A stretch of DNA of 64,000 bases. Source: Methanococcoides sp. GTDB taxonomy: Archaea; Halobacteriota; Methanosarcinia; Methanosarcinales; Methanosarcinaceae. The notes beneath the pieces are model-generated. The model was not told the DNA's origin. It ran no database searches and was given only the letters and a program-made list of their open reading frames with translations. The DNA lies in assembly GCA_021108185.1 (NCBI GenBank), contig JAIORJ010000182.1, forward strand, positions 1-64,000. The letters run 5' to 3'. Shown here one piece after another: positions 1-64,000 of the stretch. The position numbers were made by a program, and so were the translations under genes. Each line of letters begins with the position of its first letter. Position 1 is the stretch's first letter.

Positions 1-1216
1 CAGCATCCGGACTGCTACCTGAACCCATGGATATCCTCTTGATACGCGCACTACCAATAAGTCTTGGATTGAGGAGCTCCTCATCGGTCATGGAGTCCAT
101 AAGAACACGATAACCTTTCATTTTATCTTCAGTGACCTTGTAAGCATCATCTGAGAGCTTAGCCCCCAGGCCCCCAAGAGGAAGCATCTGCATGATCTGT
201 TTCATAGGACCCATCTTGTTCATTGCCTCAAGTTGTGAATACATGTCCTTGAGAGTGAAACGGCCCCGCATCATGGCCTCCATGTCAATGTCCTCTTCGG
301 AAAGGGTCTCCTCTGCTTTTTCGATTAGTGATTTGATATCACCCATACCAAGAAGACGGGAAATGAACCTGTCCGGTTCGAACTTCTCGAGGTCATCAGG
401 GGTTTCGCCCACACCGATGAAAGCAATGGCGGAATTTGTCTCGGAGACAGCGGACAATGCCCCACCACCTTTTGCAGTACCATCCAGTTTGGAGATGACA
501 ACTCCGGAAATACCCACCGAATCATTGAAAGCCCTTGCCTGCTCACTTGCCTGCTGACCAATAGCACCATCAAGGACCAGTAACGTGTAATCCGGTTGTG
601 CTACCTTGTGGATCTGCTCCATCTCATCGATGAGGTCAGCTTCCAGAGAGTGACGGCCAGCAGTATCCACGATAAGTACATCGTTCTTCTCAAGCTCCGC
701 CAATCCTCTTTCCACGATCCCCACAGCATCGGGATTACCTTCTTCGCCGTAGAAGGGAACGTTCAATTTGTCACAAAGGGTCTTCAACTGTTGATAAGCA
801 CCCGGACGGAACGTATCTGCACAAACGACCGCAGGCTTCATTCCTTTTCTCTGGAAATAGCGAGATAGTTTGGAAGTGGTAGTGGTCTTACCACTGCCCT
901 GCAGACCGACCATCATGATAGTTTGAGGCTTTAGCGGAATGTCAGCGCTTCTGCCTACTATACTGATGAGTTCCTGATAAACGATCTTGATGACATGCTC
1001 ACGCGGGTTCATGCCTGGCGGAACTTCTTCCTTCAAGGCACGTTCCTTGATGTGACTGGACATCTGCATTACAAGCTTGACATTGACATCCGCCTGCAGC
1101 AATGCCCTTTGTATATCCTTTACGACCTCAGTGACCGTTCTTTCATCGATGCGCCCAGCGCCGACCAGTTTCTTTAAAGCGTCCTGAAGGGAACTGCCGA
1201 GTTTATCCATTACCAT
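1..1216 (-). CDS. srp54: Signal recognition particle GTPase SRP54 (3' end beyond window)
   Basis: GTPase of the signal recognition particle. It binds 7S RNA and signal peptides and docks on FtsY to bring ribosomes to SecYEG. About 405 codons are visible: the N domain (first ~90 residues), then the G domain with P-loop [18 protein letters not shown] and [11 protein letters not shown], and the beginning of the Met-rich M domain. The last few dozen residues lie left of base 1, so the gene is cut by the window and not truncated in nature. The start [14 protein letters not shown] matches the family N-terminus and has a GGATGATC-type ribosome site just upstream; a second in-frame ATG lies two codons on. 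SecY lies far away at 46.8-48.3 kb. The identification is secure. Confidence 0.96.
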
Positions 1217-1420
1217 ATAATGATCATCCTGTGAAATTGATATAAAATGAAGTATGATTTAATGTGTGATTTCCTGAAACAAAGAGGTGAGCTTTATTTA
1301 ATAACCTTTTGAAAACAATAGTAATTAAAATAGAAAATATTTAAACTTATAGAACCAGAACAAAGATATAAAGTTAGATCAGTATTTGTGAAATTAATAT
1401 TAGAAAAATAGTAGATTGAA

Positions 1421-1495
1421 TAGCGGGGGATGGATTCGAACCATCGGTCTACGGGTTATGAGCCCGTCGGGATCTCCTGGCTACCCCACCCCGCT
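1421..1495 (-). tRNA. Initiator tRNA-Met (CAT)
   Basis: A complete cloverleaf is readable on the minus strand: acceptor AGCGGGG paired with CCCCGCT, T-loop GTTCGAATC and anticodon CAT in loop CTCATAA. The A1-U72 pair and the run of GGG/CCC pairs in the anticodon stem are marks of archaeal initiator tRNA. The discriminator is A, and CCA is not encoded. It lies between srp54 and the zinc-ribbon gene and has its own spacer on both sides. Confidence 0.95.
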
Positions 1496-1691
1496 AAGAG
1501 TGAGTTATTCATGCATTGTGTGACTGTACCACACTTGCAACCCTACTACTGCGCACTGGCATATATAGTTTGCGTACAACCTGCCTTTGGGAACTACTTT
1601 TGCCCCCTGTTAAGGTATAGATAAGGATAACAAATGATATCAGGCCATAAATCTTTAAATATATCGCAACTAATAGGGAATCGGTGAACAG

Positions 1692-2120
1692 ATGCCACAT
1701 AAATGTACCCGATGTGAAAAGATATTCGAAGACGGAGCCGAAGTAATTCTAAGCGGCTGTCCGAACTGTGGCTGGAACAAGTTCCTTTATGTAAAGGACA
1801 TGGAGCCTGAAGAAGAAGCCAAAGAAAAAGAGGTCCAAGTACAGCCAGAGATAGTGGACAGTGTAGAAAAGGACATCCCGGCAGAACAGTTCATCAGAGA
1901 AATAGATGATATCATCGGCATTGGACATCAGGAAAGAGAAGGAGTTGAAGAAGAAGGAGAACGCGTAGAGTCCGTAAGAATACTCGGACCTGGCTCCTAT
2001 GAACTGAACCTAAGCTCCCTCTTTGAAAGGGAAGAGATAGTCATGGCCATCAAACAGGATGGAACATATGCAGTAGACCTCTCCTCTGCTTTCAGAAAGA
2101 AAAAGAAGAAACACAATTGA
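1692..2120 (+). CDS. OapC/ArvC-like zinc-ribbon protein
   Basis: A 142-residue protein. Its N-terminal zinc ribbon has CTRC (residues 5-8) and CPNC (24-27); a highly acidic linker follows, then a conserved C-terminal block (VRILGPGSYELNL... and EEIVMAIKQDGTYAVDL) ending in a lysine-rich tail. This architecture matches the euryarchaeal OapC/ArvC family as I know it, whose haloarchaeal member is tied to a Ras-like GTPase (OapA/ArvA) implicated in vesicle formation. The GTPase and OapB partner are not in this window, so the role here is inferred from family only. A TATA-like CTTTAAATATATC lies at about 1653-1665 and GGTGA sits just before the ATG, which supports a separate transcript divergent from the initiator tRNA. 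Confidence 0.75.
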   Translation: MPHKCTRCEKIFEDGAEVILSGCPNCGWNKFLYVKDMEPEEEAKEKEVQVQPEIVDSVEKDIPAEQFIREIDDIIGIGHQEREGVEEEGERVESVRILGPGSYELNLSSLFEREEIVMAIKQDGTYAVDLSSAFRKKKKKHN

Positions 2121-2195
2121 ATCATCAAATGCATCAATTGATCCTAGATCCCTACAATTCATTTCAAGAGGTCATCATTGAAGTCTGGGGAGTGG

Positions 2196-2957
2196 ATGAC
2201 AGGAACCTATGACAGAAAATGGGAAATTGACTTCCTGAGAGGAATAGCGATCATACTGATGGTTTTTTTCCATCTGCTCTATGACCTTGAGTTCCTAGGT
2301 TACCATGAAAGTAATGCCCAGACAGGGATCGTTTACCTGATAGGAAGAGCAGCAGCAATTTTATTCATATTCGTAGCAGGTATATCACTCACCTTAAGCT
2401 TCTCAAAGCAACTTGAGCTGGGGCAGACCAAACCTAAATTTACAAAATATGTAAAAAGAGGATTGAAGATATTTTTGTGGGGGATGGTAATAACTGCCGG
2501 AAGTTACATCTTTTTGAAAGAAGGTATCATCATATTCGGAGTACTCCATTTCGTAGGAGTTGCCATAATACTTTCATATCCATTTCTGAAATATCGCATC
2601 CCAAGCCTGGTTACAGCTATTTTGATAATGATCACCTGGATGCTTTTACGAACAATTACAATAGAACAGCCCTGGCTGTTATGGATAGGTATCCAGCCAA
2701 CAGGATTTAGATCATACGATTATTTCCCGTTGATCCCATGGTTCGGAGTGATGTTAATAGGCATTTTTACAGGAAATGAACTTTATCCGCAATACAAAAG
2801 GAAGTTTGCCCTTTCGGACATTTCCGAGCTTATCCCCATAAGGATATTAACTTATATGGGTAAACGATCACTGCTTATCTATCTGCTTCATCAACCAGTA
2901 CTGATAGCTATCCTCTACATTGCAGGATTTGCAGACCTAGGCCAGTTCACATTATGA
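2196..2957 (+). CDS. DUF1624 (heparan-alpha-glucosaminide N-acetyltransferase-like) membrane protein
   Basis: A polytopic membrane protein of 253 residues with about seven hydrophobic helices. It opens with the family motif RKWEIDFLRGIAIILMV followed by FFHLLYDLEFLG, typical of DUF1624/acyltransferase-3-like proteins thought to acylate surface sugars or lipids; the substrate is unknown. The C-terminal helix contains the conserved LLIYLLHQPVL segment. The ATG at 2196 with GGGGAGTGG directly upstream is preferred. A TTG at 2178 with GAGGTCATC before it would add six residues and cannot be excluded. The gene ends 12 bases from the end of dinB, to which it is convergent. Confidence 0.75.
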   Translation: MTGTYDRKWEIDFLRGIAIILMVFFHLLYDLEFLGYHESNAQTGIVYLIGRAAAILFIFVAGISLTLSFSKQLELGQTKPKFTKYVKRGLKIFLWGMVITAGSYIFLKEGIIIFGVLHFVGVAIILSYPFLKYRIPSLVTAILIMITWMLLRTITIEQPWLLWIGIQPTGFRSYDYFPLIPWFGVMLIGIFTGNELYPQYKRKFALSDISELIPIRILTYMGKRSLLIYLLHQPVLIAILYIAGFADLGQFTL

Positions 2958-2969
2958 AATGAATGATGC

Positions 2970-4034
2970 TTAGAAGAAATCCGAAAGTCGGGTCTGCCTT
3001 TCATCGAGCTTGTCCAGTTTTGTGACACCCACACCCAACAGGCGTAATTTATTTGTTCCACTGAATTCCTGAAGCAACACTTTTGCCGTTTTCTTTATAG
3101 TAACAATGTCATCGGAATGAGCAGCAAGTGTTTTTGCTCTTGTATAGGTTGTGAAATCTGCAAATCTGACCTTTATTGTAACGGTCTTGAACAAATATTT
3201 CTTCTTTGAAAGGGAAGCATGGACATGCTCTGAGAGAGTATCCACCACACTTTCCAGATATTCCATATCAGAAGTATCCTTATCGAAAGTGTCCTCTTTA
3301 CTGATGGACTTTATATCCCCGCTTTCCTGAACTTTTCGCCCATCAACACCATTGGCAAGCTGATGCATGACCAGACCGAACTTACCAAACTTCTCGCGCA
3401 ATTCCTGGACATCATATACAGCAAGTTCCCCGATCGTCCCGATACCCATCTGCTCTAGCATTACACTCGTTTTCTTACCAACACCCGATATTCGGGAAAC
3501 ATCCAGAGGATAAAGGAAAGAACGGACATCCTCAGGGCGCACAATAGTCAAACCATCGGGTTTTTGGAAATCTGATGCTATTTTAGCAATGGACTTGTTA
3601 GGGCCGATACCGACTGAACAGGTGATACCCTCCTTTTGAAAGACATCTTCTTTTATCTGTAACGCCAGTTTTTCAGCCTCATCAAGCCCGGAAACGACAT
3701 TGGAAACATCAAGATAAGCTTCATCCACACTTACTTGCTGGAACTTTGAAGAATAGCCCCTGAGCAGTTCCATAATGGAGTTGGAGACCTTCTTGTACAG
3801 AGGCATGTTAACACGCAGATATACAGCTTCAGGACAGAGGCGATATGCTTTTGAGATAGCCATTGCGGACTTTATCCCAAACTCACGTGCCTCATAGGAA
3901 CAGGTGCTTACAACACCCCTGCTACCCTCTTGCAGCGGATCAGAGCCAACCACAACAGGCAACCCTTTGAGTGTAGGATCTGCAGCTACTTCCACGGATG
4001 AATAGAAGCTGTCCATGTCAATATGAAAGATCAT
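2970..4034 (-). CDS. dinB: DNA polymerase IV (Y family)
   Basis: Translesion DNA polymerase, 354 residues. The start MIFHIDMDSFYSSVE carries the first catalytic aspartates and the steric-gate region, SVDEAYLDVS carries the second acidic pair, and ISGVGKKT is the thumb helix-hairpin-helix. The little-finger domain follows. The last residues QTRLSDFF form a PCNA-interacting PIP box, so the protein probably binds the sliding clamp. The frame stays open 36 codons upstream of this ATG, but that extension has no family similarity, so the shorter start is taken. It is monocistronic and convergent with the upstream membrane protein gene. Confidence 0.95.
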   Translation of the reverse strand: MIFHIDMDSFYSSVEVAADPTLKGLPVVVGSDPLQEGSRGVVSTCSYEAREFGIKSAMAISKAYRLCPEAVYLRVNMPLYKKVSNSIMELLRGYSSKFQQVSVDEAYLDVSNVVSGLDEAEKLALQIKEDVFQKEGITCSVGIGPNKSIAKIASDFQKPDGLTIVRPEDVRSFLYPLDVSRISGVGKKTSVMLEQMGIGTIGELAVYDVQELREKFGKFGLVMHQLANGVDGRKVQESGDIKSISKEDTFDKDTSDMEYLESVVDTLSEHVHASLSKKKYLFKTVTIKVRFADFTTYTRAKTLAAHSDDIVTIKKTAKVLLQEFSGTNKLRLLGVGVTKLDKLDERQTRLSDFF

Positions 4035-4169
4035 TTTAATAGTCTCACCAGCCCATTCATAAACAACATGATTGAAAATGTTTGTGCACATTAGCAGACA
4101 TTCAGCAAAGGATTTAATCCATAAAGGACATTGAGGATTCATAACGTATCGAGATATAGGAAATGAACA

Positions 4170-4460
4170 ATGTATAGGTACATAGCCATTGCAGCATATT
4201 GCGTAGTCCTTTTCCTTACACTTCGTGATATCAGGATATTTCGCCGCACAAAATTTGATTCATACAGAAAGGGAGCAATTAAAGGGATAGTTGCATCCAC
4301 AGTAGTACTACTGGGTATAATCGTAGTAGAGATCAATGCAGATATCGGACTGGTGATAGTTTTCATAGGTCTTTACATAAACCGCAAAGGGATGCGTGAA
4401 AACGTATTCAATGAAGCGAACACTGTTGAGCGACTTCTGGGAAAGAGCGATATAAATTGA
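4170..4460 (+). CDS. Small membrane protein of unknown function
   Basis: A 96-residue protein. It has a hydrophobic N-terminal helix (residues 4-17), a basic loop (RDIRIFRRTKFDSYRKG), two further hydrophobic segments (about 38-52 and 55-70) and a polar tail. I do not recognise a characterised family. The gene is divergent from dinB and about 120 bases upstream of the eS17 gene. Codon use is similar to neighbouring genes and the start has no strong ribosome site, so the call rests on the coherent membrane topology. Confidence 0.55.
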   Translation: MYRYIAIAAYCVVLFLTLRDIRIFRRTKFDSYRKGAIKGIVASTVVLLGIIVVEINADIGLVIVFIGLYINRKGMRENVFNEANTVERLLGKSDIN

Positions 4461-4579
4461 GCAGCCACCTTCAAATAAAGCATTAGAAGATGCCCTCAAT
4501 CCAAAAGATATAAATGTAAAGGTTTTCTATAAGGCGATACTCTTAATTATATCTATCTAAATTTACTGGAGATACTTAA

Positions 4580-4774
4580 ATGGGAAATATTAGACAAACA
4601 CATATCAAGAACATTTCATTCCGTCTGGTCGAGAACTATGGAGACGTTTTTACAACAGATTTTGACAAGAACAAGCTTCTCGTCTCTCAATACACAACTA
4701 TCGAGGGCAAAGTAATCAGAAACCGTGTAGCAGGTTACGTTACCCGCAAGATCAGATATCCAAAATTAATTTAA
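4580..4774 (+). CDS. rps17e: Ribosomal protein eS17
   Basis: Small-subunit protein eS17, found in archaea and eukaryotes, 64 residues. The whole chain matches the family ([20 protein letters not shown] at the start, [12 protein letters not shown] near the end). GGAGAT lies upstream of the ATG. It is followed after 19 bases by dapA; linkage of eS17 to dapA and dapB is common in methanogens, so these are probably co-transcribed. Confidence 0.95.
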
Positions 4775-4793
4775 GTCCGGGAAGTGGAACGCT

Positions 4794-5669
4794 ATGTTCG
4801 AAGGAGTATTACCGGCGCTTATAACTCCGTTCACGAAGGATGACACCATCGACAGGACCGGTCTGATAAAGAATATCGAATTTGCAGAGAATGGCAAAGT
4901 GACCGGTGTAGTTGTCTGTGGTACCACAGGTGAATCTGCCACATTATCTACGGCAGAGCACATGGAGGTCATCGACATCGCAGTAGAATGTGCGAACGTA
5001 CCGGTAGTTGCCGGCACTGGCTCGAACAATACGGCTGAAGCAGTGGAACTAACAAAACACGCCGAAGAGGCCGGAGCCTCAGGTGCTCTTGTAATATCCC
5101 CATATTACAACAAACCGAACAAAGCGGGACTTATATCCCATTTTAGAACAATAGCAGAAGCAGTGGAAATACCTATTGTGCTCTACAACGTGCCTTCACG
5201 TACAGGGCAGGACATTCCACTGGAAGTTATCACAGAGCTTGCCAAGATCGATAATATTGTAGGGATCAAGGAAGCAAGCAGTAGTATTGACAAAGCATCA
5301 CAGATAATCGAGAACACAATGGACGAGGACTTCATGGTCACATCAGGAGATGATGGACTTACCTTACCCATGATGAGTATCGGCGGATGTGGTGTTATAT
5401 CCGTGGTAGCTAACATTGTGCCGGACAGAATGAGCAGGCTTGTCAATGCCTTCAACGAAGGCGACACAACAACCGCTCAGCAGTTGCACTATGAAATAGC
5501 TCCACTTATACGTGCTCTTTTCACAGAAACTAACCCAGTACCAATAAAGCGTGCAATGGACCTTGTCGGCCTCAATGCAGGTCACTTAAGGCCACCCCTT
5601 GCACCGATCAGTGCTGAAAACGATAAGCTCCTTACAGATTGTCTTAAAGGACTCGGGTGTCTACAATGA
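4794..5669 (+). CDS. dapA: 4-hydroxy-tetrahydrodipicolinate synthase
   Basis: Condenses pyruvate with aspartate-semialdehyde, the first step of the lysine/diaminopimelate branch. The 291-residue TIM barrel shows CGTTGESATL (dihydroxyacid-binding loop), VLYNVPSRTG with the catalytic tyrosine and GIKEAS with the Schiff-base lysine. Full length for the family. Its stop overlaps the dapB start as ATGA, so the two genes are translationally coupled. Confidence 0.97.
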   Translation: MFEGVLPALITPFTKDDTIDRTGLIKNIEFAENGKVTGVVVCGTTGESATLSTAEHMEVIDIAVECANVPVVAGTGSNNTAEAVELTKHAEEAGASGALVISPYYNKPNKAGLISHFRTIAEAVEIPIVLYNVPSRTGQDIPLEVITELAKIDNIVGIKEASSSIDKASQIIENTMDEDFMVTSGDDGLTLPMMSIGGCGVISVVANIVPDRMSRLVNAFNEGDTTTAQQLHYEIAPLIRALFTETNPVPIKRAMDLVGLNAGHLRPPLAPISAENDKLLTDCLKGLGCLQ

Positions 5670-6457
5670 TAAACGCAGGAGTTACAGGCGCTTCCGGACG
5701 AATGGGGAAGCTCATCATCGAGAACATCATAAAGATGGAAGGAATACAGCTCTCTTCCGCTTTTGACCTTATGAACATCGGCAAGGATGTAGGAGAGGTT
5801 GCACAAGTCGGGAAGCTCAACGTGAGCATCTCTGATGTAGCTGATATGGGAACCGTTCTGAAGGAATCAAAGACCGATGTTGTCATTGATTTCACCATTG
5901 CCCCTGCAACCGCTGCAAACGCACCCGTAGTAGCTGGAGCCGGAGTTGACCTCATTATAGGAACAACCGGATTCAGTGAAGAACAACGTGCTACCATCGA
6001 AGATGCCATAAGCAGGAACGGCACCTCAGCAGTTATCTCACCGAACTATTCAGTTGGTGTCAATGTCTTTTTTAAGATACTTCAGGAAACCGCAAAGTAC
6101 CTTTCAGAATATGACATTGAGATAATCGAAGCTCACCACAACCAGAAAAAAGATGCACCAAGCGGAACTGCCATGAAAGCAGCAGAGGTCATCAGTGAGA
6201 CTTTAGGTGGCAAGGACTTTGTTTACGGACGCGAAGGTCTCGCACCAAGGGATAAAGAGATCGGCATACATGCAGTTCGCGGAGGAGACATCGTTGGCGA
6301 TCATACAGTCCTCTTTGCCGGAGACGGCGAAAGGATAGAGATCAAGCATCAGGCACATTCCAGAAATGCATTTGCATCAGGCGCAGTAAAAGCAGCCATC
6401 TGGATAAAGAATGCAGGACCAGGCATCCATACAATGGATGATATACTGGGCTTCTGA
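5666..6457 (+). CDS. dapB: 4-hydroxy-tetrahydrodipicolinate reductase
   Basis: NAD(P)H-dependent reductase following DapA in lysine synthesis, 263 residues. The Rossmann motif GVTGASGRMG is at the N-terminus, and the substrate-binding/catalytic signature HHNQKKDAPSGTA lies near residue 155. The ATG overlapping the dapA stop is chosen over an in-frame GTG at 5657, because MINAGVTGASGRMG is the usual N-terminus. No further lysine genes follow; the next gene is on the other strand. Confidence 0.97.
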   Translation: MINAGVTGASGRMGKLIIENIIKMEGIQLSSAFDLMNIGKDVGEVAQVGKLNVSISDVADMGTVLKESKTDVVIDFTIAPATAANAPVVAGAGVDLIIGTTGFSEEQRATIEDAISRNGTSAVISPNYSVGVNVFFKILQETAKYLSEYDIEIIEAHHNQKKDAPSGTAMKAAEVISETLGGKDFVYGREGLAPRDKEIGIHAVRGGDIVGDHTVLFAGDGERIEIKHQAHSRNAFASGAVKAAIWIKNAGPGIHTMDDILGF

Positions 6458-6492
6458 CCCTTTTTTCATTAAATTAAAAATAGAAAAGATGT

Positions 6493-6512
6493 GAGCATCA
6501 GAGCAGATGCTC
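6493..6512 (-). terminator. Hairpin terminator for pyrB-pyrI
   Basis: Perfect 7-bp inverted repeat GAGCATC/GATGCTC with a 6-base loop. It overlaps the last codons of pyrI and is followed on the minus strand by a T-rich stretch (about 6455-6485). The same T-rich region contains a TTTTTT run on the plus strand just after dapB, so the spacer probably ends transcription from both sides. Confidence 0.5.
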
Positions 6513-6977
6513 TCCTATATCATCTGAAATGATGCGTTCACAATATGAACAGCGAAGAATGGACCTCCGCCCATTGGAACTTACCGCAAATTTCGAAGTC
6601 ACCGGTTCATTGCTATTAGAGATACAGTTCGGATTTATACACCTGACAACGCCCTCGATCTGTGAATGGATATGAACAATATCTTTTTCAGATACCTCGA
6701 AATTCCTGATGATATTGATGGTTGCATTAGGAGCTATCAGAGCGATCTTATCGACCTCTTCAACATTGAGTTCCCTGCCTTCGATCTTGACAACATCCTT
6801 TCGACCATGAATACTGGGTGCATTGATAAGTACACTTACAACCCTTGACGAGGAAGTTGGTATATTCAATATCTTAAGAACGTTCAACGCCTGTCCGGCA
6901 TTAATGTGATCTATAACAGTACCATTCTCAATGGGATGTACACGTATCTCACGTATTTGTTGATCTTCAATGCTCAT
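6498..6977 (-). CDS. pyrI: Aspartate carbamoyltransferase regulatory chain
   Basis: Regulatory subunit of aspartate transcarbamoylase, 159 residues. The N-terminal allosteric domain begins IREIRVHPIENGTVIDH, where nucleotide effectors bind. The C-terminal zinc domain has cysteines in CINPNC and CSYC, which hold the contact to PyrB. The start overlaps the pyrB stop by four bases (ATGA). An open upstream extension of 25 codons lies inside pyrB and is not used. Confidence 0.96.
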   Translation of the reverse strand: MSIEDQQIREIRVHPIENGTVIDHINAGQALNVLKILNIPTSSSRVVSVLINAPSIHGRKDVVKIEGRELNVEEVDKIALIAPNATINIIRNFEVSEKDIVHIHSQIEGVVRCINPNCISNSNEPVTSKFAVSSNGRRSILRCSYCERIISDDIGEHLL

Positions 6978-7900
6978 TCCAATGCCCCCATAACAAGTGC
7001 AAGAAGTGCCATTCTGACCGGAACGCCATAGAATGACTGTTTGAAATAACACGCATGCTTAGTATTATCCACCCTTGGATCTATCTCATTCGTCCTCGGC
7101 AGCGGATGCATTACCTTCAGCTCAGGTTTCGCTTTCTCAAGAAGTTCAGGAGTGATCAGCAGACTGTTGGCCACCTTACGATACTCCGCAGGATCTGGAA
7201 AACGCTCCTTCTGAACCCTTGTAGCATAAAGCACATCGATATCCTCAATGGCATCCTCTATAGATTCGGTCTCTGTAACCTTTATGTTCCTACTCTTAAG
7301 GTCCTCGATGATCTCAGCAGGCAACCGCAACTCTTTCGGAGAAATAAGCGTTATCTCAGCACCATAAAGAGAAAGGGCATAGCAAAGCGAATGCACAGTC
7401 CGGCCATACTTCAGATCCCCCGCAAGAGCTATCTTCAAACCATCCAGATGGCTTTCCCTGCGTATGGTATAAAGATCAAGGAATGTCTGCGTAGGATGAT
7501 GCCCTGCCCCATCCCCTGCATTCAATATGGGAACCGATGAGAACTCCGAAGCAAGCTGTGCAGCTCCTTCTTTATTGTGCCTGAGAACTATTGCATTAGC
7601 ATATCCATCCACCACACGAATGGTATCTGCAAGGGTCTCCCCTTTTGCAATTGAGCTTGCATCCACTGAACCAAGACTTAAGACATCCCCGCCAAGACGC
7701 ATCATTGCGGTCTCAAAGGACATACGAGTTCTCGTACTTGGCTCAAAGAACATCACACCAAGTACCTTGCCCTTCAAAATATCTGACTTCGTCTTGTCCC
7801 TGGCTATGGGTTCAAGCATTTCTGCAGTATTGAGGACATGATCGATCATATCCCTTGAAAAGGATTTCATAGAAATAATATGCAAGTCTTTGAACGTCAT
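6974..7900 (-). CDS. pyrB: Aspartate carbamoyltransferase catalytic chain
   Basis: Makes N-carbamoyl-aspartate in pyrimidine synthesis, 308 residues. The carbamoyl-phosphate loop STRTRMSFE, the active-site stretch GDGAGHHPTQ and the C-terminal HPLPR are all present. Coupled to pyrI downstream, so the complex is made as catalytic trimers with regulatory dimers. The promoter must lie in the 96-base AT-rich gap to the DUF5788 gene. Confidence 0.97.
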   Translation of the reverse strand: MTFKDLHIISMKSFSRDMIDHVLNTAEMLEPIARDKTKSDILKGKVLGVMFFEPSTRTRMSFETAMMRLGGDVLSLGSVDASSIAKGETLADTIRVVDGYANAIVLRHNKEGAAQLASEFSSVPILNAGDGAGHHPTQTFLDLYTIRRESHLDGLKIALAGDLKYGRTVHSLCYALSLYGAEITLISPKELRLPAEIIEDLKSRNIKVTETESIEDAIEDIDVLYATRVQKERFPDPAEYRKVANSLLITPELLEKAKPELKVMHPLPRTNEIDPRVDNTKHACYFKQSFYGVPVRMALLALVMGALE

Positions 7901-7996
7901 TCACCGTGAAGAAGAATTGCATGAAATATAATGTTTACCTATAATAAGTTATGATCAGAAAAAAATATTAATCTAATGAAGAGATGTATCCGTTCA

Positions 7997-8440
7997 TTAG
8001 TCAAGTTCAGCCAGGAACTTCATCCAGCCCTTTGTATCTTTAACGGTACACTTCCTAGCCTCTTCCTTGAATTTATGCATGCGCTCAGGACCTGGCAATT
8101 CCTCGATCTCCTTCAGGTCCATGACAGCACGCAAAAGCCCCGCAGTCTTATCGAAGATCTCTTTTGCCTCCCCAACGGTCATCTTATCCGTACCCAGCAT
8201 ATGCTCAAAGGATCGTGCCTTCTCGGAAAGAGAAAGAATACACTGTTCGATTCGTTCCTTATCAGCATCGTTCAAACTTGGCTTATTGATAAGCTCCCAG
8301 GTTATCTCATGAAGCGGGATCATTTTACCGTTGATCTCCACCTCATCGGGTATCCTTTCACCACACCAGAATAACTGACGATGAAGTCCCTCAAGGAACT
8401 TTTTGCGCTGCTTCTCGGTCAATATATCTTCTTCTACCAT
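7997..8440 (-). CDS. DUF5788-like archaeal protein
   Basis: A 147-residue soluble, charged, mostly helical protein. The sequence (LTEKQRKKFLEGLHRQLFWCGERIP near the start) resembles a conserved methanogen family of unknown function that I recall as DUF5788. No catalytic motif or membrane segment is visible. It reads in the same direction as pyrB-pyrI but is separated by 96 AT-rich bases. Confidence 0.65.
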   Translation of the reverse strand: MVEEDILTEKQRKKFLEGLHRQLFWCGERIPDEVEINGKMIPLHEITWELINKPSLNDADKERIEQCILSLSEKARSFEHMLGTDKMTVGEAKEIFDKTAGLLRAVMDLKEIEELPGPERMHKFKEEARKCTVKDTKGWMKFLAELD

Positions 8441-8565
8441 AATATGAGCTCATTAATAATGACTTACTTTTAACAAATAGCATCAACTATTAAGTATTAT
8501 AACCATATACCCGGTTTGATTTATACTTATTCAACTACACTACGTAAGTTCCAAAGGGTGATCAT

Positions 8566-9846
8566 ATCAACACAATAATTCAAGTAGCTCTTGACCTGCT
8601 GGAAATAGACCGTTCCATCCAGATCGCAAAGGAAGCCGTCGAAGGAGGCATAGACTGGATCGAAGCAGGAACACCACTTATCAAGAGTGAAGGAATGAAT
8701 GCCATTCGCCAACTAAGGAAATCATTCCCGAACCATACGATCCTTGCCGACATGAAAATAGCAGACACCGGTGCATTTGAAGTGGAGATGGCCGCCAAAG
8801 CCGGTGCGGATATTGTCATGCTCCTGGGAAATGCCGATGATTCCACAGTCCTTGATGCCGTCAGATCAGCACACAAATACGGAGTGAAGCTGATGGCCGA
8901 CCTGATAATTGTCGAAGATCCGGTATCAAGGGCAATTGAACTGGAACTAATGGGTGTCGATTATATCAACATGCATACAGGGATCGATCAGCAAATGACC
9001 GGTAAGGATCCCACCCCCATACTTGAGAAAATGACAACGGCAGTTAGCATTCCGGTAGCTGCCGCAGGAGGATTGGATGCTGCAAGTGCCGCAATGGCAG
9101 TAAAAGCAGGTGCAAGTATCGTCATCGTCGGAGGAAATATAACGCAATCCGACAATGTGACCGGAGCTGCGAAAAAGATACGAGAAGCCGTTGATTCAAA
9201 AGATATTCCTGAAATAGTACATCGGACCCTCGAAGAAGAGATCCGACAATTATTATCAGAGGTATCCACCCCGAACATAACCGATGCGATGCACAGAAAA
9301 GGAGCCATGAAGGACATCCACACAATGGTTGCCGGAAAAAGGATGGTAGGTAAAGCTGTGACAGTCCAGACATTCGAAGGTGACTGGGCAAAAACTGTCG
9401 AAGCTATTGAAGTTGCCGGTGAAGGGGACGTAATTGTGATCTACAACGGAAGTAGACACATATCACCATGGGGAGGACTTGCTACCCTTAGTTGTCTCAA
9501 TAAAGGCATAGCAGGAGTAGTAATTGATGGACCAGTAAGGGATATCGAAGAGATCCGAGAGATAGGGCTTCCCGTCTTTGCCACCAGTAATGTACCTAAC
9601 GCAGGAGACCCGAAAGGATTTGGCGAAATTGGGGCATCCATACACTGCGGCTCACAAAATGTCAACCCCGGAGATTACATTATCGGAGATGACAACGGAG
9701 TGGCCGTAATACCCAAAGAAAGAGCGTATGAGATAGCAAGGCGTGCCAAGGAAGTTGAGAAGAACGAAAAACGTATCTATGAAGAGATAAAGAGAGGGAG
9801 CACGCTTTCTGAGGTCCTTAAGCTCAAAAAATGGGAGAAAATGTAA
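8566..9846 (+). CDS. Fused 3-hexulose-6-phosphate synthase / RraA-like protein
   Basis: About 426 residues. The N-terminal half (about 1-210) is a 3-hexulose-6-phosphate synthase of the orotidine-decarboxylase fold, with [12 protein letters not shown] and ADMKIADTG. In archaea this enzyme exchanges formaldehyde and ribulose-5-phosphate, mainly to make pentoses. The C-terminal half is RraA/demethylmenaquinone-methyltransferase-like, with [10 protein letters not shown] and a basic helical tail; its role in the fusion is unknown. The start is odd: the frame is open from 8548, but no ATG, GTG or TTG occurs until 8695, deep inside the domain. A strong GGGTGATC site at 8556-8563 points to ATC at 8566 (reading on as [11 protein letters not shown]) or ATA at 8575 as the initiating codon. 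The A24 peptidase gene follows with no gap. Confidence 0.88.
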
Positions 9847-10605
9847 ATGATAGAACTATTGAAAGTGCTTGTTTGTATGCCATTTCTCCTTTACTCCTGC
9901 TATTCAGATATCAAGACACGAAGGGTCACTAACAAGCTCTGGCCAATAATGCTCGGTGTAGCAGCCCCTTTAATCATCTATGATATCGCACGATATGGCA
10001 TTCCCTACGTAAAATGGACACTCATATCGTTCATATTCATATTCGCGTTCGTTTACATATTGTTCTATTTCGGAGCCTTCGGCGGTGCAGATGCCAAAAT
10101 ATTGATGGTGATATCATTGATACTGCCCATCTATCCTGCACTGGAGCTGATCAGCTACCATTTGCCTGTAGCAGGTATGCCCCCCATTGGCCTATTCACA
10201 TTCAGCGTCTTTGGGAACTCGGTCCTACTCACAGTGGTCGTGCCGCTGGGACTGTTCCTCTACAATCTCACGCAGCCATCCCTGAAAGATGCCCTTAAAA
10301 GACCTCATTACATGTTCATTGGCTACAGATCGTTGATCAAAGACCTTGAACGCCCCCACATTCGCCTCATTGAACAGTACGAAGAGAACGATGGGAACGT
10401 ATCACATCGATTCACGACAGGGGGCATGCAGCTTGATGAGGACACGATAGCTACGATGAAAGAATATGATAGAAAAGGACTTATTGAGAAGAGGGTATGG
10501 GTAACCCCCGGACTGCCATTCATGATACCAATAACAGCCGGTTTTATCAGTGCAGTGATCTATGGAGACCTTATATTCCAATTAACACTTCATTTCCTGC
10601 TATAA
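9847..10605 (+). CDS. Archaeal type IV prepilin peptidase (A24 family)
   Basis: Integral-membrane aspartyl protease of 252 residues that cleaves class III signal peptides of archaellin/pilin-like proteins. The two catalytic aspartates are visible in YSDIKTRRV (near residue 21) and FGGADAKI (near 78, the family GxxD signature). About six hydrophobic helices are present, with a soluble segment at roughly 150-225 before the last one. The ATG directly abuts the stop of the Hps-RraA gene. A matching secretion ATPase and membrane platform are at 21.9-26.2 kb, but no pilin gene is seen in the window. Confidence 0.85.
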   Translation: MIELLKVLVCMPFLLYSCYSDIKTRRVTNKLWPIMLGVAAPLIIYDIARYGIPYVKWTLISFIFIFAFVYILFYFGAFGGADAKILMVISLILPIYPALELISYHLPVAGMPPIGLFTFSVFGNSVLLTVVVPLGLFLYNLTQPSLKDALKRPHYMFIGYRSLIKDLERPHIRLIEQYEENDGNVSHRFTTGGMQLDEDTIATMKEYDRKGLIEKRVWVTPGLPFMIPITAGFISAVIYGDLIFQLTLHFLL

Positions 10606-10613
10606 ATTGGAAT

Positions 10614-12551
10614 TTATTTGCTGCCTTTTTCAAAGGCAGCTATCTCTTCCATGAAGACGGAACCATATTTCTTTAACTTGACCTCACCGACACCAGTGAT
10701 GCCAATGAAATCCTTTTCATTTTTCGGAAGCTTTGCAGCCATCTGTCTGAGACTTGTATCTGCAAATATGATATAAGGCGGAACATTTGCCTCCACGGCA
10801 AGCCTTTTACGCAGTTCCCGAAGCTTGTCAAAGAGTTTCTTGTTCGGACGTGATATAGGCGTCGGAGCCCTCTTTGCCTTTCCCGGAACAGATGTTCTTT
10901 TTGGAGTGCTGGACTGTGTGGTCTTAGCCGAGGACCTACCCACCGTTGAGCCAACCTTTTTCGAACTACTATGTGTAGGCCTGACGATTGCAGAATTACC
11001 CGGCTTTCTAACGGGTGCTTTCCGAGGTTTGGCAACAGTTGTTCCCATCGAACGAGTCAGATGCACCTCACCGCCCCCAAGGACATCACGGCTCTTCTTG
11101 TTAAGAAGAAGTATGGGATATTTTCCTTCCTTTACATCAACATGACCCAGACGTATCATTTCCCTTGCCATTTCCACCCATTCGGACTTAATGTACCCGT
11201 CACCGGTACCATAGCTTTTAAGGCAGTCATGTCTATAGCCTATTATTTTCTTGGACTTCGAGCCTGTAAGGATATCCACTATATGCGTCAATCCAAAGCG
11301 TTCATTTACCTCATCGACACAGGAAAGGAAGGTCCTTGCAACCTCGGACGCATCATAAGTGTCGCGCGGGTTCAAACAGACATCACAGCTTCCGCAATTG
11401 TCGGACTCCAGCTCTTCTCCAAAATAACGCAATAAAGCCTTCCTGCGACAGGAAGTGCTTTCACAATAATCAATCATTTCCTGCAACTTCGTCATTGCGA
11501 TATCGCGCTCGGACTTTTTGGGTTTCTGATCAATTAAATATTTGATCTTGTACCAGTCAGCCCGACTGAAATACAAGATACATTCGCATTCAAGGCCATC
11601 ACGCCCACCCCTGCCTGTTTCCTGATAATAGCCTTCCAGGTTCTTGGGAAGATCATAATGGATGACAAAACGAACGTTCGGTTTATCGATACCCATACCA
11701 AAGGCAACGGTAGCCACAATGATATCGACATCATCCCTGATGAAACGTTCCTGATGATCCTGCCTTTTGGCATCGTTCAATCCTGCATGATAAGGAAGGG
11801 TATGAAATCCTTCACGGTTCAGTTTGGTGGAAACAGATTCAACACTCTTTCGGCTGTTGCAGTATATGATACCCGAATTTCCACGCTGACCCTTAAGGAA
11901 ACTTACCATGTCCCCATAGGTATTGTTCTTGGGTCTTATCTCATAGGAAAGATTAGGACGGTCAAAACTCGCCACATAAACAGAAGGAGAGACCAGATCA
12001 AGTTGCTTGATGGTATTTTCCTTTACCTTCGCAGTAGCTGTTGCGGTCAGGGCAATCACAGGAACATCAGGGTACTTCTTTTTCAAAAATCCCATCCGCC
12101 GATATTCCGGCCTGAAATCATGCCCCCATTCAGAGATACAATGGGCCTCATCGATAGCGAAAAGACTTACATTGACATGACTAAGCAACTCCTGAGTGCT
12201 TTTCATGCAAAGGCGTTCAGGTGCGACATACAATATATCCACATGCCCTTCGACGATGGCACGGGTGGTTTTCTGAACTTCCTTATAACTTAACGTACTA
12301 TTAAGATAAGCAGCCGAGACCCCATTGCTGACAAGTCCGTCCACCTGGTCCTTCATCAGAGAAATGAGAGGGGACACTACGACGGCAATTCCATCCATAA
12401 TGAGTGCAGGTATCTGGTAACATATTGATTTGCCACCGCCAGTCGGCATTAATACAAAAACATCCTTTTTGTTCAGAACATCATTGATAATGTCCTCCTG
12501 GAGAGGACGGAATTCGCTGTAACCAAAATATTTCTGGAGTGTCCTGTACAT
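10614..12551 (-). CDS. recQ: RecQ-family DNA helicase
   Basis: 3'-5' superfamily II helicase of 645 residues. Motif I is PTGGGKS, motif II is [17 protein letters not shown], and motif VI is in [10 protein letters not shown]. The RQC zinc site includes CESTSC and CGSCDVC. A Lys/Ser/Thr/Pro-rich, presumably unstructured linker (about residues 495-560) leads to a C-terminal HRDC domain ([20 protein letters not shown]). Bacterial-type RecQ is patchy in archaea, so the gene may have been acquired, although its base composition does not stand out. Monocistronic, convergent with the A24 peptidase gene. Confidence 0.95.
10620..10640. terminator. Convergent terminator hairpin (A24 peptidase / recQ)
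   Basis: Nine-bp inverted repeat GCTGCCTTT/AAAGGCAGC with a 3-base loop. It lies across the last codons of recQ and just past the A24 gene. On the minus strand it is followed by an AT-rich stretch. It probably stops transcription in at least one direction. Confidence 0.5.
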
Positions 12552-12759
12552 ATTGATACCGAGATTAAGCTAGTGATACAATCCTCAAAATATCTTTCAC
12601 CATATTTAACATGCAACCATGCAGGGTGAAAGTAATTGATATAGTATCATTGAGTTTTCCATCGATACTATTAAAACCAACAAACATATTAAAGCAGAGT
12701 ATTATCTAAGAAATTCACAAATATTGATCATCATCACATCATAACTGGAGTTCACATTC

Positions 12760-13674
12760 ATGGTAAAAGTCGAGAAATTCATACCTAAGGCTATAGACAG
12801 GATAAAGGAACAAGCAAAAGGAAAGACGATAATCGCACTTTCCGGCGGCGTTGACAGTTCAGTCTGTGCAGTACTTGCATACAGAGCTATTGGAGATGAT
12901 CTGATACCTATCTACATCGACACAGGTCTTATGAGAAAAGGTGAGACCAAAAGGATCAAAGAGATCTTTGAGGACATGAACCTGCAGACCATAGATGCAA
13001 AGGACAGATTCCTTAACGCACTTGTCGGCATCAAAGACCCTGAAGAGAAGAGAAAGGTTGTCGGAGAGACATTCATTCGTGTCTTCGAAGAGGAAGCACG
13101 TGAAATAAATGCAGAATATCTCATTCAGGGAACTATCTATCCGGACAGGATCGAGTCTGACGGCGGAATCAAATCCCACCATAACGTCGGCGGATTGCCA
13201 GAACACATCGACTTCAAGGGAATAATCGAGCCTATTGATGACCTTTATAAAGATGAAGTGCGTGAGGTCGCCTGGGCACTTGACCTTCCTGAAGAGATAT
13301 GTGAGAGAATGCCATTCCCAGGACCTGGGCTTTCCGTAAGGATAATCGGAGAGGTCACTGAGGAAAAAGTAGATGTCGTACGTGAAGCGAATGCGATCGT
13401 AGAGGAAGAGCTCCTTGAACAGTTCAAACCATGGCAGACATTTGCAGCCGTCATAGGAAAAGGAACCGGCGTTAAAGGTGATGTCCGAGTACATGGATGG
13501 ATAATTGCCGTACGCGCTGTAGGTTCAAGGGATGGTATGACCGCAGAGGCACTTGAACTACCCTGGGAGACCCTCAGGAAGATCGAATCCAGGATCTCCG
13601 GCGAGATAGCATCAGTCGCAAGAGTACTTTACGACCTGTCACCAAAACCACCTGCAACTATCGAGTTCGAGTAA
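12760..13674 (+). CDS. guaAb: GMP synthase, ATP-pyrophosphatase subunit
   Basis: Converts XMP to GMP using ammonia supplied by a separate glutaminase subunit, as in most archaea. At 304 residues it contains only the PPase ([10 protein letters not shown] near residue 28) and the C-terminal dimerisation domain ([12 protein letters not shown]). The glutamine amidotransferase subunit is not in the window. GGAG lies 9 bases before the ATG. The stop is followed immediately by the RaSEA start. Confidence 0.96.
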
Positions 13675-14718
13675 ATGTCACTTAATAAAGCCGTATTAGA
13701 TATACGCAACCGTCAGCGTATAAAGCCATCATCTAACGATTATCCTGCCGCAGTATGGAGAAGCACTGATTACTGTGACGGAAAGACAGTTGATACACTG
13801 ACCATCATCTTCAAGACATCAGGCTGCTGGTGGGGAAAAGCTGGAGGCTGTACAATGTGCGGCTTCGTTTATGACAGTGCAAAGATACCTCCACAACCGG
13901 AAGAACTTGAAAGGCAGTTCGATAATGCAATGCAGAAAGGCGAGAAGTTTGAAAGTTTCATGGTGAAGATATTTACATCAGGAAGTTTCCTTGATGAAAA
14001 TGAAGTGCCAGCCGAAACAAGAGCTAACATCCTGAGCAAACTGGCATCCGATGAACGTATCTTCAAGGTCATTGTTGAGAGCAGACCTGAGTTCGTTACT
14101 GAAGAGACCCTGAAAGCCTGTAAAGAAGCACTCGGAGATACCGCATTTGAAGTTGCTATAGGGCTGGAGACAAGTTCAGACAATATACGGAAGAACTCCA
14201 TAAATAAGGGATTCACGTTCGAAGATTATATTAAAGCCTCAAATGTGGCAAAGAACAACGATGTGAGCATGAAAGCATATCTGTTGCTAAAACCACCATT
14301 CCTGTCCGAAAAGGAAGCACTGGAAGACATTGTCAAAACTGTCGATGATGTTGCAGATCATGCTCAGACCATCTCGATAAACCTATGTAATGTCCAGAAT
14401 GGTACGTATGTGGAACAGCTCTGGCAAAGGAGCCAATACAGAACACCATGGCTTTGGAGTATCGTTGAGATCCTTAAACGGACAAAACAACGCCATCCTG
14501 ACCTGGTCATAACTTCCGACCCCGTAGGCGCAGGTTCAAAACGTGGCCCTCACAATTGCAAGATATGCAGCAGGGATGTTTCAGATGCAGTACATCTGTT
14601 CACACGTACTCAGGACCTAAAAGTGCTTGAAGGACTTACATGCGATTGCAAACAGACGTGGGAAAAAGTGCTCGAACTTGACGATTTTACCTATGGCAGT
14701 CCGATACTTGACAGATAA
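13675..14718 (+). CDS. raSEA: Archaeosine radical SAM enzyme RaSEA
   Basis: A 347-residue radical SAM protein of the archaeosine pathway. With ArcS it converts the lysine adduct of preQ0 in tRNA to archaeosine. The cluster-binding cysteines are in TSGCWWGKAGGCTMCGF (near residue 50), and the Elp3-like barrel follows (VIVESRPEFVTEETL). A C-terminal cysteine set (CKICSRD, TCDCKQTW) could bind a second metal. The ATG abuts the guaAb stop, so the genes form an operon. Confidence 0.92.
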   Translation: MSLNKAVLDIRNRQRIKPSSNDYPAAVWRSTDYCDGKTVDTLTIIFKTSGCWWGKAGGCTMCGFVYDSAKIPPQPEELERQFDNAMQKGEKFESFMVKIFTSGSFLDENEVPAETRANILSKLASDERIFKVIVESRPEFVTEETLKACKEALGDTAFEVAIGLETSSDNIRKNSINKGFTFEDYIKASNVAKNNDVSMKAYLLLKPPFLSEKEALEDIVKTVDDVADHAQTISINLCNVQNGTYVEQLWQRSQYRTPWLWSIVEILKRTKQRHPDLVITSDPVGAGSKRGPHNCKICSRDVSDAVHLFTRTQDLKVLEGLTCDCKQTWEKVLELDDFTYGSPILDR

Positions 14719-14721
14719 AGC

Positions 14722-14757
14722 CAAAAAAGGATGAGAGGACACCCTTATTCGGTGTCC
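14722..14757 (-). terminator. argB terminator
   Basis: Inverted repeat GGACACC/GGTGTCC (14737-14743 and 14751-14757) that includes the last sense codons of argB. On the minus strand it is followed by a run of six T at 14723-14728. A textbook hairpin plus U-tract. Confidence 0.65.
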
Positions 14758-15635
14758 TTATACACCATCGTACCAATACCCTGATCAGTAAAAAGCTCCA
14801 GCAATACTGAATGGGATATGCTGCCATCGATGATGTGGACACGATCCACGCCTCCTTCAACACTTGCTTTTGCACTTCTCATCTTCGGGATCATACCGCC
14901 ACCGATAATACCATCTTCTATCAGTTGTTCAACTTCATCCACACCGATGCGGGATATGCGTGTTGAGACATCGGTCTGATCTCTGAGAACACCAGGCACA
15001 TCGGTCATAAGTATCAGTTTCTTTGCATCCAGAGCATCTGCGAGATCGCCTGCAACCGTATCAGCGTTGATGTTCAGGGCATTGCCCTCTGAATCCATTG
15101 CAATTGGAGATATGACTGGAATATACCCATTTGCTGTCACAATATTGATTATCTCAGGATTGATTATCTCAGTATCTCCAACCCAGCCAAGATCAACATC
15201 GTGTTCAACATCTTCGATCAGAATTTTCTGTGTGGGCTTTTTCTTTGCCAATATCATCTTCCCATCTTTTCCGGAAAGGCCGACACCTTTCCCGCCATGT
15301 TTACTTATAAGAGAAACTATGCGAGTATTGATATTTCCGACAAGCACCATTCTGGCAATTTCCATGGTCTCATCGTCAGTTATCCTCAACCCACCCACAA
15401 ATTCTGACTTTTTGCCCATGCGTTCCATCTTTTCGGTTATTTCCGGTCCGCCGCCATGAACGATCACAGGATGAATACCGACAAAGCGCAGGAGGACAAT
15501 ATCCTGGATGATATCACTCATTACCTGAGGATCGACCATGGCATGTCCACCTACTTTGATGACCATAACAGAATCGTGGAATTCCCTTATGTAAGGAAGT
15601 GCCTCGATCAACACATTCTCTCTTTTTCCTGTCAT
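14745..15635 (-). CDS. argB: Acetylglutamate kinase
   Basis: Phosphorylates N-acetylglutamate in arginine synthesis, 296 residues. VIKVGGHAM is the N-terminal nucleotide loop, IVHGGGPEI the substrate loop, and NINADTVAGDLA the C-terminal binding segment. MTGKRENVLIEALPYI is the usual family start; eight upstream codons in frame are ignored. No other arginine gene is adjacent, although an N-acetylglutamate-synthase-like GNAT lies 3 kb away at 18.8 kb. Confidence 0.96.
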   Translation of the reverse strand: MTGKRENVLIEALPYIREFHDSVMVIKVGGHAMVDPQVMSDIIQDIVLLRFVGIHPVIVHGGGPEITEKMERMGKKSEFVGGLRITDDETMEIARMVLVGNINTRIVSLISKHGGKGVGLSGKDGKMILAKKKPTQKILIEDVEHDVDLGWVGDTEIINPEIINIVTANGYIPVISPIAMDSEGNALNINADTVAGDLADALDAKKLILMTDVPGVLRDQTDVSTRISRIGVDEVEQLIEDGIIGGGMIPKMRSAKASVEGGVDRVHIIDGSISHSVLLELFTDQGIGTMVYKDTE

Positions 15636-15761
15636 ATAGGTACAATAAAGATTATACATCGTATAAAGCTTTTTGATTTAAGGAACGTAAAAGAGAGCAG
15701 AATAAAGCTTGAAAGATAGGTCTAAAGGAATTATCAATAAAATTCAAAAAGAAGAACTTGC

Positions 15762-15779
15762 AGGTTCGAGTCAGAACCT
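15762..15779 (-). terminator. Terminator downstream of MC1
   Basis: Inverted repeat AGGTTC/GAACCT with a 6-base loop, 17 bases past the MC1 stop. On the minus strand it runs into a T-rich tract (about 15739-15757). Confidence 0.45.
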
Positions 15780-15795
15780 ACAACAATTGAAAATA

Positions 15796-16092
15796 TTAGA
15801 CCGTTTCCAGTTTGATTATGCCTGGTTTTTGTTTCTTGACAAATGGCTTGTTGATCTTGTCAGGCATCCAGTCAGGTTTGTTCTTTGGTGCATCGACCAT
15901 TTCTTTCCAACCCACGAAAACATGGATCTTCTTGGTGCCGCGCTCACGAAGCATGATATGTTCTGGCTTCTTTTTGGTACCCTTGCCCCTGTTAGCAACC
16001 TTAAGAGCTGCCTGACGTGGCTGTTTACCCGTGAATACGCCGCTTTCATTGCCTTTTTCGTCTCGTAACACAAAGTTTCTTGTTTCAGACAT
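15796..16092 (-). CDS. Chromosomal protein MC1
   Basis: DNA-bending, histone-like protein of Methanosarcinales, 98 residues. It matches the family from ETRNFVLRDEKGNESGVF through FTGKQPRQAALK to DKINKPFVKKQ. It is lysine-rich with the conserved aromatic residues. Its presence is a taxonomic marker for this group. The ribosome site AAGGTGAT is 4 bases from the ATG, consistent with high expression. Confidence 0.96.
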   Translation of the reverse strand: MSETRNFVLRDEKGNESGVFTGKQPRQAALKVANRGKGTKKKPEHIMLRERGTKKIHVFVGWKEMVDAPKNKPDWMPDKINKPFVKKQKPGIIKLETV

Positions 16093-16095
16093 TTT

Positions 16096-16151
16096 ATCAC
16101 CTTACTAACCCGATATCGGTTATAGGTAGTTGTACTTACGAAATATAAATA
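16096..16151 (-). promoter_or_regulatory. MC1 promoter and leader palindrome
   Basis: The spacer between divergent MC1 and mptA (16093-16399, 307 bases) holds a minus-strand TATA box TATTTATATT at 16142-16151. It predicts a start near 16120. The perfect palindrome CCGATATCGG at 16110-16119 therefore falls at or just inside the start of the MC1 transcript, followed by the AAGGTGAT ribosome site at 16097-16104. The palindrome could be an operator; no regulator is known to me. No gene is seen in the rest of the spacer. Confidence 0.5.
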
Positions 16152-16399
16152 GTTTTCTTTTAATGTTGCCTTTTGATTATGATTCTGGATGTGAAATCGC
16201 CCGACAAGCACATTTATAGATCAAAAATGATATCAAATCAAATATAAATATGAAATGTATAAAAATATATTAGCAAGTGTTGCGCCTGATAAAATACGAC
16301 CATATAACAAAACATTTACATGCAATGAATCTGTTTGTGTTGGTTACTATTCAATAATAGATACGATCATTTACTTAATCCTTGTTCGAGGTTATAAAT

Positions 16400-17353
16400 A
16401 TGGAACTTCCAATTGCGCAATTTCCTGATGTACAGGCAAACAGACCAAAAATACCCATAAATCTTACACGTGTGGGTGTTACCGGAGTTAAAAAGCTTGT
16501 TGAGATTAAGAGAAAGGACAAACGTCCAATTGTACTAATCTCAACCTTTGAGATATTTGTAGATCTACCTTCTGACCGTAAAGGTGCAAACCTTTCACGT
16601 AATTTCGAAGCCATGGATGAAGTTCTCGAAAAAGCCATCAATCTGCCAGTCTATGAGATAGAGGAACTCTGTAATGATGTTGCTAAAAGCCTTCTAAGGC
16701 GCCATGAATACGCCACTCGTTCAGAAGTACGTATGAAAAGTGAATATGTCGTCAAAAGGGAAGCGCCATCTACAAAAATGAAATGTCAAGAAGTAGTGGA
16801 CATATTTGCAGAAGCGACCGCAACAAGACTTGAAGAGGGTGACATCGATGTCAAGAAACTCATTGGAGCCGAGGTCGTTGGCATGACAGCATGCCCATGC
16901 GCACAGGAAATAATGAGGGACAACGCAAAAACTGCACTCCGGGAACTTGGAGTCGATCTTGAGACCGTCATGAACTTCCTGAACAAAGTACCCATGGCTA
17001 CCCACAACCAGAGAGGACGTGGAATTATATCCCTCGAGGTCAGCGGTGACGTTGATGTCTCCCTTGAGACCATCATCAAGATCATTGAGAGTTCCATGAG
17101 TTCAAGCATAGTAGAGCTCTTGAAGCGCGCAGATGAAGCACTGGTAGTTGAAAGAGCGCACCAGAATCCTAAGTTCGTGGAAGATTGTGTCAGAACAATG
17201 GCACAGAATATAGTCAGTGAATTTACTCATGTGCCTGACAGTGCACTCGTTACCATTAAGCAGATCAATGAAGAGAGCATACACAGACATAATGCATTTG
17301 CAGAAAGAGTTGCTCTTCTCGGTGATCTCAGAGACGAGATAAAAAATAATTGA
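16400..17353 (+). CDS. mptA: GTP cyclohydrolase MptA
   Basis: First enzyme of tetrahydromethanopterin synthesis in methanogens. It makes 7,8-dihydroneopterin cyclic phosphate from GTP using Fe(II). 317 residues of the GCYH-IB/FolE2 family, with the metal cysteine in [10 protein letters not shown] and the conserved THNQRGRG. The ATG at 16400 has GAGGT seven bases upstream and gives the usual [12 protein letters not shown] start; a further six codons are open upstream. The DUF2098 gene follows after 12 bases. Confidence 0.94.
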
Positions 17354-17365
17354 TGTGAGGAACAA

Positions 17366-17677
17366 ATGAACGAAGTGCCCGAAACCGTTGATATAGATGG
17401 CAAGCCAATAAACGTTGGCAGCAATGTACGCTACATCAATACCGACACCATCGGAGTGATAGAGGAAATCATGACCGATGACGAGGGTACCTGGGCACTT
17501 CTTGATACCACACAATTATATTACAGGATCGATACACTGCAAATAACCGAAATGGTATCGACCAAAGGAAAGGAACACGTCCTTACAGAAGAGGAAACAA
17601 AGGAGCTTCTTAAAGCGCGTTCCGAAGCTGGTCAGGAAAAAGTAGAAGAAGTGTTCCAGGCAACTGGTGGCGGTTGA
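17366..17677 (+). CDS. DUF2098 protein
   Basis: A 103-residue methanogen protein of unknown function. It has a small beta-rich core (VGSNVRYINTDTIGVIEEI) and an acidic helical tail ending in a Gly-rich sequence. It sits 12 bases behind mptA with a GTGAGGAAC ribosome site, so it is probably in the same operon. A link to pterin synthesis is suggested by position only. Confidence 0.8.
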   Translation: MNEVPETVDIDGKPINVGSNVRYINTDTIGVIEEIMTDDEGTWALLDTTQLYYRIDTLQITEMVSTKGKEHVLTEEETKELLKARSEAGQEKVEEVFQATGGG

Positions 17678-17710
17678 TCACTCCGATCATCAACCAGATC
17701 AACAATTATA

Positions 17711-17750
17711 GAGTGCTCGTTCTTTTCGCAGCACTCAAGATAACTATTTT
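17711..17750 (+). terminator. Terminator after mptA-DUF2098
   Basis: Inverted repeat GAGTGC/GCACTC (17711-17716 and 17731-17736), followed by TTTTT near 17746. It lies in the convergent gap before the nucleotidyltransferase gene. Confidence 0.5.
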
Positions 17751-17812
17751 TAATACTCATTCACATCTTTATTAGCATCTATCCTAACACTTTTTGATAC
17801 AAGTTCAGTGTG

Positions 17813-18742
17813 TTACTGATCAAGTAGTGTCAATGATCTTATCCACTCACCTTTAGGCTCCCTAGAGGTTCCCACTACAAGTCTCTTAATGTCGCCCACC
17901 TGTTCAACTACGCCCTGTGCTTCGATCAATTCCCCTTTTAGGGCCTGACCGGCATAGGTGTGAGTGTATGAAAGGACATGATCTATCTCATCGTGGTCGA
18001 TCTTGTAGATAGAAGGGTTATCGAATGCCAGTTCCGCATCGGTTACCATTGCTTCTATTTTTGCAGTACCGATGTCTTCGCCGCGGGAGATTGGCGAACT
18101 TATCTGATCCCAGTCTCGAACGAAAAGGAGATCAAAATATGTGCCACCGACCATTCCCCTGTTCCCTTTGCGCTTTTCGTGTAAAACGAATTCTTCAAAA
18201 GAGATCTCAGGGATACGTTTGTTGTAAATGCGACGCCACATATCCTCATCAATATCCTCAATGAATCCGCCCTTTGCCTTTGCAACTGCAATAGCATCCC
18301 TTGCCTTGAACCAGTCCTTGCCATATACAACAAAATCAACATCTGAAGTATCGTTCTGTAAGCCAGGAAGAAAAGAGCCGGTCACACCCATCTTTTCAAT
18401 AGGTATACCGGCTGCATGCAATACTTCATAGACGGCTTTTACCCTCTCATCCTTTTTTATGAGTTCTGGAATAGGGTCTGAAGGATGGAGAATGACCTTT
18501 ACCTGATCTTCAGGGACTACGTGGACATCCTGAACCCATTCAGGTCTGTTATTACGCATAAAATCAAAAGCAACATCAAAATCATATTTGCGGTAATTCA
18601 TCCCATTGAGTTGACGGTCCCCGGTCTCATCGGGCACATATCTTAGCACACACCTGACACCTTCAGGATGGAAATAGTCTGCAACCGCAAATATCCAGTC
18701 GTCTTTGGTAATTATAAAATCTCTGATACGTGCTTTGATCAT
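17813..18742 (-). CDS. Nucleotidyltransferase-domain protein
   Basis: A 309-residue protein with a polymerase-beta-type core: GVTGSFLPGLQNDTSDVDFV carries the GS motif and the DxD metal ligands near residue 135, with a third acidic residue probably in TYFDLLFVRD. Flanking N- and C-terminal regions are specific to an archaeal family. The substrate is unknown. It is not a CCA-adding enzyme by overall layout. The gene stands alone, with AGGAAG before the ATG. Confidence 0.75.
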   Translation of the reverse strand: MIKARIRDFIITKDDWIFAVADYFHPEGVRCVLRYVPDETGDRQLNGMNYRKYDFDVAFDFMRNNRPEWVQDVHVVPEDQVKVILHPSDPIPELIKKDERVKAVYEVLHAAGIPIEKMGVTGSFLPGLQNDTSDVDFVVYGKDWFKARDAIAVAKAKGGFIEDIDEDMWRRIYNKRIPEISFEEFVLHEKRKGNRGMVGGTYFDLLFVRDWDQISSPISRGEDIGTAKIEAMVTDAELAFDNPSIYKIDHDEIDHVLSYTHTYAGQALKGELIEAQGVVEQVGDIKRLVVGTSREPKGEWIRSLTLLDQ

Positions 18743-18816
18743 TATTATCTTCCTGGTTTAGTTATAGCTAGGCAAATGTACTTGGGACTAATAAATGCTT
18801 ACATTGATTAATCGAA

Positions 18817-19269
18817 TTATGAAAGTTCCAATGAAAGAGCTATTTCGTCACAATCCGGGAATTTATGACATTTGATGCAACCACTCCATATTTTATGCGG
18901 GAGAGTTGCTTTGTCCACACGTTTGAAATGATTTTTCTCAAAAAAGACAGGTGCATAGGTCAATGTGAAGACAGAGGTAACACCAAGTTCACGGGCATCG
19001 TCAAGGCATGCCTCTAACAATTGAGTACCAATACCTTTTCCCCTATATTCCGGAAGAATGGCAAAGGACAGGATCTCTGCAAGATCAGACCACAACACCT
19101 GCAAACCACAGCAACCTACAACCTCGCCATCGAGATCATAAACGTAGAAATTGCGTATGGACTCATAGAGATCACTGACAGAACGATGGAGCATGAGCTC
19201 CTGCTTTGCATAAAAACTGATGATGCTCTTGATCGCATCAACATCCTTCAATGTGGCTTTCCTGATCAA
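18817..19269 (-). CDS. GNAT N-acetyltransferase (N-acetylglutamate-synthase-like)
   Basis: A 150-residue single-domain acetyltransferase. The acetyl-CoA loop is LPEYRGKGIGTQLLE, and the C-terminal part (PHKIWSGCIKCHKFPDCDE) contains a cysteine-rich stretch seen in ArgA-type short synthases. It may supply N-acetylglutamate for argB; this is an inference from similarity. The start is TTG with GGAG about 10 bases upstream. The gene reads away from tRNA-Arg on the same strand. Confidence 0.75.
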   Translation of the reverse strand: MIRKATLKDVDAIKSIISFYAKQELMLHRSVSDLYESIRNFYVYDLDGEVVGCCGLQVLWSDLAEILSFAILPEYRGKGIGTQLLEACLDDARELGVTSVFTLTYAPVFFEKNHFKRVDKATLPHKIWSGCIKCHKFPDCDEIALSLELS

Positions 19270-19310
19270 AACACAAGCTCCTTAACCTGAAAACAATGTT
19301 AGAAGAATAA

Positions 19311-19388
19311 TGGCGGGCGTGAAGGGATTTGAACCCCTGATTTACAGCTTAGGAGGCTGCCGCCATATCCTGGCTAGGCCACACGCCC
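19311..19388 (-). tRNA. tRNA-Arg (CCT)
   Basis: Cloverleaf on the minus strand: acceptor GGGCGTG/CACGCCC, anticodon stem GCAGC/GCTGT around loop CTCCTAA (anticodon CCT, reads AGG), and T-loop GTTCAAATC. Discriminator G and an encoded CCA end are present. Confidence 0.93.
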
Positions 19389-19628
19389 TCGAGTAACCCC
19401 TGTAATGTCAATCAATATTTTAAATCTATTGGTCAAAATGCATTGCAACAGAAAGATATGCAAAATGATGAGCAGAGCTATCCGGATGTGATAATATCGA
19501 TACGAAAAAATAAAACGGTAGAAATGATTTTATGATAAAGTTATAAAAAACAGATTTTTAACAAAACCTATAAATAACATACATCATTATGATGAACTGC
19601 GCGAAATGCCCAAATGGAGATGACAAAA

Positions 19629-19832
19629 ATGAAGATAGTACATGCCCAAACAGTTCTTGCAGAAGAACAATTATTAGCATTAAAAGATAAATGCAACAAC
19701 ACATCAACTAAAGAGGCACTTAGCATTGCAGTAGAACACTATCTTGAATGCGAATACACAGAGATGAACGAAGATATGTGGACAAAGAAACTTGAGAAGA
19801 TCGTTCAGAAGAAGAAAGAACAGAAGGCTTAA
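19629..19832 (+). CDS. DUF5371-like small protein
   Basis: A 67-residue charged helical protein (MKIVHAQTVLAEEQLLALKD...) that I recall as a methanogen family, DUF5371. The middle (STKEALSIAVEHYLECEY) resembles a ribbon-helix-helix-like helix pair, so DNA binding is possible but unproven. Three in-frame ATGs exist (19614, 19620, 19629). The last is chosen because GGAGATGA lies 5-9 bases upstream and family members start at MKIVHAQT. A T-rich stretch follows the stop. Confidence 0.65.
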   Translation: MKIVHAQTVLAEEQLLALKDKCNNTSTKEALSIAVEHYLECEYTEMNEDMWTKKLEKIVQKKKEQKA

Positions 19833-20245
19833 ACGTTCTTATTTTTTGTTGTGTGGACCAAAACATAAGTTGTTCACATAACGAACACTTACTTATTACT
19901 TACTTATTATTCACTTAGTCGCCCACTTAATTGATTACCTATTCGAATAATTCACTCTTTTACCGAACTATCAACAGAAGATCTTCAACCCCTGATGAAA
20001 CTTCGATTTCACACAGCATATCTAATTGAAATACCGCCCAAAGCCCATGGCTTGATAAGATGAGCAATATAGGGATGAGAGCAGGGGATAATAGATCGGA
20101 CAATTATGGATAAAGAAATTTGAACTTAACAGTTGATCTTCTGAATATATATGAGTTAAATAATAGATGAATAGATACTATATGATTAGATATATACGCA
20201 GAATATATGCCAGCATTCTTCATTATAAAATAAGATTGTGATATT
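19833..20245. other. AT-rich 413-base spacer with short repeats
   Basis: No gene is seen. After a T-rich stretch just past the DUF5371 gene, the segment 19888-19916 carries an imperfect direct repeat of CTTACTTATTA. The rest is AT-rich, with TATA-like sequences nearer 20170-20200 that probably serve the nucleotide-sugar dehydrogenase gene. Confidence 0.5.
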
Positions 20246-21676
20246 ATGACAAGTAAACTAAGTTCAGTTCTTGAAAGGAAAGGTCCGATAAAAAAGATAG
20301 GCGTCCTTGGAATGGGTTACGTAGGTATTCCTGCAGCCGCTTTATTTGCAGATTCTGAAAATTTCGATATTGTCCTTGGGTTCCAGAGAGATTCGCCCAG
20401 TTCCGGTTATAAGATCGAGATGCTGAACAATGGAGAAAGTCCATTAAAAGGAGAAGAGCCCAGTCTTGAGGACCTACTTCGAAAAGTTGTGGATGCAAAG
20501 AAATTCGAATGCACTCCAGATTTTTCAAGAATATCCGAACTTGATGCGGTGACGTTGGCAATACAGACACCTTTCTCGGACCCGGTAAGCCTCCAGCCTG
20601 ATTTTAGTGCCCTTATCGAAGGTATCCGCAATGTCGGGAAATATCTCAAAAAAGGAATGCTCGTAGTACTAGAATCCACAATAACACCCGGAACAACGGA
20701 CACTCTTGCAAGGCAGATCCTTGAAGAGGAGTCCGGACTTAAAGCAGGAGAGGATTTTGCACTTGCGCACGCCCCCGAAAGAGTGATGGTCGGACGCCTT
20801 TTAAAGAACATACAGGAACATGACCGTATCGTAGGAGGTATTGATGATACCAGTACGAAAAGAGCTATGGAACTCTACAGTCATGTTCTGACAAAAGGAA
20901 AGATCATACCCATGACAGCAACTGCTGCCGAAGTTACGAAGACCGCAGAGAACACGTTCAGAGACCTTCAAATAGCAGCTATCAACCAGCTTGCATTATA
21001 TTGTGAAGCAATGAGCATCAACGTATATGATGTAAGAGCAGGCATCGATAGCCTTAAAGGGGAAGGCATTACCCGAGCCGTGCTTTACCCGGGTGCAGGA
21101 GTAGGAGGGCATTGCCTCACTAAAGATACATACCATCTTGAAAGAGGGGTTACAACGAGCAGTGGTGAACTTGACTATCCTGAAAACACAGACTCCATTT
21201 TTGTACTTGCAAGGAAGGTCAACGATTTTATGCCAAACCACATGTACCACCTTACACAAGAAGCCCTGAAGCGCATAGGCAAAGATGTGAAAGGATCGAA
21301 AGTAGCTATCCTGGGATGGGCCTTTATCAATGACTCTGATGATGCGAGAAACCCACCTTCCGAACCATACAGAAGTCTCCTGATCGAGAACGGTGCTGAA
21401 GTGATGGTACATGACCCTCACGTCCTGAACTACCCCGATGTAGAGATAATGAAAGACATCGATGAAGTTATGGAAAATGCCGATGTCATTGCGATCCTGA
21501 CAGGACATTCGGATTACTTCAAACTCGACCCATCAGTGCTTAGATCAGTGACAGGAAAGAAGAACACTGTGATCGTGGATGGAAGGAATGTTCTCGACCC
21601 GGATGCATTTATCGATAATGGATTCGTTTACAAGGGCATTGGCAGGGGCGACAAGAACGAACATCCCATCATTTGA
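20246..21676 (+). CDS. Nucleotide-sugar dehydrogenase (UDP-ManNAc/UDP-Glc type)
   Basis: Oxidises a UDP-sugar to the uronate in two NAD-dependent steps, probably for surface glycans. 476 residues: N-terminal Rossmann motif GVLGMGYVGIPAAALF, catalytic cysteine in GAGVGGHCLTKD (near residue 290), and a C-terminal UDP-binding domain (VAILGWAFINDSDDARNPPS). It resembles WecC more than Ugd, but the substrate cannot be read from sequence. No other glycan gene is adjacent. Confidence 0.88.
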   Translation: MTSKLSSVLERKGPIKKIGVLGMGYVGIPAAALFADSENFDIVLGFQRDSPSSGYKIEMLNNGESPLKGEEPSLEDLLRKVVDAKKFECTPDFSRISELDAVTLAIQTPFSDPVSLQPDFSALIEGIRNVGKYLKKGMLVVLESTITPGTTDTLARQILEEESGLKAGEDFALAHAPERVMVGRLLKNIQEHDRIVGGIDDTSTKRAMELYSHVLTKGKIIPMTATAAEVTKTAENTFRDLQIAAINQLALYCEAMSINVYDVRAGIDSLKGEGITRAVLYPGAGVGGHCLTKDTYHLERGVTTSSGELDYPENTDSIFVLARKVNDFMPNHMYHLTQEALKRIGKDVKGSKVAILGWAFINDSDDARNPPSEPYRSLLIENGAEVMVHDPHVLNYPDVEIMKDIDEVMENADVIAILTGHSDYFKLDPSVLRSVTGKKNTVIVDGRNVLDPDAFIDNGFVYKGIGRGDKNEHPII

Positions 21677-21872
21677 TATGATGTGAATTTCCTATTTTGA
21701 AAAGGTAGGCAGTTGAAAGAACTGCCATCTTTATTGATTTATTATTATTGATCTCGTACTGTCCTTTACTATTTTTGTACTGATTTTTAAGCACATCTAC
21801 CCCGAACAAATATTAAATTTTTATACAGAATAAACAATATAGTTATACTTTTATAATTATATCTAATATTTC

Positions 21873-21890
21873 CCTGCAAATCTATGCAGG
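21873..21890 (+). promoter_or_regulatory. Leader hairpin before the secretion ATPase
   Basis: Inverted repeat CCTGCA/TGCAGG with a 6-base loop, ten bases before the GTG start at 21901. Its 3' arm runs into AGGATCGG, the only candidate ribosome site, so folding could mask initiation. TATA-like sequences lie at about 21843-21860. Confidence 0.35.
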
Positions 21891-21900
21891 ATCGGAAATC

Positions 21901-24204
21901 GTGACCAATACAGGCTATTTATATAGATCGTTCTTTAAAAAAAATACAAAAAACGATAGCAAATGCTCATATAAAGTTCGGCAGACAAAAACTCAGAGAT
22001 CCATCATATTCATGTGCTCCACATGTGAAAATTCATCCACATTGAACGATCAGGTCTGTCGTGAACAGATACTTTCAGCACTCCTTAGAGAACCACTTGC
22101 TGAGAGAATTGTCCTTTCCCATCTTTATGAACGTGATTACGAAAGCAAAGAGATGGAGATCATTTATGAGCTTGCACACTTGCAGGAAACACTTGGGAAC
22201 CATATTGATCTGGACCTTTCGTTCAATTGTCAAAAGGAAACATCTGGAAAATATTGTTCAGATAGAAACAAAAAACTCAACAATATCATCAAAACATCAA
22301 AGAATGACCCTTTCAGATCGATCCAGCTTCTCGGAGAACTTAGGGAAGAGAACGAAGGAGGAGAGGGACTGAATATTGTAGATGCAGTTCATGAAGGCGA
22401 TGAGTGTGGCATATGTACAAAACGTTTCCATTCGGTCGTGAACGAGATATGGGAAACAGAAAAGGGATTGAGACGATTCATTGACCTTGATGAGAACAGT
22501 ACATTGGACATTGATTATGACCAATTGATAAAACCAAATGTAAGACCGGCATTCTCCACATCAAGGATATACATAGAACCCCCTGAACTATCAGAGTTCC
22601 TTGAATGTTACGATATTAAACATAAAAACGGAAGAGATTTACAAGTCTCCATCTATGAAATGACAGACCGCCCTGAAAAACTGTACATGATAATTCCCAG
22701 GGAATACAACCTCGATGCAAATACTCTTAAAATGGTTGAGAGAGTTCGGAAAAAATTGATACGTTTCAGACCAGATGATATGAATTTTGCAAACCCTGCT
22801 AATTCAAGGGAGTATTTCCGAAGGATCGGGAAGAAGATGCTTGAGGAAGATGCAAGGTCACATAATATCACACTTGCTCCCGCAGATGTGAACACTTATT
22901 CTGAACTTCTGGCAAAATACACTACCGGACTTGGAATACTTGAAGATATTTTGTCTGATACAAGGGTCACAGATGTTTATATCAATGCCCCGGCAGACAA
23001 AAATCCGGTGCATGTGGTCATCGATGGAGATGAATGTGTCACTAACATATTCCTATCACAGGATGACCTGGACTCCATGGTATCAAGATTCCGTGCCATA
23101 AGCGGCAGACCTTTTGGAGAAGCTACCCCGATACTCGAGATGGAACTTAAGGAATTCGGCGTCCGTGTTTCTGTCATAGGGGATCCATTGAGTGCGAACG
23201 GACTTGCGTATGCGTTCAGGAAACATTCCAGAAGACCATGGACACTACCAAAACTCATTGCCACAGGGTCCATATCCCCCCTCACTGCCGGCCTATTGAG
23301 CTTTCTTATGGATGGAGAAACATCCATCCTTGTTGCCGGAGAAGTAGGGGCAGGTAAGACCTCCCTTTTGTCTGCAATGATAATGGAAATACCACAGAAA
23401 TACAGGATACTCACCATCGAAGATACCAGAGAACTGCCTATCGAAGACCTTCAGGAACTGGGTTGGAAGATGCAGGGAATGAGCTCACGGTCTTCTATAC
23501 TCAGCACAAATCTCGAAATAAGACCGGAAGTTGCACTAAGAGCAGCACTGAGGCTTGGAAATTCATCGCTTGTTATAGGAGAGGTCAGAGGAGAGGAAGT
23601 GAAGGTCCTCTATGAAGCAATGCAGGTCGGAACTGCAGGCAATTCTGTGCTTGGCACGATCCATGGGGCATCTGCAAGTGCCGTTTACGAAAGAATAGTT
23701 CATACCCTTGGAGTGCCTGCTGCCTCATTTAAAGCAACAGATGCAGTTGTAGTCTGCACAAACACAAGGATAGGCGGAAGTATGAGCAAGAAGAGGCGAG
23801 TTACACAGATATGTGAAGTGGTCAGCGGTTGGGATGAAACTGCAGATGCAAATGATATCTTTGCAGACATCATGAAATATAACGCTGCAACAGATTCGCT
23901 CATGCCCACAGACATTCTTGACAGAGGACAATCTGAGATTGTCGGGAAGATCGCTCACAAATGGGGCATATCGATAGATACCGCTTCCCTTAACATCCGC
24001 ATAAGAGGGAAAATAAAAGAGAAGATGGCAATTGCAGGACAGACCAATCCGGACCTTGTGGAAGCAGAAGCTGTCAGCAAAGCCAACAATATGTTCTGGC
24101 TCTACATGGACATGGAAAAGAACGATCCAAATGGACCGGATTATGAAAATGTCTATCGTAAATGGTCAGATTGGTTTGACAGATATTCTTCGACCCAGAT
24201 CTGA
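21901..24204 (+). CDS. Type II/IV secretion system ATPase (archaeal type IV pilus)
   Basis: Hexameric assembly ATPase of 767 residues. The C-terminal motor has Walker A VAGEVGAGKTSLL (near residue 480), Walker B SSLVIGEVRGEE and the His box GTIHGASA. The N-terminal ~250 residues carry scattered cysteine pairs (CSTC near 39, CGIC near 165, and others) that may form a zinc site. The start is uncertain: GTG at 21901 follows a hairpin, while ATG at 22012 would begin MCSTCENSSTL. The membrane platform gene follows after 21 bases. The pair probably drives assembly of a pilus or secretion of surface proteins; pilins are not in the window. Confidence 0.9.
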   Translation: MTNTGYLYRSFFKKNTKNDSKCSYKVRQTKTQRSIIFMCSTCENSSTLNDQVCREQILSALLREPLAERIVLSHLYERDYESKEMEIIYELAHLQETLGNHIDLDLSFNCQKETSGKYCSDRNKKLNNIIKTSKNDPFRSIQLLGELREENEGGEGLNIVDAVHEGDECGICTKRFHSVVNEIWETEKGLRRFIDLDENSTLDIDYDQLIKPNVRPAFSTSRIYIEPPELSEFLECYDIKHKNGRDLQVSIYEMTDRPEKLYMIIPREYNLDANTLKMVERVRKKLIRFRPDDMNFANPANSREYFRRIGKKMLEEDARSHNITLAPADVNTYSELLAKYTTGLGILEDILSDTRVTDVYINAPADKNPVHVVIDGDECVTNIFLSQDDLDSMVSRFRAISGRPFGEATPILEMELKEFGVRVSVIGDPLSANGLAYAFRKHSRRPWTLPKLIATGSISPLTAGLLSFLMDGETSILVAGEVGAGKTSLLSAMIMEIPQKYRILTIEDTRELPIEDLQELGWKMQGMSSRSSILSTNLEIRPEVALRAALRLGNSSLVIGEVRGEEVKVLYEAMQVGTAGNSVLGTIHGASASAVYERIVHTLGVPAASFKATDAVVVCTNTRIGGSMSKKRRVTQICEVVSGWDETADANDIFADIMKYNAATDSLMPTDILDRGQSEIVGKIAHKWGISIDTASLNIRIRGKIKEKMAIAGQTNPDLVEAEAVSKANNMFWLYMDMEKNDPNGPDYENVYRKWSDWFDRYSSTQI

Positions 24205-24225
24205 AATAAAGGGAGTGGAATTCAA

Positions 24226-26166
24226 ATGAAAGCGTCCCAGAACTGGTATATTCAAGGCTGTAAGTTCACAGTCCGCCATTTTTCACGGTTCATAAGAGAG
24301 ATTGACGATTTTTCTGCAAAGGCAGAAAGTTCCGTTAGTCAGGAGTATCGTGATTCAATTACTTTTACCGGATTCGTGATAGAGCCTTTTGAGACCGTAA
24401 TGTTCTCCTATGCCGGCACGTTCGCCACTTTGGTTTTGTTACTGCTCTTTGATACCCTGCTATTTCAGATAACGACATTCGATCGTACCATATTGACCCT
24501 TGTAGCGACCCTGACAATTGCCTTGCCCTTGTGTGTTCTTTTGTACCTTAGTGAATATGTGAAGATACATGCAAGATACATGAAGATACAGTCAATAGGG
24601 GATATCCCTGAGGTCTTAAGCTATGTGGTGATGTCAATGAGGCTTGTATCGAACATGGAAAAGGCAGTCCACTTTGCAGCCAGCCATTCGAACAGGCCTC
24701 TTGCATATGACCTTCGGAAAATGCTATGGAACCTACAGGTTAGAGTGTATTCCAATATCGATGATGCACTTCTTGATTTTGCGGATATGTGGGGAAAGAA
24801 CAGCGAACATTTCAAGCGGTCCCTTCACCTGATCAAAAGTTCCATTAGCGAACCTGACGAAGCTCAGCGCATAATAACCCTTAATCGTGCCCTTGACATC
24901 GTCCTTGATGGTACAAAAGAACTGATGGAGCAATTTGCAGCTAGATTGAAAACACCCACATACATCCTGTATTCGATATTCATATTGATACCACTTGCAC
25001 TGGTCGCATTGCTTCCTGCAATGACCGTTGTTGGCTTTAAGTTCGATATTGTGACACTGGTAATACTATATGACATTATTCTCCCTCTTGCAACCTTCGT
25101 TTATGCTGAATATATTCTAATGCAGCGACCAGCGACCTTTGTACCCCAAAACATACCGGATACCCACCCGGGACTTAAGAACATTAGTAAGAAAAAACGC
25201 AATGCTTTAATCATAGCGATGGTCACCGGAACGCTCATTGGAATTTCAGGTTATCTATACAGCTATGCAGGAAATCCCTTCAACATCATATCCACAGAAA
25301 CCCTCAATGGCATCCTGCCGCCCACACTTCTGATAATATGGGGGATCGTGATCGCTTTCTCGATCTACATGAACGCTGCATATTCACCATATAAAAGAAT
25401 ACGTGATGAGATAAAAATGATGGAAAATGAATTTGCAGATGCATTGTTCATCCTCGGCCGGCGTATCTCGGAGGGTCGGGCAGCAGAAGAAGCGTTTGCC
25501 CATACTGCAAGAACAGTGCAGGGATCCCATATAGGAAAAGCATTTGAAAGGATATCCACCAACCTGATAACAATGCGAACGGATATCAGGACGGCAATAT
25601 TCGATGAAGAGTTCGGGGCTTTCAGGGATATCTATTCCGACAGGATACAAACGACCATGGTGATGTTCACTGAAAGCATACATAAAAGTCATCAGTCAGC
25701 AGGAATTGCCATTATTAAACTTGCAGACCACTTAAAGGAACTTCAGGTGGTGGAACAGAACATAAAACATTCCCTCTATGACATGACATCCACCATGCGA
25801 ACTACAGCGATCATATTTGCACCTCTTATCGCAGGAGTCACAATTGCCCTTTCGGAGGTAATCTCAAAGATATTGCAGAATATCGCAAAGGGTATGAGCA
25901 GATTGCCACAGGAGATCATGCCCGGACCTGCGAACATTTCACCGGAGAACCTGGACCAGACAATTGCCCCGGAGCTTTTCATGCTGGCTATTGGGATCTA
26001 CCTTATACTGATCACAGCCATCCTCACAAGATTTTCAAGCACCATTGAGAACGGCGGGGACAGAACACAGTTCATGTATGACCTGGGACAGGCATTACCA
26101 ATTTCTATAATCGTTTTCACTGTAACTGCCATTACGGCAAGGACCTTCTTCAGAGGACTTATATGA
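24226..26166 (+). CDS. Type IV pilus membrane platform protein (TadC/ArlJ-like)
   Basis: Polytopic membrane protein of 646 residues, partner of the ATPase just upstream. Two related halves each contain a type II secretion F-like helical domain. One is in ISQ-like segments around 120-220 (VLSYVVMSMRLVSNMEKAV), the other around 385-500 (ADALFILGRRISEGRAAEEA). Each half is bounded by hydrophobic helices, with another set of helices at the C-terminus. The ribosome site GGGAGTGG lies before the ATG. The length fits the double-domain archaeal form. Confidence 0.88.
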   Translation: MKASQNWYIQGCKFTVRHFSRFIREIDDFSAKAESSVSQEYRDSITFTGFVIEPFETVMFSYAGTFATLVLLLLFDTLLFQITTFDRTILTLVATLTIALPLCVLLYLSEYVKIHARYMKIQSIGDIPEVLSYVVMSMRLVSNMEKAVHFAASHSNRPLAYDLRKMLWNLQVRVYSNIDDALLDFADMWGKNSEHFKRSLHLIKSSISEPDEAQRIITLNRALDIVLDGTKELMEQFAARLKTPTYILYSIFILIPLALVALLPAMTVVGFKFDIVTLVILYDIILPLATFVYAEYILMQRPATFVPQNIPDTHPGLKNISKKKRNALIIAMVTGTLIGISGYLYSYAGNPFNIISTETLNGILPPTLLIIWGIVIAFSIYMNAAYSPYKRIRDEIKMMENEFADALFILGRRISEGRAAEEAFAHTARTVQGSHIGKAFERISTNLITMRTDIRTAIFDEEFGAFRDIYSDRIQTTMVMFTESIHKSHQSAGIAIIKLADHLKELQVVEQNIKHSLYDMTSTMRTTAIIFAPLIAGVTIALSEVISKILQNIAKGMSRLPQEIMPGPANISPENLDQTIAPELFMLAIGIYLILITAILTRFSSTIENGGDRTQFMYDLGQALPISIIVFTVTAITARTFFRGLI

Positions 26167-26203
26167 GCCTTTAAGAAAAATAATGAGAATATTACACTAC
26201 AGC

Positions 26204-26395
26204 TCATTCGATATAGACAATGGCCTTTATGGGACATACTTCTGCGCAATCCATGCAGAGAATACAAAGATCATGATCAATGGTCACCCTGCCGTTGTGA
26301 CGCTGTAAAGCACCATGAGAGCATACCAGAGCACATTTGCCGCAATTATTGCATCCTAGGATGGCCAGAAGGCCTTCAGGTCTCACCATTGTCAC
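26204..26395 (-). CDS. 2[4Fe-4S] ferredoxin
   Basis: A 63-residue electron carrier with two full cluster motifs, CNNCGKCALVC and CILCMDCAEVCP. GTG at 26395 or ATG at 26389 may start it. It is divergent from the radical SAM gene, with only 75 bases between them, so a functional link (reductant for the SAM cluster) is possible by position. Confidence 0.85.
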   Translation of the reverse strand: MTMVRPEGLLAILGCNNCGKCALVCSHGALQRHNGRVTIDHDLCILCMDCAEVCPIKAIVYIE

Positions 26396-26470
26396 AGGTT
26401 ATGGTACAAAACAGATAAGAACTTTGCTTTAAAACATCCTTATATATCAGAGAGCGTATGAAGGGATACT

Positions 26471-27517
26471 ATGAAAGAAATGATCCAGACGGATAAAGGG
26501 TCTTTCTACAATTTTCTAACTGAAGGTTGCAGACTCTGTCAACAAGGTGCCAAAATGGTACTCTTCATCACAGGCACATGTGATAGAGGATGTTTCTACT
26601 GCCCTCTTTCCGACGATCGGAAAAGAGATACCGTTTATGTGAACGAAAAGGCAGTTGAAACTGATGATGATGTTTTGAGCGAAGCACGTACGATGGATGC
26701 GCTAGGCACAGGCATCACCGGAGGAGAACCTTTACTTAAAAAAGAGAAGGTTATCCATTATATCGAACTTCTCAAAGCGGAGTTTGGGAAGGAACATCAT
26801 ATTCACCTCTACACATCCATAGCACCTTCAAAAGAGGCACTTAAAGCTCTTGCTTCTGCCGGTCTGGATGAGATAAGATTCCACCCACCGCAAAATATGT
26901 GGCACGTTCTGAAAGGGTCCGCTTACGAGAAAGCGGTTAAGGATGCAAAGGACCTGGATATCGAAGTAGGGTTCGAACTGCCTTCGATAAAGGGAGTTCT
27001 CGAGCTGAAGGACATTATTAACGAGCTGGGATGTTTCCTGAACCTTAACGAACTGGAATTTTCAGATAACAATGCCATGGAACTCACAGAAAGGGGATTC
27101 ATGCTTAAGAACGATATAAGCAACGCAGTGGAGGGTTCTGAAACATTTGCCCGGGAAATTGCGCAGTATCTCCCAAAGATGCATTTCTGTTCATCAAGAT
27201 ATAAAGATGCAGGGCAACTTAGGGAACGACTCATTAGAACTGCTAAGCAGACTGCCCGCCCATTTGATGAGACCACAGAGGATGGGACACTGCTATACGG
27301 ATCCATAGAAGCAAGCGATATAGAGGAACTTGTGAGCTTCTTAAATGAAATAGGCGTCCCTGAAAATATGTTCGAAATAAAGGAAAGGGCAATAGAATTG
27401 CCGGGGTGGTTTACCGAAGAAAATGCCCAGGAACTTAAAGAGTTTGGGTTCGTGCCATCAATTATCGAAAGATATCCTTTCAAAGATGGTCTGGTAGTCG
27501 AAGTTATACCGCTTTGA
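26471..27517 (+). CDS. Radical SAM protein of unknown function
   Basis: 348 residues. The SAM cluster cysteines are in TGTCDRGCFYCPL (residues 37, 41, 44), followed by the GGE-type motif TGITGGEPLL. An additional pair, GCRLC, lies at 20-23, ahead of the cluster. The C-terminal third (after about 240) has no recognised domain. It resembles uncharacterised archaeal Fe-S oxidoreductases (COG2108-like, from memory). Substrate unknown. A TATA-like CTTATATATC precedes it at about 26440-26450. Confidence 0.8.
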   Translation: MKEMIQTDKGSFYNFLTEGCRLCQQGAKMVLFITGTCDRGCFYCPLSDDRKRDTVYVNEKAVETDDDVLSEARTMDALGTGITGGEPLLKKEKVIHYIELLKAEFGKEHHIHLYTSIAPSKEALKALASAGLDEIRFHPPQNMWHVLKGSAYEKAVKDAKDLDIEVGFELPSIKGVLELKDIINELGCFLNLNELEFSDNNAMELTERGFMLKNDISNAVEGSETFAREIAQYLPKMHFCSSRYKDAGQLRERLIRTAKQTARPFDETTEDGTLLYGSIEASDIEELVSFLNEIGVPENMFEIKERAIELPGWFTEENAQELKEFGFVPSIIERYPFKDGLVVEVIPL

Positions 27518-27629
27518 TACTAACATTTATAAGGATTAATGCTGTAGAGAAAACGCATTCTGCATCAGAAATCAAATGTATTACCATAAATTTATAACTT
27601 AAAATCACATAAAGACAATTGAGGTGTTT

Positions 27630-27935
27630 GTGCTGGAGACTATAGAAGACCGGGTTAAGGCGAGACTTATAAAATATTTGGGCCGAGACGATACCGGAAT
27701 ACGGGAAGTTGTACTGAAAATGTTCCTAGACGGAGGCACTTTCACTACAAGTGATGTCTACAAACATCTCCATGAAAAGGAGTTCGATGTAAGCTACAGA
27801 GGAGTTTCAGCCATGGTAGGGCTTATGAACACAAGGCTTGGAATACTCAGTATCGATGTTACAGGCGACCATAATCTATACCTGTTGAAAGAGGATTATA
27901 AACCAGTAGTTAAGTCCGTACTTGATAATTACTGA
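27630..27935 (+). CDS. DUF2551 protein
   Basis: A 101-residue protein with a winged-helix-like pattern (GIREVVLKMFLDGGTFTTSD, then SYRGVSAMVGLMNTRLGIL). It resembles the methanogen family DUF2551, which may bind nucleic acid. GTG at 27630 is chosen because GAGGTG lies five bases upstream; another GTG at 27624 overlaps that site. Confidence 0.7.
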   Translation: MLETIEDRVKARLIKYLGRDDTGIREVVLKMFLDGGTFTTSDVYKHLHEKEFDVSYRGVSAMVGLMNTRLGILSIDVTGDHNLYLLKEDYKPVVKSVLDNY

Positions 27936-27962
27936 TCTTCATTATAGTTCAAATTACTAATT

Positions 27963-27981
27963 GGCACTGAGAATCGGTGCC
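27963..27981 (+). promoter_or_regulatory. Hairpin between DUF2551 and uppS
   Basis: Inverted repeat GGCAC/GTGCC with a 9-base loop in the 80-base gap. No T-run follows, so it could be a weak terminator of the DUF2551 transcript or a leader element of uppS. Confidence 0.3.
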
Positions 27982-28015
27982 TGATGCTCTTAAAATATCG
28001 AAGATCTGATCTTTT

Positions 28016-28867
28016 ATGCCACCCCTATTGAATCTGTTCTACAATATCTATGAGAGATCCCTTCTTGCAGGCATGAAAGGGAAAAAGGTTCCAGACCATA
28101 TTGCGATAATTATGGATGGGAACCGCAGATTTGCCGGCAAATTCGGGAAGAGGGTTGATTACGGCCATTCCCGCGGTGCAGATATTACGGAGAAGGTCAT
28201 CGAATGGTCTTATGAGATGGGAGTTAAAGAGCTTACCATATATGCTTTTTCTACAGAGAACTTTAACCGCTCCGATGATGAGACAGTACGCCTTTTTGAA
28301 CTAATTACCAACAAATTTGACTATATGCGCAAGAACGAGCGCACCCATGAGCGGGAGATAAGAGTGCGTGCTGTCGGCGACATTGGTCTTTTGCCTAAAG
28401 AGCTTCAGGAAGCTACCCGAAGGATAGAGAAAGCTACCAAAGGTTACAGGAAGTTCAAACTGAACGTTGCTATTGCTTATGGCGGCAGACAGGATATAGT
28501 GCAAGCTGTCAGAAAGATGGCGGATAAAGTGCTGATCAATGAACTGATGCCTGAAGATATCAATGAGAACACTGTTGCAGACCACCTATACCCCATGGAA
28601 GGTCCTTCGGTCTCAAATGTAGACCTTATCATTCGCACAGGTGGAAATGAAAGGATCTCGAACTTCCTGCCATGGCAGGCCAATGGGAACGAATGTGCTG
28701 CATATTTCTGCGCACCTTTCTGGCCGGAGTTTCGGAAGATAGATCTGTTGAGATCGATACGTATATACCAGACACGTCTTGCCGAACAAAAAGAATACGA
28801 AAGACATCGAGAAGAACTTTTCTTAAGCAAGATGCAAAATCGATGTAAAAAAGAAGAACGTATTTGA
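28016..28867 (+). CDS. uppS: cis-Prenyltransferase (undecaprenyl/polyprenyl diphosphate synthase)
   Basis: Extends geranylgeranyl diphosphate with cis isoprene units to make the lipid carrier for glycosylation. 283 residues: catalytic aspartate in IAIIMDGNRRFAGK, YAFSTENFNR, and the C-terminal signature LIIRTGGNERISNFLPWQ. The N-terminal ~25 residues before KVPDHIAIIMDG are typical of archaeal members. The gene is monocistronic here. Confidence 0.95.
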   Translation: MPPLLNLFYNIYERSLLAGMKGKKVPDHIAIIMDGNRRFAGKFGKRVDYGHSRGADITEKVIEWSYEMGVKELTIYAFSTENFNRSDDETVRLFELITNKFDYMRKNERTHEREIRVRAVGDIGLLPKELQEATRRIEKATKGYRKFKLNVAIAYGGRQDIVQAVRKMADKVLINELMPEDINENTVADHLYPMEGPSVSNVDLIIRTGGNERISNFLPWQANGNECAAYFCAPFWPEFRKIDLLRSIRIYQTRLAEQKEYERHREELFLSKMQNRCKKEERI

Positions 28868-28908
28868 AATTGAGCTTTTACAAACATCCATCATAAAGAG
28901 AAGAATGG

Positions 28909-28956
28909 GGCCGTAGTGAAAGCAAACGGTTTGACGGGATGGAGGAAGCTACGGCC
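28909..28956. repeat. Perfect 8-bp inverted repeat between uppS and a small ORF
   Basis: GGCCGTAG at 28909-28916 pairs with CTACGGCC at 28949-28956 around a 32-base loop. The loop contains its own short palindrome AAACGGTTT. It lies downstream of uppS on the plus strand and 16 bases past the stop of the 26-residue ORF on the minus strand. It could be a shared terminator or the core of a structured RNA. Confidence 0.4.
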
Positions 28957-28971
28957 GAATGTTGCAGAAAC

Positions 28972-29052
28972 TCACCTACGAGCTCTTAGGAATTCTTCAA
29001 ATTGTTCATAGTATCTTGCCCTGTTCACTAATTCTGTAAAGAAATCATCCAT
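28972..29052 (-). CDS. Candidate 26-residue small protein
   Basis: An ORF of 26 codons: MDDFFTELVNRARYYEQFEE followed by six more residues ending in RARR. A strong site GAGGTGA is placed six bases before the ATG, which is unusually good for a chance ORF. The product would be a single amphipathic, aromatic-rich helix with an acidic start and an arginine-rich end. No function is recognised. It is convergent with uppS and divergent from the hydantoinase remnant, and an inverted repeat follows its stop. Confidence 0.55.
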   Translation of the reverse strand: MDDFFTELVNRARYYEQFEEFLRARR

Positions 29053-29167
29053 TTAAATTCACCTCGAGCAATACTACTACTTCTGCATATATTAAAGACT
29101 GCCAAGTGGGGTGAAAGTATTCAGTCTTTTTCAATGATATCTCCATGTCAACATAGGTTCTTTTTGA

Positions 29168-29707
29168 AACTCATGGAAAGCTCTGAACGAGACACATTAT
29201 ACAATAATAGTTGTATTCGATGAGATAGAAGTACGCAAAACATTTGATACGAACTCACCCATAAAGTTCAAGATAGAGATCCCGGTGGTGCTTATTGGAG
29301 GACCTGTGGTAGCTTATCTTGAGGGTATGAGAAAACTCATCGATGCAGAGATGATACTACCGGAATTTGCCAGTGTGGGTAATGCGGCAGGTGCACTGGC
29401 TGCAAAAGGAGTACGAAGGGTAGAAATGCTTATCAGACCAGTTTCAATGGCTGCTCCTAACTGGGAATTCTACATGTATTCTGAAAAGGGAAGAGAAAGC
29501 TTTGATGAATATGAAGAAGCGGTGGAACATGCCCTCAGGCTTGGTGATGAGACCATACACAAATACATGAAAGATGCTAACATGGACAGTGATTCGGTAA
29601 AGATAGAAGTGAAAAAGGACGAGCTGTTCATGGAAAATTCAAATACGCTCATCGAAACAAGGATAGTTGTTCTTGGTGTAGCCGAACATGCTGAGAAGGA
29701 CGAGTAA
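29168..29707 (+). pseudogene. C-terminal remnant of a hydantoinase/oxoprolinase-family gene
   Basis: The frame is open from 29168, after a TGA at 29165, to 29707 and reads as the C-terminus of the archaeal hydantoinase/oxoprolinase family: VRKTFDTNSPIKFKIEIPVV, then IGGPVVAYLEGMRKLIDAE and PEFASVGNAAGALAAKGV. Family members are usually over 600 residues, whereas only about 180 codons remain and no good start exists before a GTG at 29285. The upstream ~100 bases show no trace of the missing catalytic part, so this looks like a 5'-deleted gene. Expression of a short protein cannot be excluded. Confidence 0.7.
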
Positions 29708-29794
29708 TATCGATAGAGGGCTGCATCATGTGGCCATTTTACTTTTTTTGTTTTTTACCGCAAAAGTGACATTTCGAGCACATTTGCAGTATTG

Positions 29795-29835
29795 GAATTG
29801 CAATATTTGAATTGCAATATTTGAATTGAATATTA
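29795..29835. repeat. 14-bp tandem repeat
   Basis: GAATTGCAATATTT occurs twice head to tail (29795-29808 and 29809-29822), followed by a partial third copy. It lies in the 226-base gene-free gap between the hydantoinase remnant and tRNA-Leu. Confidence 0.6.
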
Positions 29836-29933
29836 AATTTGTAATTATTGCATTAACATATCAAAAAACAAGCTATCTGAAAACAAAAGATAATAAAAAA
29901 TGCATGGATGTTCAATAACTTAATTTAAAATGA

Positions 29934-30018
29934 TGCGGGAGGTGTGATTCGAACACACGAACTCCTACGAGACTAGGCCCTCAACCTAGCGCCTTTGACC
30001 TGGCTGGGCAACCCCCGC
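29934..30018 (-). tRNA. tRNA-Leu (GAG), copy without encoded CCA
   Basis: Leucine tRNA with a long variable arm: acceptor GCGGGGG, anticodon loop TTGAGGG between CTAGG and CCTAG, T-loop GTTCGAATC. The 84-base body is identical to the copy at 30101-30184. Discriminator A is followed by TCA, so no CCA is encoded. Confidence 0.93.
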
Positions 30019-30096
30019 ATATTGTTGGGTTATTGTTTATCGAACTTCCATCCTGAAATAGCTCAGGATCGCTTAATTCCACATTTATAGTATGTT

Positions 30097-30184
30097 TGGT
30101 GCGGGAGGTGTGATTCGAACACACGAACTCCTACGAGACTAGGCCCTCAACCTAGCGCCTTTGACCTGGCTGGGCAACCCCCGC
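30097..30184 (-). tRNA. tRNA-Leu (GAG), copy with encoded CCA
   Basis: Same 84-base leucine tRNA as the neighbour, here followed by ACCA, so the CCA end is encoded. It lies 52 bases past the end of rpoD, a position where many euryarchaea carry this tRNA between rpoD and rpl18e. Confidence 0.94.
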
Positions 30185-30236
30185 ACGGGGAATACTGCGA
30201 ATTAAATAAAGTAAAAAGGAAATCAGAATTTCCGAT

Positions 30237-31040
30237 TTACAATGTGCTCAAGATGCTCTGCATCTCAGAAGCCTTGCCCTTAATAGTATTCACTGCATTT
30301 AAGATTAACTGTTGAGCAGTGTAAGAACCATCCGATTCCATACTGAAAATGAATGATTTTTCATCTGCACTTACAGTAATTGCATTAATGTCGCAGGAAT
30401 CCTGACAAAGTCTACAAAGTGAGCACTTAAGACGGTCCTCATCGGCCACCATTGCAGACTCATCGGTGAGCTGAATGATGTTCCTGGGACAAGAATTGAC
30501 GCAGACACCGCACCTGTCACAACCCTCAAAGGTGATAATCGGCATGATCTTGTAGCCACAGGCAACGCCTGCCTGCCATTTTGCATGCTCATTACCATAG
30601 CCCATATGAGCAATTGCTTCAAGGACAACCTTCTGGCCAGCCCTAAGATCGATTATAGGGATGTTCTTGTCTGCCGGTTGAACAGTCGGATCAGATGACA
30701 CAATATCACCGGAGTGAACCATGGTCTGACCACTTTCACCAGTTTCTGCACTGAGTGTCAATGAAACAGTACATGCAGGGCAACCTGCCCCATCGCATGT
30801 ACATTTATCCTGAGGAACGAAGTCGTCGAGGCTGGTAGTGAGTGGGATCAAGCCCAATCTCAATGCCAGCTGTTCGTCATACAGAACAGAAGTATTGTTA
30901 TAGATATTCACTTCATCGATCGCAAGCGTAGGTACGTCGGCAAGCATTGCGCGACGAACACCGTTTGCGAAAGCTGCAGTTGTATTTGACAGTATGAACT
31001 TTGCTGATCTGTCCGATAACTCAAGTATATCGATTTCCAT
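30237..31040 (-). CDS. rpoD: RNA polymerase subunit D with two Fe-S motifs
   Basis: Alpha-like assembly subunit of archaeal RNA polymerase, 267 residues. N-terminal dimerisation domain (SNTTAAFANGVRRAMLADVP), insert domain with CTCDGAGCPAC, then a ferredoxin-like domain with two complete motifs, CDRCGVCVNSC and CSLCRLCQDSC, and a C-terminal dimerisation segment. Both clusters appear able to form, which is the full redox-type version of the subunit. Last gene of the rps13-rps4-rps11-rpoD block. Confidence 0.96.
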   Translation of the reverse strand: MEIDILELSDRSAKFILSNTTAAFANGVRRAMLADVPTLAIDEVNIYNNTSVLYDEQLALRLGLIPLTTSLDDFVPQDKCTCDGAGCPACTVSLTLSAETGESGQTMVHSGDIVSSDPTVQPADKNIPIIDLRAGQKVVLEAIAHMGYGNEHAKWQAGVACGYKIMPIITFEGCDRCGVCVNSCPRNIIQLTDESAMVADEDRLKCSLCRLCQDSCDINAITVSADEKSFIFSMESDGSYTAQQLILNAVNTIKGKASEMQSILSTL

Positions 31041-31063
31041 AAAATAACCTCTGTTCTTAGTGA

Positions 31064-31444
31064 TTATACACGCCTTCCGCCTTTTGGACGAGTTCCATCA
31101 TGTGGTACTGGAGTTACGTCTTCGATCCTTCCGATCCTGACGCCAGCTCTTGCGAATGCCCTGATAGCAGCCTGTGCTCCTGGTCCAGGACTCCTCTGCT
31201 TGTTTCCACCAGGTGCTCTTACCTTGATGTGGACACCTTCGAGACCCTTGTCCCTAAGGAGATCTGCAAGCTGAGTAGCCATCTGCATAGCAGTATATGG
31301 GGAACTTTCATCCCTTGCTGCCTTTACAACCATTCCACCAGAGGATTTTGCGATGGTCTCTGCACCTGTGAGATCAGTCACAGTAATGATCGTGTTGTTG
31401 AATGAGCACTTGATGTGTGCAACACCCCAGATTCCGTTAGCCAT
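31064..31444 (-). CDS. rps11: Ribosomal protein uS11
   Basis: Small-subunit platform protein, 126 residues, with [20 protein letters not shown] near the start and the C-terminal [20 protein letters not shown]. Full length. Lies 13 bases after rps4 and 23 before rpoD, with AGGAGG before the ATG. Confidence 0.97.
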
Positions 31445-31457
31445 ATTTTATTCCTCC

Positions 31458-32012
31458 TTATTCCTCAACCACTGATGCTGCAATCTGTGCAGGCCTCTCT
31501 GGATGGGATTCCTTGGTCATAGGGGATGTACCGTAATATTCGATATTCATCTCCTGCTCCCTTGTTACCATCATACCAGGGATTGTTACCCTCTTGCCAT
31601 CAATAGCGATATGTCCGTGTGTGATGAACTGCCTTGCCTGACGTTCAGTGCGGGCGAGTCCAAGTCTGTGGACCTGGGTCTGAAGCCTGCGCTCCAGAAT
31701 AGCCTCGGTCTGAAGACCAAGAACATCATCGATATTGGAATCAGATTTGAGAATTGAAAACCTGATAAGTTTTGCAAGGAGCTGGTCAGCTTCGGTCTTT
31801 GAGTGACCTACAAGATCAGATTCTGCGGATTCTGCAAGAAGACGTCTTGCATTTCCTCTGACCCTTCTCAGAACACTGAGTGATTTCCAGAGTTCCCTTT
31901 TGTTACGAAGACCATACTTCTTAACGAGCTCGACCTCGGATGCCAACCTTTCAGCTTGCCATGGATGTTTTGGAGTATCATAGCTCTTTGTACTTTTACC
32001 TGGATATGCCAT
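31458..32012 (-). CDS. rps4: Ribosomal protein uS4
   Basis: Primary 16S rRNA-binding protein, 184 residues. The S4 RNA-binding domain is in [19 protein letters not shown] followed by [20 protein letters not shown]. Archaeal length. In bacteria S4 represses the alpha operon; whether that holds here is unknown, though the leader of this operon has hairpins. Confidence 0.97.
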
Positions 32013-32024
32013 AGTTCATCACCC

Positions 32025-32471
32025 TCATTTCTTCTTCCTGACACCAATGGTGCTTCCACGCCTACCGGTGGATTTGGTTCTCTGTCCTCTGACCTTGAGA
32101 CCTCTCTCATGTCTGAGACCACGGTATGCACGTGATTTCTTGAGGTCGTTAAGATCTTCTTTAAGTGTCAGAATGATGTCCTGACCAAGAAGGTGTTTGT
32201 TTTCGCCGGATATAGGGTCGAACTGTCTGTTGAGCATCCATTTAGGAAGTTGCTCTTCGAACTTATCAATAGTTGAATCCAGTTTTTGAATATCTTCGTC
32301 AGGAAGGTAACCGATTACTGCGCTTGGGTCGATACCTGTACTGTCAATGATAACACGAGCGGTTCGTAATCCGATACCACGTATACCGGTTAATGCGTAC
32401 TTCACTGGCTGGTTGCCCTGCAGATCAGTATTCATTATACGAACCAGATGTCTTATTTCTTCATCTGCCAT
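32025..32471 (-). CDS. rps13: Ribosomal protein uS13
   Basis: Head protein contacting the large subunit and tRNAs, 148 residues. HhH-like [15 protein letters not shown] is near the N-terminus, and the basic C-terminus has [18 protein letters not shown]. First gene of its block, with AAGGAGGAC close to the ATG. Confidence 0.97.
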
Positions 32472-32560
32472 ATATTGTCCTCCTTAAGAATGCGATATCG
32501 CACTCCGTAGCCTCGGAACTTATCCGTTCCGACACAGCCATGTGGCTTTATAAATTTTTA
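32472..32560 (-). promoter_or_regulatory. rps13 promoter and structured leader
   Basis: The gene-free 310-base gap between the transporter and rps13 (32472-32781) holds a minus-strand TATA sequence TTTATAAA at 32548-32555, predicting a start near 32525. Around and after it lie the hairpin TCGGAAC/GTTCCGA (32513-32519 and 32525-32531, 5-base loop) and a perfect palindrome TGCGATATCGCA at 32491-32502, then AAGGAGG. Either could be an operator or an mRNA structure for autoregulation. The rest of the gap shows no gene. Confidence 0.5.
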
Positions 32561-32781
32561 TCAATTTAAAAGCGACTTCGCTGAATATGCCGTTTCTGGT
32601 ATATAACGGTATTCATCTGAACGTAATTATAACAAACTTCCTTCAAAATAAAAATGTATATTTGGACGCATATTACCCATACACACCATCAACAGTACTC
32701 AGCATCGACCTTACATATAATTGTTCAGACCTCTTTTTAAAAGGATACGTCACAAAGAATGAAATATCCCAGGACCTACGA

Positions 32782-33684
32782 TCAGGTCTCGAATTCGGGA
32801 TGCTTCCTAAAAGACATATTCTCCATAACAGCAAGAAGGGCACCTGCAATAATGAACACGCATCCTATCAACGTTTCAGCGAATATTGCACTATGCAAAA
32901 GAGCATAATCAAAAAAGATGCCACTTACCGGCTCAAGCATAGCCAGTATACTGGCAGTCTGAGTCCTTACCTTCGAAAGCCCGCTGAAATAGAGAACTCC
33001 ACTTATGCTTGTATTCACCACTCCAAAAAGAAGCAGTATCATAAAATTGTCCTTAAGTACCGGAACAGTAACATCCGATGCAAACGGAAGCAGCACGATA
33101 ACACAGAATATTGTTGCCCAGAAGAATTGTGCAAATCCTGAATATTCATCCCGTAGGTAGCGTGCAGTCATAATAAGGAAACTGAACGATATACCCGAAA
33201 GAATGCCCGAGATCAAACCGATGAAATGCATATCACCCAATCCAAACCCGACAAGGTTTGAAGGGTCCACTATCAGAACAATACCTGCCATAGACAGGAA
33301 CAATCCAACGATACCAAGCCTTGTAGGCATTTCCTTGAGGACAAAAGGAGAGAATACCGTAACATACATAGGCGCTGTATAGAGCAACAAAATAGCAATT
33401 GACAACCCCGAATATAGAATGCATGTAAAATAGAAATAAATGGTCAGCAGCTTGAAGATACCAAGAAGTAATAATTGCTTTCGTTTTCCTTTTATCCGGA
33501 TAAGGTCCATTTTGCCTGTCAGATACACATAACCCGCAAGAAAGATCACACCGATGAGAAGTTTGTAAAAGATAATAGGCAGAGTACCCATATCATTGAT
33601 GAGGATAAGAAAAACACCCACCATACCATAAATGATACAGCCGGTCGTGATCTCGAAATATCCCTTGACAGACGCTGATGCCAT
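32782..33684 (-). CDS. EamA/DMT-family transporter
   Basis: Drug/metabolite transporter of 300 residues with about ten hydrophobic helices in two EamA repeats (GCIIYGMVGVFLILINDMG in the first; ISGILSGISFSFLIMTARYL in the second). Substrate unknown. The frame opens 13 codons further upstream, but a TATA box at 33704-33713 places transcription start at about the ATG at 33684, so a leaderless mRNA beginning at that ATG is proposed. The C-terminus is polar (RKHPEFET). Confidence 0.85.
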   Translation of the reverse strand: MASASVKGYFEITTGCIIYGMVGVFLILINDMGTLPIIFYKLLIGVIFLAGYVYLTGKMDLIRIKGKRKQLLLLGIFKLLTIYFYFTCILYSGLSIAILLLYTAPMYVTVFSPFVLKEMPTRLGIVGLFLSMAGIVLIVDPSNLVGFGLGDMHFIGLISGILSGISFSFLIMTARYLRDEYSGFAQFFWATIFCVIVLLPFASDVTVPVLKDNFMILLLFGVVNTSISGVLYFSGLSKVRTQTASILAMLEPVSGIFFDYALLHSAIFAETLIGCVFIIAGALLAVMENMSFRKHPEFET

Positions 33685-33703
33685 GAACGACAAATGAGAC
33701 ACA

Positions 33704-33713
33704 CTATATATAG
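33704..33713 (-). promoter_or_regulatory. TATA box of the DMT transporter gene
   Basis: CTATATATAG centred 24-25 bases before the ATG at 33684, the spacing expected for an archaeal leaderless transcript. It falls inside the longer possible reading frame, which argues against the upstream start. Confidence 0.5.
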
Positions 33714-33781
33714 AATATTGCATCCATCACCGGCATAGATAAGTATAGGGTATAACAATCTGCAAATAAAAGGTAGATAAT

Positions 33782-34132
33782 ATGGATATTATATCATTTT
33801 TCCCAGGATTTGGCACACAACACTTTATATTTGCTATACTGCTCTACGCATATTTTTCCTACTCTTTGCAAATAATAGCCGCCAAAACTCGAATTTCAAA
33901 TAAGTGGATGGCATGGATACCGATATTGAACCTTATATTGATGTGCAGAATAGGAAAGACCTCGATCCTAGTACTTTTGGGATTGCTCATTCCATTGGTC
34001 AACCTATTTGTATTCGCATACATCTGGGGTGAAATAGCCTTTGCCACCAACAGATCAAGATGGTACGGAGTCCTCATACTAGTACCTGTGATCAATGTGA
34101 TCCTTCCTGGATACCTTGCATTTACAGACTGA
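33782..34132 (+). CDS. DUF5684-like small membrane protein
   Basis: A 116-residue membrane protein with about four hydrophobic segments and the family-like sequence NKWMAWIPILNLILMCRIG, resembling DUF5684 proteins. Function unknown. Divergent from the transporter gene; the HAD gene follows after 21 bases and may be co-transcribed. Confidence 0.65.
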   Translation: MDIISFFPGFGTQHFIFAILLYAYFSYSLQIIAAKTRISNKWMAWIPILNLILMCRIGKTSILVLLGLLIPLVNLFVFAYIWGEIAFATNRSRWYGVLILVPVINVILPGYLAFTD

Positions 34133-34153
34133 ATGCAAGGATATTAAAAATAC

Positions 34154-34819
34154 ATGCCAAGAAATATACAGGCTGTCCTTTTTGATATGGACAACACCCT
34201 TTTCGATTTTCTGGAAGCAAAACTGATAGCATGTCAAAGGATAGTAGAGCACCTAGGCGCAGGTGATGCAGAATCACTACTTCAATATTTTCTAAGGAAG
34301 AATGCCGGTTTTGAAGACCTTGAGAACATACAGGACTACCTCCAGGACAACGAACTATATTCCGATGAGAACTATGCGATCAGTTGTGCTCTTTATGAGA
34401 AGGTGAAAGTTGAAGTACTCGTCCTATATCCCGGCGTCATAGAAACCCTGCAAAAGCTCAAAGAACAGGGACTGGATATCGCACTTGTTACGGATGCGCA
34501 ATCATACAATGCAATAAAACGTATCGAAAGAACAAATATAGGCGATTACTTCGATACAGTTGTGACAACTGATATGACCGGTGCGAAAAAACCCGACCTA
34601 AAGGTGTTCCTTTATGCACTGGACATCCTGAACATCCCCCCATCAAAAGCTCTTTTCGTAGGGGACAGTCCCAGAAGGGATATTGAACCTGCCCGAAGGA
34701 TAGGAATGCAAACCGCCTACGCAGCCTATGGTGATAAAAGAGAGAAGGGACAAAAAGTAGAAGCCGACATCACCCTTTCAAAGATCTCAGAGATAATCGA
34801 CTTCATATTTGAAAAGTGA
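34154..34819 (+). CDS. HAD-family hydrolase
   Basis: A 221-residue phosphatase-type protein. The nucleophile motif FDMDNTLFDF has the two aspartates near residue 12, a helical cap covers roughly 18-95, LVTDAQ is motif II, KKPD motif III and VGDSPRRDIEPA motif IV. Substrate unknown. Its end overlaps a hairpin shared with the convergent aminopeptidase gene. Confidence 0.88.
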   Translation: MPRNIQAVLFDMDNTLFDFLEAKLIACQRIVEHLGAGDAESLLQYFLRKNAGFEDLENIQDYLQDNELYSDENYAISCALYEKVKVEVLVLYPGVIETLQKLKEQGLDIALVTDAQSYNAIKRIERTNIGDYFDTVVTTDMTGAKKPDLKVFLYALDILNIPPSKALFVGDSPRRDIEPARRIGMQTAYAAYGDKREKGQKVEADITLSKISEIIDFIFEK

Positions 34820-34836
34820 AGGGATCAGAACCCTTC
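34818..34836. terminator. Bidirectional terminator hairpin
   Basis: GAAGGG/CCCTTC with a 7-base loop across the 5-base gap between the convergent HAD and M1 peptidase genes. Confidence 0.45.
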
Positions 34837-37647
34837 GATAGCACCTATTTCTTCCTGATATCTTGCAACCGCTTTTGGAGCACCTTTCAGAAGCTTCCTT
34901 ACCCTATTATAGACACTCGGAACCTTTTCAGAATCCAATTCCTTCAACATCTGTGCAAGGATATCCACCAGAAGCACATGGTATACATCCTCCATCAGAT
35001 CTATATTGGCAAACACGTTCAGCATGTTAGTAGTACTATATTCATTGACATTAGAGAGCTTGAACAGTATCTCACGAAGCAGTTCACGTCCAGCTTCTGT
35101 TTGCAGAGATATTTTTCGGTTCCTCGCAAACCCACCATAAAGAGCACGCTGGTCATTTGCCTGCTCGATACGGAATGATTCGGAGACTTCGATCTGCCTG
35201 ACAAGAGATACAGCTTCCGTACTGCTGTTCCCTGCGACTATTGACAAGAAAGCCTCCCAGGCGACAAGGTTCTTTTTCGACTCTTCCATGAACATTTCAA
35301 GCAGATCCATCTTGTCCTCGGCAGAACTGTTGATGTAACGATCAAAAGCTGCAAGCTTGTCAGTCGCACAAGAGGCTTCATAGAACTGCTTCTTACATAA
35401 CTGCTGTACAAAAGGAGTATCAAGTGTCGCAAGGATCCTCAGAACCAGATTCTTTACCTGCCTGGCCTTAATGCAACGTGCCTGCTCTTCAAGAGTATCG
35501 TTCGCAGGAACTGAAAGAGCAACATATTTGTGATAGACATTAAGCAAGGAAACTGTCCGGTTCTTTGCGATCTCATTGAGAATACATCCCTTGACATCAT
35601 AAAGGAGCTGATAGCGGTGAGATAAAGATACATCCTCAACTGATTCGAATATCGAGAGGAACTGACCGCCAACATTTTCCATAAGTTCATCATCGGTGAT
35701 GAGCTCACTAAAGAGATCAATGAACATTTCAGAGACACGGGCATCCTCGTCTGCAATGAGCTTCATCTTTTCCCGGTCGACCAGAGTGTAATACGCAACG
35801 AACCTGTTGATCATATCGCCATCTTTTTCCACCTGCAGGAGCAATTCATCATCGGAAACATCACGGACGACCTTCCCGTAGAACGAATATCCACGGTTAA
35901 CAGAAATAAAGGCAGGCATGTCAACGTTTTCCACGGAGATCTCAGCTTTTTCTGAAGCTATCCATTCAGTGAATTCTGCAATATCATTTCCTTCACTGTC
36001 AACCAATGCAGCCACGAAAGGGAATTCCCAATGGGTGCTACCTTCCGGAACGATCTGGACCAGATCGAACTTAAATGAACGGTTCGAGCTGTCATAAGAA
36101 GTATTGATGTTCAAAACAGGGAATTTGGTCTGTTTGAGCCAATTCTTGGACATATCTGAAAAGTCCATTCCAGAGAACTCCTCCATCGTCCTGAGCCAAT
36201 CCTCGCCTGTTGCATTGGAATGACTGAACTTCGTATGATAGCTATCAAGGGCACGTGCAAACGTTTCCTTGCCCATTAACGTTTCAAGCATCCTGACAAA
36301 TTCCGGTGCTTTCACATAGGTGACAGCGGTTATCAGGTCATTGGGATCGTTAAAGCCTTCCGGAACAATAGACATCGAAGCTGCTCCGCTATCAATGGCA
36401 AAGGTACCCACCCCAGGATATAGCAGGTCAAGGACATTCGCCAGACGGCTGTAGTTCTCTCCGAAAAGGAAAGCATGGAACTGGTGTTCAATGTGTACGG
36501 TCACCGCCTCATTAAGCCAGATCTCAAAAGGACTCCAGCCAGTGACCTCAGAACCATTGATATTGTGATAATATTCATGCACCTTGACACGTATCATATA
36601 TTCAAATGCAGGATCAGTGGTTTCCGGATATGGCATGATGCGGTTCGTGGTGATGGTAGTATTGCCGACATTTTCCATCCCGCCAAAATCAGAGTTCTGC
36701 ATTCCAATCTCACGATAGACAGTACCGGTATATTTATAGCCCATTTTAAGGGAGCTATCAAGCTTTTTCAGTTCATCACGAACGAACTGGAGGTCTTCAG
36801 AGTCACCTTCCTTCTTCAGACCATCCCTTGTCCTGACAAGCTCATATATCTCTTTCCTCGTGTCAAGGTCATTGTATTGTTCAGGTCCGGTGAAAAGATA
36901 TGTCCACAGAACAGAATCATAGAGAACATCAAGTGCCTTTTCTGCAGGATATATATCAGATTCCGGAGGGACCAGGAACTCGAGATTGAAAGTGTCGCCA
37001 CAGGGGTATTCGAATTCTCTTGTGAAAGTGCGGTAGGTACCCACTCCCAAAAAGAAGAGATAGGTCGCCATGGGAGTGATAGAATTGTCATAGACGATCC
37101 TGGACCTGCCATTTCCGATGGAATGACGTTCTTCGATCACATCACCATTGGTTATGAGATTAGTGTAACGTTCATCTGCAATTATTGTTGTAGTGTAAGT
37201 GCATTTTGCAGTCATGTCGTCAATGCAGGGAACTATACGCTGGAAGCCCCACTGTTGACACTGAGTGATCTGCTGAGGAGGCGCTCCTGCCGGCGTTTCG
37301 TCATAATAGAGACCTTCGAGTACATTCGAGGTTGGTCTGCAAATGGTTTCCGTGTGAATGACAATTTCAGTATTTTCCGGCACCATTGCAGGGAATTTGA
37401 TGGAAAGTATATATTCATCCGCCCTGAGATCGTAGGATATGTCATAGTCCTTGCAACTAATGTCCTTTATTTCCAGATCACGACAATTAAGGTCAAGATG
37501 ATCTATCGGTTTGTCAAGGGTCTTGACCTTCAGATCGGATGTAACATATGTATGGTCATCATATACATCGAACAAAAGGTCCATGTGAATGACATTTACA
37601 GTAAGCTCCCCAAAATCTTCAGGATAATATTTGTATATACGTTCCAT
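34825..37647 (-). CDS. M1-family aminopeptidase
   Basis: Zinc aminopeptidase of 940 residues, cytoplasmic by absence of a signal peptide. The exopeptidase motif is FGGMENVG, and the zinc site is HEYYHN with the third ligand in WLNEA exactly 18 residues later (HEXXH-X18-E). A long helical C-terminal domain covers the last ~400 residues. Closest in layout to PepN-type enzymes. The opposite strand is open for 401 codons across the N-terminal half, but this is a shadow. Confidence 0.93.
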   Translation of the reverse strand: MERIYKYYPEDFGELTVNVIHMDLLFDVYDDHTYVTSDLKVKTLDKPIDHLDLNCRDLEIKDISCKDYDISYDLRADEYILSIKFPAMVPENTEIVIHTETICRPTSNVLEGLYYDETPAGAPPQQITQCQQWGFQRIVPCIDDMTAKCTYTTTIIADERYTNLITNGDVIEERHSIGNGRSRIVYDNSITPMATYLFFLGVGTYRTFTREFEYPCGDTFNLEFLVPPESDIYPAEKALDVLYDSVLWTYLFTGPEQYNDLDTRKEIYELVRTRDGLKKEGDSEDLQFVRDELKKLDSSLKMGYKYTGTVYREIGMQNSDFGGMENVGNTTITTNRIMPYPETTDPAFEYMIRVKVHEYYHNINGSEVTGWSPFEIWLNEAVTVHIEHQFHAFLFGENYSRLANVLDLLYPGVGTFAIDSGAASMSIVPEGFNDPNDLITAVTYVKAPEFVRMLETLMGKETFARALDSYHTKFSHSNATGEDWLRTMEEFSGMDFSDMSKNWLKQTKFPVLNINTSYDSSNRSFKFDLVQIVPEGSTHWEFPFVAALVDSEGNDIAEFTEWIASEKAEISVENVDMPAFISVNRGYSFYGKVVRDVSDDELLLQVEKDGDMINRFVAYYTLVDREKMKLIADEDARVSEMFIDLFSELITDDELMENVGGQFLSIFESVEDVSLSHRYQLLYDVKGCILNEIAKNRTVSLLNVYHKYVALSVPANDTLEEQARCIKARQVKNLVLRILATLDTPFVQQLCKKQFYEASCATDKLAAFDRYINSSAEDKMDLLEMFMEESKKNLVAWEAFLSIVAGNSSTEAVSLVRQIEVSESFRIEQANDQRALYGGFARNRKISLQTEAGRELLREILFKLSNVNEYSTTNMLNVFANIDLMEDVYHVLLVDILAQMLKELDSEKVPSVYNRVRKLLKGAPKAVARYQEEIGAIEGF

Positions 37648-37810
37648 GTGATTACACCTATTTTCCTAAAGTCATGTTAGCTTAAACATGTTTCTAAATA
37701 GTGATAGGCAAAGGTAATTCAATATTCTGCAAGCATGGGATAAAAGCAACACTTTTTCAAAGAAAAGGACACAATTATAGAAAAGAGATAACTTTTTGTT
37801 GGTGATCAGT

Positions 37811-38335
37811 TTGACAGAGCAGAAGAAAATACTCATGGTAATAGCACAGGAAAATTTCAGGGATGAAGAATTCCTTAAACCAAAGAAGGTGTTCGAGGAT
37901 AGTGGTGCAAAGGTGACCGTTGCGAGCAACACCACGAAAAAGGCAAAAGGCGTGCTTGGAAAGAAGGTCAGTCCGGACATCAGCATCTCTGATGTGAACA
38001 TCGATGATTATGATGCGATATCGATCACAGGAGGCGGAGGAGCAAAGCAATATCTGTGGGATAATACGGAGCTTCAGGAAATTGTCAGAAAGGCAAACGA
38101 ACAGGGGAAGATCATTGGTGCCATATGTATCGCACCTGTGGTCCTTGCTAACGCGGGATTGCTGGAAGGTAAAATGAGCACTGTTTTCAAGAACGAGGAA
38201 ACTGTGAAGATCCTGAAGGACAATGATGCGAAATACAGGGATAAAGATGTCATGGTCGATGGGAATATCATAACTGGCAGGGATCCAAACGCTGCCAACA
38301 AATACGGACAAGCTGTGATAAAAGCTTTGAAGTAA
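37811..38335 (+). CDS. DJ-1/PfpI-family protein
   Basis: A 174-residue flavodoxin-like protein with the nucleophile elbow GAICIAPVVLANAG and a conserved acidic residue near residue 20 (NFRDEEF). Related proteins are glutamine-amidotransferase-like proteases, glyoxalases or chaperones; the exact activity is open. TTG at 37811 is chosen because GGTGATC is placed three bases upstream; further TTG codons from 37796 have no site. Confidence 0.85.
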   Translation: MTEQKKILMVIAQENFRDEEFLKPKKVFEDSGAKVTVASNTTKKAKGVLGKKVSPDISISDVNIDDYDAISITGGGGAKQYLWDNTELQEIVRKANEQGKIIGAICIAPVVLANAGLLEGKMSTVFKNEETVKILKDNDAKYRDKDVMVDGNIITGRDPNAANKYGQAVIKALK

Positions 38336-38385
38336 ATAATACAGTAAAAGTAATTAAGAAAAGATAGAAGGAGAGGGATCAGATA

Positions 38386-39579
38386 TTACCGCCCTTTCCT
38401 TACAATAAAAGCCACTGCAACAAAAAGTGCTATTGAGATGAAAGCACTGAAGCCAGGAACCGGTTTTTCAGCTTCATCGGAACCAGCACCTGCAATTATG
38501 ACCTTGTTGAACAGTTCTTCTGAGGCCACGAGGTCATTTGTAGCGGTCTCAAGGTTGTGTATCCCAAGGCTTCCATCATTCTCTATTTTTGTCAGGTAAA
38601 ATTGACCGTTGTTGTAGTTGGCCCTTTGCTCCTCGTAGGCATCAGTACCATTGATGCTCTCAAGTGCATTGCCTGCTTTTTCTTTCAATGAGTTCAGAGC
38701 GGAGATATGAGATACAATAGGTGCCTGCTTTTCTTCTATCAATGAGGGGAGAGACGACTGATGACAGAGACTACAGTTGTTCCCGGAATCAGGATTCGAC
38801 AATCGTACCGCATCAAAGTCAAATGTGTGCCCGGTTTCAACAACTTCATCAGTGGATATTTCTACCATGTGGCAATCCACACAACCGATCGAAGTAGGAT
38901 GTGGACCATCCACATATCCGGAAGTGCTCACCAATTCCCACTGCGCATGTCTTACTATCGGAGTATTACCGTCCATGACCGCACCTTCGGTATTATGGCA
39001 GTTCCCACACAGAAGGATCGAATCATCTATACGAGGGTTAGTATCGTGAGGATCATGACATGCGGCACATGAAATTGCCCATTCGTTCACCACTTCAAGC
39101 TCATGAACGCCTTCCTCATCCAGAGCATAAGGTTCAGCATCTGCAATGTTCAATATGCCACCATCAGTGCTCTTACATGCAGTACATGATGCTCCACTAT
39201 TCAGAACATAAGGCTCAGCAACATCCGTTGGTTCTGAATGGCTTGCAATGGCCTCCATATCGAAGTCAGCTTCACCGAATTCGTTCCATTCATCATAGAC
39301 ACCTGAATGACAGTCGCCACACACTTCAGAAGAAAGGTTTACGTCAGGCGAGGACGTGAACGGCGCAGAGATATGAGCATCAAAACCACCTGGTGATGCT
39401 GTATGACATATATCACAGGATGCAGACCCGTGAGGTGATGAGCTCCAGACCGCATAAGTTTCCCCATGGCAGTCGCCACATTCTTCAAAGTCTACCGCCC
39501 CCACAACAGTTGTTAAAAATAGCAATACTGTTGTAACTACTACTATTGATCTTAAGATTTTCCCCATCATATGAATCAT
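38386..39579 (-). CDS. Membrane-anchored multiheme cytochrome c with one CxxCK motif
   Basis: About 397 residues outside the membrane. A signal peptide (GKILRSIVVVTTVLLFLTTV) is followed by eight haem-attachment motifs. Numbered from the ATG at 39579, these are CGDCH 34, CDICH 55, CGDCH 87, CTACK 132, CAACH 171, CGNCH 191, CVDCH 233 and CSLCH 269. The fourth has lysine instead of histidine. A helical stretch and a C-terminal PGF-CTERM-like tail follow (PVPGFSAFISIALFVAVAF then basic residues). It resembles methanogen MmcA-type electron-transfer cytochromes, but the CxxCK in fourth place recalls octaheme nitrite reductases. An upstream ATG at 39594 lies too close to the TATA box to be used. 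Confidence 0.85.
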   Translation of the reverse strand: MIHMMGKILRSIVVVTTVLLFLTTVVGAVDFEECGDCHGETYAVWSSSPHGSASCDICHTASPGGFDAHISAPFTSSPDVNLSSEVCGDCHSGVYDEWNEFGEADFDMEAIASHSEPTDVAEPYVLNSGASCTACKSTDGGILNIADAEPYALDEEGVHELEVVNEWAISCAACHDPHDTNPRIDDSILLCGNCHNTEGAVMDGNTPIVRHAQWELVSTSGYVDGPHPTSIGCVDCHMVEISTDEVVETGHTFDFDAVRLSNPDSGNNCSLCHQSSLPSLIEEKQAPIVSHISALNSLKEKAGNALESINGTDAYEEQRANYNNGQFYLTKIENDGSLGIHNLETATNDLVASEELFNKVIIAGAGSDEAEKPVPGFSAFISIALFVAVAFIVRKGR

Positions 39580-39600
39580 TTTAATATTGGACATTCAGGA

Positions 39601-39610
39601 CATATAAAGA
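39601..39610 (-). promoter_or_regulatory. TATA box of the multiheme cytochrome gene
   Basis: TCTTTATATG on the minus strand, centred about 26 bases before the ATG at 39579, implying a leaderless or nearly leaderless mRNA. Confidence 0.45.
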
Positions 39611-39645
39611 TTTCTGACACAGATTTTAGGTTAGAAAGAATGTGA

Positions 39646-39903
39646 TTAATTAGCTTAAAAACTTATAATCAGTTTGAGAAAGTTTATACCAGTTTAAATG
39701 TAATCACAGCCCTTGCTAATTCTCACCCTATAAAACTTGTCAATGTGGATGATCTCTGCAAAGAGTATGAGAATCAAGGTATTGACAGTGAAATTACTAT
39801 GTCGATTGTATCAAAACTTAAAACTCAGGGAGATGTGATTACCATAAATTCTAAATCAATAAAAATGAATACAGATTATTATTTTGGCAATGTTAATAAT
39901 TGA
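39646..39903 (+). pseudogene. Possible winged-helix gene fragment
   Basis: The plus frame is open for 85 codons after a TGA at 39643. It reads TYNQFEKVYTSLNVITALAN, then KLVNVDDLCKEYENQGIDSE and a beta-hairpin-like end before a TGA at 39901. The pattern (helix, helix-turn-helix, short wing) suggests the C-terminal winged-helix part of a DNA-binding or MCM-like protein; this is only a guess. No start codon exists before an internal ATG, so it looks like a 5'-truncated remnant. It is AT-rich like the module that follows. The remaining ~90 bases up to 39991 are promoter sequence. Confidence 0.35.
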
Positions 39904-39960
39904 TAACAGATTTGATGTATAAACATCCCCCTTTTTAAAAAATAAATAGTTTTTAGATAA

Positions 39961-39970
39961 ATTTATATGA
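39961..39970 (+). promoter_or_regulatory. TATA box of the HD-STAND module
   Basis: ATTTATATGA centred about 26 bases before the ATG at 39992, with no ribosome site between them. A leaderless transcript is likely. Confidence 0.5.
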
Positions 39971-39991
39971 AATGAAAATTGACTTAAATTG

Positions 39992-40444
39992 ATGCTTCTT
40001 GAAAAATTGAGTCCAGAGTATAGAAATAAAATTGATACAATTAAAAATAGTATGCAGAGTATGTGGTCGAAAGGTGAATTTAACCATCGAAACTATACAC
40101 TGCACGGAATAGAACATTCTGAAAATATAATAACAGCCCTAGAAAAATTGACAGATGGTTTTAATTCTAACTCTGAATTAAGCGAACAAGAAGCATTTTG
40201 TTTGTTGGCTGCTGCATATTTACATGATGTAGGAATGCTTTGCAATTATGATGACGATGAAAAAAGAGCTGAAGAAATATCTCAAACGAAAAATGTGAAT
40301 TATACTGTTGAAGATTTGATTAGAGATGAACATCATTTAAGAAGTGGCCAATATATACTAGACACTCGAAAGCAATTTGGATTGGATCATATTGAATCCG
40401 ATTCAATAAGACTTGTTTCGGAAGGGCATCGTAAAAAAATTTGA
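39992..40444 (+). CDS. HD-type domain, N-terminal part (frame breaks at an A7 run)
   Basis: 150 residues. HGIEHSENI near residue 35 and LAAAYLHDVGML near residue 70 give the H and HD ligands of an HD/PDEase-like metal site. The ORF stops (TGA at 40442) right after SEGHRKK. The next ORF, which starts within these bases in the -1 frame, continues the same fold with LLAGLLRLADEIEI, where HD domains of this kind have their last aspartate. The break is in a run of seven A (40433-40439); one extra A joins both ORFs into a protein of about 1,185 residues. ATG at 39992 is preferred to TTG at 39989. GC content is clearly below that of neighbours. Confidence 0.8.
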   Translation: MLLEKLSPEYRNKIDTIKNSMQSMWSKGEFNHRNYTLHGIEHSENIITALEKLTDGFNSNSELSEQEAFCLLAAAYLHDVGMLCNYDDDEKRAEEISQTKNVNYTVEDLIRDEHHLRSGQYILDTRKQFGLDHIESDSIRLVSEGHRKKI

Positions 40445-43400
40445 ATTCTGAAGAATATAAGTCATCTGGCCGTGTTTCAGAATTAATACGCATTAGACTT
40501 CTTGCAGGGCTTCTTAGATTAGCAGATGAAATTGAAATTTCTTACAAGCGAGCCCCTGAAAACTTATTTGAGCAGCTCCAAACTAGAATGAATAATTATT
40601 CTCAGCTCCAGTGGTTTAAACATCATTATACTGCAACTGTTGTTATTGAAAAAAATAACAGAGAGAGGATGAATAAAACTGAAATTCAGATTCATTTTCA
40701 TTACCCAAATCAAGATGTAGCTGATAAATTAACTCCAATAATCCTGAAACCCATCAAAGAAGAAATAGACTATCTCAAAGACATATTTACACCCTATGGA
40801 TTAAGTTTAGAGCTCAAACAGTCTGAAATTAGCATAAAACCTGGTTTGAAAATAATTCCTGAAAATGTTTATATGAGTCACATTAACAAGGACATAAATA
40901 TATCAATGGAAATTCCAAAAGCCAAAGGTTTTTTGGGAAGAGATAGTGAATTAGAAGAGTTGACCAATTCCCTAGATAATAATATAGTTATCATTGAAGG
41001 CATTGCAGGTATTGGTAAGACTTACATTGCATCCAAGTTTGCAGAAACACTGAAAGACAAGTTTGTTGTATATTGGCATGGAAATATTAGTGAAACGACT
41101 TCAATAAGTTCTGTTATTAAAAAATTATCTGTTTTTTTAAGTCAAAATGGAAAAGATGAATTAGCAAATTCAATCGAAAATTTTGGTTATGATATTGATG
41201 TTTTAATAAATATTTTAGTATCTGAGTTGAATGAAAATAAGTTTGTTCTCTTTTTTGATGATTATCATAAAGCAGAAAAAGAGCTAAAACCATTGATGGA
41301 GCAAATGCTTCAATTAACCTCCTCAAAAATTGTCCTTATTACAAGAGAAAAACCATCATTTTATAATGTTGTTGATGAAGTAGAAAATCGGGTTTCAATC
41401 TTCACAATTGATTCATGGAGTTCTGAAAGTACAAACAAACTTTTAGAAAATCGGCATATAAAAACAGATATTGTCACTACTAAAAAGATCCATGAGATGT
41501 TGCATGGTCACCCACAATATTTGAATCTCTTTTGTATACTTGCACTTAAATCAAATCCAAAAGAACTATTTGAGCAAATTCCAAAAGCATTGGAAAGTGC
41601 TTATTCATATCTGGAAAAGGAAGTATATAATTCACTAAGCTTAAATGAAAAATCTTTAATCAAAATTATTGCAATTTATAGGCTACCACAAGAGATTGAT
41701 GCATATTATCTTGACGAACAAATGAAAGATGTGGATGATGTACTCTCAAAATTGATAGATAAATTTTTAGTTAACGAAATTGGCAATAAAAAATATACAA
41801 TTCATGAGATTATGAGAGATTACTGTATCAATGATGTAAAAAAGAAAAAAACGATTCGATCCATAAACGGAGCTGCTGGGGATTATTATTTATCATTAGA
41901 TAAAGAACCAGAAAATATATTAGAAGCTGTTTTTCATTACAATGAAGCAACACTTAAAGAGCGAGCAACTGAAGTCTTGGTTGCAAATACAAGTCAACTG
42001 ATATCAAAAGGATTTTGGGAAAAAATAGAAGCACAACTTCTAAAATCACTTCTAATGTTTCGTAGAACAAACCAACCATATAAGCTCCATTTGTTAGCAA
42101 AGATCAACTTAAATATTGGATCATTGTATTACGAAAAAAGAGATTGGGATGAGGCTTATAAGTTTGCAAATGATGCGAAAAATCTTCTGAAAAAAGCAAA
42201 AGTTTCAAATAAGAATTTTTATACAACATATACACTCATGAGTTCAATTTACTTCAAAAGAGATCAATTGGATAAAGCAAAAGAATACAATGATAAATGT
42301 GAAACGATTGCAAATGCAGAGGATAACTTGAGTCAAAAAATGATTGCGAAAGGAAATCTCGTAATGATTGAAAATCCTTCTAATGAAGAGAAGCTTCGCA
42401 TATACAATGAAATTAATGAGTACTTTGAAGAACAATCAGATAATAATAATACGGTTAGTTCTTACAGAAACCTTTCAAATACATATAGAGTTATGAAACA
42501 ATATGAAAAGGCTGCTTGTTGCCTTAAGAAAGCATTAAAAATCCTAAAAGAAAATAAAAATAGTTATAATATTATTGAATCCAAAGTGAGTTTAGCAAGA
42601 GTATATATTAATAATCCAAATAATCCAATACATTTAGTTGATATTATAGAGTGTTTGAATGAATGCTTAAATGTGTACAAAAAAATTGGCCACATTAGAG
42701 GAAAGGCAGAAGTTTTGGAACTTATTGGAGATGCTTATTTCTCAGATGGAAAAGAGAGTTTAGCACTTGAAAATATGAACAAAGCCGAACAAATATATCA
42801 GTCCCTGAATTATATTGAAGGTGAGGTGAATTTAAACAGTAAGATGGCACATAAATATATTAAACTGAAAAAATATTCAGATGCTGAACACTATTTGGAA
42901 AAGATGAATTTGCTAGACCCACTCAATATTAACAATTTATTAAACGCTTCGGAAATTTATATCTTACTGGGGAAGTACAAAGACGCTTACACCTTTTCTA
43001 CTAAAGCAACAAACGAAATAGAAAACAAAGATGTAGACATGAGATATTGTTTAGCGCTTCTAATTACCGCAATTTCATTATTAAAATTGGGGAAAAATAA
43101 AGAAGTTGTAAATTGTTTACGATTAATAGGAGCATTTAATTTTTCAAAAGCAGATGGAATTAAATGGAGTTTTTCAGAAATTGAAACAATGTTGAAAGGT
43201 GTTGAAAACTACACTGTATTCTTTGAAGATGTTATATCTTTACTTAAAAATGAAGAAAAATATCCAAAAATAAGAATAAATGATGTTGAAATATTAAGAG
43301 AAACAAAAGGGACTGAAGCTACGGTATATCACCCTTTTACAGGGAATTATATAATAGAAAAAAAGGACAAGGATTTTATAAATTTGTTCCAGAAATTAAG

Positions 43401-43548
43401 TGATGGTCAAATAATAAATGATAGTAATTCTAAAATACTAGACATTGATCGGTCTAAAGCATTATTAATAATAGGATTTTTAGCAAATAAAAATGTTTTA
43501 GATTATGAAATGATAGATCAGAATAATATAATGTTAAAACTAAATTAA
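40441..43548 (+). CDS. STAND-type NTPase with TPR-like repeats (and C-terminal part of the HD-type domain)
   Basis: 1,035 codons. Residues 1-120 complete the HD-type domain of the ORF before it (LLRLADEIEISYKRAP). A NACHT/NB-ARC-like NTPase follows: GFLGRDSELEELT, Walker A EGIAGIGKT (about 187-194), Walker B FVLFFDDYHK (about 268), sensor-like KIVLITREK, then HGHPQYLNLF and a winged-helix region. From about 470 to 900 come TPR-like helix pairs (YEKRDWDEAYKFANDAKNL and others), and a separate domain of ~95 residues ends the protein. The apparent TTG start overlaps the previous stop; re-initiation, frameshifting or sequence error are all possible. This layout fits conflict-system sensors, but no known system is matched exactly. 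Confidence 0.82.
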   Translation: MNSEEYKSSGRVSELIRIRLLAGLLRLADEIEISYKRAPENLFEQLQTRMNNYSQLQWFKHHYTATVVIEKNNRERMNKTEIQIHFHYPNQDVADKLTPIILKPIKEEIDYLKDIFTPYGLSLELKQSEISIKPGLKIIPENVYMSHINKDINISMEIPKAKGFLGRDSELEELTNSLDNNIVIIEGIAGIGKTYIASKFAETLKDKFVVYWHGNISETTSISSVIKKLSVFLSQNGKDELANSIENFGYDIDVLINILVSELNENKFVLFFDDYHKAEKELKPLMEQMLQLTSSKIVLITREKPSFYNVVDEVENRVSIFTIDSWSSESTNKLLENRHIKTDIVTTKKIHEMLHGHPQYLNLFCILALKSNPKELFEQIPKALESAYSYLEKEVYNSLSLNEKSLIKIIAIYRLPQEIDAYYLDEQMKDVDDVLSKLIDKFLVNEIGNKKYTIHEIMRDYCINDVKKKKTIRSINGAAGDYYLSLDKEPENILEAVFHYNEATLKERATEVLVANTSQLISKGFWEKIEAQLLKSLLMFRRTNQPYKLHLLAKINLNIGSLYYEKRDWDEAYKFANDAKNLLKKAKVSNKNFYTTYTLMSSIYFKRDQLDKAKEYNDKCETIANAEDNLSQKMIAKGNLVMIENPSNEEKLRIYNEINEYFEEQSDNNNTVSSYRNLSNTYRVMKQYEKAACCLKKALKILKENKNSYNIIESKVSLARVYINNPNNPIHLVDIIECLNECLNVYKKIGHIRGKAEVLELIGDAYFSDGKESLALENMNKAEQIYQSLNYIEGEVNLNSKMAHKYIKLKKYSDAEHYLEKMNLLDPLNINNLLNASEIYILLGKYKDAYTFSTKATNEIENKDVDMRYCLALLITAISLLKLGKNKEVVNCLRLIGAFNFSKADGIKWSFSEIETMLKGVENYTVFFEDVISLLKNEEKYPKIRINDVEILRETKGTEATVYHPFTGNYIIEKKDKDFINLFQKLSDGQIINDSNSKILDIDRSKALLIIGFLANKNVLDYEMIDQNNIMLKLN

Positions 43549-43807
43549 TTTTGCCAGCTTATAAGTGATATTTATGAAATGCACACGAATATTTATGAAG
43601 AATTAATTTCCCCTCCATATTTTTTAACTGCAGACAGCATCCATTACCCTATTCTGCCATACTTAAGAATATACCCCCCATCGGCATCCTAATCTACATG
43701 GAAGAGGGACAAAAATACCACCTTTATTAATTCTACTTAATGTATAAAATGTAGTACAACCAAACAAAATACAATCACATCAAAAAAAGCACTCAAAAAG
43801 AATTATA

Positions 43808-43890
43808 CGCCGAGGGGGAGATTCGAACTCCCGAGGGGTCAAGCCCCACAAGCTTTCCAGGCTTGCGCCCTACCACTAGACTACCTCGGC
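43808..43890 (-). tRNA. tRNA-Ser (GGA)
   Basis: Cloverleaf on the minus strand: acceptor GCCGAGG/CCTCGGC, anticodon stem CAAGC/GCTTG with loop CTGGAAA (anticodon GGA), a long variable arm (TGGGGCTTGACCCC) and T-loop GTTCGAATC. Discriminator G; CCA not encoded. It lies 29 bases past truB. The 259 bases on its other side, up to the STAND gene, hold no gene. Confidence 0.94.
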
Positions 43891-43919
43891 AAAAATGCCA
43901 GATTCGTGCTGACCGGCGT

Positions 43920-44915
43920 TTATTTCGCCTTCCAGCACCTTGGATAAATAGCGGCATCCATTATTACCCTTTCGGTCACACAAGCTATGCCGTGACTTTC
44001 ATTTTCAAGTTCATTTGCATCCATGGATGACCTGCAAAGTGCCACAGCTTCCCCTTTTAGAGTGAAAACGGCAATTATGTCATCTTTTTTGATGCATTTA
44101 CTAAATGAAACGATTCCCGGAACTGCAAGAGAAGCACCTCTGCAAACAGCATCTACAGCAGTATCACGAATGATAATTTTTGGCAGATGGGACAGACCTT
44201 CTTCCATTGGAAGTACCAATCTGCGCAGTTCAGACTCATCGCCATCTTCCTGCCAGTACACGCATGCATCCTTGAGGTCATATAGAGATACAAGAGTATC
44301 TTCCCTGAACGGACCCGTCCCGGTTCTGCGAAGCTGCTTCATGTGCCCGCCACATCCAAGGACCAGACCGATGTCATGACAGAGCTTGCGAAGATATGTA
44401 CCTGCTTCACAGCCCACCCTCATGAGCACTTCCCTGCCTTCGATCTCAAGGACATCGAGGTAATAGATATTCCTGATCCTCAATTGTCTTTTTACAGCAG
44501 AGATAATTGGAGGTGTCTGGTAAATAGGCCCTGTGAACTCTTTGCATGCTTTTCTTATCTTCCTTTCAGGAATGTCATCATGCAAATGCATAACACATAT
44601 GTACTCTTTTCCGGAAAGACGCAGAGCTGAGATAGCTTTTGTTGCCTTGCCAAGCATCACGGGGAGCAGACCTGTTACGTGTGGGTCAAGTGACCCGGAA
44701 TGTCCTGCTTTTTTTACACCGAGCATATCCCGTACCCATGCTGTGACCTCGTGACTTGTCGGACCTGTTGCCTTATCGATGTTCACAACACCCATGTTGA
44801 TATACTCGAGGATCGGCCGGTCCCGGGGAAGACATCCGTATGCTGCATTGGTAGTTGTGTGGAACTTTTCCACCATTATATCTACATCTTTGGAAAAACG
44901 TTTAGATGAAACCAT
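43920..44915 (-). CDS. truB: tRNA/rRNA pseudouridine synthase TruB/Cbf5
   Basis: Archaeal Cbf5, catalytic subunit of H/ACA RNPs that also modifies U55 of tRNA. 331 residues. The catalytic aspartate is in KAGHSGSLDPHVTGLLPV, KEYICVMHLHDD and GTYLRKLCHDIG are family blocks, and a PUA domain forms the C-terminus (PGIVSFSKCIKKDDIIAVFT). Last protein gene of the leftward ribosomal cluster. Confidence 0.95.
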   Translation of the reverse strand: MVSSKRFSKDVDIMVEKFHTTTNAAYGCLPRDRPILEYINMGVVNIDKATGPTSHEVTAWVRDMLGVKKAGHSGSLDPHVTGLLPVMLGKATKAISALRLSGKEYICVMHLHDDIPERKIRKACKEFTGPIYQTPPIISAVKRQLRIRNIYYLDVLEIEGREVLMRVGCEAGTYLRKLCHDIGLVLGCGGHMKQLRRTGTGPFREDTLVSLYDLKDACVYWQEDGDESELRRLVLPMEEGLSHLPKIIIRDTAVDAVCRGASLAVPGIVSFSKCIKKDDIIAVFTLKGEAVALCRSSMDANELENESHGIACVTERVIMDAAIYPRCWKAK

Positions 44916-44936
44916 GAACTAAAACTCCATTGATAA

Positions 44937-45464
44937 TTAAAAACTGCCACAGGCATCAATTGCTTTCTTAAGCATGTCTGTGATCACAAACTGGTTCCAG
45001 CGACTGGAATCGACTACCAGGTCATAGACAGAGAGATCATTGACATCAATGGAATGGATCTCTTTGTAACGAAGAGCTTCTGAAGCTTCGCGCTCTACAG
45101 TTTCTTGCATGCGCACTTCAAAAGAAGAACCTTCCCTGTCAACTATTCTCTTAACACGCACTTCAAGAGGGGCTTTTATCCAGATTTTAAGCGCTTTTTT
45201 TGCCATTTGACCGGCAAGTCTGCCCTCGAGTATAAGATTATCTGAAGAATTAGCTATATCCGATTGTCTCTTATCTATCTCGACATCAATGCTTGGATCG
45301 GATTCGGCAAGACGACCGAATTCAGCAAGGGTCACGCCACGTTCTTTTGCAAGACCCCTGAAAACATCACCTGCGGATATTAGATCCACAGAGTAATGTT
45401 CGGCCAGCAGCTTCCCCACGGTAGTGGTTCCACTGCCAGGCAAGCCACTAATAGTCAGTAGCAT
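44937..45464 (-). CDS. cmk: Cytidylate kinase
   Basis: Archaeal (d)CMP kinase, 175 residues, with P-loop ISGLPGSGTTTVGKLLAEHY and the Arg-rich lid around VKRIVDREGSSFEVRM. Typically encoded between ribosomal-cluster genes in euryarchaea. Its start is two bases after the DUF106 stop. Confidence 0.94.
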   Translation of the reverse strand: MLLTISGLPGSGTTTVGKLLAEHYSVDLISAGDVFRGLAKERGVTLAEFGRLAESDPSIDVEIDKRQSDIANSSDNLILEGRLAGQMAKKALKIWIKAPLEVRVKRIVDREGSSFEVRMQETVEREASEALRYKEIHSIDVNDLSVYDLVVDSSRWNQFVITDMLKKAIDACGSF

Positions 45465-45466
45465 GC

Positions 45467-46087
45467 TTAGACGCCACCGATATTAAGTGCTTTACGTACT
45501 ACCTGACTGATAGCCAGAGAGGTAATGAAATACCAGAAGATCCAATACTGGATAGGACCGATAATCGTCTCGACCAATACCTGTTCTCCCCAGAATGGAA
45601 ATACAAGGAATGCACCAGGATGACCACTTATGTAGTGGTATGCCCACATGAAGAGTGGGAGAGAGATTATACTGATGTATGCCATTGGCTTGAACTGCTG
45701 TTTTGACATCTCCAGCTGGTCACCCATCATATCAGCACGCTGTTCTTCCAGTTTTTTCACCATATAGGTGTTCTGGGAAAGCTGTGCCTCCCGGAATTCT
45801 TTCTGGAATGACTTCATGCGCTCCTGTGTGTTGCGCATCAGGTCCCAGTCAATTGTATATTTCTGAATGAGGGATGCATAAAGAGCAGTTATAGCTGCCA
45901 TTATGAACAGCATTATGTGGAAGTTGCCTTCACCGACCATCATACTGATAGGGTCCATAAAGACACCCATGATGGCACCTATGGACTCCCTTCCTTCCTC
46001 CCCAAGTACAACAATACCTATCATTAAGGAAATACCGACCGCCAGAACAAACTTTTCTGCGGTCTTTTTAAAATTAGAATCTGCCAT
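45467..46087 (-). CDS. DUF106 membrane protein (EMC3/YidC-like insertase)
   Basis: A 206-residue protein with three hydrophobic segments and a cytoplasmic coiled coil (QERMKSFQKEFREAQ to EEQRADMMG). This is the EMC3/TMCO1-DUF106 layout of archaeal relatives of the YidC/Oxa1 insertase. Its place directly after secY and adk supports a role in membrane-protein insertion. Function is by family analogy. Confidence 0.88.
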   Translation of the reverse strand: MADSNFKKTAEKFVLAVGISLMIGIVVLGEEGRESIGAIMGVFMDPISMMVGEGNFHIMLFIMAAITALYASLIQKYTIDWDLMRNTQERMKSFQKEFREAQLSQNTYMVKKLEEQRADMMGDQLEMSKQQFKPMAYISIISLPLFMWAYHYISGHPGAFLVFPFWGEQVLVETIIGPIQYWIFWYFITSLAISQVVRKALNIGGV

Positions 46088-46106
46088 GCGTCACATCCGT
46101 TTTCGT

Positions 46107-46757
46107 TTATTTGTACTGATCAAGAGTATTACTGATATCCGAAAATACCCTATCTATTGCACCAGTACCATTGATGTCCACAAGAAGACCTTTCTCCTTA
46201 TAATAGTTGATGAGAGGTTGTGTCTTTTCCTTGTATGAATCAAGCCTCTGCCTGATAACATCTTCCTTGTCATCATCACGCTGGTAAAGCTCTGCACCAC
46301 ATGCGTCACAGACATTCTCCTTTTCAGGAGGGTTGAACTTCATGTGATAGCTTTCACCGCATGTACACACATACCTGCCACAAAGGCGGGTGACAAGTTC
46401 CTCATCGGCAACATCGATGTTCAGCACGACCTCTAAAGGCATTCCAATCTCCTCAAGAATAGCAGATAAAGCATCTGCCTGAGGAGTTGTCCTTGGATAA
46501 CCATCGAGAAGATAGCCAGGCTTACAATCGGATTCAGCCAGACGGTTCTTTATGATACCAATAAGTACCTCATCAGGAACCAGTTCGCCTTTATCCATGT
46601 AGCCCTTTGCTTCTTTACCAAGTTCAGTACCATCACGTACATTGGCCCTCAGAATATCACCGGTAGATATGTGAGGGATCTGATAGTGCTTAGCGAGTTC
46701 TTTGGCCTGGGTGCCTTTTCCTGCACCCGGTGGACCAAACAATACAACATTCATCAA
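46107..46757 (-). CDS. adk: Adenylate kinase
   Basis: Interconverts AMP, ADP and ATP; 216 residues, long form. P-loop FGPPGAGKGTQAKELAKHY, DGYPRTTPQADAL, and a zinc lid with four cysteines (CGRYVCTCG and VCDACG). This is the bacterial-type enzyme common in Methanosarcina, sitting between secY and DUF106. Confidence 0.96.
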   Translation of the reverse strand: MMNVVLFGPPGAGKGTQAKELAKHYQIPHISTGDILRANVRDGTELGKEAKGYMDKGELVPDEVLIGIIKNRLAESDCKPGYLLDGYPRTTPQADALSAILEEIGMPLEVVLNIDVADEELVTRLCGRYVCTCGESYHMKFNPPEKENVCDACGAELYQRDDDKEDVIRQRLDSYKEKTQPLINYYKEKGLLVDINGTGAIDRVFSDISNTLDQYK

Positions 46758-46775
46758 TATATCTCCATTTTTTTA

Positions 46776-48254
46776 TTATTCCCGCCCGAAGAACGATCTG
46801 ACCATTGGATGCATTTCCATCATCTGTTCAGATGCAATATCCTCATACAGGCGATACACAATACTTACGGTAAGCAATAGTCCAGTACCTCCGGCACCAC
46901 CTATGGTACCGAGCATACTTGCCAGAAGCGTCAGTGCACCGATGAAAGCACCACCAATGATAGTGACCTTCGGGATGTATCTGAGCATTACCTTCTCTAT
47001 ACTTCCGACATTACGCCTGAAACCAGGGATCTGCATTCCTGAATTGAATACCTTCTGAGCAGTTGGTTTTGCACCCATTCCGGTCGTTTCGATCCAGAAC
47101 AGAGCGAATATGATACCGCCACCGATCAGGAAGATCGCATCAATGAACACATGCAAACCGACCTGCCACATTGATGGCACAGCAACACCATAGCCTGTGA
47201 ACGTCTCCCTCACAAGTGATGGGATCCAGTCATATGGACTGTTGATCGGTGAAATATAGTACATGATACCATTGATAGGCCTTGAACCGGAATATTCACC
47301 AAGTATGGTGATACCACGTCCTGAAAGCAGCAGACCTATCATCTGAAGGTTTGCCTGAAGTGCCCTGACAAGGATCATCGGAAGAACTGAAGCATAGATC
47401 AGTTTCACAGGGAACCTGCCCCTGGCACCTCTTACTGCACTGTGTGCAAGAGGGATCTCTATGCGAGTACTCTCCGCGAACACGACTATCAGGAATATAG
47501 CTATCGTAGTGATCAGTGCAAGTATTCCACCCCTGATAAGCAGGAACATTACCCCTTCACTGGTTGCGATGTAATCCAAACCAACGTTCTGAACGATGTA
47601 TATCCACTTTGGAAGGATACCAATTGGAAGACCTGTGGTGTCAATACCCCAATTGAACAGACCTGTTACGATCTGCTGGGAAACACCGGCCACGATGAAA
47701 AGTCCCACACCGGAACCAATTCCCCATTTTGATACGATCTCATCCATGAAGAGGATAAGGACCCCACCAATACAGATCTGGACGAAGATCATACCTGTAA
47801 CGATACTTGGAGTTACACCAAGTGCAGATGCCACACCTGCGTCCGGCAGTATATAGCCACCAACGATCTGCGGCAGAGCTTCAAGAACGATCATAACAAA
47901 GACCATGAATTTCTGTGCACCCTGGAAGAATGCCTGGTCTGCAGGATCGGACATATTGAGTTTGATGACGTCAGCACCAACAAGAAGCTGAAGTACGATA
48001 GATGCTGTGACAATAGGACCTATACCCAACAGCATCAAAGAACCAGACGCTCCTGCGAAGAAAGCGCGATATTGTTCAAACAGGTCAATGGATTCACTTG
48101 AAAGACCAAACAGTGGAATATTCGCCAGAGCGAAATAAAGCACTAGAATTCCAAGAGTCCACATTAACTTGTTTTTAAAGTGCACATGCCCTTCCGGACT
48201 AGCTACGGCGGGCAATCTATTAAAAATCGGTTCCAAACTATCCCTGAGACTCAT
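46776..48254 (-). CDS. secY: Preprotein translocase subunit SecY
   Basis: Pore subunit of the translocon, 492 residues with about ten membrane helices. The plug/first helix begins after EGHVHFKNKLMWTLGILVLY; GRFPVKLIYASVLPMI and VGSIEKVMLRYIPKVTII are characteristic loops. A 106-base gap separates it from rpl15. Confidence 0.97.
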   Translation of the reverse strand: MSLRDSLEPIFNRLPAVASPEGHVHFKNKLMWTLGILVLYFALANIPLFGLSSESIDLFEQYRAFFAGASGSLMLLGIGPIVTASIVLQLLVGADVIKLNMSDPADQAFFQGAQKFMVFVMIVLEALPQIVGGYILPDAGVASALGVTPSIVTGMIFVQICIGGVLILFMDEIVSKWGIGSGVGLFIVAGVSQQIVTGLFNWGIDTTGLPIGILPKWIYIVQNVGLDYIATSEGVMFLLIRGGILALITTIAIFLIVVFAESTRIEIPLAHSAVRGARGRFPVKLIYASVLPMILVRALQANLQMIGLLLSGRGITILGEYSGSRPINGIMYYISPINSPYDWIPSLVRETFTGYGVAVPSMWQVGLHVFIDAIFLIGGGIIFALFWIETTGMGAKPTAQKVFNSGMQIPGFRRNVGSIEKVMLRYIPKVTIIGGAFIGALTLLASMLGTIGGAGGTGLLLTVSIVYRLYEDIASEQMMEMHPMVRSFFGRE

Positions 48255-48360
48255 TAACTACACCCTTTAATTAGGTTTGAAATCCAGAATAACTGGAAAA
48301 CAAATTAAGTAGCACAGTATAAGATAAACAACAAATATAAAAGTAATGTCTTAAAAGACA

Positions 48361-48804
48361 TTACTCCTTAAATTCTACGCAGGATCCACCTGCATTTTCG
48401 ATCTTGCCCCTTGCAACTTCAGAGAAGTTGCATGCAGTAACAACCATATTCTTTGTTACTGCTCCGGTACCAAGAACTTTTTCTATTTCCAGATCTGCAA
48501 GGTCGATGACATATGCTCCAGCTTCAAGCTTTGCAAAGCCATCTTCTACGAGCTGATCTGCAAGTTCATCAAGTTCGCCTACATTCACTACAGAAACGTC
48601 ATGGATCGCCTTTAATGGGCGGGAAAAACCACGTTCGCTTCCACGTATGTAACCGAGCTGAAGAGCCCTTGTAAAGTGGTGTTTGTTTTCACCAGATCTA
48701 CCACGGCCACCACGGTTACCTGCACCGCGCCGGTTCTTGGTAGTTCCGCCACCACAGGTACGGGAACCCCTGAACTTCTTTGTGTTGCATTTTCTGCTAG
48801 TCAT
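48361..48804 (-). CDS. rpl15: Ribosomal protein uL15
   Basis: 147 residues; the basic N-terminal tail [20 protein letters not shown] and C-terminal [20 protein letters not shown] fit archaeal uL15. It follows rpl30 by four bases. The product spans large-subunit domains II and V. Confidence 0.97.
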
Positions 48805-48808
48805 AACA

Positions 48809-49270
48809 TCACCTCATCTTGTTCAAAAGTGCCTTGATATCATCGCCATGGTTTCCAAGGACACCGCCCTGCTGAGCAGTCCTTTTCATACCAGCATGTC
48901 CCTTCCTTGGAGGGTGAAGCCTGAAAACAGGTTTCAATAATGGGACATCGGTGATCTTTGCATCACCATTGACAAGAGCTTCTGCAAAGGAAGCAATGGA
49001 AGCAAACTCTGAGTTTTCCTTCACATATTCATCGGTAAGGCGAGCATCGCCCTCCAATCTTCCACGATTGCCGAGTACCTCAGTCAATGATTCAACATCG
49101 ACAGTACCGTATGCGATGTAGTCCTTTGCCTTCTGGATCATACCCTTATTGTTAGGGGTATCCTGAAGGAAGACGCAATGGTTGACCTTGTGTAAACGGA
49201 GCATGCCGAGGGTATCCTCGATCTTGCCGCTTACATTTACCGGACCTCTAACTCTAACTACTGCGAACAT
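48809..49270 (-). CDS. rpl30: Ribosomal protein uL30
   Basis: 153 residues, archaeal/eukaryotic long form: [20 protein letters not shown] at the N-terminus and [20 protein letters not shown] in the C-terminal extension missing from bacteria. Two bases after rps5. Confidence 0.97.
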
Positions 49271-49272
49271 TT

Positions 49273-49908
49273 TTAGGCCTCCGTCTCATCGAAAACGATT
49301 GGACGCCTTACAGTGCCCGTGTTCATCAAAGCATTGTATGTTGCCTTTGCGAAGTTGAGGGTTGTCCTGGTCTGACCTTCGGTACGTGTCCAGACATCTT
49401 TGACGCCTGCTTTTTCAAGCACCTTTCTTGCAGTGCCTCCTGCAGCAAGACCAAGCCCACGAGGAGCAGGCTTGAGAACCACAGTTACACTACCTGCTTT
49501 ACCATTGACCTCTGAAGGAACGGTGTGTGGAAGTCCACACCCACATTCCCAGGATCCGCATCCACGTTTGATACGTGTGATGTTGATCTTTGCATTGTCA
49601 ATAGCTTTTCTGATAGCAGGTCCTACCTGTACATCTTTTGCCTGACCAAGTCCTACGAAACCGTCTCCATTTCCAACGATAACAGTAGCCCTGAACTTGA
49701 CACGCCTTCCGGAATCAGTCATTCTCTGAACCATGTTAATATCGAGAACTTCGTCCTCAAGTTCAGGTAATAATAGATCTACTATTTTTGATTCCCTTAT
49801 AGGCAGACCGGAATCCATAGCTTCATCCATGGATGTGACCTGTCCATCAAAGACAAGCTTTCCGAGCCTTGTCTGTGGAACCCATTCTTCATTATATTCA
49901 TATGCCAT
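49273..49908 (-). CDS. rps5: Ribosomal protein uS5
   Basis: 211 residues; the dsRNA-binding-like N-domain is in [20 protein letters not shown] and the glycine-rich block is [22 protein letters not shown] at 49908 ([15 protein letters not shown]) has AAGGTG seven bases upstream; a GTG three codons earlier is less likely. A CxC pair (GSWECGCG) is present as in other archaea. Confidence 0.97.
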
Positions 49909-49920
49909 ATTAACCACACC

Positions 49921-50442
49921 TTAACTGAACTCGGCAAGGATCTTTTCCTTTACTGCATCGAACACTTCAGGCAGATTTGATCCTTCCATATATTCTGCAA
50001 CGTGTTCTCCCCTTATGCGCTCATCGGATGGGAACACTGAGGAGTTGTGAGGAACATCAAATCCAGCATCAACAACACCTTTGAGTGCTGCATAGACACG
50101 GGAACCTACAGATGATGACTGAATACCGATATCCAACACACCGCTCTCGTAGCCTTCAGCAAGTGCCTTGTAACCAAACAAGAGCCCTGTGAGGTATGCT
50201 GCGGTAGTATTACCGGTAGATTCTTCATAGCCATACTTTGCAAGCTCTTTAGAGATCGCGGATGACATTGTTACATCCCCATTTGCATCAGGTGCAACAA
50301 GCTGTATCTGCATGTGCCTTGCGCTCTTACGCACGACAACACGATCCTCTCTTGACAAAAGCAACCTGAGTCTCTGGTGATAATCTGTACGCCCTTCCCT
50401 TCGTCGCCTGAACGCGACTTTATAACGGGGTCCTGTAGCCAT
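49921..50442 (-). CDS. rpl18: Ribosomal protein uL18
   Basis: 5S rRNA-binding protein, 173 residues, archaeal/eukaryotic L5 form: [20 protein letters not shown] at the start and GAALKG-like segment [19 protein letters not shown]. Lies 12 bases before rps5. Confidence 0.97.
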
Positions 50443-50501
50443 ATTAGATCCTCCACATCAGTTTAACATTTAAATTTGTTTTCATTATTCATTCCTCAGG
50501 C

Positions 50502-50948
50502 TTACTCTTTCTTTGCAATATTGAGGTGTGTTTCCATATGAGCCAAGTTCTTGTACTCGCCACCCTTTGCCTTACGGTAAGCTTTGCAGAATGCGGATTT
50601 ATCAAGTGTACCATCTGCTCGAAGCTCTTTGAGCTTCCTTCTGAGAGCACGGATCTTCTTCATCCACTGTTCTTTTCGAGGATTACGTGCACCCTTTGTA
50701 CCTTTACGGGAACCATGTCCCTTACGGTGACCGTACCTGCGTTTTGCATCCCTTGCTCTTGCTCGTCCACGGCTAACGCCTTTCACAGCTTCTGCTTTAA
50801 CGCTTCCACTTGCGATAAGACCACGGATATCTTCCCTTGTGATAGCAACAGCGATCTCGCTGGATGCTTCAGGATTCAGCCAAACTCTGTGAACGCCACA
50901 TCCAAGCACTTTAGCTGCAAGTCTTTTTTGGTTTGTGAGATCAGTCAT
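50502..50948 (-). CDS. rpl19e: Ribosomal protein eL19
   Basis: 148 residues, archaeal/eukaryotic-only protein: [20 protein letters not shown] and the very basic [23 protein letters not shown] at 50948 follows AAGGAGTGAG; an in-frame GTG three codons upstream overlaps that site. It nearly touches the rpl32e stop at 50950. Confidence 0.96.
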
Positions 50949-50949
50949 C

Positions 50950-51396
50950 TCACTCACTCCTTGCTGGGTTCAATATCTTGATGCCCATTTCTACAGCTTT
51001 TGCTTCAATAATAACTTTCTTCCTTGCGCCAACAGTCCTTCCGATCCTGATAGCCTCAAGTGAAGCATCAACACCTTCTATTCCTGCAAGATTGTTCACA
51101 AGAACTTCTGAGTATCCAGATGGATGAAGACCTTTCACTGCCTTAGGACTTCCATATCCTGCCTGCACAACTGAACCTTTTGCTTTAATGCCTTTGCGCA
51201 GTTTACCCTGAAGACCTCTTGGGCGTCTCCAGTTAGAATCCAGACGCTTGTACTTGTGTGAATCGGCCCTTTTGAAATCAGGCTTTTTGCCCTTCTGGAC
51301 CTTTCTTACATTGAAAAGTCTCTTGGACTCTACATCAAGTGCAAGTTCGGCGGACACTGCTTCCTTCATGTTAGTTTCATTAACTGTATCTTCCAT
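50950..51396 (-). CDS. rpl32e: Ribosomal protein eL32
   Basis: 148 residues: [20 protein letters not shown] and [20 protein letters not shown] are the family core. The N-terminal ~35 residues are acidic and poorly conserved. Archaeal/eukaryotic-only protein. Confidence 0.96.
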
Positions 51397-51419
51397 TCAG
51401 ATCACCTACAATATCTCTC

Positions 51420-51953
51420 TTACACTCGCTTGTCTACGATGTATATGCCATCCTGGAACACACGTGGGTCGAAGCGCTTGATCTTGGTCTTCTGCTCAAT
51501 GTTAGCAGCTGTCTGGCCGACATCTTCCTTGTTGATACCGGAAACAATTACCTCATCGCCGCTTGCCTTTACAGAGGTTTCACCGAGGATATTTGATACC
51601 CTAGGTTTCTTCTCACCAAGGAAATTGTTGATGACGAACTGCTTGCCATTGACCTTAATCTGCATTGGAAAGTGAGAGTAGACCACTTTCATATGGTACT
51701 CAAAACCATCCACAACACCTTTCATCATATTGGTGATGTGGGAGGCATATGTTCCAACCATTGCTTTCTGTTTTTTCCTCGATGAAGCAGAGTCAACGAT
51801 AATTTCTGAACCGTTCACTTCAATATTCACGCCTGGATACCACAAGAATCTTGTATTGGTACCTTTGGGCCCTGAAGCAGACAGGACGCGTTTCTCAAAC
51901 GTCACTGTCACACCTTCAGGAATCGAGATTATTTTCTTGATTTCTTTTGCCAT
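51420..51953 (-). CDS. rpl6: Ribosomal protein uL6
   Basis: 177 residues: [20 protein letters not shown] near the N-terminus, [20 protein letters not shown] in the repeat, and [16 protein letters not shown] at the end. Full archaeal length; lies between rps8 and rpl32e. Confidence 0.97.
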
Positions 51954-51971
51954 ATCATCTCACCCTTAATC

Positions 51972-52364
51972 TTAGTATACAAATGATAATAACTGACCAC
52001 CGACATTGTTCTCACGAGCCTCGTACTGGGAGATTACTCCATTAGGGGTTGTGAGGATCAATACACCAAAGTTCTTAGCAGGAAGGAATTGTTTCTCCCA
52101 TCTCTCGAACTCAGTTACTCCTACGGAGTAGCGTGGCTTGATAGCTCCACATTTGTTAATACGTCCAATAAGTTCAACTGTATAAACTCCAGCCTTACCA
52201 TCTTCTACGAACTCAAAATCACCGATATATCCACGGTCATTCATGACCTTAAGGACATTTCCAATGAGTTTTGATGCAGGTCTGATCGTACAGGAATCTT
52301 TACCAACAGCTTCTGCGTTCTTAATCATAGATAACGCATCAGCAAGAGGATCTAATAATACCAT
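51972..52364 (-). CDS. rps8: Ribosomal protein uS8
   Basis: 130 residues binding the central domain of 16S r[23 protein letters not shown] at the start and [20 protein letters not shown] near the end. Eighteen bases before rpl6. Confidence 0.97.
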
Positions 52365-52375
52365 ATCTGTTCACC

Positions 52376-52528
52376 TCACGAATATTTTTCAAATCCCATG
52401 TCATGGGCAATTTCCCTGAAACAATGCCTGCAAAGATAGATCCCATACTTGCGCACAAGACCCTGCTTTCTGCCGCATCTTTTACACTCGTTTGCGCCTC
52501 TTCCAAAATTCTTCACTGTCTGAGTCAT
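52376..52528 (-). CDS. rps14: Ribosomal protein uS14 (zinc form)
   Basis: A short gene of 50 residues: [20 protein letters not shown], then a second cysteine pair in YLCRHC, the C+ zinc-binding form. Two tandem ATGs (52531 and 52528) follow GGAGGT; the second gives the family start and overlaps the rpl5 stop. The stop is at 52376-52378, 12 bases before rps8. Confidence 0.95.
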
Positions 52529-53037
52529 CATTCTACCTCCACAGCATACTTATCCTTAAAGAAAGATATCGTATCCTCTTTTGTGATCTTGTGGGAAGTT
52601 GGTATCTTTCGTTTTGCGATCCTTCTTTTGCTCACCCTGTAACCAGGACGATTTACGATCACAGCGATATCCATTCCAAAGATACCGATTTTAGGATCGT
52701 ATCTCATGCCTGGATAATCGGTGTGCTCTTCAACACCAAATGAAACATTACCAAAGATATCGAACTGGGATTCATTGATCTTTCTTTCAACGATTCCCAA
52801 TGAAGTCTCAAGAAAACTTTCTGCTGCTTCGCCACGAAGTGTGACTTTACATCCGATAGGTTCTCCCTTTTTGATAGTGAATGCTGGAAGTGTCCTCTTT
52901 GCATAGCTCCTGACAACTGTCTGTCCGGTAACTGTCTCAAGGATACTCTCTGCATCAACAAGGTGCTGACCACTTTCACCAACGCCCATGTGGACGACTA
53001 CCTTCTCGACCTTAGGATTTCTCATTGGATTACTCAA
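52528..53037 (-). CDS. rpl5: Ribosomal protein uL5
   Basis: 169 residues contacting 5S rRNA and P-site t[23 protein letters not shown] at the start and [16 protein letters not shown]-like end. TTG at 53037 is preferred because it gives MSNPMRNPK, as in relatives, with GGTGGTGA upstream; GTG at 53049 and ATG at 53025 are alternatives. The start overlaps the rps4e stop. Confidence 0.95.
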
Positions 53038-53740
53038 CAGTTTCACCACCTATGAAGATCTCTGGCTTGGACTCTCCGATCACGAACACATAATCTTCGA
53101 TGGTCTCGAATTCGGTCTCACCGGAAATAGTAACTGTGTTGTTCTTGGAACTTTTCACTGTGCTGATCTCTTTGATAGACCCAACTTCACCTGCATGGCT
53201 TCCACCAACAATTATTGCAAGATTGCCAACTTCATATTTGATGTGTTTGACGATCTTTTTGTCTGGAACGGACAGGATGATTGAATCCTTGGTGTTGTAC
53301 TCGTTGGAGCCAATGATATTGACACCATCGTTAAGACGCATCTGGATCTTACCTTCTTTGATAGAGGTCTTACCCTCGATGCGGCATAATTTGTCAGAAC
53401 CGGTTCCATCAAGCTTGTTCAACACAAGCCTGCTCTTACCATCGAGCATTACGCGGTATTCCACGTTGTTCAATGGGATGGTAATAATATCCATCAGACC
53501 TACAGGGAACCTAAGGTCCTTTCTTGCTACTCCGTCAACAAGTATATTGCCTTCAGAGAGTACTCTCTTTGCTTCTGCGCGGTTATCGACAACACCGAGC
53601 ATATCCCTAAGTATGACTGCTAATGGGATGCTCTGGAGTCTGTTGTGAGGACCAGGCCTTGTGGATGTTATCCATTTGTTGGATTTCTTTGAAATCTGCC
53701 AACTTTTTGGGACAGATATCCTCTTTTGATGAGTGGCCAC
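53030..53740 (-). CDS. rps4e: Ribosomal protein eS4
   Basis: 236 residues, archaeal/eukaryotic-only: [20 protein letters not shown], a small S4-like RNA-binding segment, and the KOW-containing half ([20 protein letters not shown]). GTG start with GGTGAATTC upstream. Confidence 0.96.
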
Positions 53741-53744
53741 GAAT

Positions 53745-54098
53745 TCACCTACCTCTTGATAATATTGAATCTCTACGTTTATCGTTCATTTCTAGTGATG
53801 TGATCATCACATTTGAAGGATAGATCGGCCTTGGAACCTCGGTTCCATCCACCTTGCTGACAGAAACACCTTCTACAACAATTGTTCCGCCCTTCAAGGA
53901 TAATGCCTCGACCTTTCCTTTAACACCTGCATGGTCGCCACGCATCACAATTACAGTGTCACCTACAATGACATTTGCACTGCGACCGTACTTACCACGA
54001 AGGTCCTTTGACAGAGGTGCCGCCATGTACTTCTGCTTCATGTGAAGTGGAGCCTCGTAACGTGCTTTTCTCTGTTTCCTTGGCTGTTTTGATACCAT
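53745..54098 (-). CDS. rpl24: Ribosomal protein uL24
   Basis: 117 residues with the KOW motif in [23 protein letters not shown] at 54098 ([19 protein letters not shown]) follows GAGGTG; a frame opening six codons earlier is not used. Assembly initiator of the large subunit. Confidence 0.96.
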
Positions 54099-54108
54099 AT
54101 TTAACACC

Positions 54109-54507
54109 TCACACAATCATAGATGCAGTTGTACCGATCTTAGGGAACCTTTCTGCTGCTTCTCTTGCAACAGGACCTTTGATATCAGTTCCTTTTGGAA
54201 TTCCTTTGTCATCCACGATAACTACAGCATTGTCCTCGAATGCGACCCTGAGGCCATCTGGACGACGGAATTCCTTCTTCTGGCGTACAATGACTGCGTA
54301 AAGGATCTGCTTACGCATTTCCGGAGTACCCTTCTTTACAGATACAACACACATGTCACCGATGCCTCCTTTAGGCATCCTGTTCTTTACACCTCTGTAC
54401 TTCTTGACAGAGATAATCTCTACAGTACGTGCTCCAGTATTATCAACACATTCTATCTTAGCGCCAGCATTCAGTGCACGTGGGATCTTTGAACGAATAC
54501 CCCTCAT
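54109..54507 (-). CDS. rpl14: Ribosomal protein uL14
   Basis: 132 residues: [20 protein letters not shown] and [20 protein letters not shown] are the family core. The start overlaps the rps17 stop by four bases. Confidence 0.97.
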
Positions 54508-54833
54508 GCCTTCACCTCCGCCTTGACAACTACGTATGATTTTGTTTTACTGAGAGGTCGGCATTCCACGATTGTCACAATATCTCCAACCTTTGCATCA
54601 ATGCAAGGTGGATTGTGAGCGTGGATCTTTGATTGCCTCTTCTCATATCTCTGGAATTTATTTATAAGCTTTTCACGCCTCTGTTGAATTACCACTGTAC
54701 GATCCATCTTGTCGCTTACAACAGTACCGACGAGGATCTGCCCCCTTACGGAGAGTTCGCCATGGAATGGACAATAAATATCATCACATTCCTTTGTTGG
54801 CTCTGGTATATCCAATCCAATGTCTTTTGCCAT
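54504..54833 (-). CDS. rps17: Ribosomal protein uS17
   Basis: 109 residues, archaeal length: [20 protein letters not shown] and the OB-fold sequence [20 protein letters not shown]. Distinct from eS17 at 4.6 kb. Confidence 0.97.
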
Positions 54834-54838
54834 GATTA

Positions 54839-55144
54839 TTACCTCATGCGAATTTTCCTAATGTTCTTGACTCTATTCTCGGGTTGTGAGAGCAATAATG
54901 TCCCGTATATTTTAACACGTTGATCGTGATCGGCAGATGATAATGGAAGATTGAACACAAACGTTGTCCCGTTCTTTGGAACCATTTTTTCGTGCATATC
55001 TTCCGTTTCGATAACAAGCATATTGCGCGTCTCGTTTATTACTCTGCCACAAATATTGATTAATTTGGGATTTGTTGACTCAAATACTTCCGCATAAAGC
55101 CCGATAAGCTCGTGAAAGATCAAATTAGAAGGCGATGCTTCCAA
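54839..55144 (-). CDS. rnp1: RNase P protein component 1 (Rpp29/Pop4)
   Basis: 101-residue Sm-like RNase P subunit: [20 protein letters not shown] and [13 protein letters not shown] are the family landmarks. Encoded between rpl29 and rps17, as in many archaea. The RNA subunit begins at the right edge of the window. Confidence 0.94.
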
Positions 55145-55145
55145 T

Positions 55146-55349
55146 TCAGATCTCCTTTAATTCGTGCTGAATCGTCTTTATCTTTGCGACTGTCCTTCTA
55201 AGCTCTCCGACCCTGCCAGGATTATCAGGAGCGCCACCTGCAGATGCAAGTGCACGTTCACGGATAAGTTCACCGCGGATCTTTACAAGCTCATCCTCAC
55301 GTTCGTGAGGGGTCATGTCCCTTATTTCTTTTGTACGAAGAATTGCCAT
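55146..55349 (-). CDS. rpl29: Ribosomal protein uL29
   Basis: 67-residue two-helix protein: [20 protein letters not shown] at the start and [19 protein letters not shown] at the end. Adjacent to the polypeptide exit on the ribosome. Two bases after rps3. Confidence 0.96.
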
Positions 55350-55351
55350 AA

Positions 55352-56281
55352 TTAGCTCTCCCTGTGCATACGTCCGGTTGGATGCCAGTAGTCATGGGCA
55401 CCATGTTTGTGTTGCCAGACACCGTTGACCTCGCGGCGCTCTTCGCCTTCTTCGGTAACAGATTCCCCGGTAATCACATCAGCTTCTACTTCTGATGCTG
55501 CCACTTCTTCAACTGTCTCTTCAACTGTCTCTTCAACGGTCTCAGCTTCAGCCTTTGCTGTTTCTTCGACCACTGCTTCCTCAGCTTCAGCGACTTCACC
55601 TTTAGCTTCTACCTCAACGAGTTCCTCGATGCCTGCGCTCTTCTCCTCTTCAGCAGGAGCAGGAACAGCTAATGCACCAAGTTCTTCGGCGTTCTTCAAC
55701 CTGTATGAGTCTGGAAGAACTGCATCTGGGTGAATGATACGTACTTTACAACCAAGGGTACCGAGTTTCTTGACAGCGGTAGCAAAACCATCATCGACTA
55801 TATCATCGACAGGCTTTCCTGCATGTTTGATGTAACCATTGACCATCTTCTCTACCCTTGACCTTGAACCAGTCAATTTACCAGAGATGACGATCTCGCA
55901 GCCAAGTGCACCAGCATTCATGACAGCACGCATGGTGTTGTGTCCAGCCTTTCTGAAGTACCATCCACGTTCGATGGAGGATGCAAGTCTTGATGCCATC
56001 ATCTGTGCATTGAGTTCCGGCCTCTTGACTTCCTGTGCATCGATTTGAGGATTGTCCAGATCGTATAATCGGTCTACATCACGAGTGAGCTTCCTGATTA
56101 CCTTTCCAGCCTTTCCAATAACCATACCTGGTTTTTCAGCATATACTGTGATCTGGGTTCCCATAGGAGTACGGTTGATATCCATACCACCATAGCCAGC
56201 CCTGCTGAGTTGTTTTGCAAAATATTCATCCATGGATGCTTTTACATATCCATCCTGAACAAACTTTTTCTCTACAGCCAT
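55352..56281 (-). CDS. rps3: Ribosomal protein uS3 with long acidic tail
   Basis: 309 residues. The KH domain is in [20 protein letters not shown], and the core ends near residue 205 ([20 protein letters not shown]). It is followed by a ~75-residue Glu/Ala/Val repeat-like tail, then a conserved-looking end [20 protein letters not shown]. The tail is longer than in most archaea. ATG shares one base with the rpl22 stop (TAATG). Confidence 0.96.
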
Positions 56282-56736
56282 TAGAGCACCTCGCTTATGA
56301 TCATCTCAAGATTTACAGTTTCTGTGTTCTCTGGACTTGCCCTTCCGCGAGCCCTTGGTCTCATACCATGGATCACACGGCCACGGTTCATTGCTGTATG
56401 TGCAATGAACATATGTTCCGGGTTTAAGCCTTTATATTCTGCGTTACTTTCTGCATTCTTGAGCAACTTAAGCATCTCAGATGCCACCTTTACAGGATAG
56501 CGGCCTGCTGCCATTGGTCCCTTTCTGTGACCTAAGCTGTCATTGTGCCTTCCGAAAGGTACTGCCTGCTTCAAGATAACAACATCTTCAAGATATTTTC
56601 TTGCTGCTTTTGTGCGCATACCCTTGATAGCCTTGCAGACTTCACGGGATTTCTTAGGTGAAATGTGAAGCTCTGAACCCATTGCTTTCGCACTGGTCTC
56701 AGCATCAAGCTCTGTAGTATATTTGATCCTTGCCAT
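56281..56736 (-). CDS. rpl22: Ribosomal protein uL22
   Basis: 151 residues lining the exit tunnel: [20 protein letters not shown] and [20 protein letters not shown] are diagnostic for the archaeal form. Lies 10 bases behind rps19. Confidence 0.97.
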
Positions 56737-56746
56737 TCATATCACC

Positions 56747-57163
56747 TTATTTCAATGGTACGAACTTACTGGAACGTGTTGCACCGACACCAGCGCTTCC
56801 GTGGGAAACCCTGTTACGAGTAGGTGAATATTCACCGAACCTGTGCCCGATCATTTCAGGCATGATTTCCTCGATCTTCACGAACTCTTTGCCGTTATAG
56901 ACCTCGAGAGCCTTGCCGATCATTTCAGGGAAGATGATCATGTTCCTGTAATGAGTACGTACACTTTCCTTTCCGTCTCTGAACTGTTGTAGAATTCCCA
57001 TCTGTGAATCAGAAAAACCCCGGCGTATAGACCGGCGTTCCTGTGCAGGCAAGAGTTCTGCAAAATCCTCAAAGCTCATTTCCTGGAGCTGTGCTACCGT
57101 TTTACCACGGAAGGTATATTCTCCTTTTCGCTTTGGTAACCTTGAAGTTGATTTTTTTGCCAT
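56747..57163 (-). CDS. rps19: Ribosomal protein uS19
   Basis: 138 residues: the archaeal N-terminal extension ([18 protein letters not shown]) is followed by [20 protein letters not shown] and [17 protein letters not shown]. Confidence 0.97.
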
Positions 57164-57175
57164 GTTAATACCTCT

Positions 57176-57889
57176 TTACTTTTTTCCAGTCCTGCGTGCT
57201 GCGATATGACCAACCTTTCTACCTGGTGGTGCATTCCTGCTGACTGTGGTCGGCTTACCTGGATGCTTTCTGTTACCTCCACCGAATGGGTGATCGACAA
57301 CGTTCATAGCAACACCTGATACACGAGGGTACTTAGCTGCCCTTGCTTTCATCTTGTGGTATTTCTTTCCTGCTTTAAGGAATGGTTTGTCAATCCTACC
57401 GCCACCAGCAACAATACCGATCGTTGCTCTGCATCTTGGATGGAACCACTTCAACACACCGGATGGCATCCTGACAATTACTTTGCTTAGCTCACGGGAT
57501 ACAAGTGTTGCATAAACACCTGAGGAGCGTGCAAATTGCCCACCATCGTTTGGTTTGGATTCAATGTTACAGATAGGGATACCTTCAGGGATCTCTGCAA
57601 GAGGAAGCGTGTTACCTGGCTTGACCTCTGCGGAAACACCGCAGGAAAGATTCTCGCCAACAGAAATTCCCTCAGGAACAACTATAAACTGCTTCTTTCC
57701 GTTCTCAAAAGCGACCATTGCGATCGGAGCTGACCTTGCAGGGTCATGTTCGATACCGATAACTGTACCATTGAGAGTGCTTTCCTCATCCACACGTGGG
57801 TGTTTAAGTTCAGCTTTATACTTATGGGATGGAGCCCTGTATGTTGGACTTCCACGACCTCTGTTCTGGGATATAATTCGTTTAGTCAT
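57176..57889 (-). CDS. rpl2: Ribosomal protein uL2
   Basis: 237 residues at the peptidyl-transferase region: [20 protein letters not shown] and the conserved [20 protein letters not shown] that includes the functional histidine. Confidence 0.97.
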
Positions 57890-57900
57890 GGACTTTCACC

Positions 57901-58149
57901 TCACACCAATCCGATCCTTGTTGCAATCTCATGTGCAGCATCCGGCTCATTGAATGTCACAAGTGCTTTTTTCAAGCCTTTCATTGTGGTCATGGTACAG
58001 ATAGACTTCACAGTAAAGCCATACATCTTAACCACATCGTTTTCCACCTGAGTCTTGTTAGCACGTGTGTCAACAACGAACTGAAGCTTATTTTCGTCCA
58101 TGAGCATCATTGCTTTTTCAGTGATGAATGGATATCTGATAGCATTCAT
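57901..58149 (-). CDS. rpl23: Ribosomal protein uL23
   Basis: 82 residues: [20 protein letters not shown], exit-site docking point for SRP. Overlaps the rpl4 stop by four bases, so translation is coupled. Confidence 0.97.
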
Positions 58150-58907
58150 AAGAACATACCCTCCATGTTGGTTATTGCAGATTGGGTCCAGACTGTAAGT
58201 CTGCCTGCATGGGTACCTGGTGCAAGAAGCTCTGCGTTAAGAGCAGTTACTGTTGCAACATCGACACCTGGAAGGTTGTTTGCTGCCTTGCTGAGTGGAC
58301 TTTCTTCGCCTGTGACGATCAGAACGCTCTTTCGGTTCTTGTACTTACGTCCCCTGCGTTTACCTTTACCTGCCCTTATGTGTTTACCCTCTTTAGCGCG
58401 GATAATATCATCATAAAGACCTGCTGCTTGAAGGAAACTGATGACCTCTTTAATCTTTACAAGACCTTCGATAGCATCATCTGCAACGAAAGGAACCTCT
58501 GCAGTGAACTTGTGGCCACGGGCCTTTACAAGGTCAGCATCGATAGTTGCTGCAATTGCAGATCTGACTGCAAGACGCTTTTCCTTCTTGTTGATCTTCT
58601 CTGTACGGTCGGTCTCGGTCTTTGGTGGATGTGCGCGCCTACCTCCCACTGCTTGGGGGACCCTTGCGACACGACTACCATTTACGATCCTTGGAACCTG
58701 TGCAACGCCTCTTCCTGATCCCCAGGAGTGTGCTGACGTCTTCATACCTGCATAGAGCGAGGTACCGTATGGCTGAAGTCTGTTTGCCTGAGCAGAGAGG
58801 ACCGCCTTCTTGATAAGGTCAGGTCTGAAAATCTCACTGAAAACTTCTGGCAATGCAATCTCGCCTTTGGAATTTCCGGATAAATCAATAATATTTGCTG
58901 TTGTCAT
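58146..58907 (-). CDS. rpl4: Ribosomal protein uL4
   Basis: 253 residues of the archaeal/eukaryotic L4 type: [20 protein letters not shown] and the tunnel loop [20 protein letters not shown]. Five bases behind rpl3. Confidence 0.97.
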
Positions 58908-58912
58908 TCACA

Positions 58913-59926
58913 TCACCCCTGCAGTGTTTGAGTGCTAACATGCATGATCTGAGGCTCGCCAATGCTGGATACCTTTGACCTTGTTGGCTCCCTGAGTCTG
59001 ATCAACCTTTTGGATGGACCTGGAACACTTCCTTTGATAAGGATGTAGTTTCCACGAACAAGACCGTAGTTAACAAAACCACCAGCTGGATTGACCTCAT
59101 CAACATCAGAGGACATCTTCAAGATCCTCTTGTTGTAGTCGGTTCTCTGGTGATAGCCCATCTGACCTGCCTGTGGAACTCTCCAGCTCACGTGTGCAGG
59201 AGTCCATGGACCGAGTGTACCTACCTGTCTCAAACTTCCCTGACGGGAGTGTTTGTTCTTCATTAAGTTGATGCCCCATCTCTTTACAGGACCCTGTGTA
59301 CCATGTCCAGTAGTGATCGCTGCGACATCGACGATCTTGCCGTTGTCAAATACATCAGAGATCTCCACCATTGTACCCAGAACTGTTTTAGCATACTCGA
59401 ACTTTGATTTCACATCAGAACCACTTACACCAGTTTCCATCACATCAGGTACCTTTTTAGGTACACCGGTAAGAGTGGATGGTAAAGTGTATGTGATAAG
59501 CCTGATATCATTTGCACGTCCGCTTTCAACAAGAGTCTCGAGCTTCTCAAGTGATGCATTCATGTCAGGGTTCTTTGCGGTCTTGAGCCTGCGGCTAAGA
59601 TCATTGTCAAGAACGTCTGCCCATGCTTCTGCAATAGCGATTTCACCATAGGTGTCTTTGCCATATGCACGAATTGCTGCAACACGGATAGCTGGGGTCT
59701 CGATGACAGTAACAGGAACGGATATTTCAGTACCCTCTGTAAGACTGTGCTTAACGTCATCGATCATGATGATATGGGTCATGCCTACCTTGTAACCTGC
59801 AAAGCCCTGAAGCTTTGGTTCAGCATCTGACTCTGGCCATGATCTAAACCTTGGTATGTGACTCTGTGATCGCTTGCGTGGACTGTATGCAAGTGAACCG
59901 CGCCTTGGTCTGTGTCCTTTTGCCAT
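58913..59926 (-). CDS. rpl3: Ribosomal protein uL3
   Basis: 337 residues, first gene of the S10-spc block: [20 protein letters not shown] at the start and [20 protein letters not shown] near the end. GGAGGAG precedes the ATG. A palindrome lies 30 bases upstream of the start. Confidence 0.97.
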
Positions 59927-60540
59927 TTATATTCTCCTCCTATTTCAATTATTTTTGAAACAATGTTTCATTTATTCATGATGTAGGACAAGACAATTAG
60001 AAAAGTATAATCTTACGTGATGTACGGATACCCCTGCCCAGCTCAAATAGAACCACTGGCAGATCGAACACATACATTCACGCAGGAAGCAAGATAACTA
60101 ACATACTGGACTGACCTGATAGATCACCGGTCCGTCCGTCCTCAATCATCTCTAGAAGATTTAGCCAGTTAGCATTCCTTAATGTACATTTGTACACAAA
60201 GAAGGGCATTCCGAGAAGAGGCCCATGAACACTTACTGTCAAACCCGACTTTTCACACTTGCTTATTCCTACGTTATGATCTTCAATGATGTAATAATAG
60301 CAATGCCAAATTACACAATCAATCCTAACTTAGAACGTCTAAATGTAATATTCAGTATATAAGTGTGTTGCACAGATTCCCCCAAAAAACAGTATATTGA
60401 ACACAACTCAACAGGGAATTTCACAAACAAGTGTAATTTGCCATACACCACATCAACATTAGCACCAATATCCACTATAGAACAAAGACATCTAAATAAA
60501 GATATCGGATTATTCCAGGATAACATGAGTTTACTTTAAA
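59927..60540. other. 614-base spacer upstream of the ribosomal operon
   Basis: No secure gene. The perfect palindrome TGAAAC-AAT-GTTTCA at 59956-59970 is close enough to rpl3 to lie in its leader or promoter. On the minus strand an unannotated ORF of 43 codons (60078-60209; reads NANWLNLLEMIEDGRTGDLS in its middle) stays open upstream without a start to about 60330. It has no ribosome site and is unrecognised. CTATAG at 60475 and the AT-rich 60490-60540 probably belong to the methyltransferase promoter. GC is moderate and short hairpins are scattered, so a leader RNA is possible. Confidence 0.4.
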
Positions 60541-61611
60541 TTGATTGAGCTATTTTCCAGACTGATAATTGTGTCACGAAAAAAAATATTTGATAAAAGG
60601 ATGAAAGCTGATAATGATGGTATCCGTTTTGCCACACCGGAAATAGTTGCAAAGTACAGGGCAAACCGGCTCAAATGCAAGACCATCGCAGACATCAGTT
60701 GTGGAATAGGTGGACAGACGATATTCTTTGCAAAGGAATGTGAAAAGGTCTATGCAATAGAGATCGATCCCAAAAAGATAGAATATGCAGAGAGGAATTG
60801 CGAACGTTATGGCCTCGATAATGTAGAATTCATTTGCGGGGATGCACTTTCAGAAGACGTCATCGACCAGATACCAAAACTTGACGTACTTTTTTCCGAT
60901 CCTGCAAGACCACCATCAGAAGATGAAAGAAAACTCTCAAGCCTTCAACCAGGGATACCCAAAGTATTGGAAGCATATTCCAAAATTACAAACAATTTCG
61001 CATTCGAAGCACCACCCCAGCTGACACCTGAAAGAATTCAGTTCGATTGTGAAAAAGAATACCTATCAGTGGACGGACAGCTGAACCGCCTGAACCTTTA
61101 CTTTGGAGACATAAAGACATGCGATAGATCTGCAGTTGCACTCCCGGCAGAAGCAAGAATAGACTCGGAACACAAAATATCCGAACTTTCAATAACGAAC
61201 AAGATACAAGCATATGCATGTGAGCCGGAACCATCCGTCATTAAAGCAGAACTGCTTCCCGAGTTGGCAAATGAGATAAATAAAAATAATACAACGCAGG
61301 TCCAACTGTTCGAGATCGACCAGAAGAGAAGTCTCTTTACATCTGAAGAACCTTTAGATCACCCGCTGGCCAAGAATAGTTATGAAATAAAGTATGTAAC
61401 CGAGATGGATGCAAAAATTATCAACAGCCTCTTGAAAAAAGATAGTGTTGGAACCGTGATTCTAAGAGCTGGAATTGACCCACAGAAATATTGGGATATT
61501 CGAAAAGAAGTTGAGAATGGACTGACCGGAAATAGAACAGTACATCTTTTTGCCAAAGATGGAAAAGCGATCATCTGCAAACCAAGAATATCAAGCAACG
61601 ACCGCAGCTAA
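60541..61611 (+). CDS. SAM-dependent methyltransferase with THUMP-like C-terminus
   Basis: 356 residues. The SAM-binding motif I is TIADISCGIGGQTIFFAKE (near residue 50), acidic loop YAIEIDPKKIEYA, and motif IV-like LFSDPARPPSED. The C-terminal ~130 residues resemble a THUMP-like domain (EIKYVTEMDAKIINSLLKKD). RNA is the likely substrate, but the target is unknown. The TTG at 60541 is the longest start; GTG at 60571 and ATG at 60601 are alternatives and none has a clear ribosome site. Confidence 0.75.
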   Translation: MIELFSRLIIVSRKKIFDKRMKADNDGIRFATPEIVAKYRANRLKCKTIADISCGIGGQTIFFAKECEKVYAIEIDPKKIEYAERNCERYGLDNVEFICGDALSEDVIDQIPKLDVLFSDPARPPSEDERKLSSLQPGIPKVLEAYSKITNNFAFEAPPQLTPERIQFDCEKEYLSVDGQLNRLNLYFGDIKTCDRSAVALPAEARIDSEHKISELSITNKIQAYACEPEPSVIKAELLPELANEINKNNTTQVQLFEIDQKRSLFTSEEPLDHPLAKNSYEIKYVTEMDAKIINSLLKKDSVGTVILRAGIDPQKYWDIRKEVENGLTGNRTVHLFAKDGKAIICKPRISSNDRS

Positions 61612-61639
61612 TAACAACGAAGTAAAAAAAGAAAGACGA

Positions 61640-62008
61640 TCAACTCATTCCGAAAATTGCTTTGACACGCCCGATAAGGTCTTCGTTATCAAATGGTTTA
61701 TTGACATAGTCAGTCGCATTCAGAACATTCAGACCAAGCATCCGGTCAAAATTCTGCGACCTAGCAGAGATAATACATATGGGAACGTCAAGATCATCCG
61801 CTCGGATCTTGTGGAACGTTTCCCAACCATCCATATCGGGCATCATAATATCCAGCAGTATCGCATCCGGTTTCACAGATCCGAGCATTTTCAAACACTC
61901 TGCACCCCCACCTGCCCCGAAGACCTCAAAACCTTCCGGTTCAAGGATAGACCTTACAAGAAAGATAGTATCTTTCTCATCATCGACGACCAGTATTATC
62001 TTATTCAA
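61640..62008 (-). CDS. Single-domain response regulator (CheY-like)
   Basis: A 122-residue receiver domain with no output: VVDDEKD supplies the acidic pair, ILLDIMMPDMDG the phosphorylated aspartate, IISARS the switch serine and YVNKPFD the lysine. No histidine kinase is nearby. TTG at 62008 (MNKIILVVDDEKD) after GGGGGGAG is chosen; the frame runs 23 codons further upstream into non-family sequence. Confidence 0.88.
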   Translation of the reverse strand: MNKIILVVDDEKDTIFLVRSILEPEGFEVFGAGGGAECLKMLGSVKPDAILLDIMMPDMDGWETFHKIRADDLDVPICIISARSQNFDRMLGLNVLNATDYVNKPFDNEDLIGRVKAIFGMS

Positions 62009-62115
62009 AGTGTCAGAACTCCCCCCATATATCCAGGTAAGACAATTTATAGTTAACACTGAGATAAGAAAATACATAAATGTGATGTATATTTAGACAG
62101 TCTGTGATTGACACA

Positions 62116-62643
62116 TCATTCAATACCAATCTTATAGGCAGCATTCAGAATACGGCGTTTAAAGATAACCTCAAGCACACCATTATTGAAAGTCGCTTTT
62201 GCAGACTCCGGATACACAGGCACTGACAAGTCAAACGTCCTAACATATGACCAATCGCCACGGGATGCAGAAATATGCAGAGTCATTTCTTTTGCACTCA
62301 GTTTGATATCCTCTTTTTCCACACAAGGAAGCTCTGCCATGAAATGGACGTTATCATCAGTTTCAATAATGTCCACCAGAGGTTCCGATTCAGAGATACC
62401 CATGCATGAGCCCTCAGGAAGATCATCCAGACCTTCATTTGGACCAGAGCTTAACTCATGCACAACAGGCTCTTCGCCAGAGCGATGCGTTATAGAAAAA
62501 CCATAGACCTTTGGCTTTCCCGAAAACTCCCCCAGATCGGCCTCGATATCATCCAGGATATTTTCGATCATGTCAGTAACATCTTCAAATGACTCATTTT
62601 CAAAGAATTCATCGAAAAACCGTTTTCTTTTCTTTTCATCCAT
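62116..62643 (-). CDS. Hsp20/GvpH-like protein
   Basis: 175 residues. An acidic N-terminal half (FFDEFFENESFEDVTDMIEN) is followed by an alpha-crystallin-like domain at about 90-170 (DNVHFMAELPCVEKEDIKLS, then VPVYPESAKATFNNGVLEV). The layout recalls the archaeal Hsp20 variant related to gas-vesicle protein GvpH; no gas-vesicle genes are seen. ATG at 62643 follows GGAGATGG; three more in-frame ATGs lie within 50 bases upstream. Confidence 0.75.
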   Translation of the reverse strand: MDEKKRKRFFDEFFENESFEDVTDMIENILDDIEADLGEFSGKPKVYGFSITHRSGEEPVVHELSSGPNEGLDDLPEGSCMGISESEPLVDIIETDDNVHFMAELPCVEKEDIKLSAKEMTLHISASRGDWSYVRTFDLSVPVYPESAKATFNNGVLEVIFKRRILNAAYKIGIE

Positions 62644-62734
62644 ATTGGCCATCTCCATATTATTATAAATGATACCACAGGTTCCAATCAAATAATATAT
62701 GCGTTTCCGATCACAAATTGCATAATTAAAGCAA

Positions 62735-62986
62735 TTATAAGTGATCAGTATCCAATACGTTCTTTAGATGAGGAGCAGATGATTCAGAGTTGGAAGACTG
62801 ATCATTGGACAGATCCCCGGACCCCAACAAACCCAAAGATTCAGCGACTGCATTTTCCGGCAACTCAGCATCGATCCGATCAACAATACAACTCATTTTT
62901 GATGACAGGACCATCAATTCCAAATGAAGTTGTTTTGTCTTTTCCACCATTTCCTTATAATGATCGAGAACGGTCTTATCAGCCAT
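62735..62986 (-). CDS. Small coiled protein of unknown function
   Basis: 83 residues: an amphipathic helix for the first ~45 (YKEMVEKTKQLHLELMVLSS) and a Ser/Asn-rich, acidic tail. Not recognised. GGTGGTGG lies before the ATG. It is upstream of and co-directional with the Hsp20-like gene, separated by 91 AT-rich bases. Confidence 0.5.
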   Translation of the reverse strand: MADKTVLDHYKEMVEKTKQLHLELMVLSSKMSCIVDRIDAELPENAVAESLGLLGSGDLSNDQSSNSESSAPHLKNVLDTDHL

Positions 62987-63199
62987 ATTTCCACCACCAC
63001 CTGAATATTACATGCATCAACCTGTACCACACAGGAAGAAACAAAAATAAAAAATATTCAGACAAAACTTAACAGTAGGAAATATGTGATTGCTAACATT
63101 TATACTTTTGCAGCTTGACAAAAAAGACAATTAGCAGACATAAAAACCAAAAAGAAAGATAGAGGAACATCCATTACAGATGCTCATTAATTATTCTAA

Positions 63200-63709
63200 T
63201 TATTCTTTACGGCGCATGAAAATTAATGACAGTCCAAGAATTGCTGCGATTGGAAGTGCAACTGTTGGGAATTCTGGAATTTCTACATCTTCCCCAGGGC
63301 AGTAGTGAGAAATAACAACATTTGCATTATCATTCATTGCTCCAGTAAATGTCAGAGTCGCCTCCAGATTATCAAAATCATAATAATCGGTGTAGAAATG
63401 TACTGCACTTCCTGGTATCGGTAGATTATCTGGGGTCGCGGTCTCTACTGTTACTCCAGACACATTTATAGTGAGCACGTAGTCAGTAGCTGGGTAGAAT
63501 TTGTTGTGCCCTGTGGCAATCCAATGGATTCCCGGGGTTCCCGGGGCCCCAAATTTAGGATCAGTGCAATCCACATTCGTGGGTTCTGTGCCCTGCCCCG
63601 TCCACTCCACAGGCAAAACAACCGTAGGAGGTGCAGGAGCTGCTACTGCAGTTCCTATACTCACCAGTATGCTGATTGCAACAATCATTGCCAATAACTT
63701 TTTGTTCAT
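63200..63709 (-). CDS. Secreted PEF-CTERM protein
   Basis: 169 residues: N-terminal signal peptide (NKKLLAMIVAISILVSIGTA with VAAPA after it), a beta-rich extracellular part with three cysteines, and the sorting tail IPEFPTVALPIAAILGLSLI followed by RRK. That PEF-CTERM tail marks it for an archaeosortase, which would cleave it and attach a lipid. Its function is unknown. ATG at 63709 follows AAAGGTGGT. Confidence 0.85.
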   Translation of the reverse strand: MNKKLLAMIVAISILVSIGTAVAAPAPPTVVLPVEWTGQGTEPTNVDCTDPKFGAPGTPGIHWIATGHNKFYPATDYVLTINVSGVTVETATPDNLPIPGSAVHFYTDYYDFDNLEATLTFTGAMNDNANVVISHYCPGEDVEIPEFPTVALPIAAILGLSLIFMRRKE

Positions 63710-63872
63710 TTTACCACCTTTACTATTTTTAACCACTTTTTCGATATTAATGTATTTTCTTAATAATAGTAAATAAGCTTATTGTAAAAAGTGAGACAGT
63801 CGTAATATACATATAATGAGGAAATGAGCATGATGTCGCTAACTATATATACAACCCATCCAGTGATAAAAA

Positions 63873-64000
63873 CGAGAGAGGAAGGACGATCGCCGGGTCT
63901 TTGACCTGAGGAAAGTCTCCCCATCATCCAGATACACGAACACCTGTGAAGGGTGTCGGGTGAGAACCCGGGCTCTGGCACAGAAACGATACCACACCAT
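63873..64000 (+). ncRNA. rnpB: RNase P RNA (5' part, cut by window end)
   Basis: Contains the universally conserved RNase P blocks GAGGAAAGTC (63908-63917) and ACAGAAAC (63980-63987), in the right order and spacing for the 5' half. A TATA box CTATATAT at 63843-63850 predicts a start near 63870. The 3' half lies beyond base 64000. Confidence 0.9.

Follow-up and report, generated by a model that had tools for sequence, protein, structure and literature searches.

We consider it probable, taking the reading as a whole, that a gene family of the Methanosarcinales encodes NLR-like antiviral receptors with an HD-CE effector domain, and that the copy of this gene in the 64,000-nt stretch of Methanococcoides sp. 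DNA analysed here (the window), which carries a frameshift, is most likely inactive. Both the window gene and full-length orthologues are made up of an HD-CE domain, an NB-ARC/STAND NTPase with a winged helix, a set of ~13 TPR-like repeats and, at the C-terminus, a small domain.

Reading frames and domain architecture

The ORF listing of the window resolves the block at 39992-43548 into two overlapping ORFs in different frames. ORF1 (39992..40444, + strand; 150 aa) encodes the N-terminal part of HD-CE and ends in TGA. ORF2 (40441..43548, + strand; 1035 aa) has a TTG as its listed start, in a frame open from 40435 that is −1 relative to ORF1, and encodes the remainder of HD-CE, the NB-ARC/STAND NTPase, the winged helix, a TPR array and the C-terminal domain. 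The frame breaks at a run of seven A residues (A7; 40433..40439, + strand), in the codon frame CGT AAA AAA ATT TGA, where a −1 step leads into ORF2, and a single chain is obtained only if one base is added at this run. The Pfam HD-CE profile spans the break, with its positions 3-149 in ORF1 and 165-234 in ORF2, and the joined window reading, HRKKNLNSEEY, aligns with HRKVNLGSDDY and HRKTDLNSESY of intact orthologues. At least four intact orthologues are without the break and read through this region in one frame (HRKTDLNS, HRKVNLGS, HRQTKLES and HRQIKLEL), and no A-run is present at this position in the orthologues examined.

Both ORFs exceed the curated Pfam cut-off of 27 bits for HD-CE (PF24391), ORF1 with E=1e-19 (71.7 bits) and ORF2 with E=7e-11 (42.7 bits), and intact orthologues score 127.5-141 bits. 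Aligned with 19 HD-CE proteins, the window encodes the complete metal-ligand set H, H, HD, H, H, D, split over two frames: in the joined reading, H38, H42, H78, D79, H114 and H146 are in ORF1 and the last ligand, D179 (D178 in the orthologue from G059; codon at 40525..40527, + strand), is in ORF2. The residues H39, H43, H77, D78, H113, H145 and D178, in G059 numbering, are invariant in 19/19 diverse HD-CE proteins. As the frameshift parts D179 from H38, H42, H78/D79, H114 and H146, the effector of the window copy should be dead unless the frame is recoded and, judged from its sequence, this copy, with a one-base frameshift between the last His and the final Asp of the HD site, is most likely unable to produce a working effector.

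The structure model of HD-CE has a pLDDT of 90.6 and a pTM of 0.91. In fold comparisons its best solved matches, all with modest E-values, come from PPX/GppA (the HD-like domain), class I PDEs and the HD-GYP protein PA4781, which is bimetallic, and the HD-CE sequence also matches PDEs, weakly. We predict that HD-CE is a two-metal phosphodiesterase; a literature search found no report of an activity for HD-CE or PF24391. A dNTPase was rejected as the first choice for this domain, there being no dNTPase among the 50 best fold matches and no partner gene.

ORF2 matches NB-ARC with E=1.8e-9 (37.7 bits; Pfam cut-off 23.5). Sequence and alignment place Walker A, GIAGIGKT, at 40999..41022 and Walker B, FFDD, at 41251..41262, followed by a GxP-type STAND motif, HGHPQYL, at 41503..41523 that is conserved in all orthologues and a winged-helix motif, IHEIMRDY, at 41800..41823, in the position of the MHD/HD motif and with HD or HE in orthologues (all + strand). 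A sensor motif is also present, and all of these motifs are conserved in orthologues. The Pfam TPR matches of ORF2 (TPR_12, E=1.2e-18) and the AlphaFold model of the G059 orthologue, in which residues 614-1046 are mostly above pLDDT 80, delimit a TPR superhelix of ~13 helix pairs, presumably the sensor, at approximately 41842..43150 (+ strand). The C-terminal domain (43151..43548, + strand) consists of a helix and beta strands with a winged-helix-like end unit and lacks the last ~10-15 residues of the orthologues. In the full-length AlphaFold model (mean pLDDT 73.5, pTM 0.48) the TPR region is well predicted and the NTPase poorly, and for the latter reason we claim no arrangement of the domains. 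The nearest relative of the STAND-TPR core is the archaeal PH0952 (PDB 6MFV), the best natural PDB sequence match (E=6.5e-31) and the best also by fold.

The original prediction of an HD-type metal site, a NACHT/NB-ARC-like NTPase with Walker A and B and a winged helix, a long TPR-like array and a separate C-terminal domain is borne out for each domain. That these are all readable as one chain is not: HD-CE, within which ORF1 stops at its TGA and ORF2 takes over in the −1 frame, occupies one open frame in the orthologues but not in the window copy. Nor is there evidence for a TATA box of its own, as the TATA-like TTTATATG at 39962-39969 would fit an archaeal promoter, but TTTATATR is in no excess over chance, with 7 occurrences in the window versus 6.3 expected.

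Insertion site, orthologues and possible decay

In blastn comparisons with nine congeneric sites, homology to close relatives ends near 39641 and restarts near 43641, leaving an inserted or variable segment of 4.0 kb (39642..43640) that is replaced in congeners by other cargo or by nothing. The left border is a multihaem-cytochrome-like gene (38386..39594, − strand), and on the right are a tRNA-Ser(GGA) gene identified by ARAGORN (43807..43891, − strand), with its 3′ end towards the insert, and a TruB-like gene (43920..44915, − strand), all three conserved in the genus. The hotspot, which spans 39595-43806 in the window and the loci L115-L123 in congeners, is empty, with ~90 bp, in G019, G021, G024 and G025. 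Where the window has the HD-STAND gene, G023 has a TIR protein of 396 aa (PF10137, CAP12/Pycsar type), G017 a Fic/Doc protein, G018 and G020 a permease-like ORF, judged by eye and without a Pfam match, and G022 a 485-aa protein (L116:585-2039, − strand) that has a hydrophobic stretch at the C-terminal end, matches nothing in Pfam or PADLOC and is itself the product of a candidate new defence gene. It is this combination of an empty site and swapped cargo that most strongly marks the gene as accessory and of defence type. No att-type direct repeats or inverted ends were found at the borders of the insert. At its left edge, an MCM C-terminal winged-helix-like stretch of 85 aa (39646..39903, + strand), which matches an MCM-like protein of ~707 aa at 28% identity (E ~6e-6), is a probable remnant of an earlier element, and G022 has a shorter MCM-like remnant at the corresponding site (L132). 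Elsewhere in the window, at 29932-30184, there is a tandem pair of tRNA-Leu(GAG) genes.

The GC content of the window gene is 29.5% compared with 43.7% elsewhere in the window, in agreement with the far lower GC originally noted, and the same holds across the window and its orthologues, with 29.5-36% in the gene and 42-51% in the surroundings. A search of 112 family genomes found full-length orthologues only in G079 (43%) and G059 (39%), with fragments in G111 and, in the others, similarity confined to STAND or TPR regions. Further scans added G457, the Methanosarcinales MAG CSMAG_2476, a partial copy in CSMAG_1127 and an ANME-2c fragment, so that there are at least four intact orthologues (G059, G079, G457 and CSMAG_2476), of 1191-1212 aa and 40-45% identical, all from Methanosarcinales. 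Their loci are unrelated, without shared neighbours or a conserved operon; the G059 orthologue adjoins a transposase gene and that of G457 a Fic gene, and most are solitary and outside dense defence islands. No relative was found in plasmid, phage and viral contig collections. The orthologue of G475 (ANME-2c) is in two contig pieces (L074:2158-5563 and L029), and a DDE transposase gene ends just ahead of the second, at ~residue 255, suggesting an insertion. In CSMAG_1127 (L028:11673), an in-frame TGA follows residue 700 and homology continues beyond it, and a different STAND gene of a congener (G018:C3:196814-198189; L007) is likewise split into two ORFs.

The HD-CE domain itself behaves as a shuffled module, its partners being NB-ARC-TPR, nSTAND3-TPR, NACHT or HSP90, and some of the resulting genes adjoin TIR, SIR2 or HsdM genes. 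It is joined to an HSP90-like ATPase at L082, L086, L088, L089 and L090, to NB-ARC-TPR at L081, L083 and L085, to nSTAND3-TPR at L087 and to TPRs only at L077 and L078. One protein of 1326 aa, encoded directly beside a TIR gene (L084:5-4618, − strand), combines ParA-like, HD-CE, NB-ARC, DUF7779 and TPR domains, and another (L079:3434-6787) has HD-CE, NA-iREase1, NACHT and pentapeptide repeats, a further swap of effector and sensor. An HD-CE protein of ~975 aa (L091), of HSP90 type by its similarity to L088, is encoded near HsdM and SIR2-like genes in a defence-island setting.

Given a site that gains and loses genes, the window allele could quite conceivably be mobile-element cargo that has decayed and now serves no function in this strain, an explanation that we regard as a serious contender, that is limited to this allele and that is compatible with a defence role of the family. 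Its frameshift, the residues missing from its C-terminus, the MCM-like remnant just upstream and the transposase gene in the G475 orthologue are all consistent with decay. The intact orthologues are left unexplained, however, and ORF2 is still long and open and retains all of the NTPase motifs, so any decay must be recent. The allele in the window was probably broken only recently.

Function of the family

A defence or conflict role of the family is well supported by genomic context: the hotspot with its variable cargo, the patchy, AT-rich orthologues and the modular fusions of HD-CE to STAND and HSP90 proteins. The conflict or signalling system originally proposed thus stands for the family but not for the window copy, which is frameshifted in its effector. 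Neither a housekeeping position in a conserved locus nor the absence of an HD or NTPase fold, either of which would contradict such a system, was found as far as this could be pursued.

Most likely, the gene was acquired horizontally and by itself encodes, in Methanosarcinales, an NLR-like defence receptor with an HD-CE phosphohydrolase as effector, an NB-ARC/MalT-type STAND switch, a TPR sensor and the small C-terminal domain. The STAND core would be kept closed on ADP by the TPR superhelix, alone or together with the C-terminal domain, until a viral or plasmid product binds and the core opens. ATP-bound protomers would then multimerise and so cluster the two-metal HD-CE domains, which would cleave a phosphodiester substrate, possibly a nucleotide, cyclic nucleotide or nucleic acid, to the harm of the infected cell. 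This order, from TPR sensor through NTPase to HD effector, is a sensible model by analogy with STAND proteins such as the PH0952 group, in which ADP-closed monomers become ATP-bound open multimers upon inducer binding (PMC6468293).

PH0952 from Pyrococcus horikoshii shares the NB-ARC/MalT-type NOD and TPR sensor but has a putative ArsR-like DNA-binding domain as its N-terminal effector and is a predicted transcription regulator (PMC6468293), and a core of this type alone does not, therefore, imply defence. The family could instead be a MalT/PH0952-type signal-transduction or transcription regulator with no immune role, in which the TPRs sense a metabolite and HD-CE adjusts a nucleotide second messenger. 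The nearest solved core, the winged-helix-like C-terminal end and an HD fold that most resembles those of PPX/GppA and cyclic-nucleotide PDEs fit this reading, but we think it unlikely: the N-terminus is HD-CE rather than a DNA-binding domain, no orthologue has conserved neighbours or an operon, the gene is rare and patchy, and the site exchanges it for TIR and Fic cargo.

Other HD-CE fusions, both HD-CE-HSP90 and HD-CE-STAND, share the effector domain, which has the full His/Asp set in orthologues. The best-scoring archaeal members, however, carry an HSP90-like ATPase, and the HD-CE NB-ARC-TPR fusions in G006, G081, G098 and G008 differ in having DUF7779 and another TPR type. Avs and bNACHT are NLR-like antiphage proteins that have an N-terminal effector, a central STAND NTPase and a C-terminal repeat sensor in one protein. 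The window family shares this domain plan but differs in its effector, HD-CE, and neither the window nor the orthologues matched an Avs family model in PADLOC. No named PADLOC defence model was matched either, the scan giving only generic TPR similarity, a similarity of the HD part to RT_UG24 and weak hits. HD antiphage enzymes are exemplified by Clover, with the dGTPase CloA, and SpdGTPase (PMC12265719), which have in common with the family an HD-fold effector in antiviral defence. CloA is, however, a dNTPase partnered by the product of an NTase gene, whereas the window family is solo, has extra conserved histidines and has no NTase gene seen beside it, so it does not belong to the Clover type.

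As HD-CE is already in Pfam and its fusions to STAND and HSP90 recur, the family is a variant of known building blocks, HD-CE-STAND-TPR being apparently an uncharacterised combination of them. The original description, as a candidate undescribed system with no name known for this exact order, is weakened to that extent: the effector is a named Pfam domain, PH0952 has the same STAND-TPR core, and the phylum contains further proteins of HD-CE-NB-ARC-TPR make-up.

The frameshift: mutation, error or recoding

The window gene would be intact if the frameshift were a sequencing or assembly error, and A7 is a classic site for one; the remainder of ORF2 is free of stops over 1035 codons, and a single error at A7 is possible in a draft assembly of 230 contigs. 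ORFs of the congener G017 (one contig) were compared with ~140 kb of contig C1, 131 ORFs in total. In the window, all 54 G017 ORFs with matches are unsplit. Of the 77 compared over the adjacent 80 kb, three are split: deletions of 19-20 bp account for two of these and a 1-bp difference close to the start for the third. With no break at a homopolymer in these 131 ORFs and 23 runs of 7 or more (12 + 11) undisturbed inside intact ORFs, we hold with good confidence, on these sequence comparisons, that the frameshift is a genuine mutation, and an error is correspondingly improbable. The window copy also differs at 25% of the sites that are invariant in the other four, compared with 7-17% for those, although simple divergence fits this as well. 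A generally error-rich assembly was rejected, the few breaks being the 19-20 bp deletions or the start-region difference.

Less likely still, a genuine frameshift might be recoded, so that −1 slippage of the ribosome or polymerase on A7 would yield little full-length protein and in this way hold a toxic receptor in check. ORF2 is in the −1 frame and still open, the TGA is three bases past the run, and archaeal −1 recoding on A-AAA-AAT is documented for fucA1 (PMC8211752). Here, however, the 0 frame is T-AAA-AAA-ATT and the canonical heptamer is out of phase, so perfect pairing could occur only by P-site slippage, and no orthologue has an A-run or frameshift at the break. We give very little credence to the combined proposal that a single archaeal gene encodes an NLR-like immune receptor, that this receptor kills by means of a two-metal HD-CE phosphodiesterase, and that in this strain it is expressed only through −1 slippage on A7, which would serve as a safety catch in translation.

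NLR-like immunity has been much studied in bacteria but scarcely in archaea, and this family supplies candidates that are compact, intact and encoded by one gene, in relatives of Methanosarcina hosts amenable to genetics. They would allow tests of whether HD-CE is a phosphodiesterase that can be activated and of whether the cost of autoimmunity drives the loss of such receptors or their silencing by frameshift, and the cytochrome/tRNA-Ser site could be used to find more archaeal defence genes.
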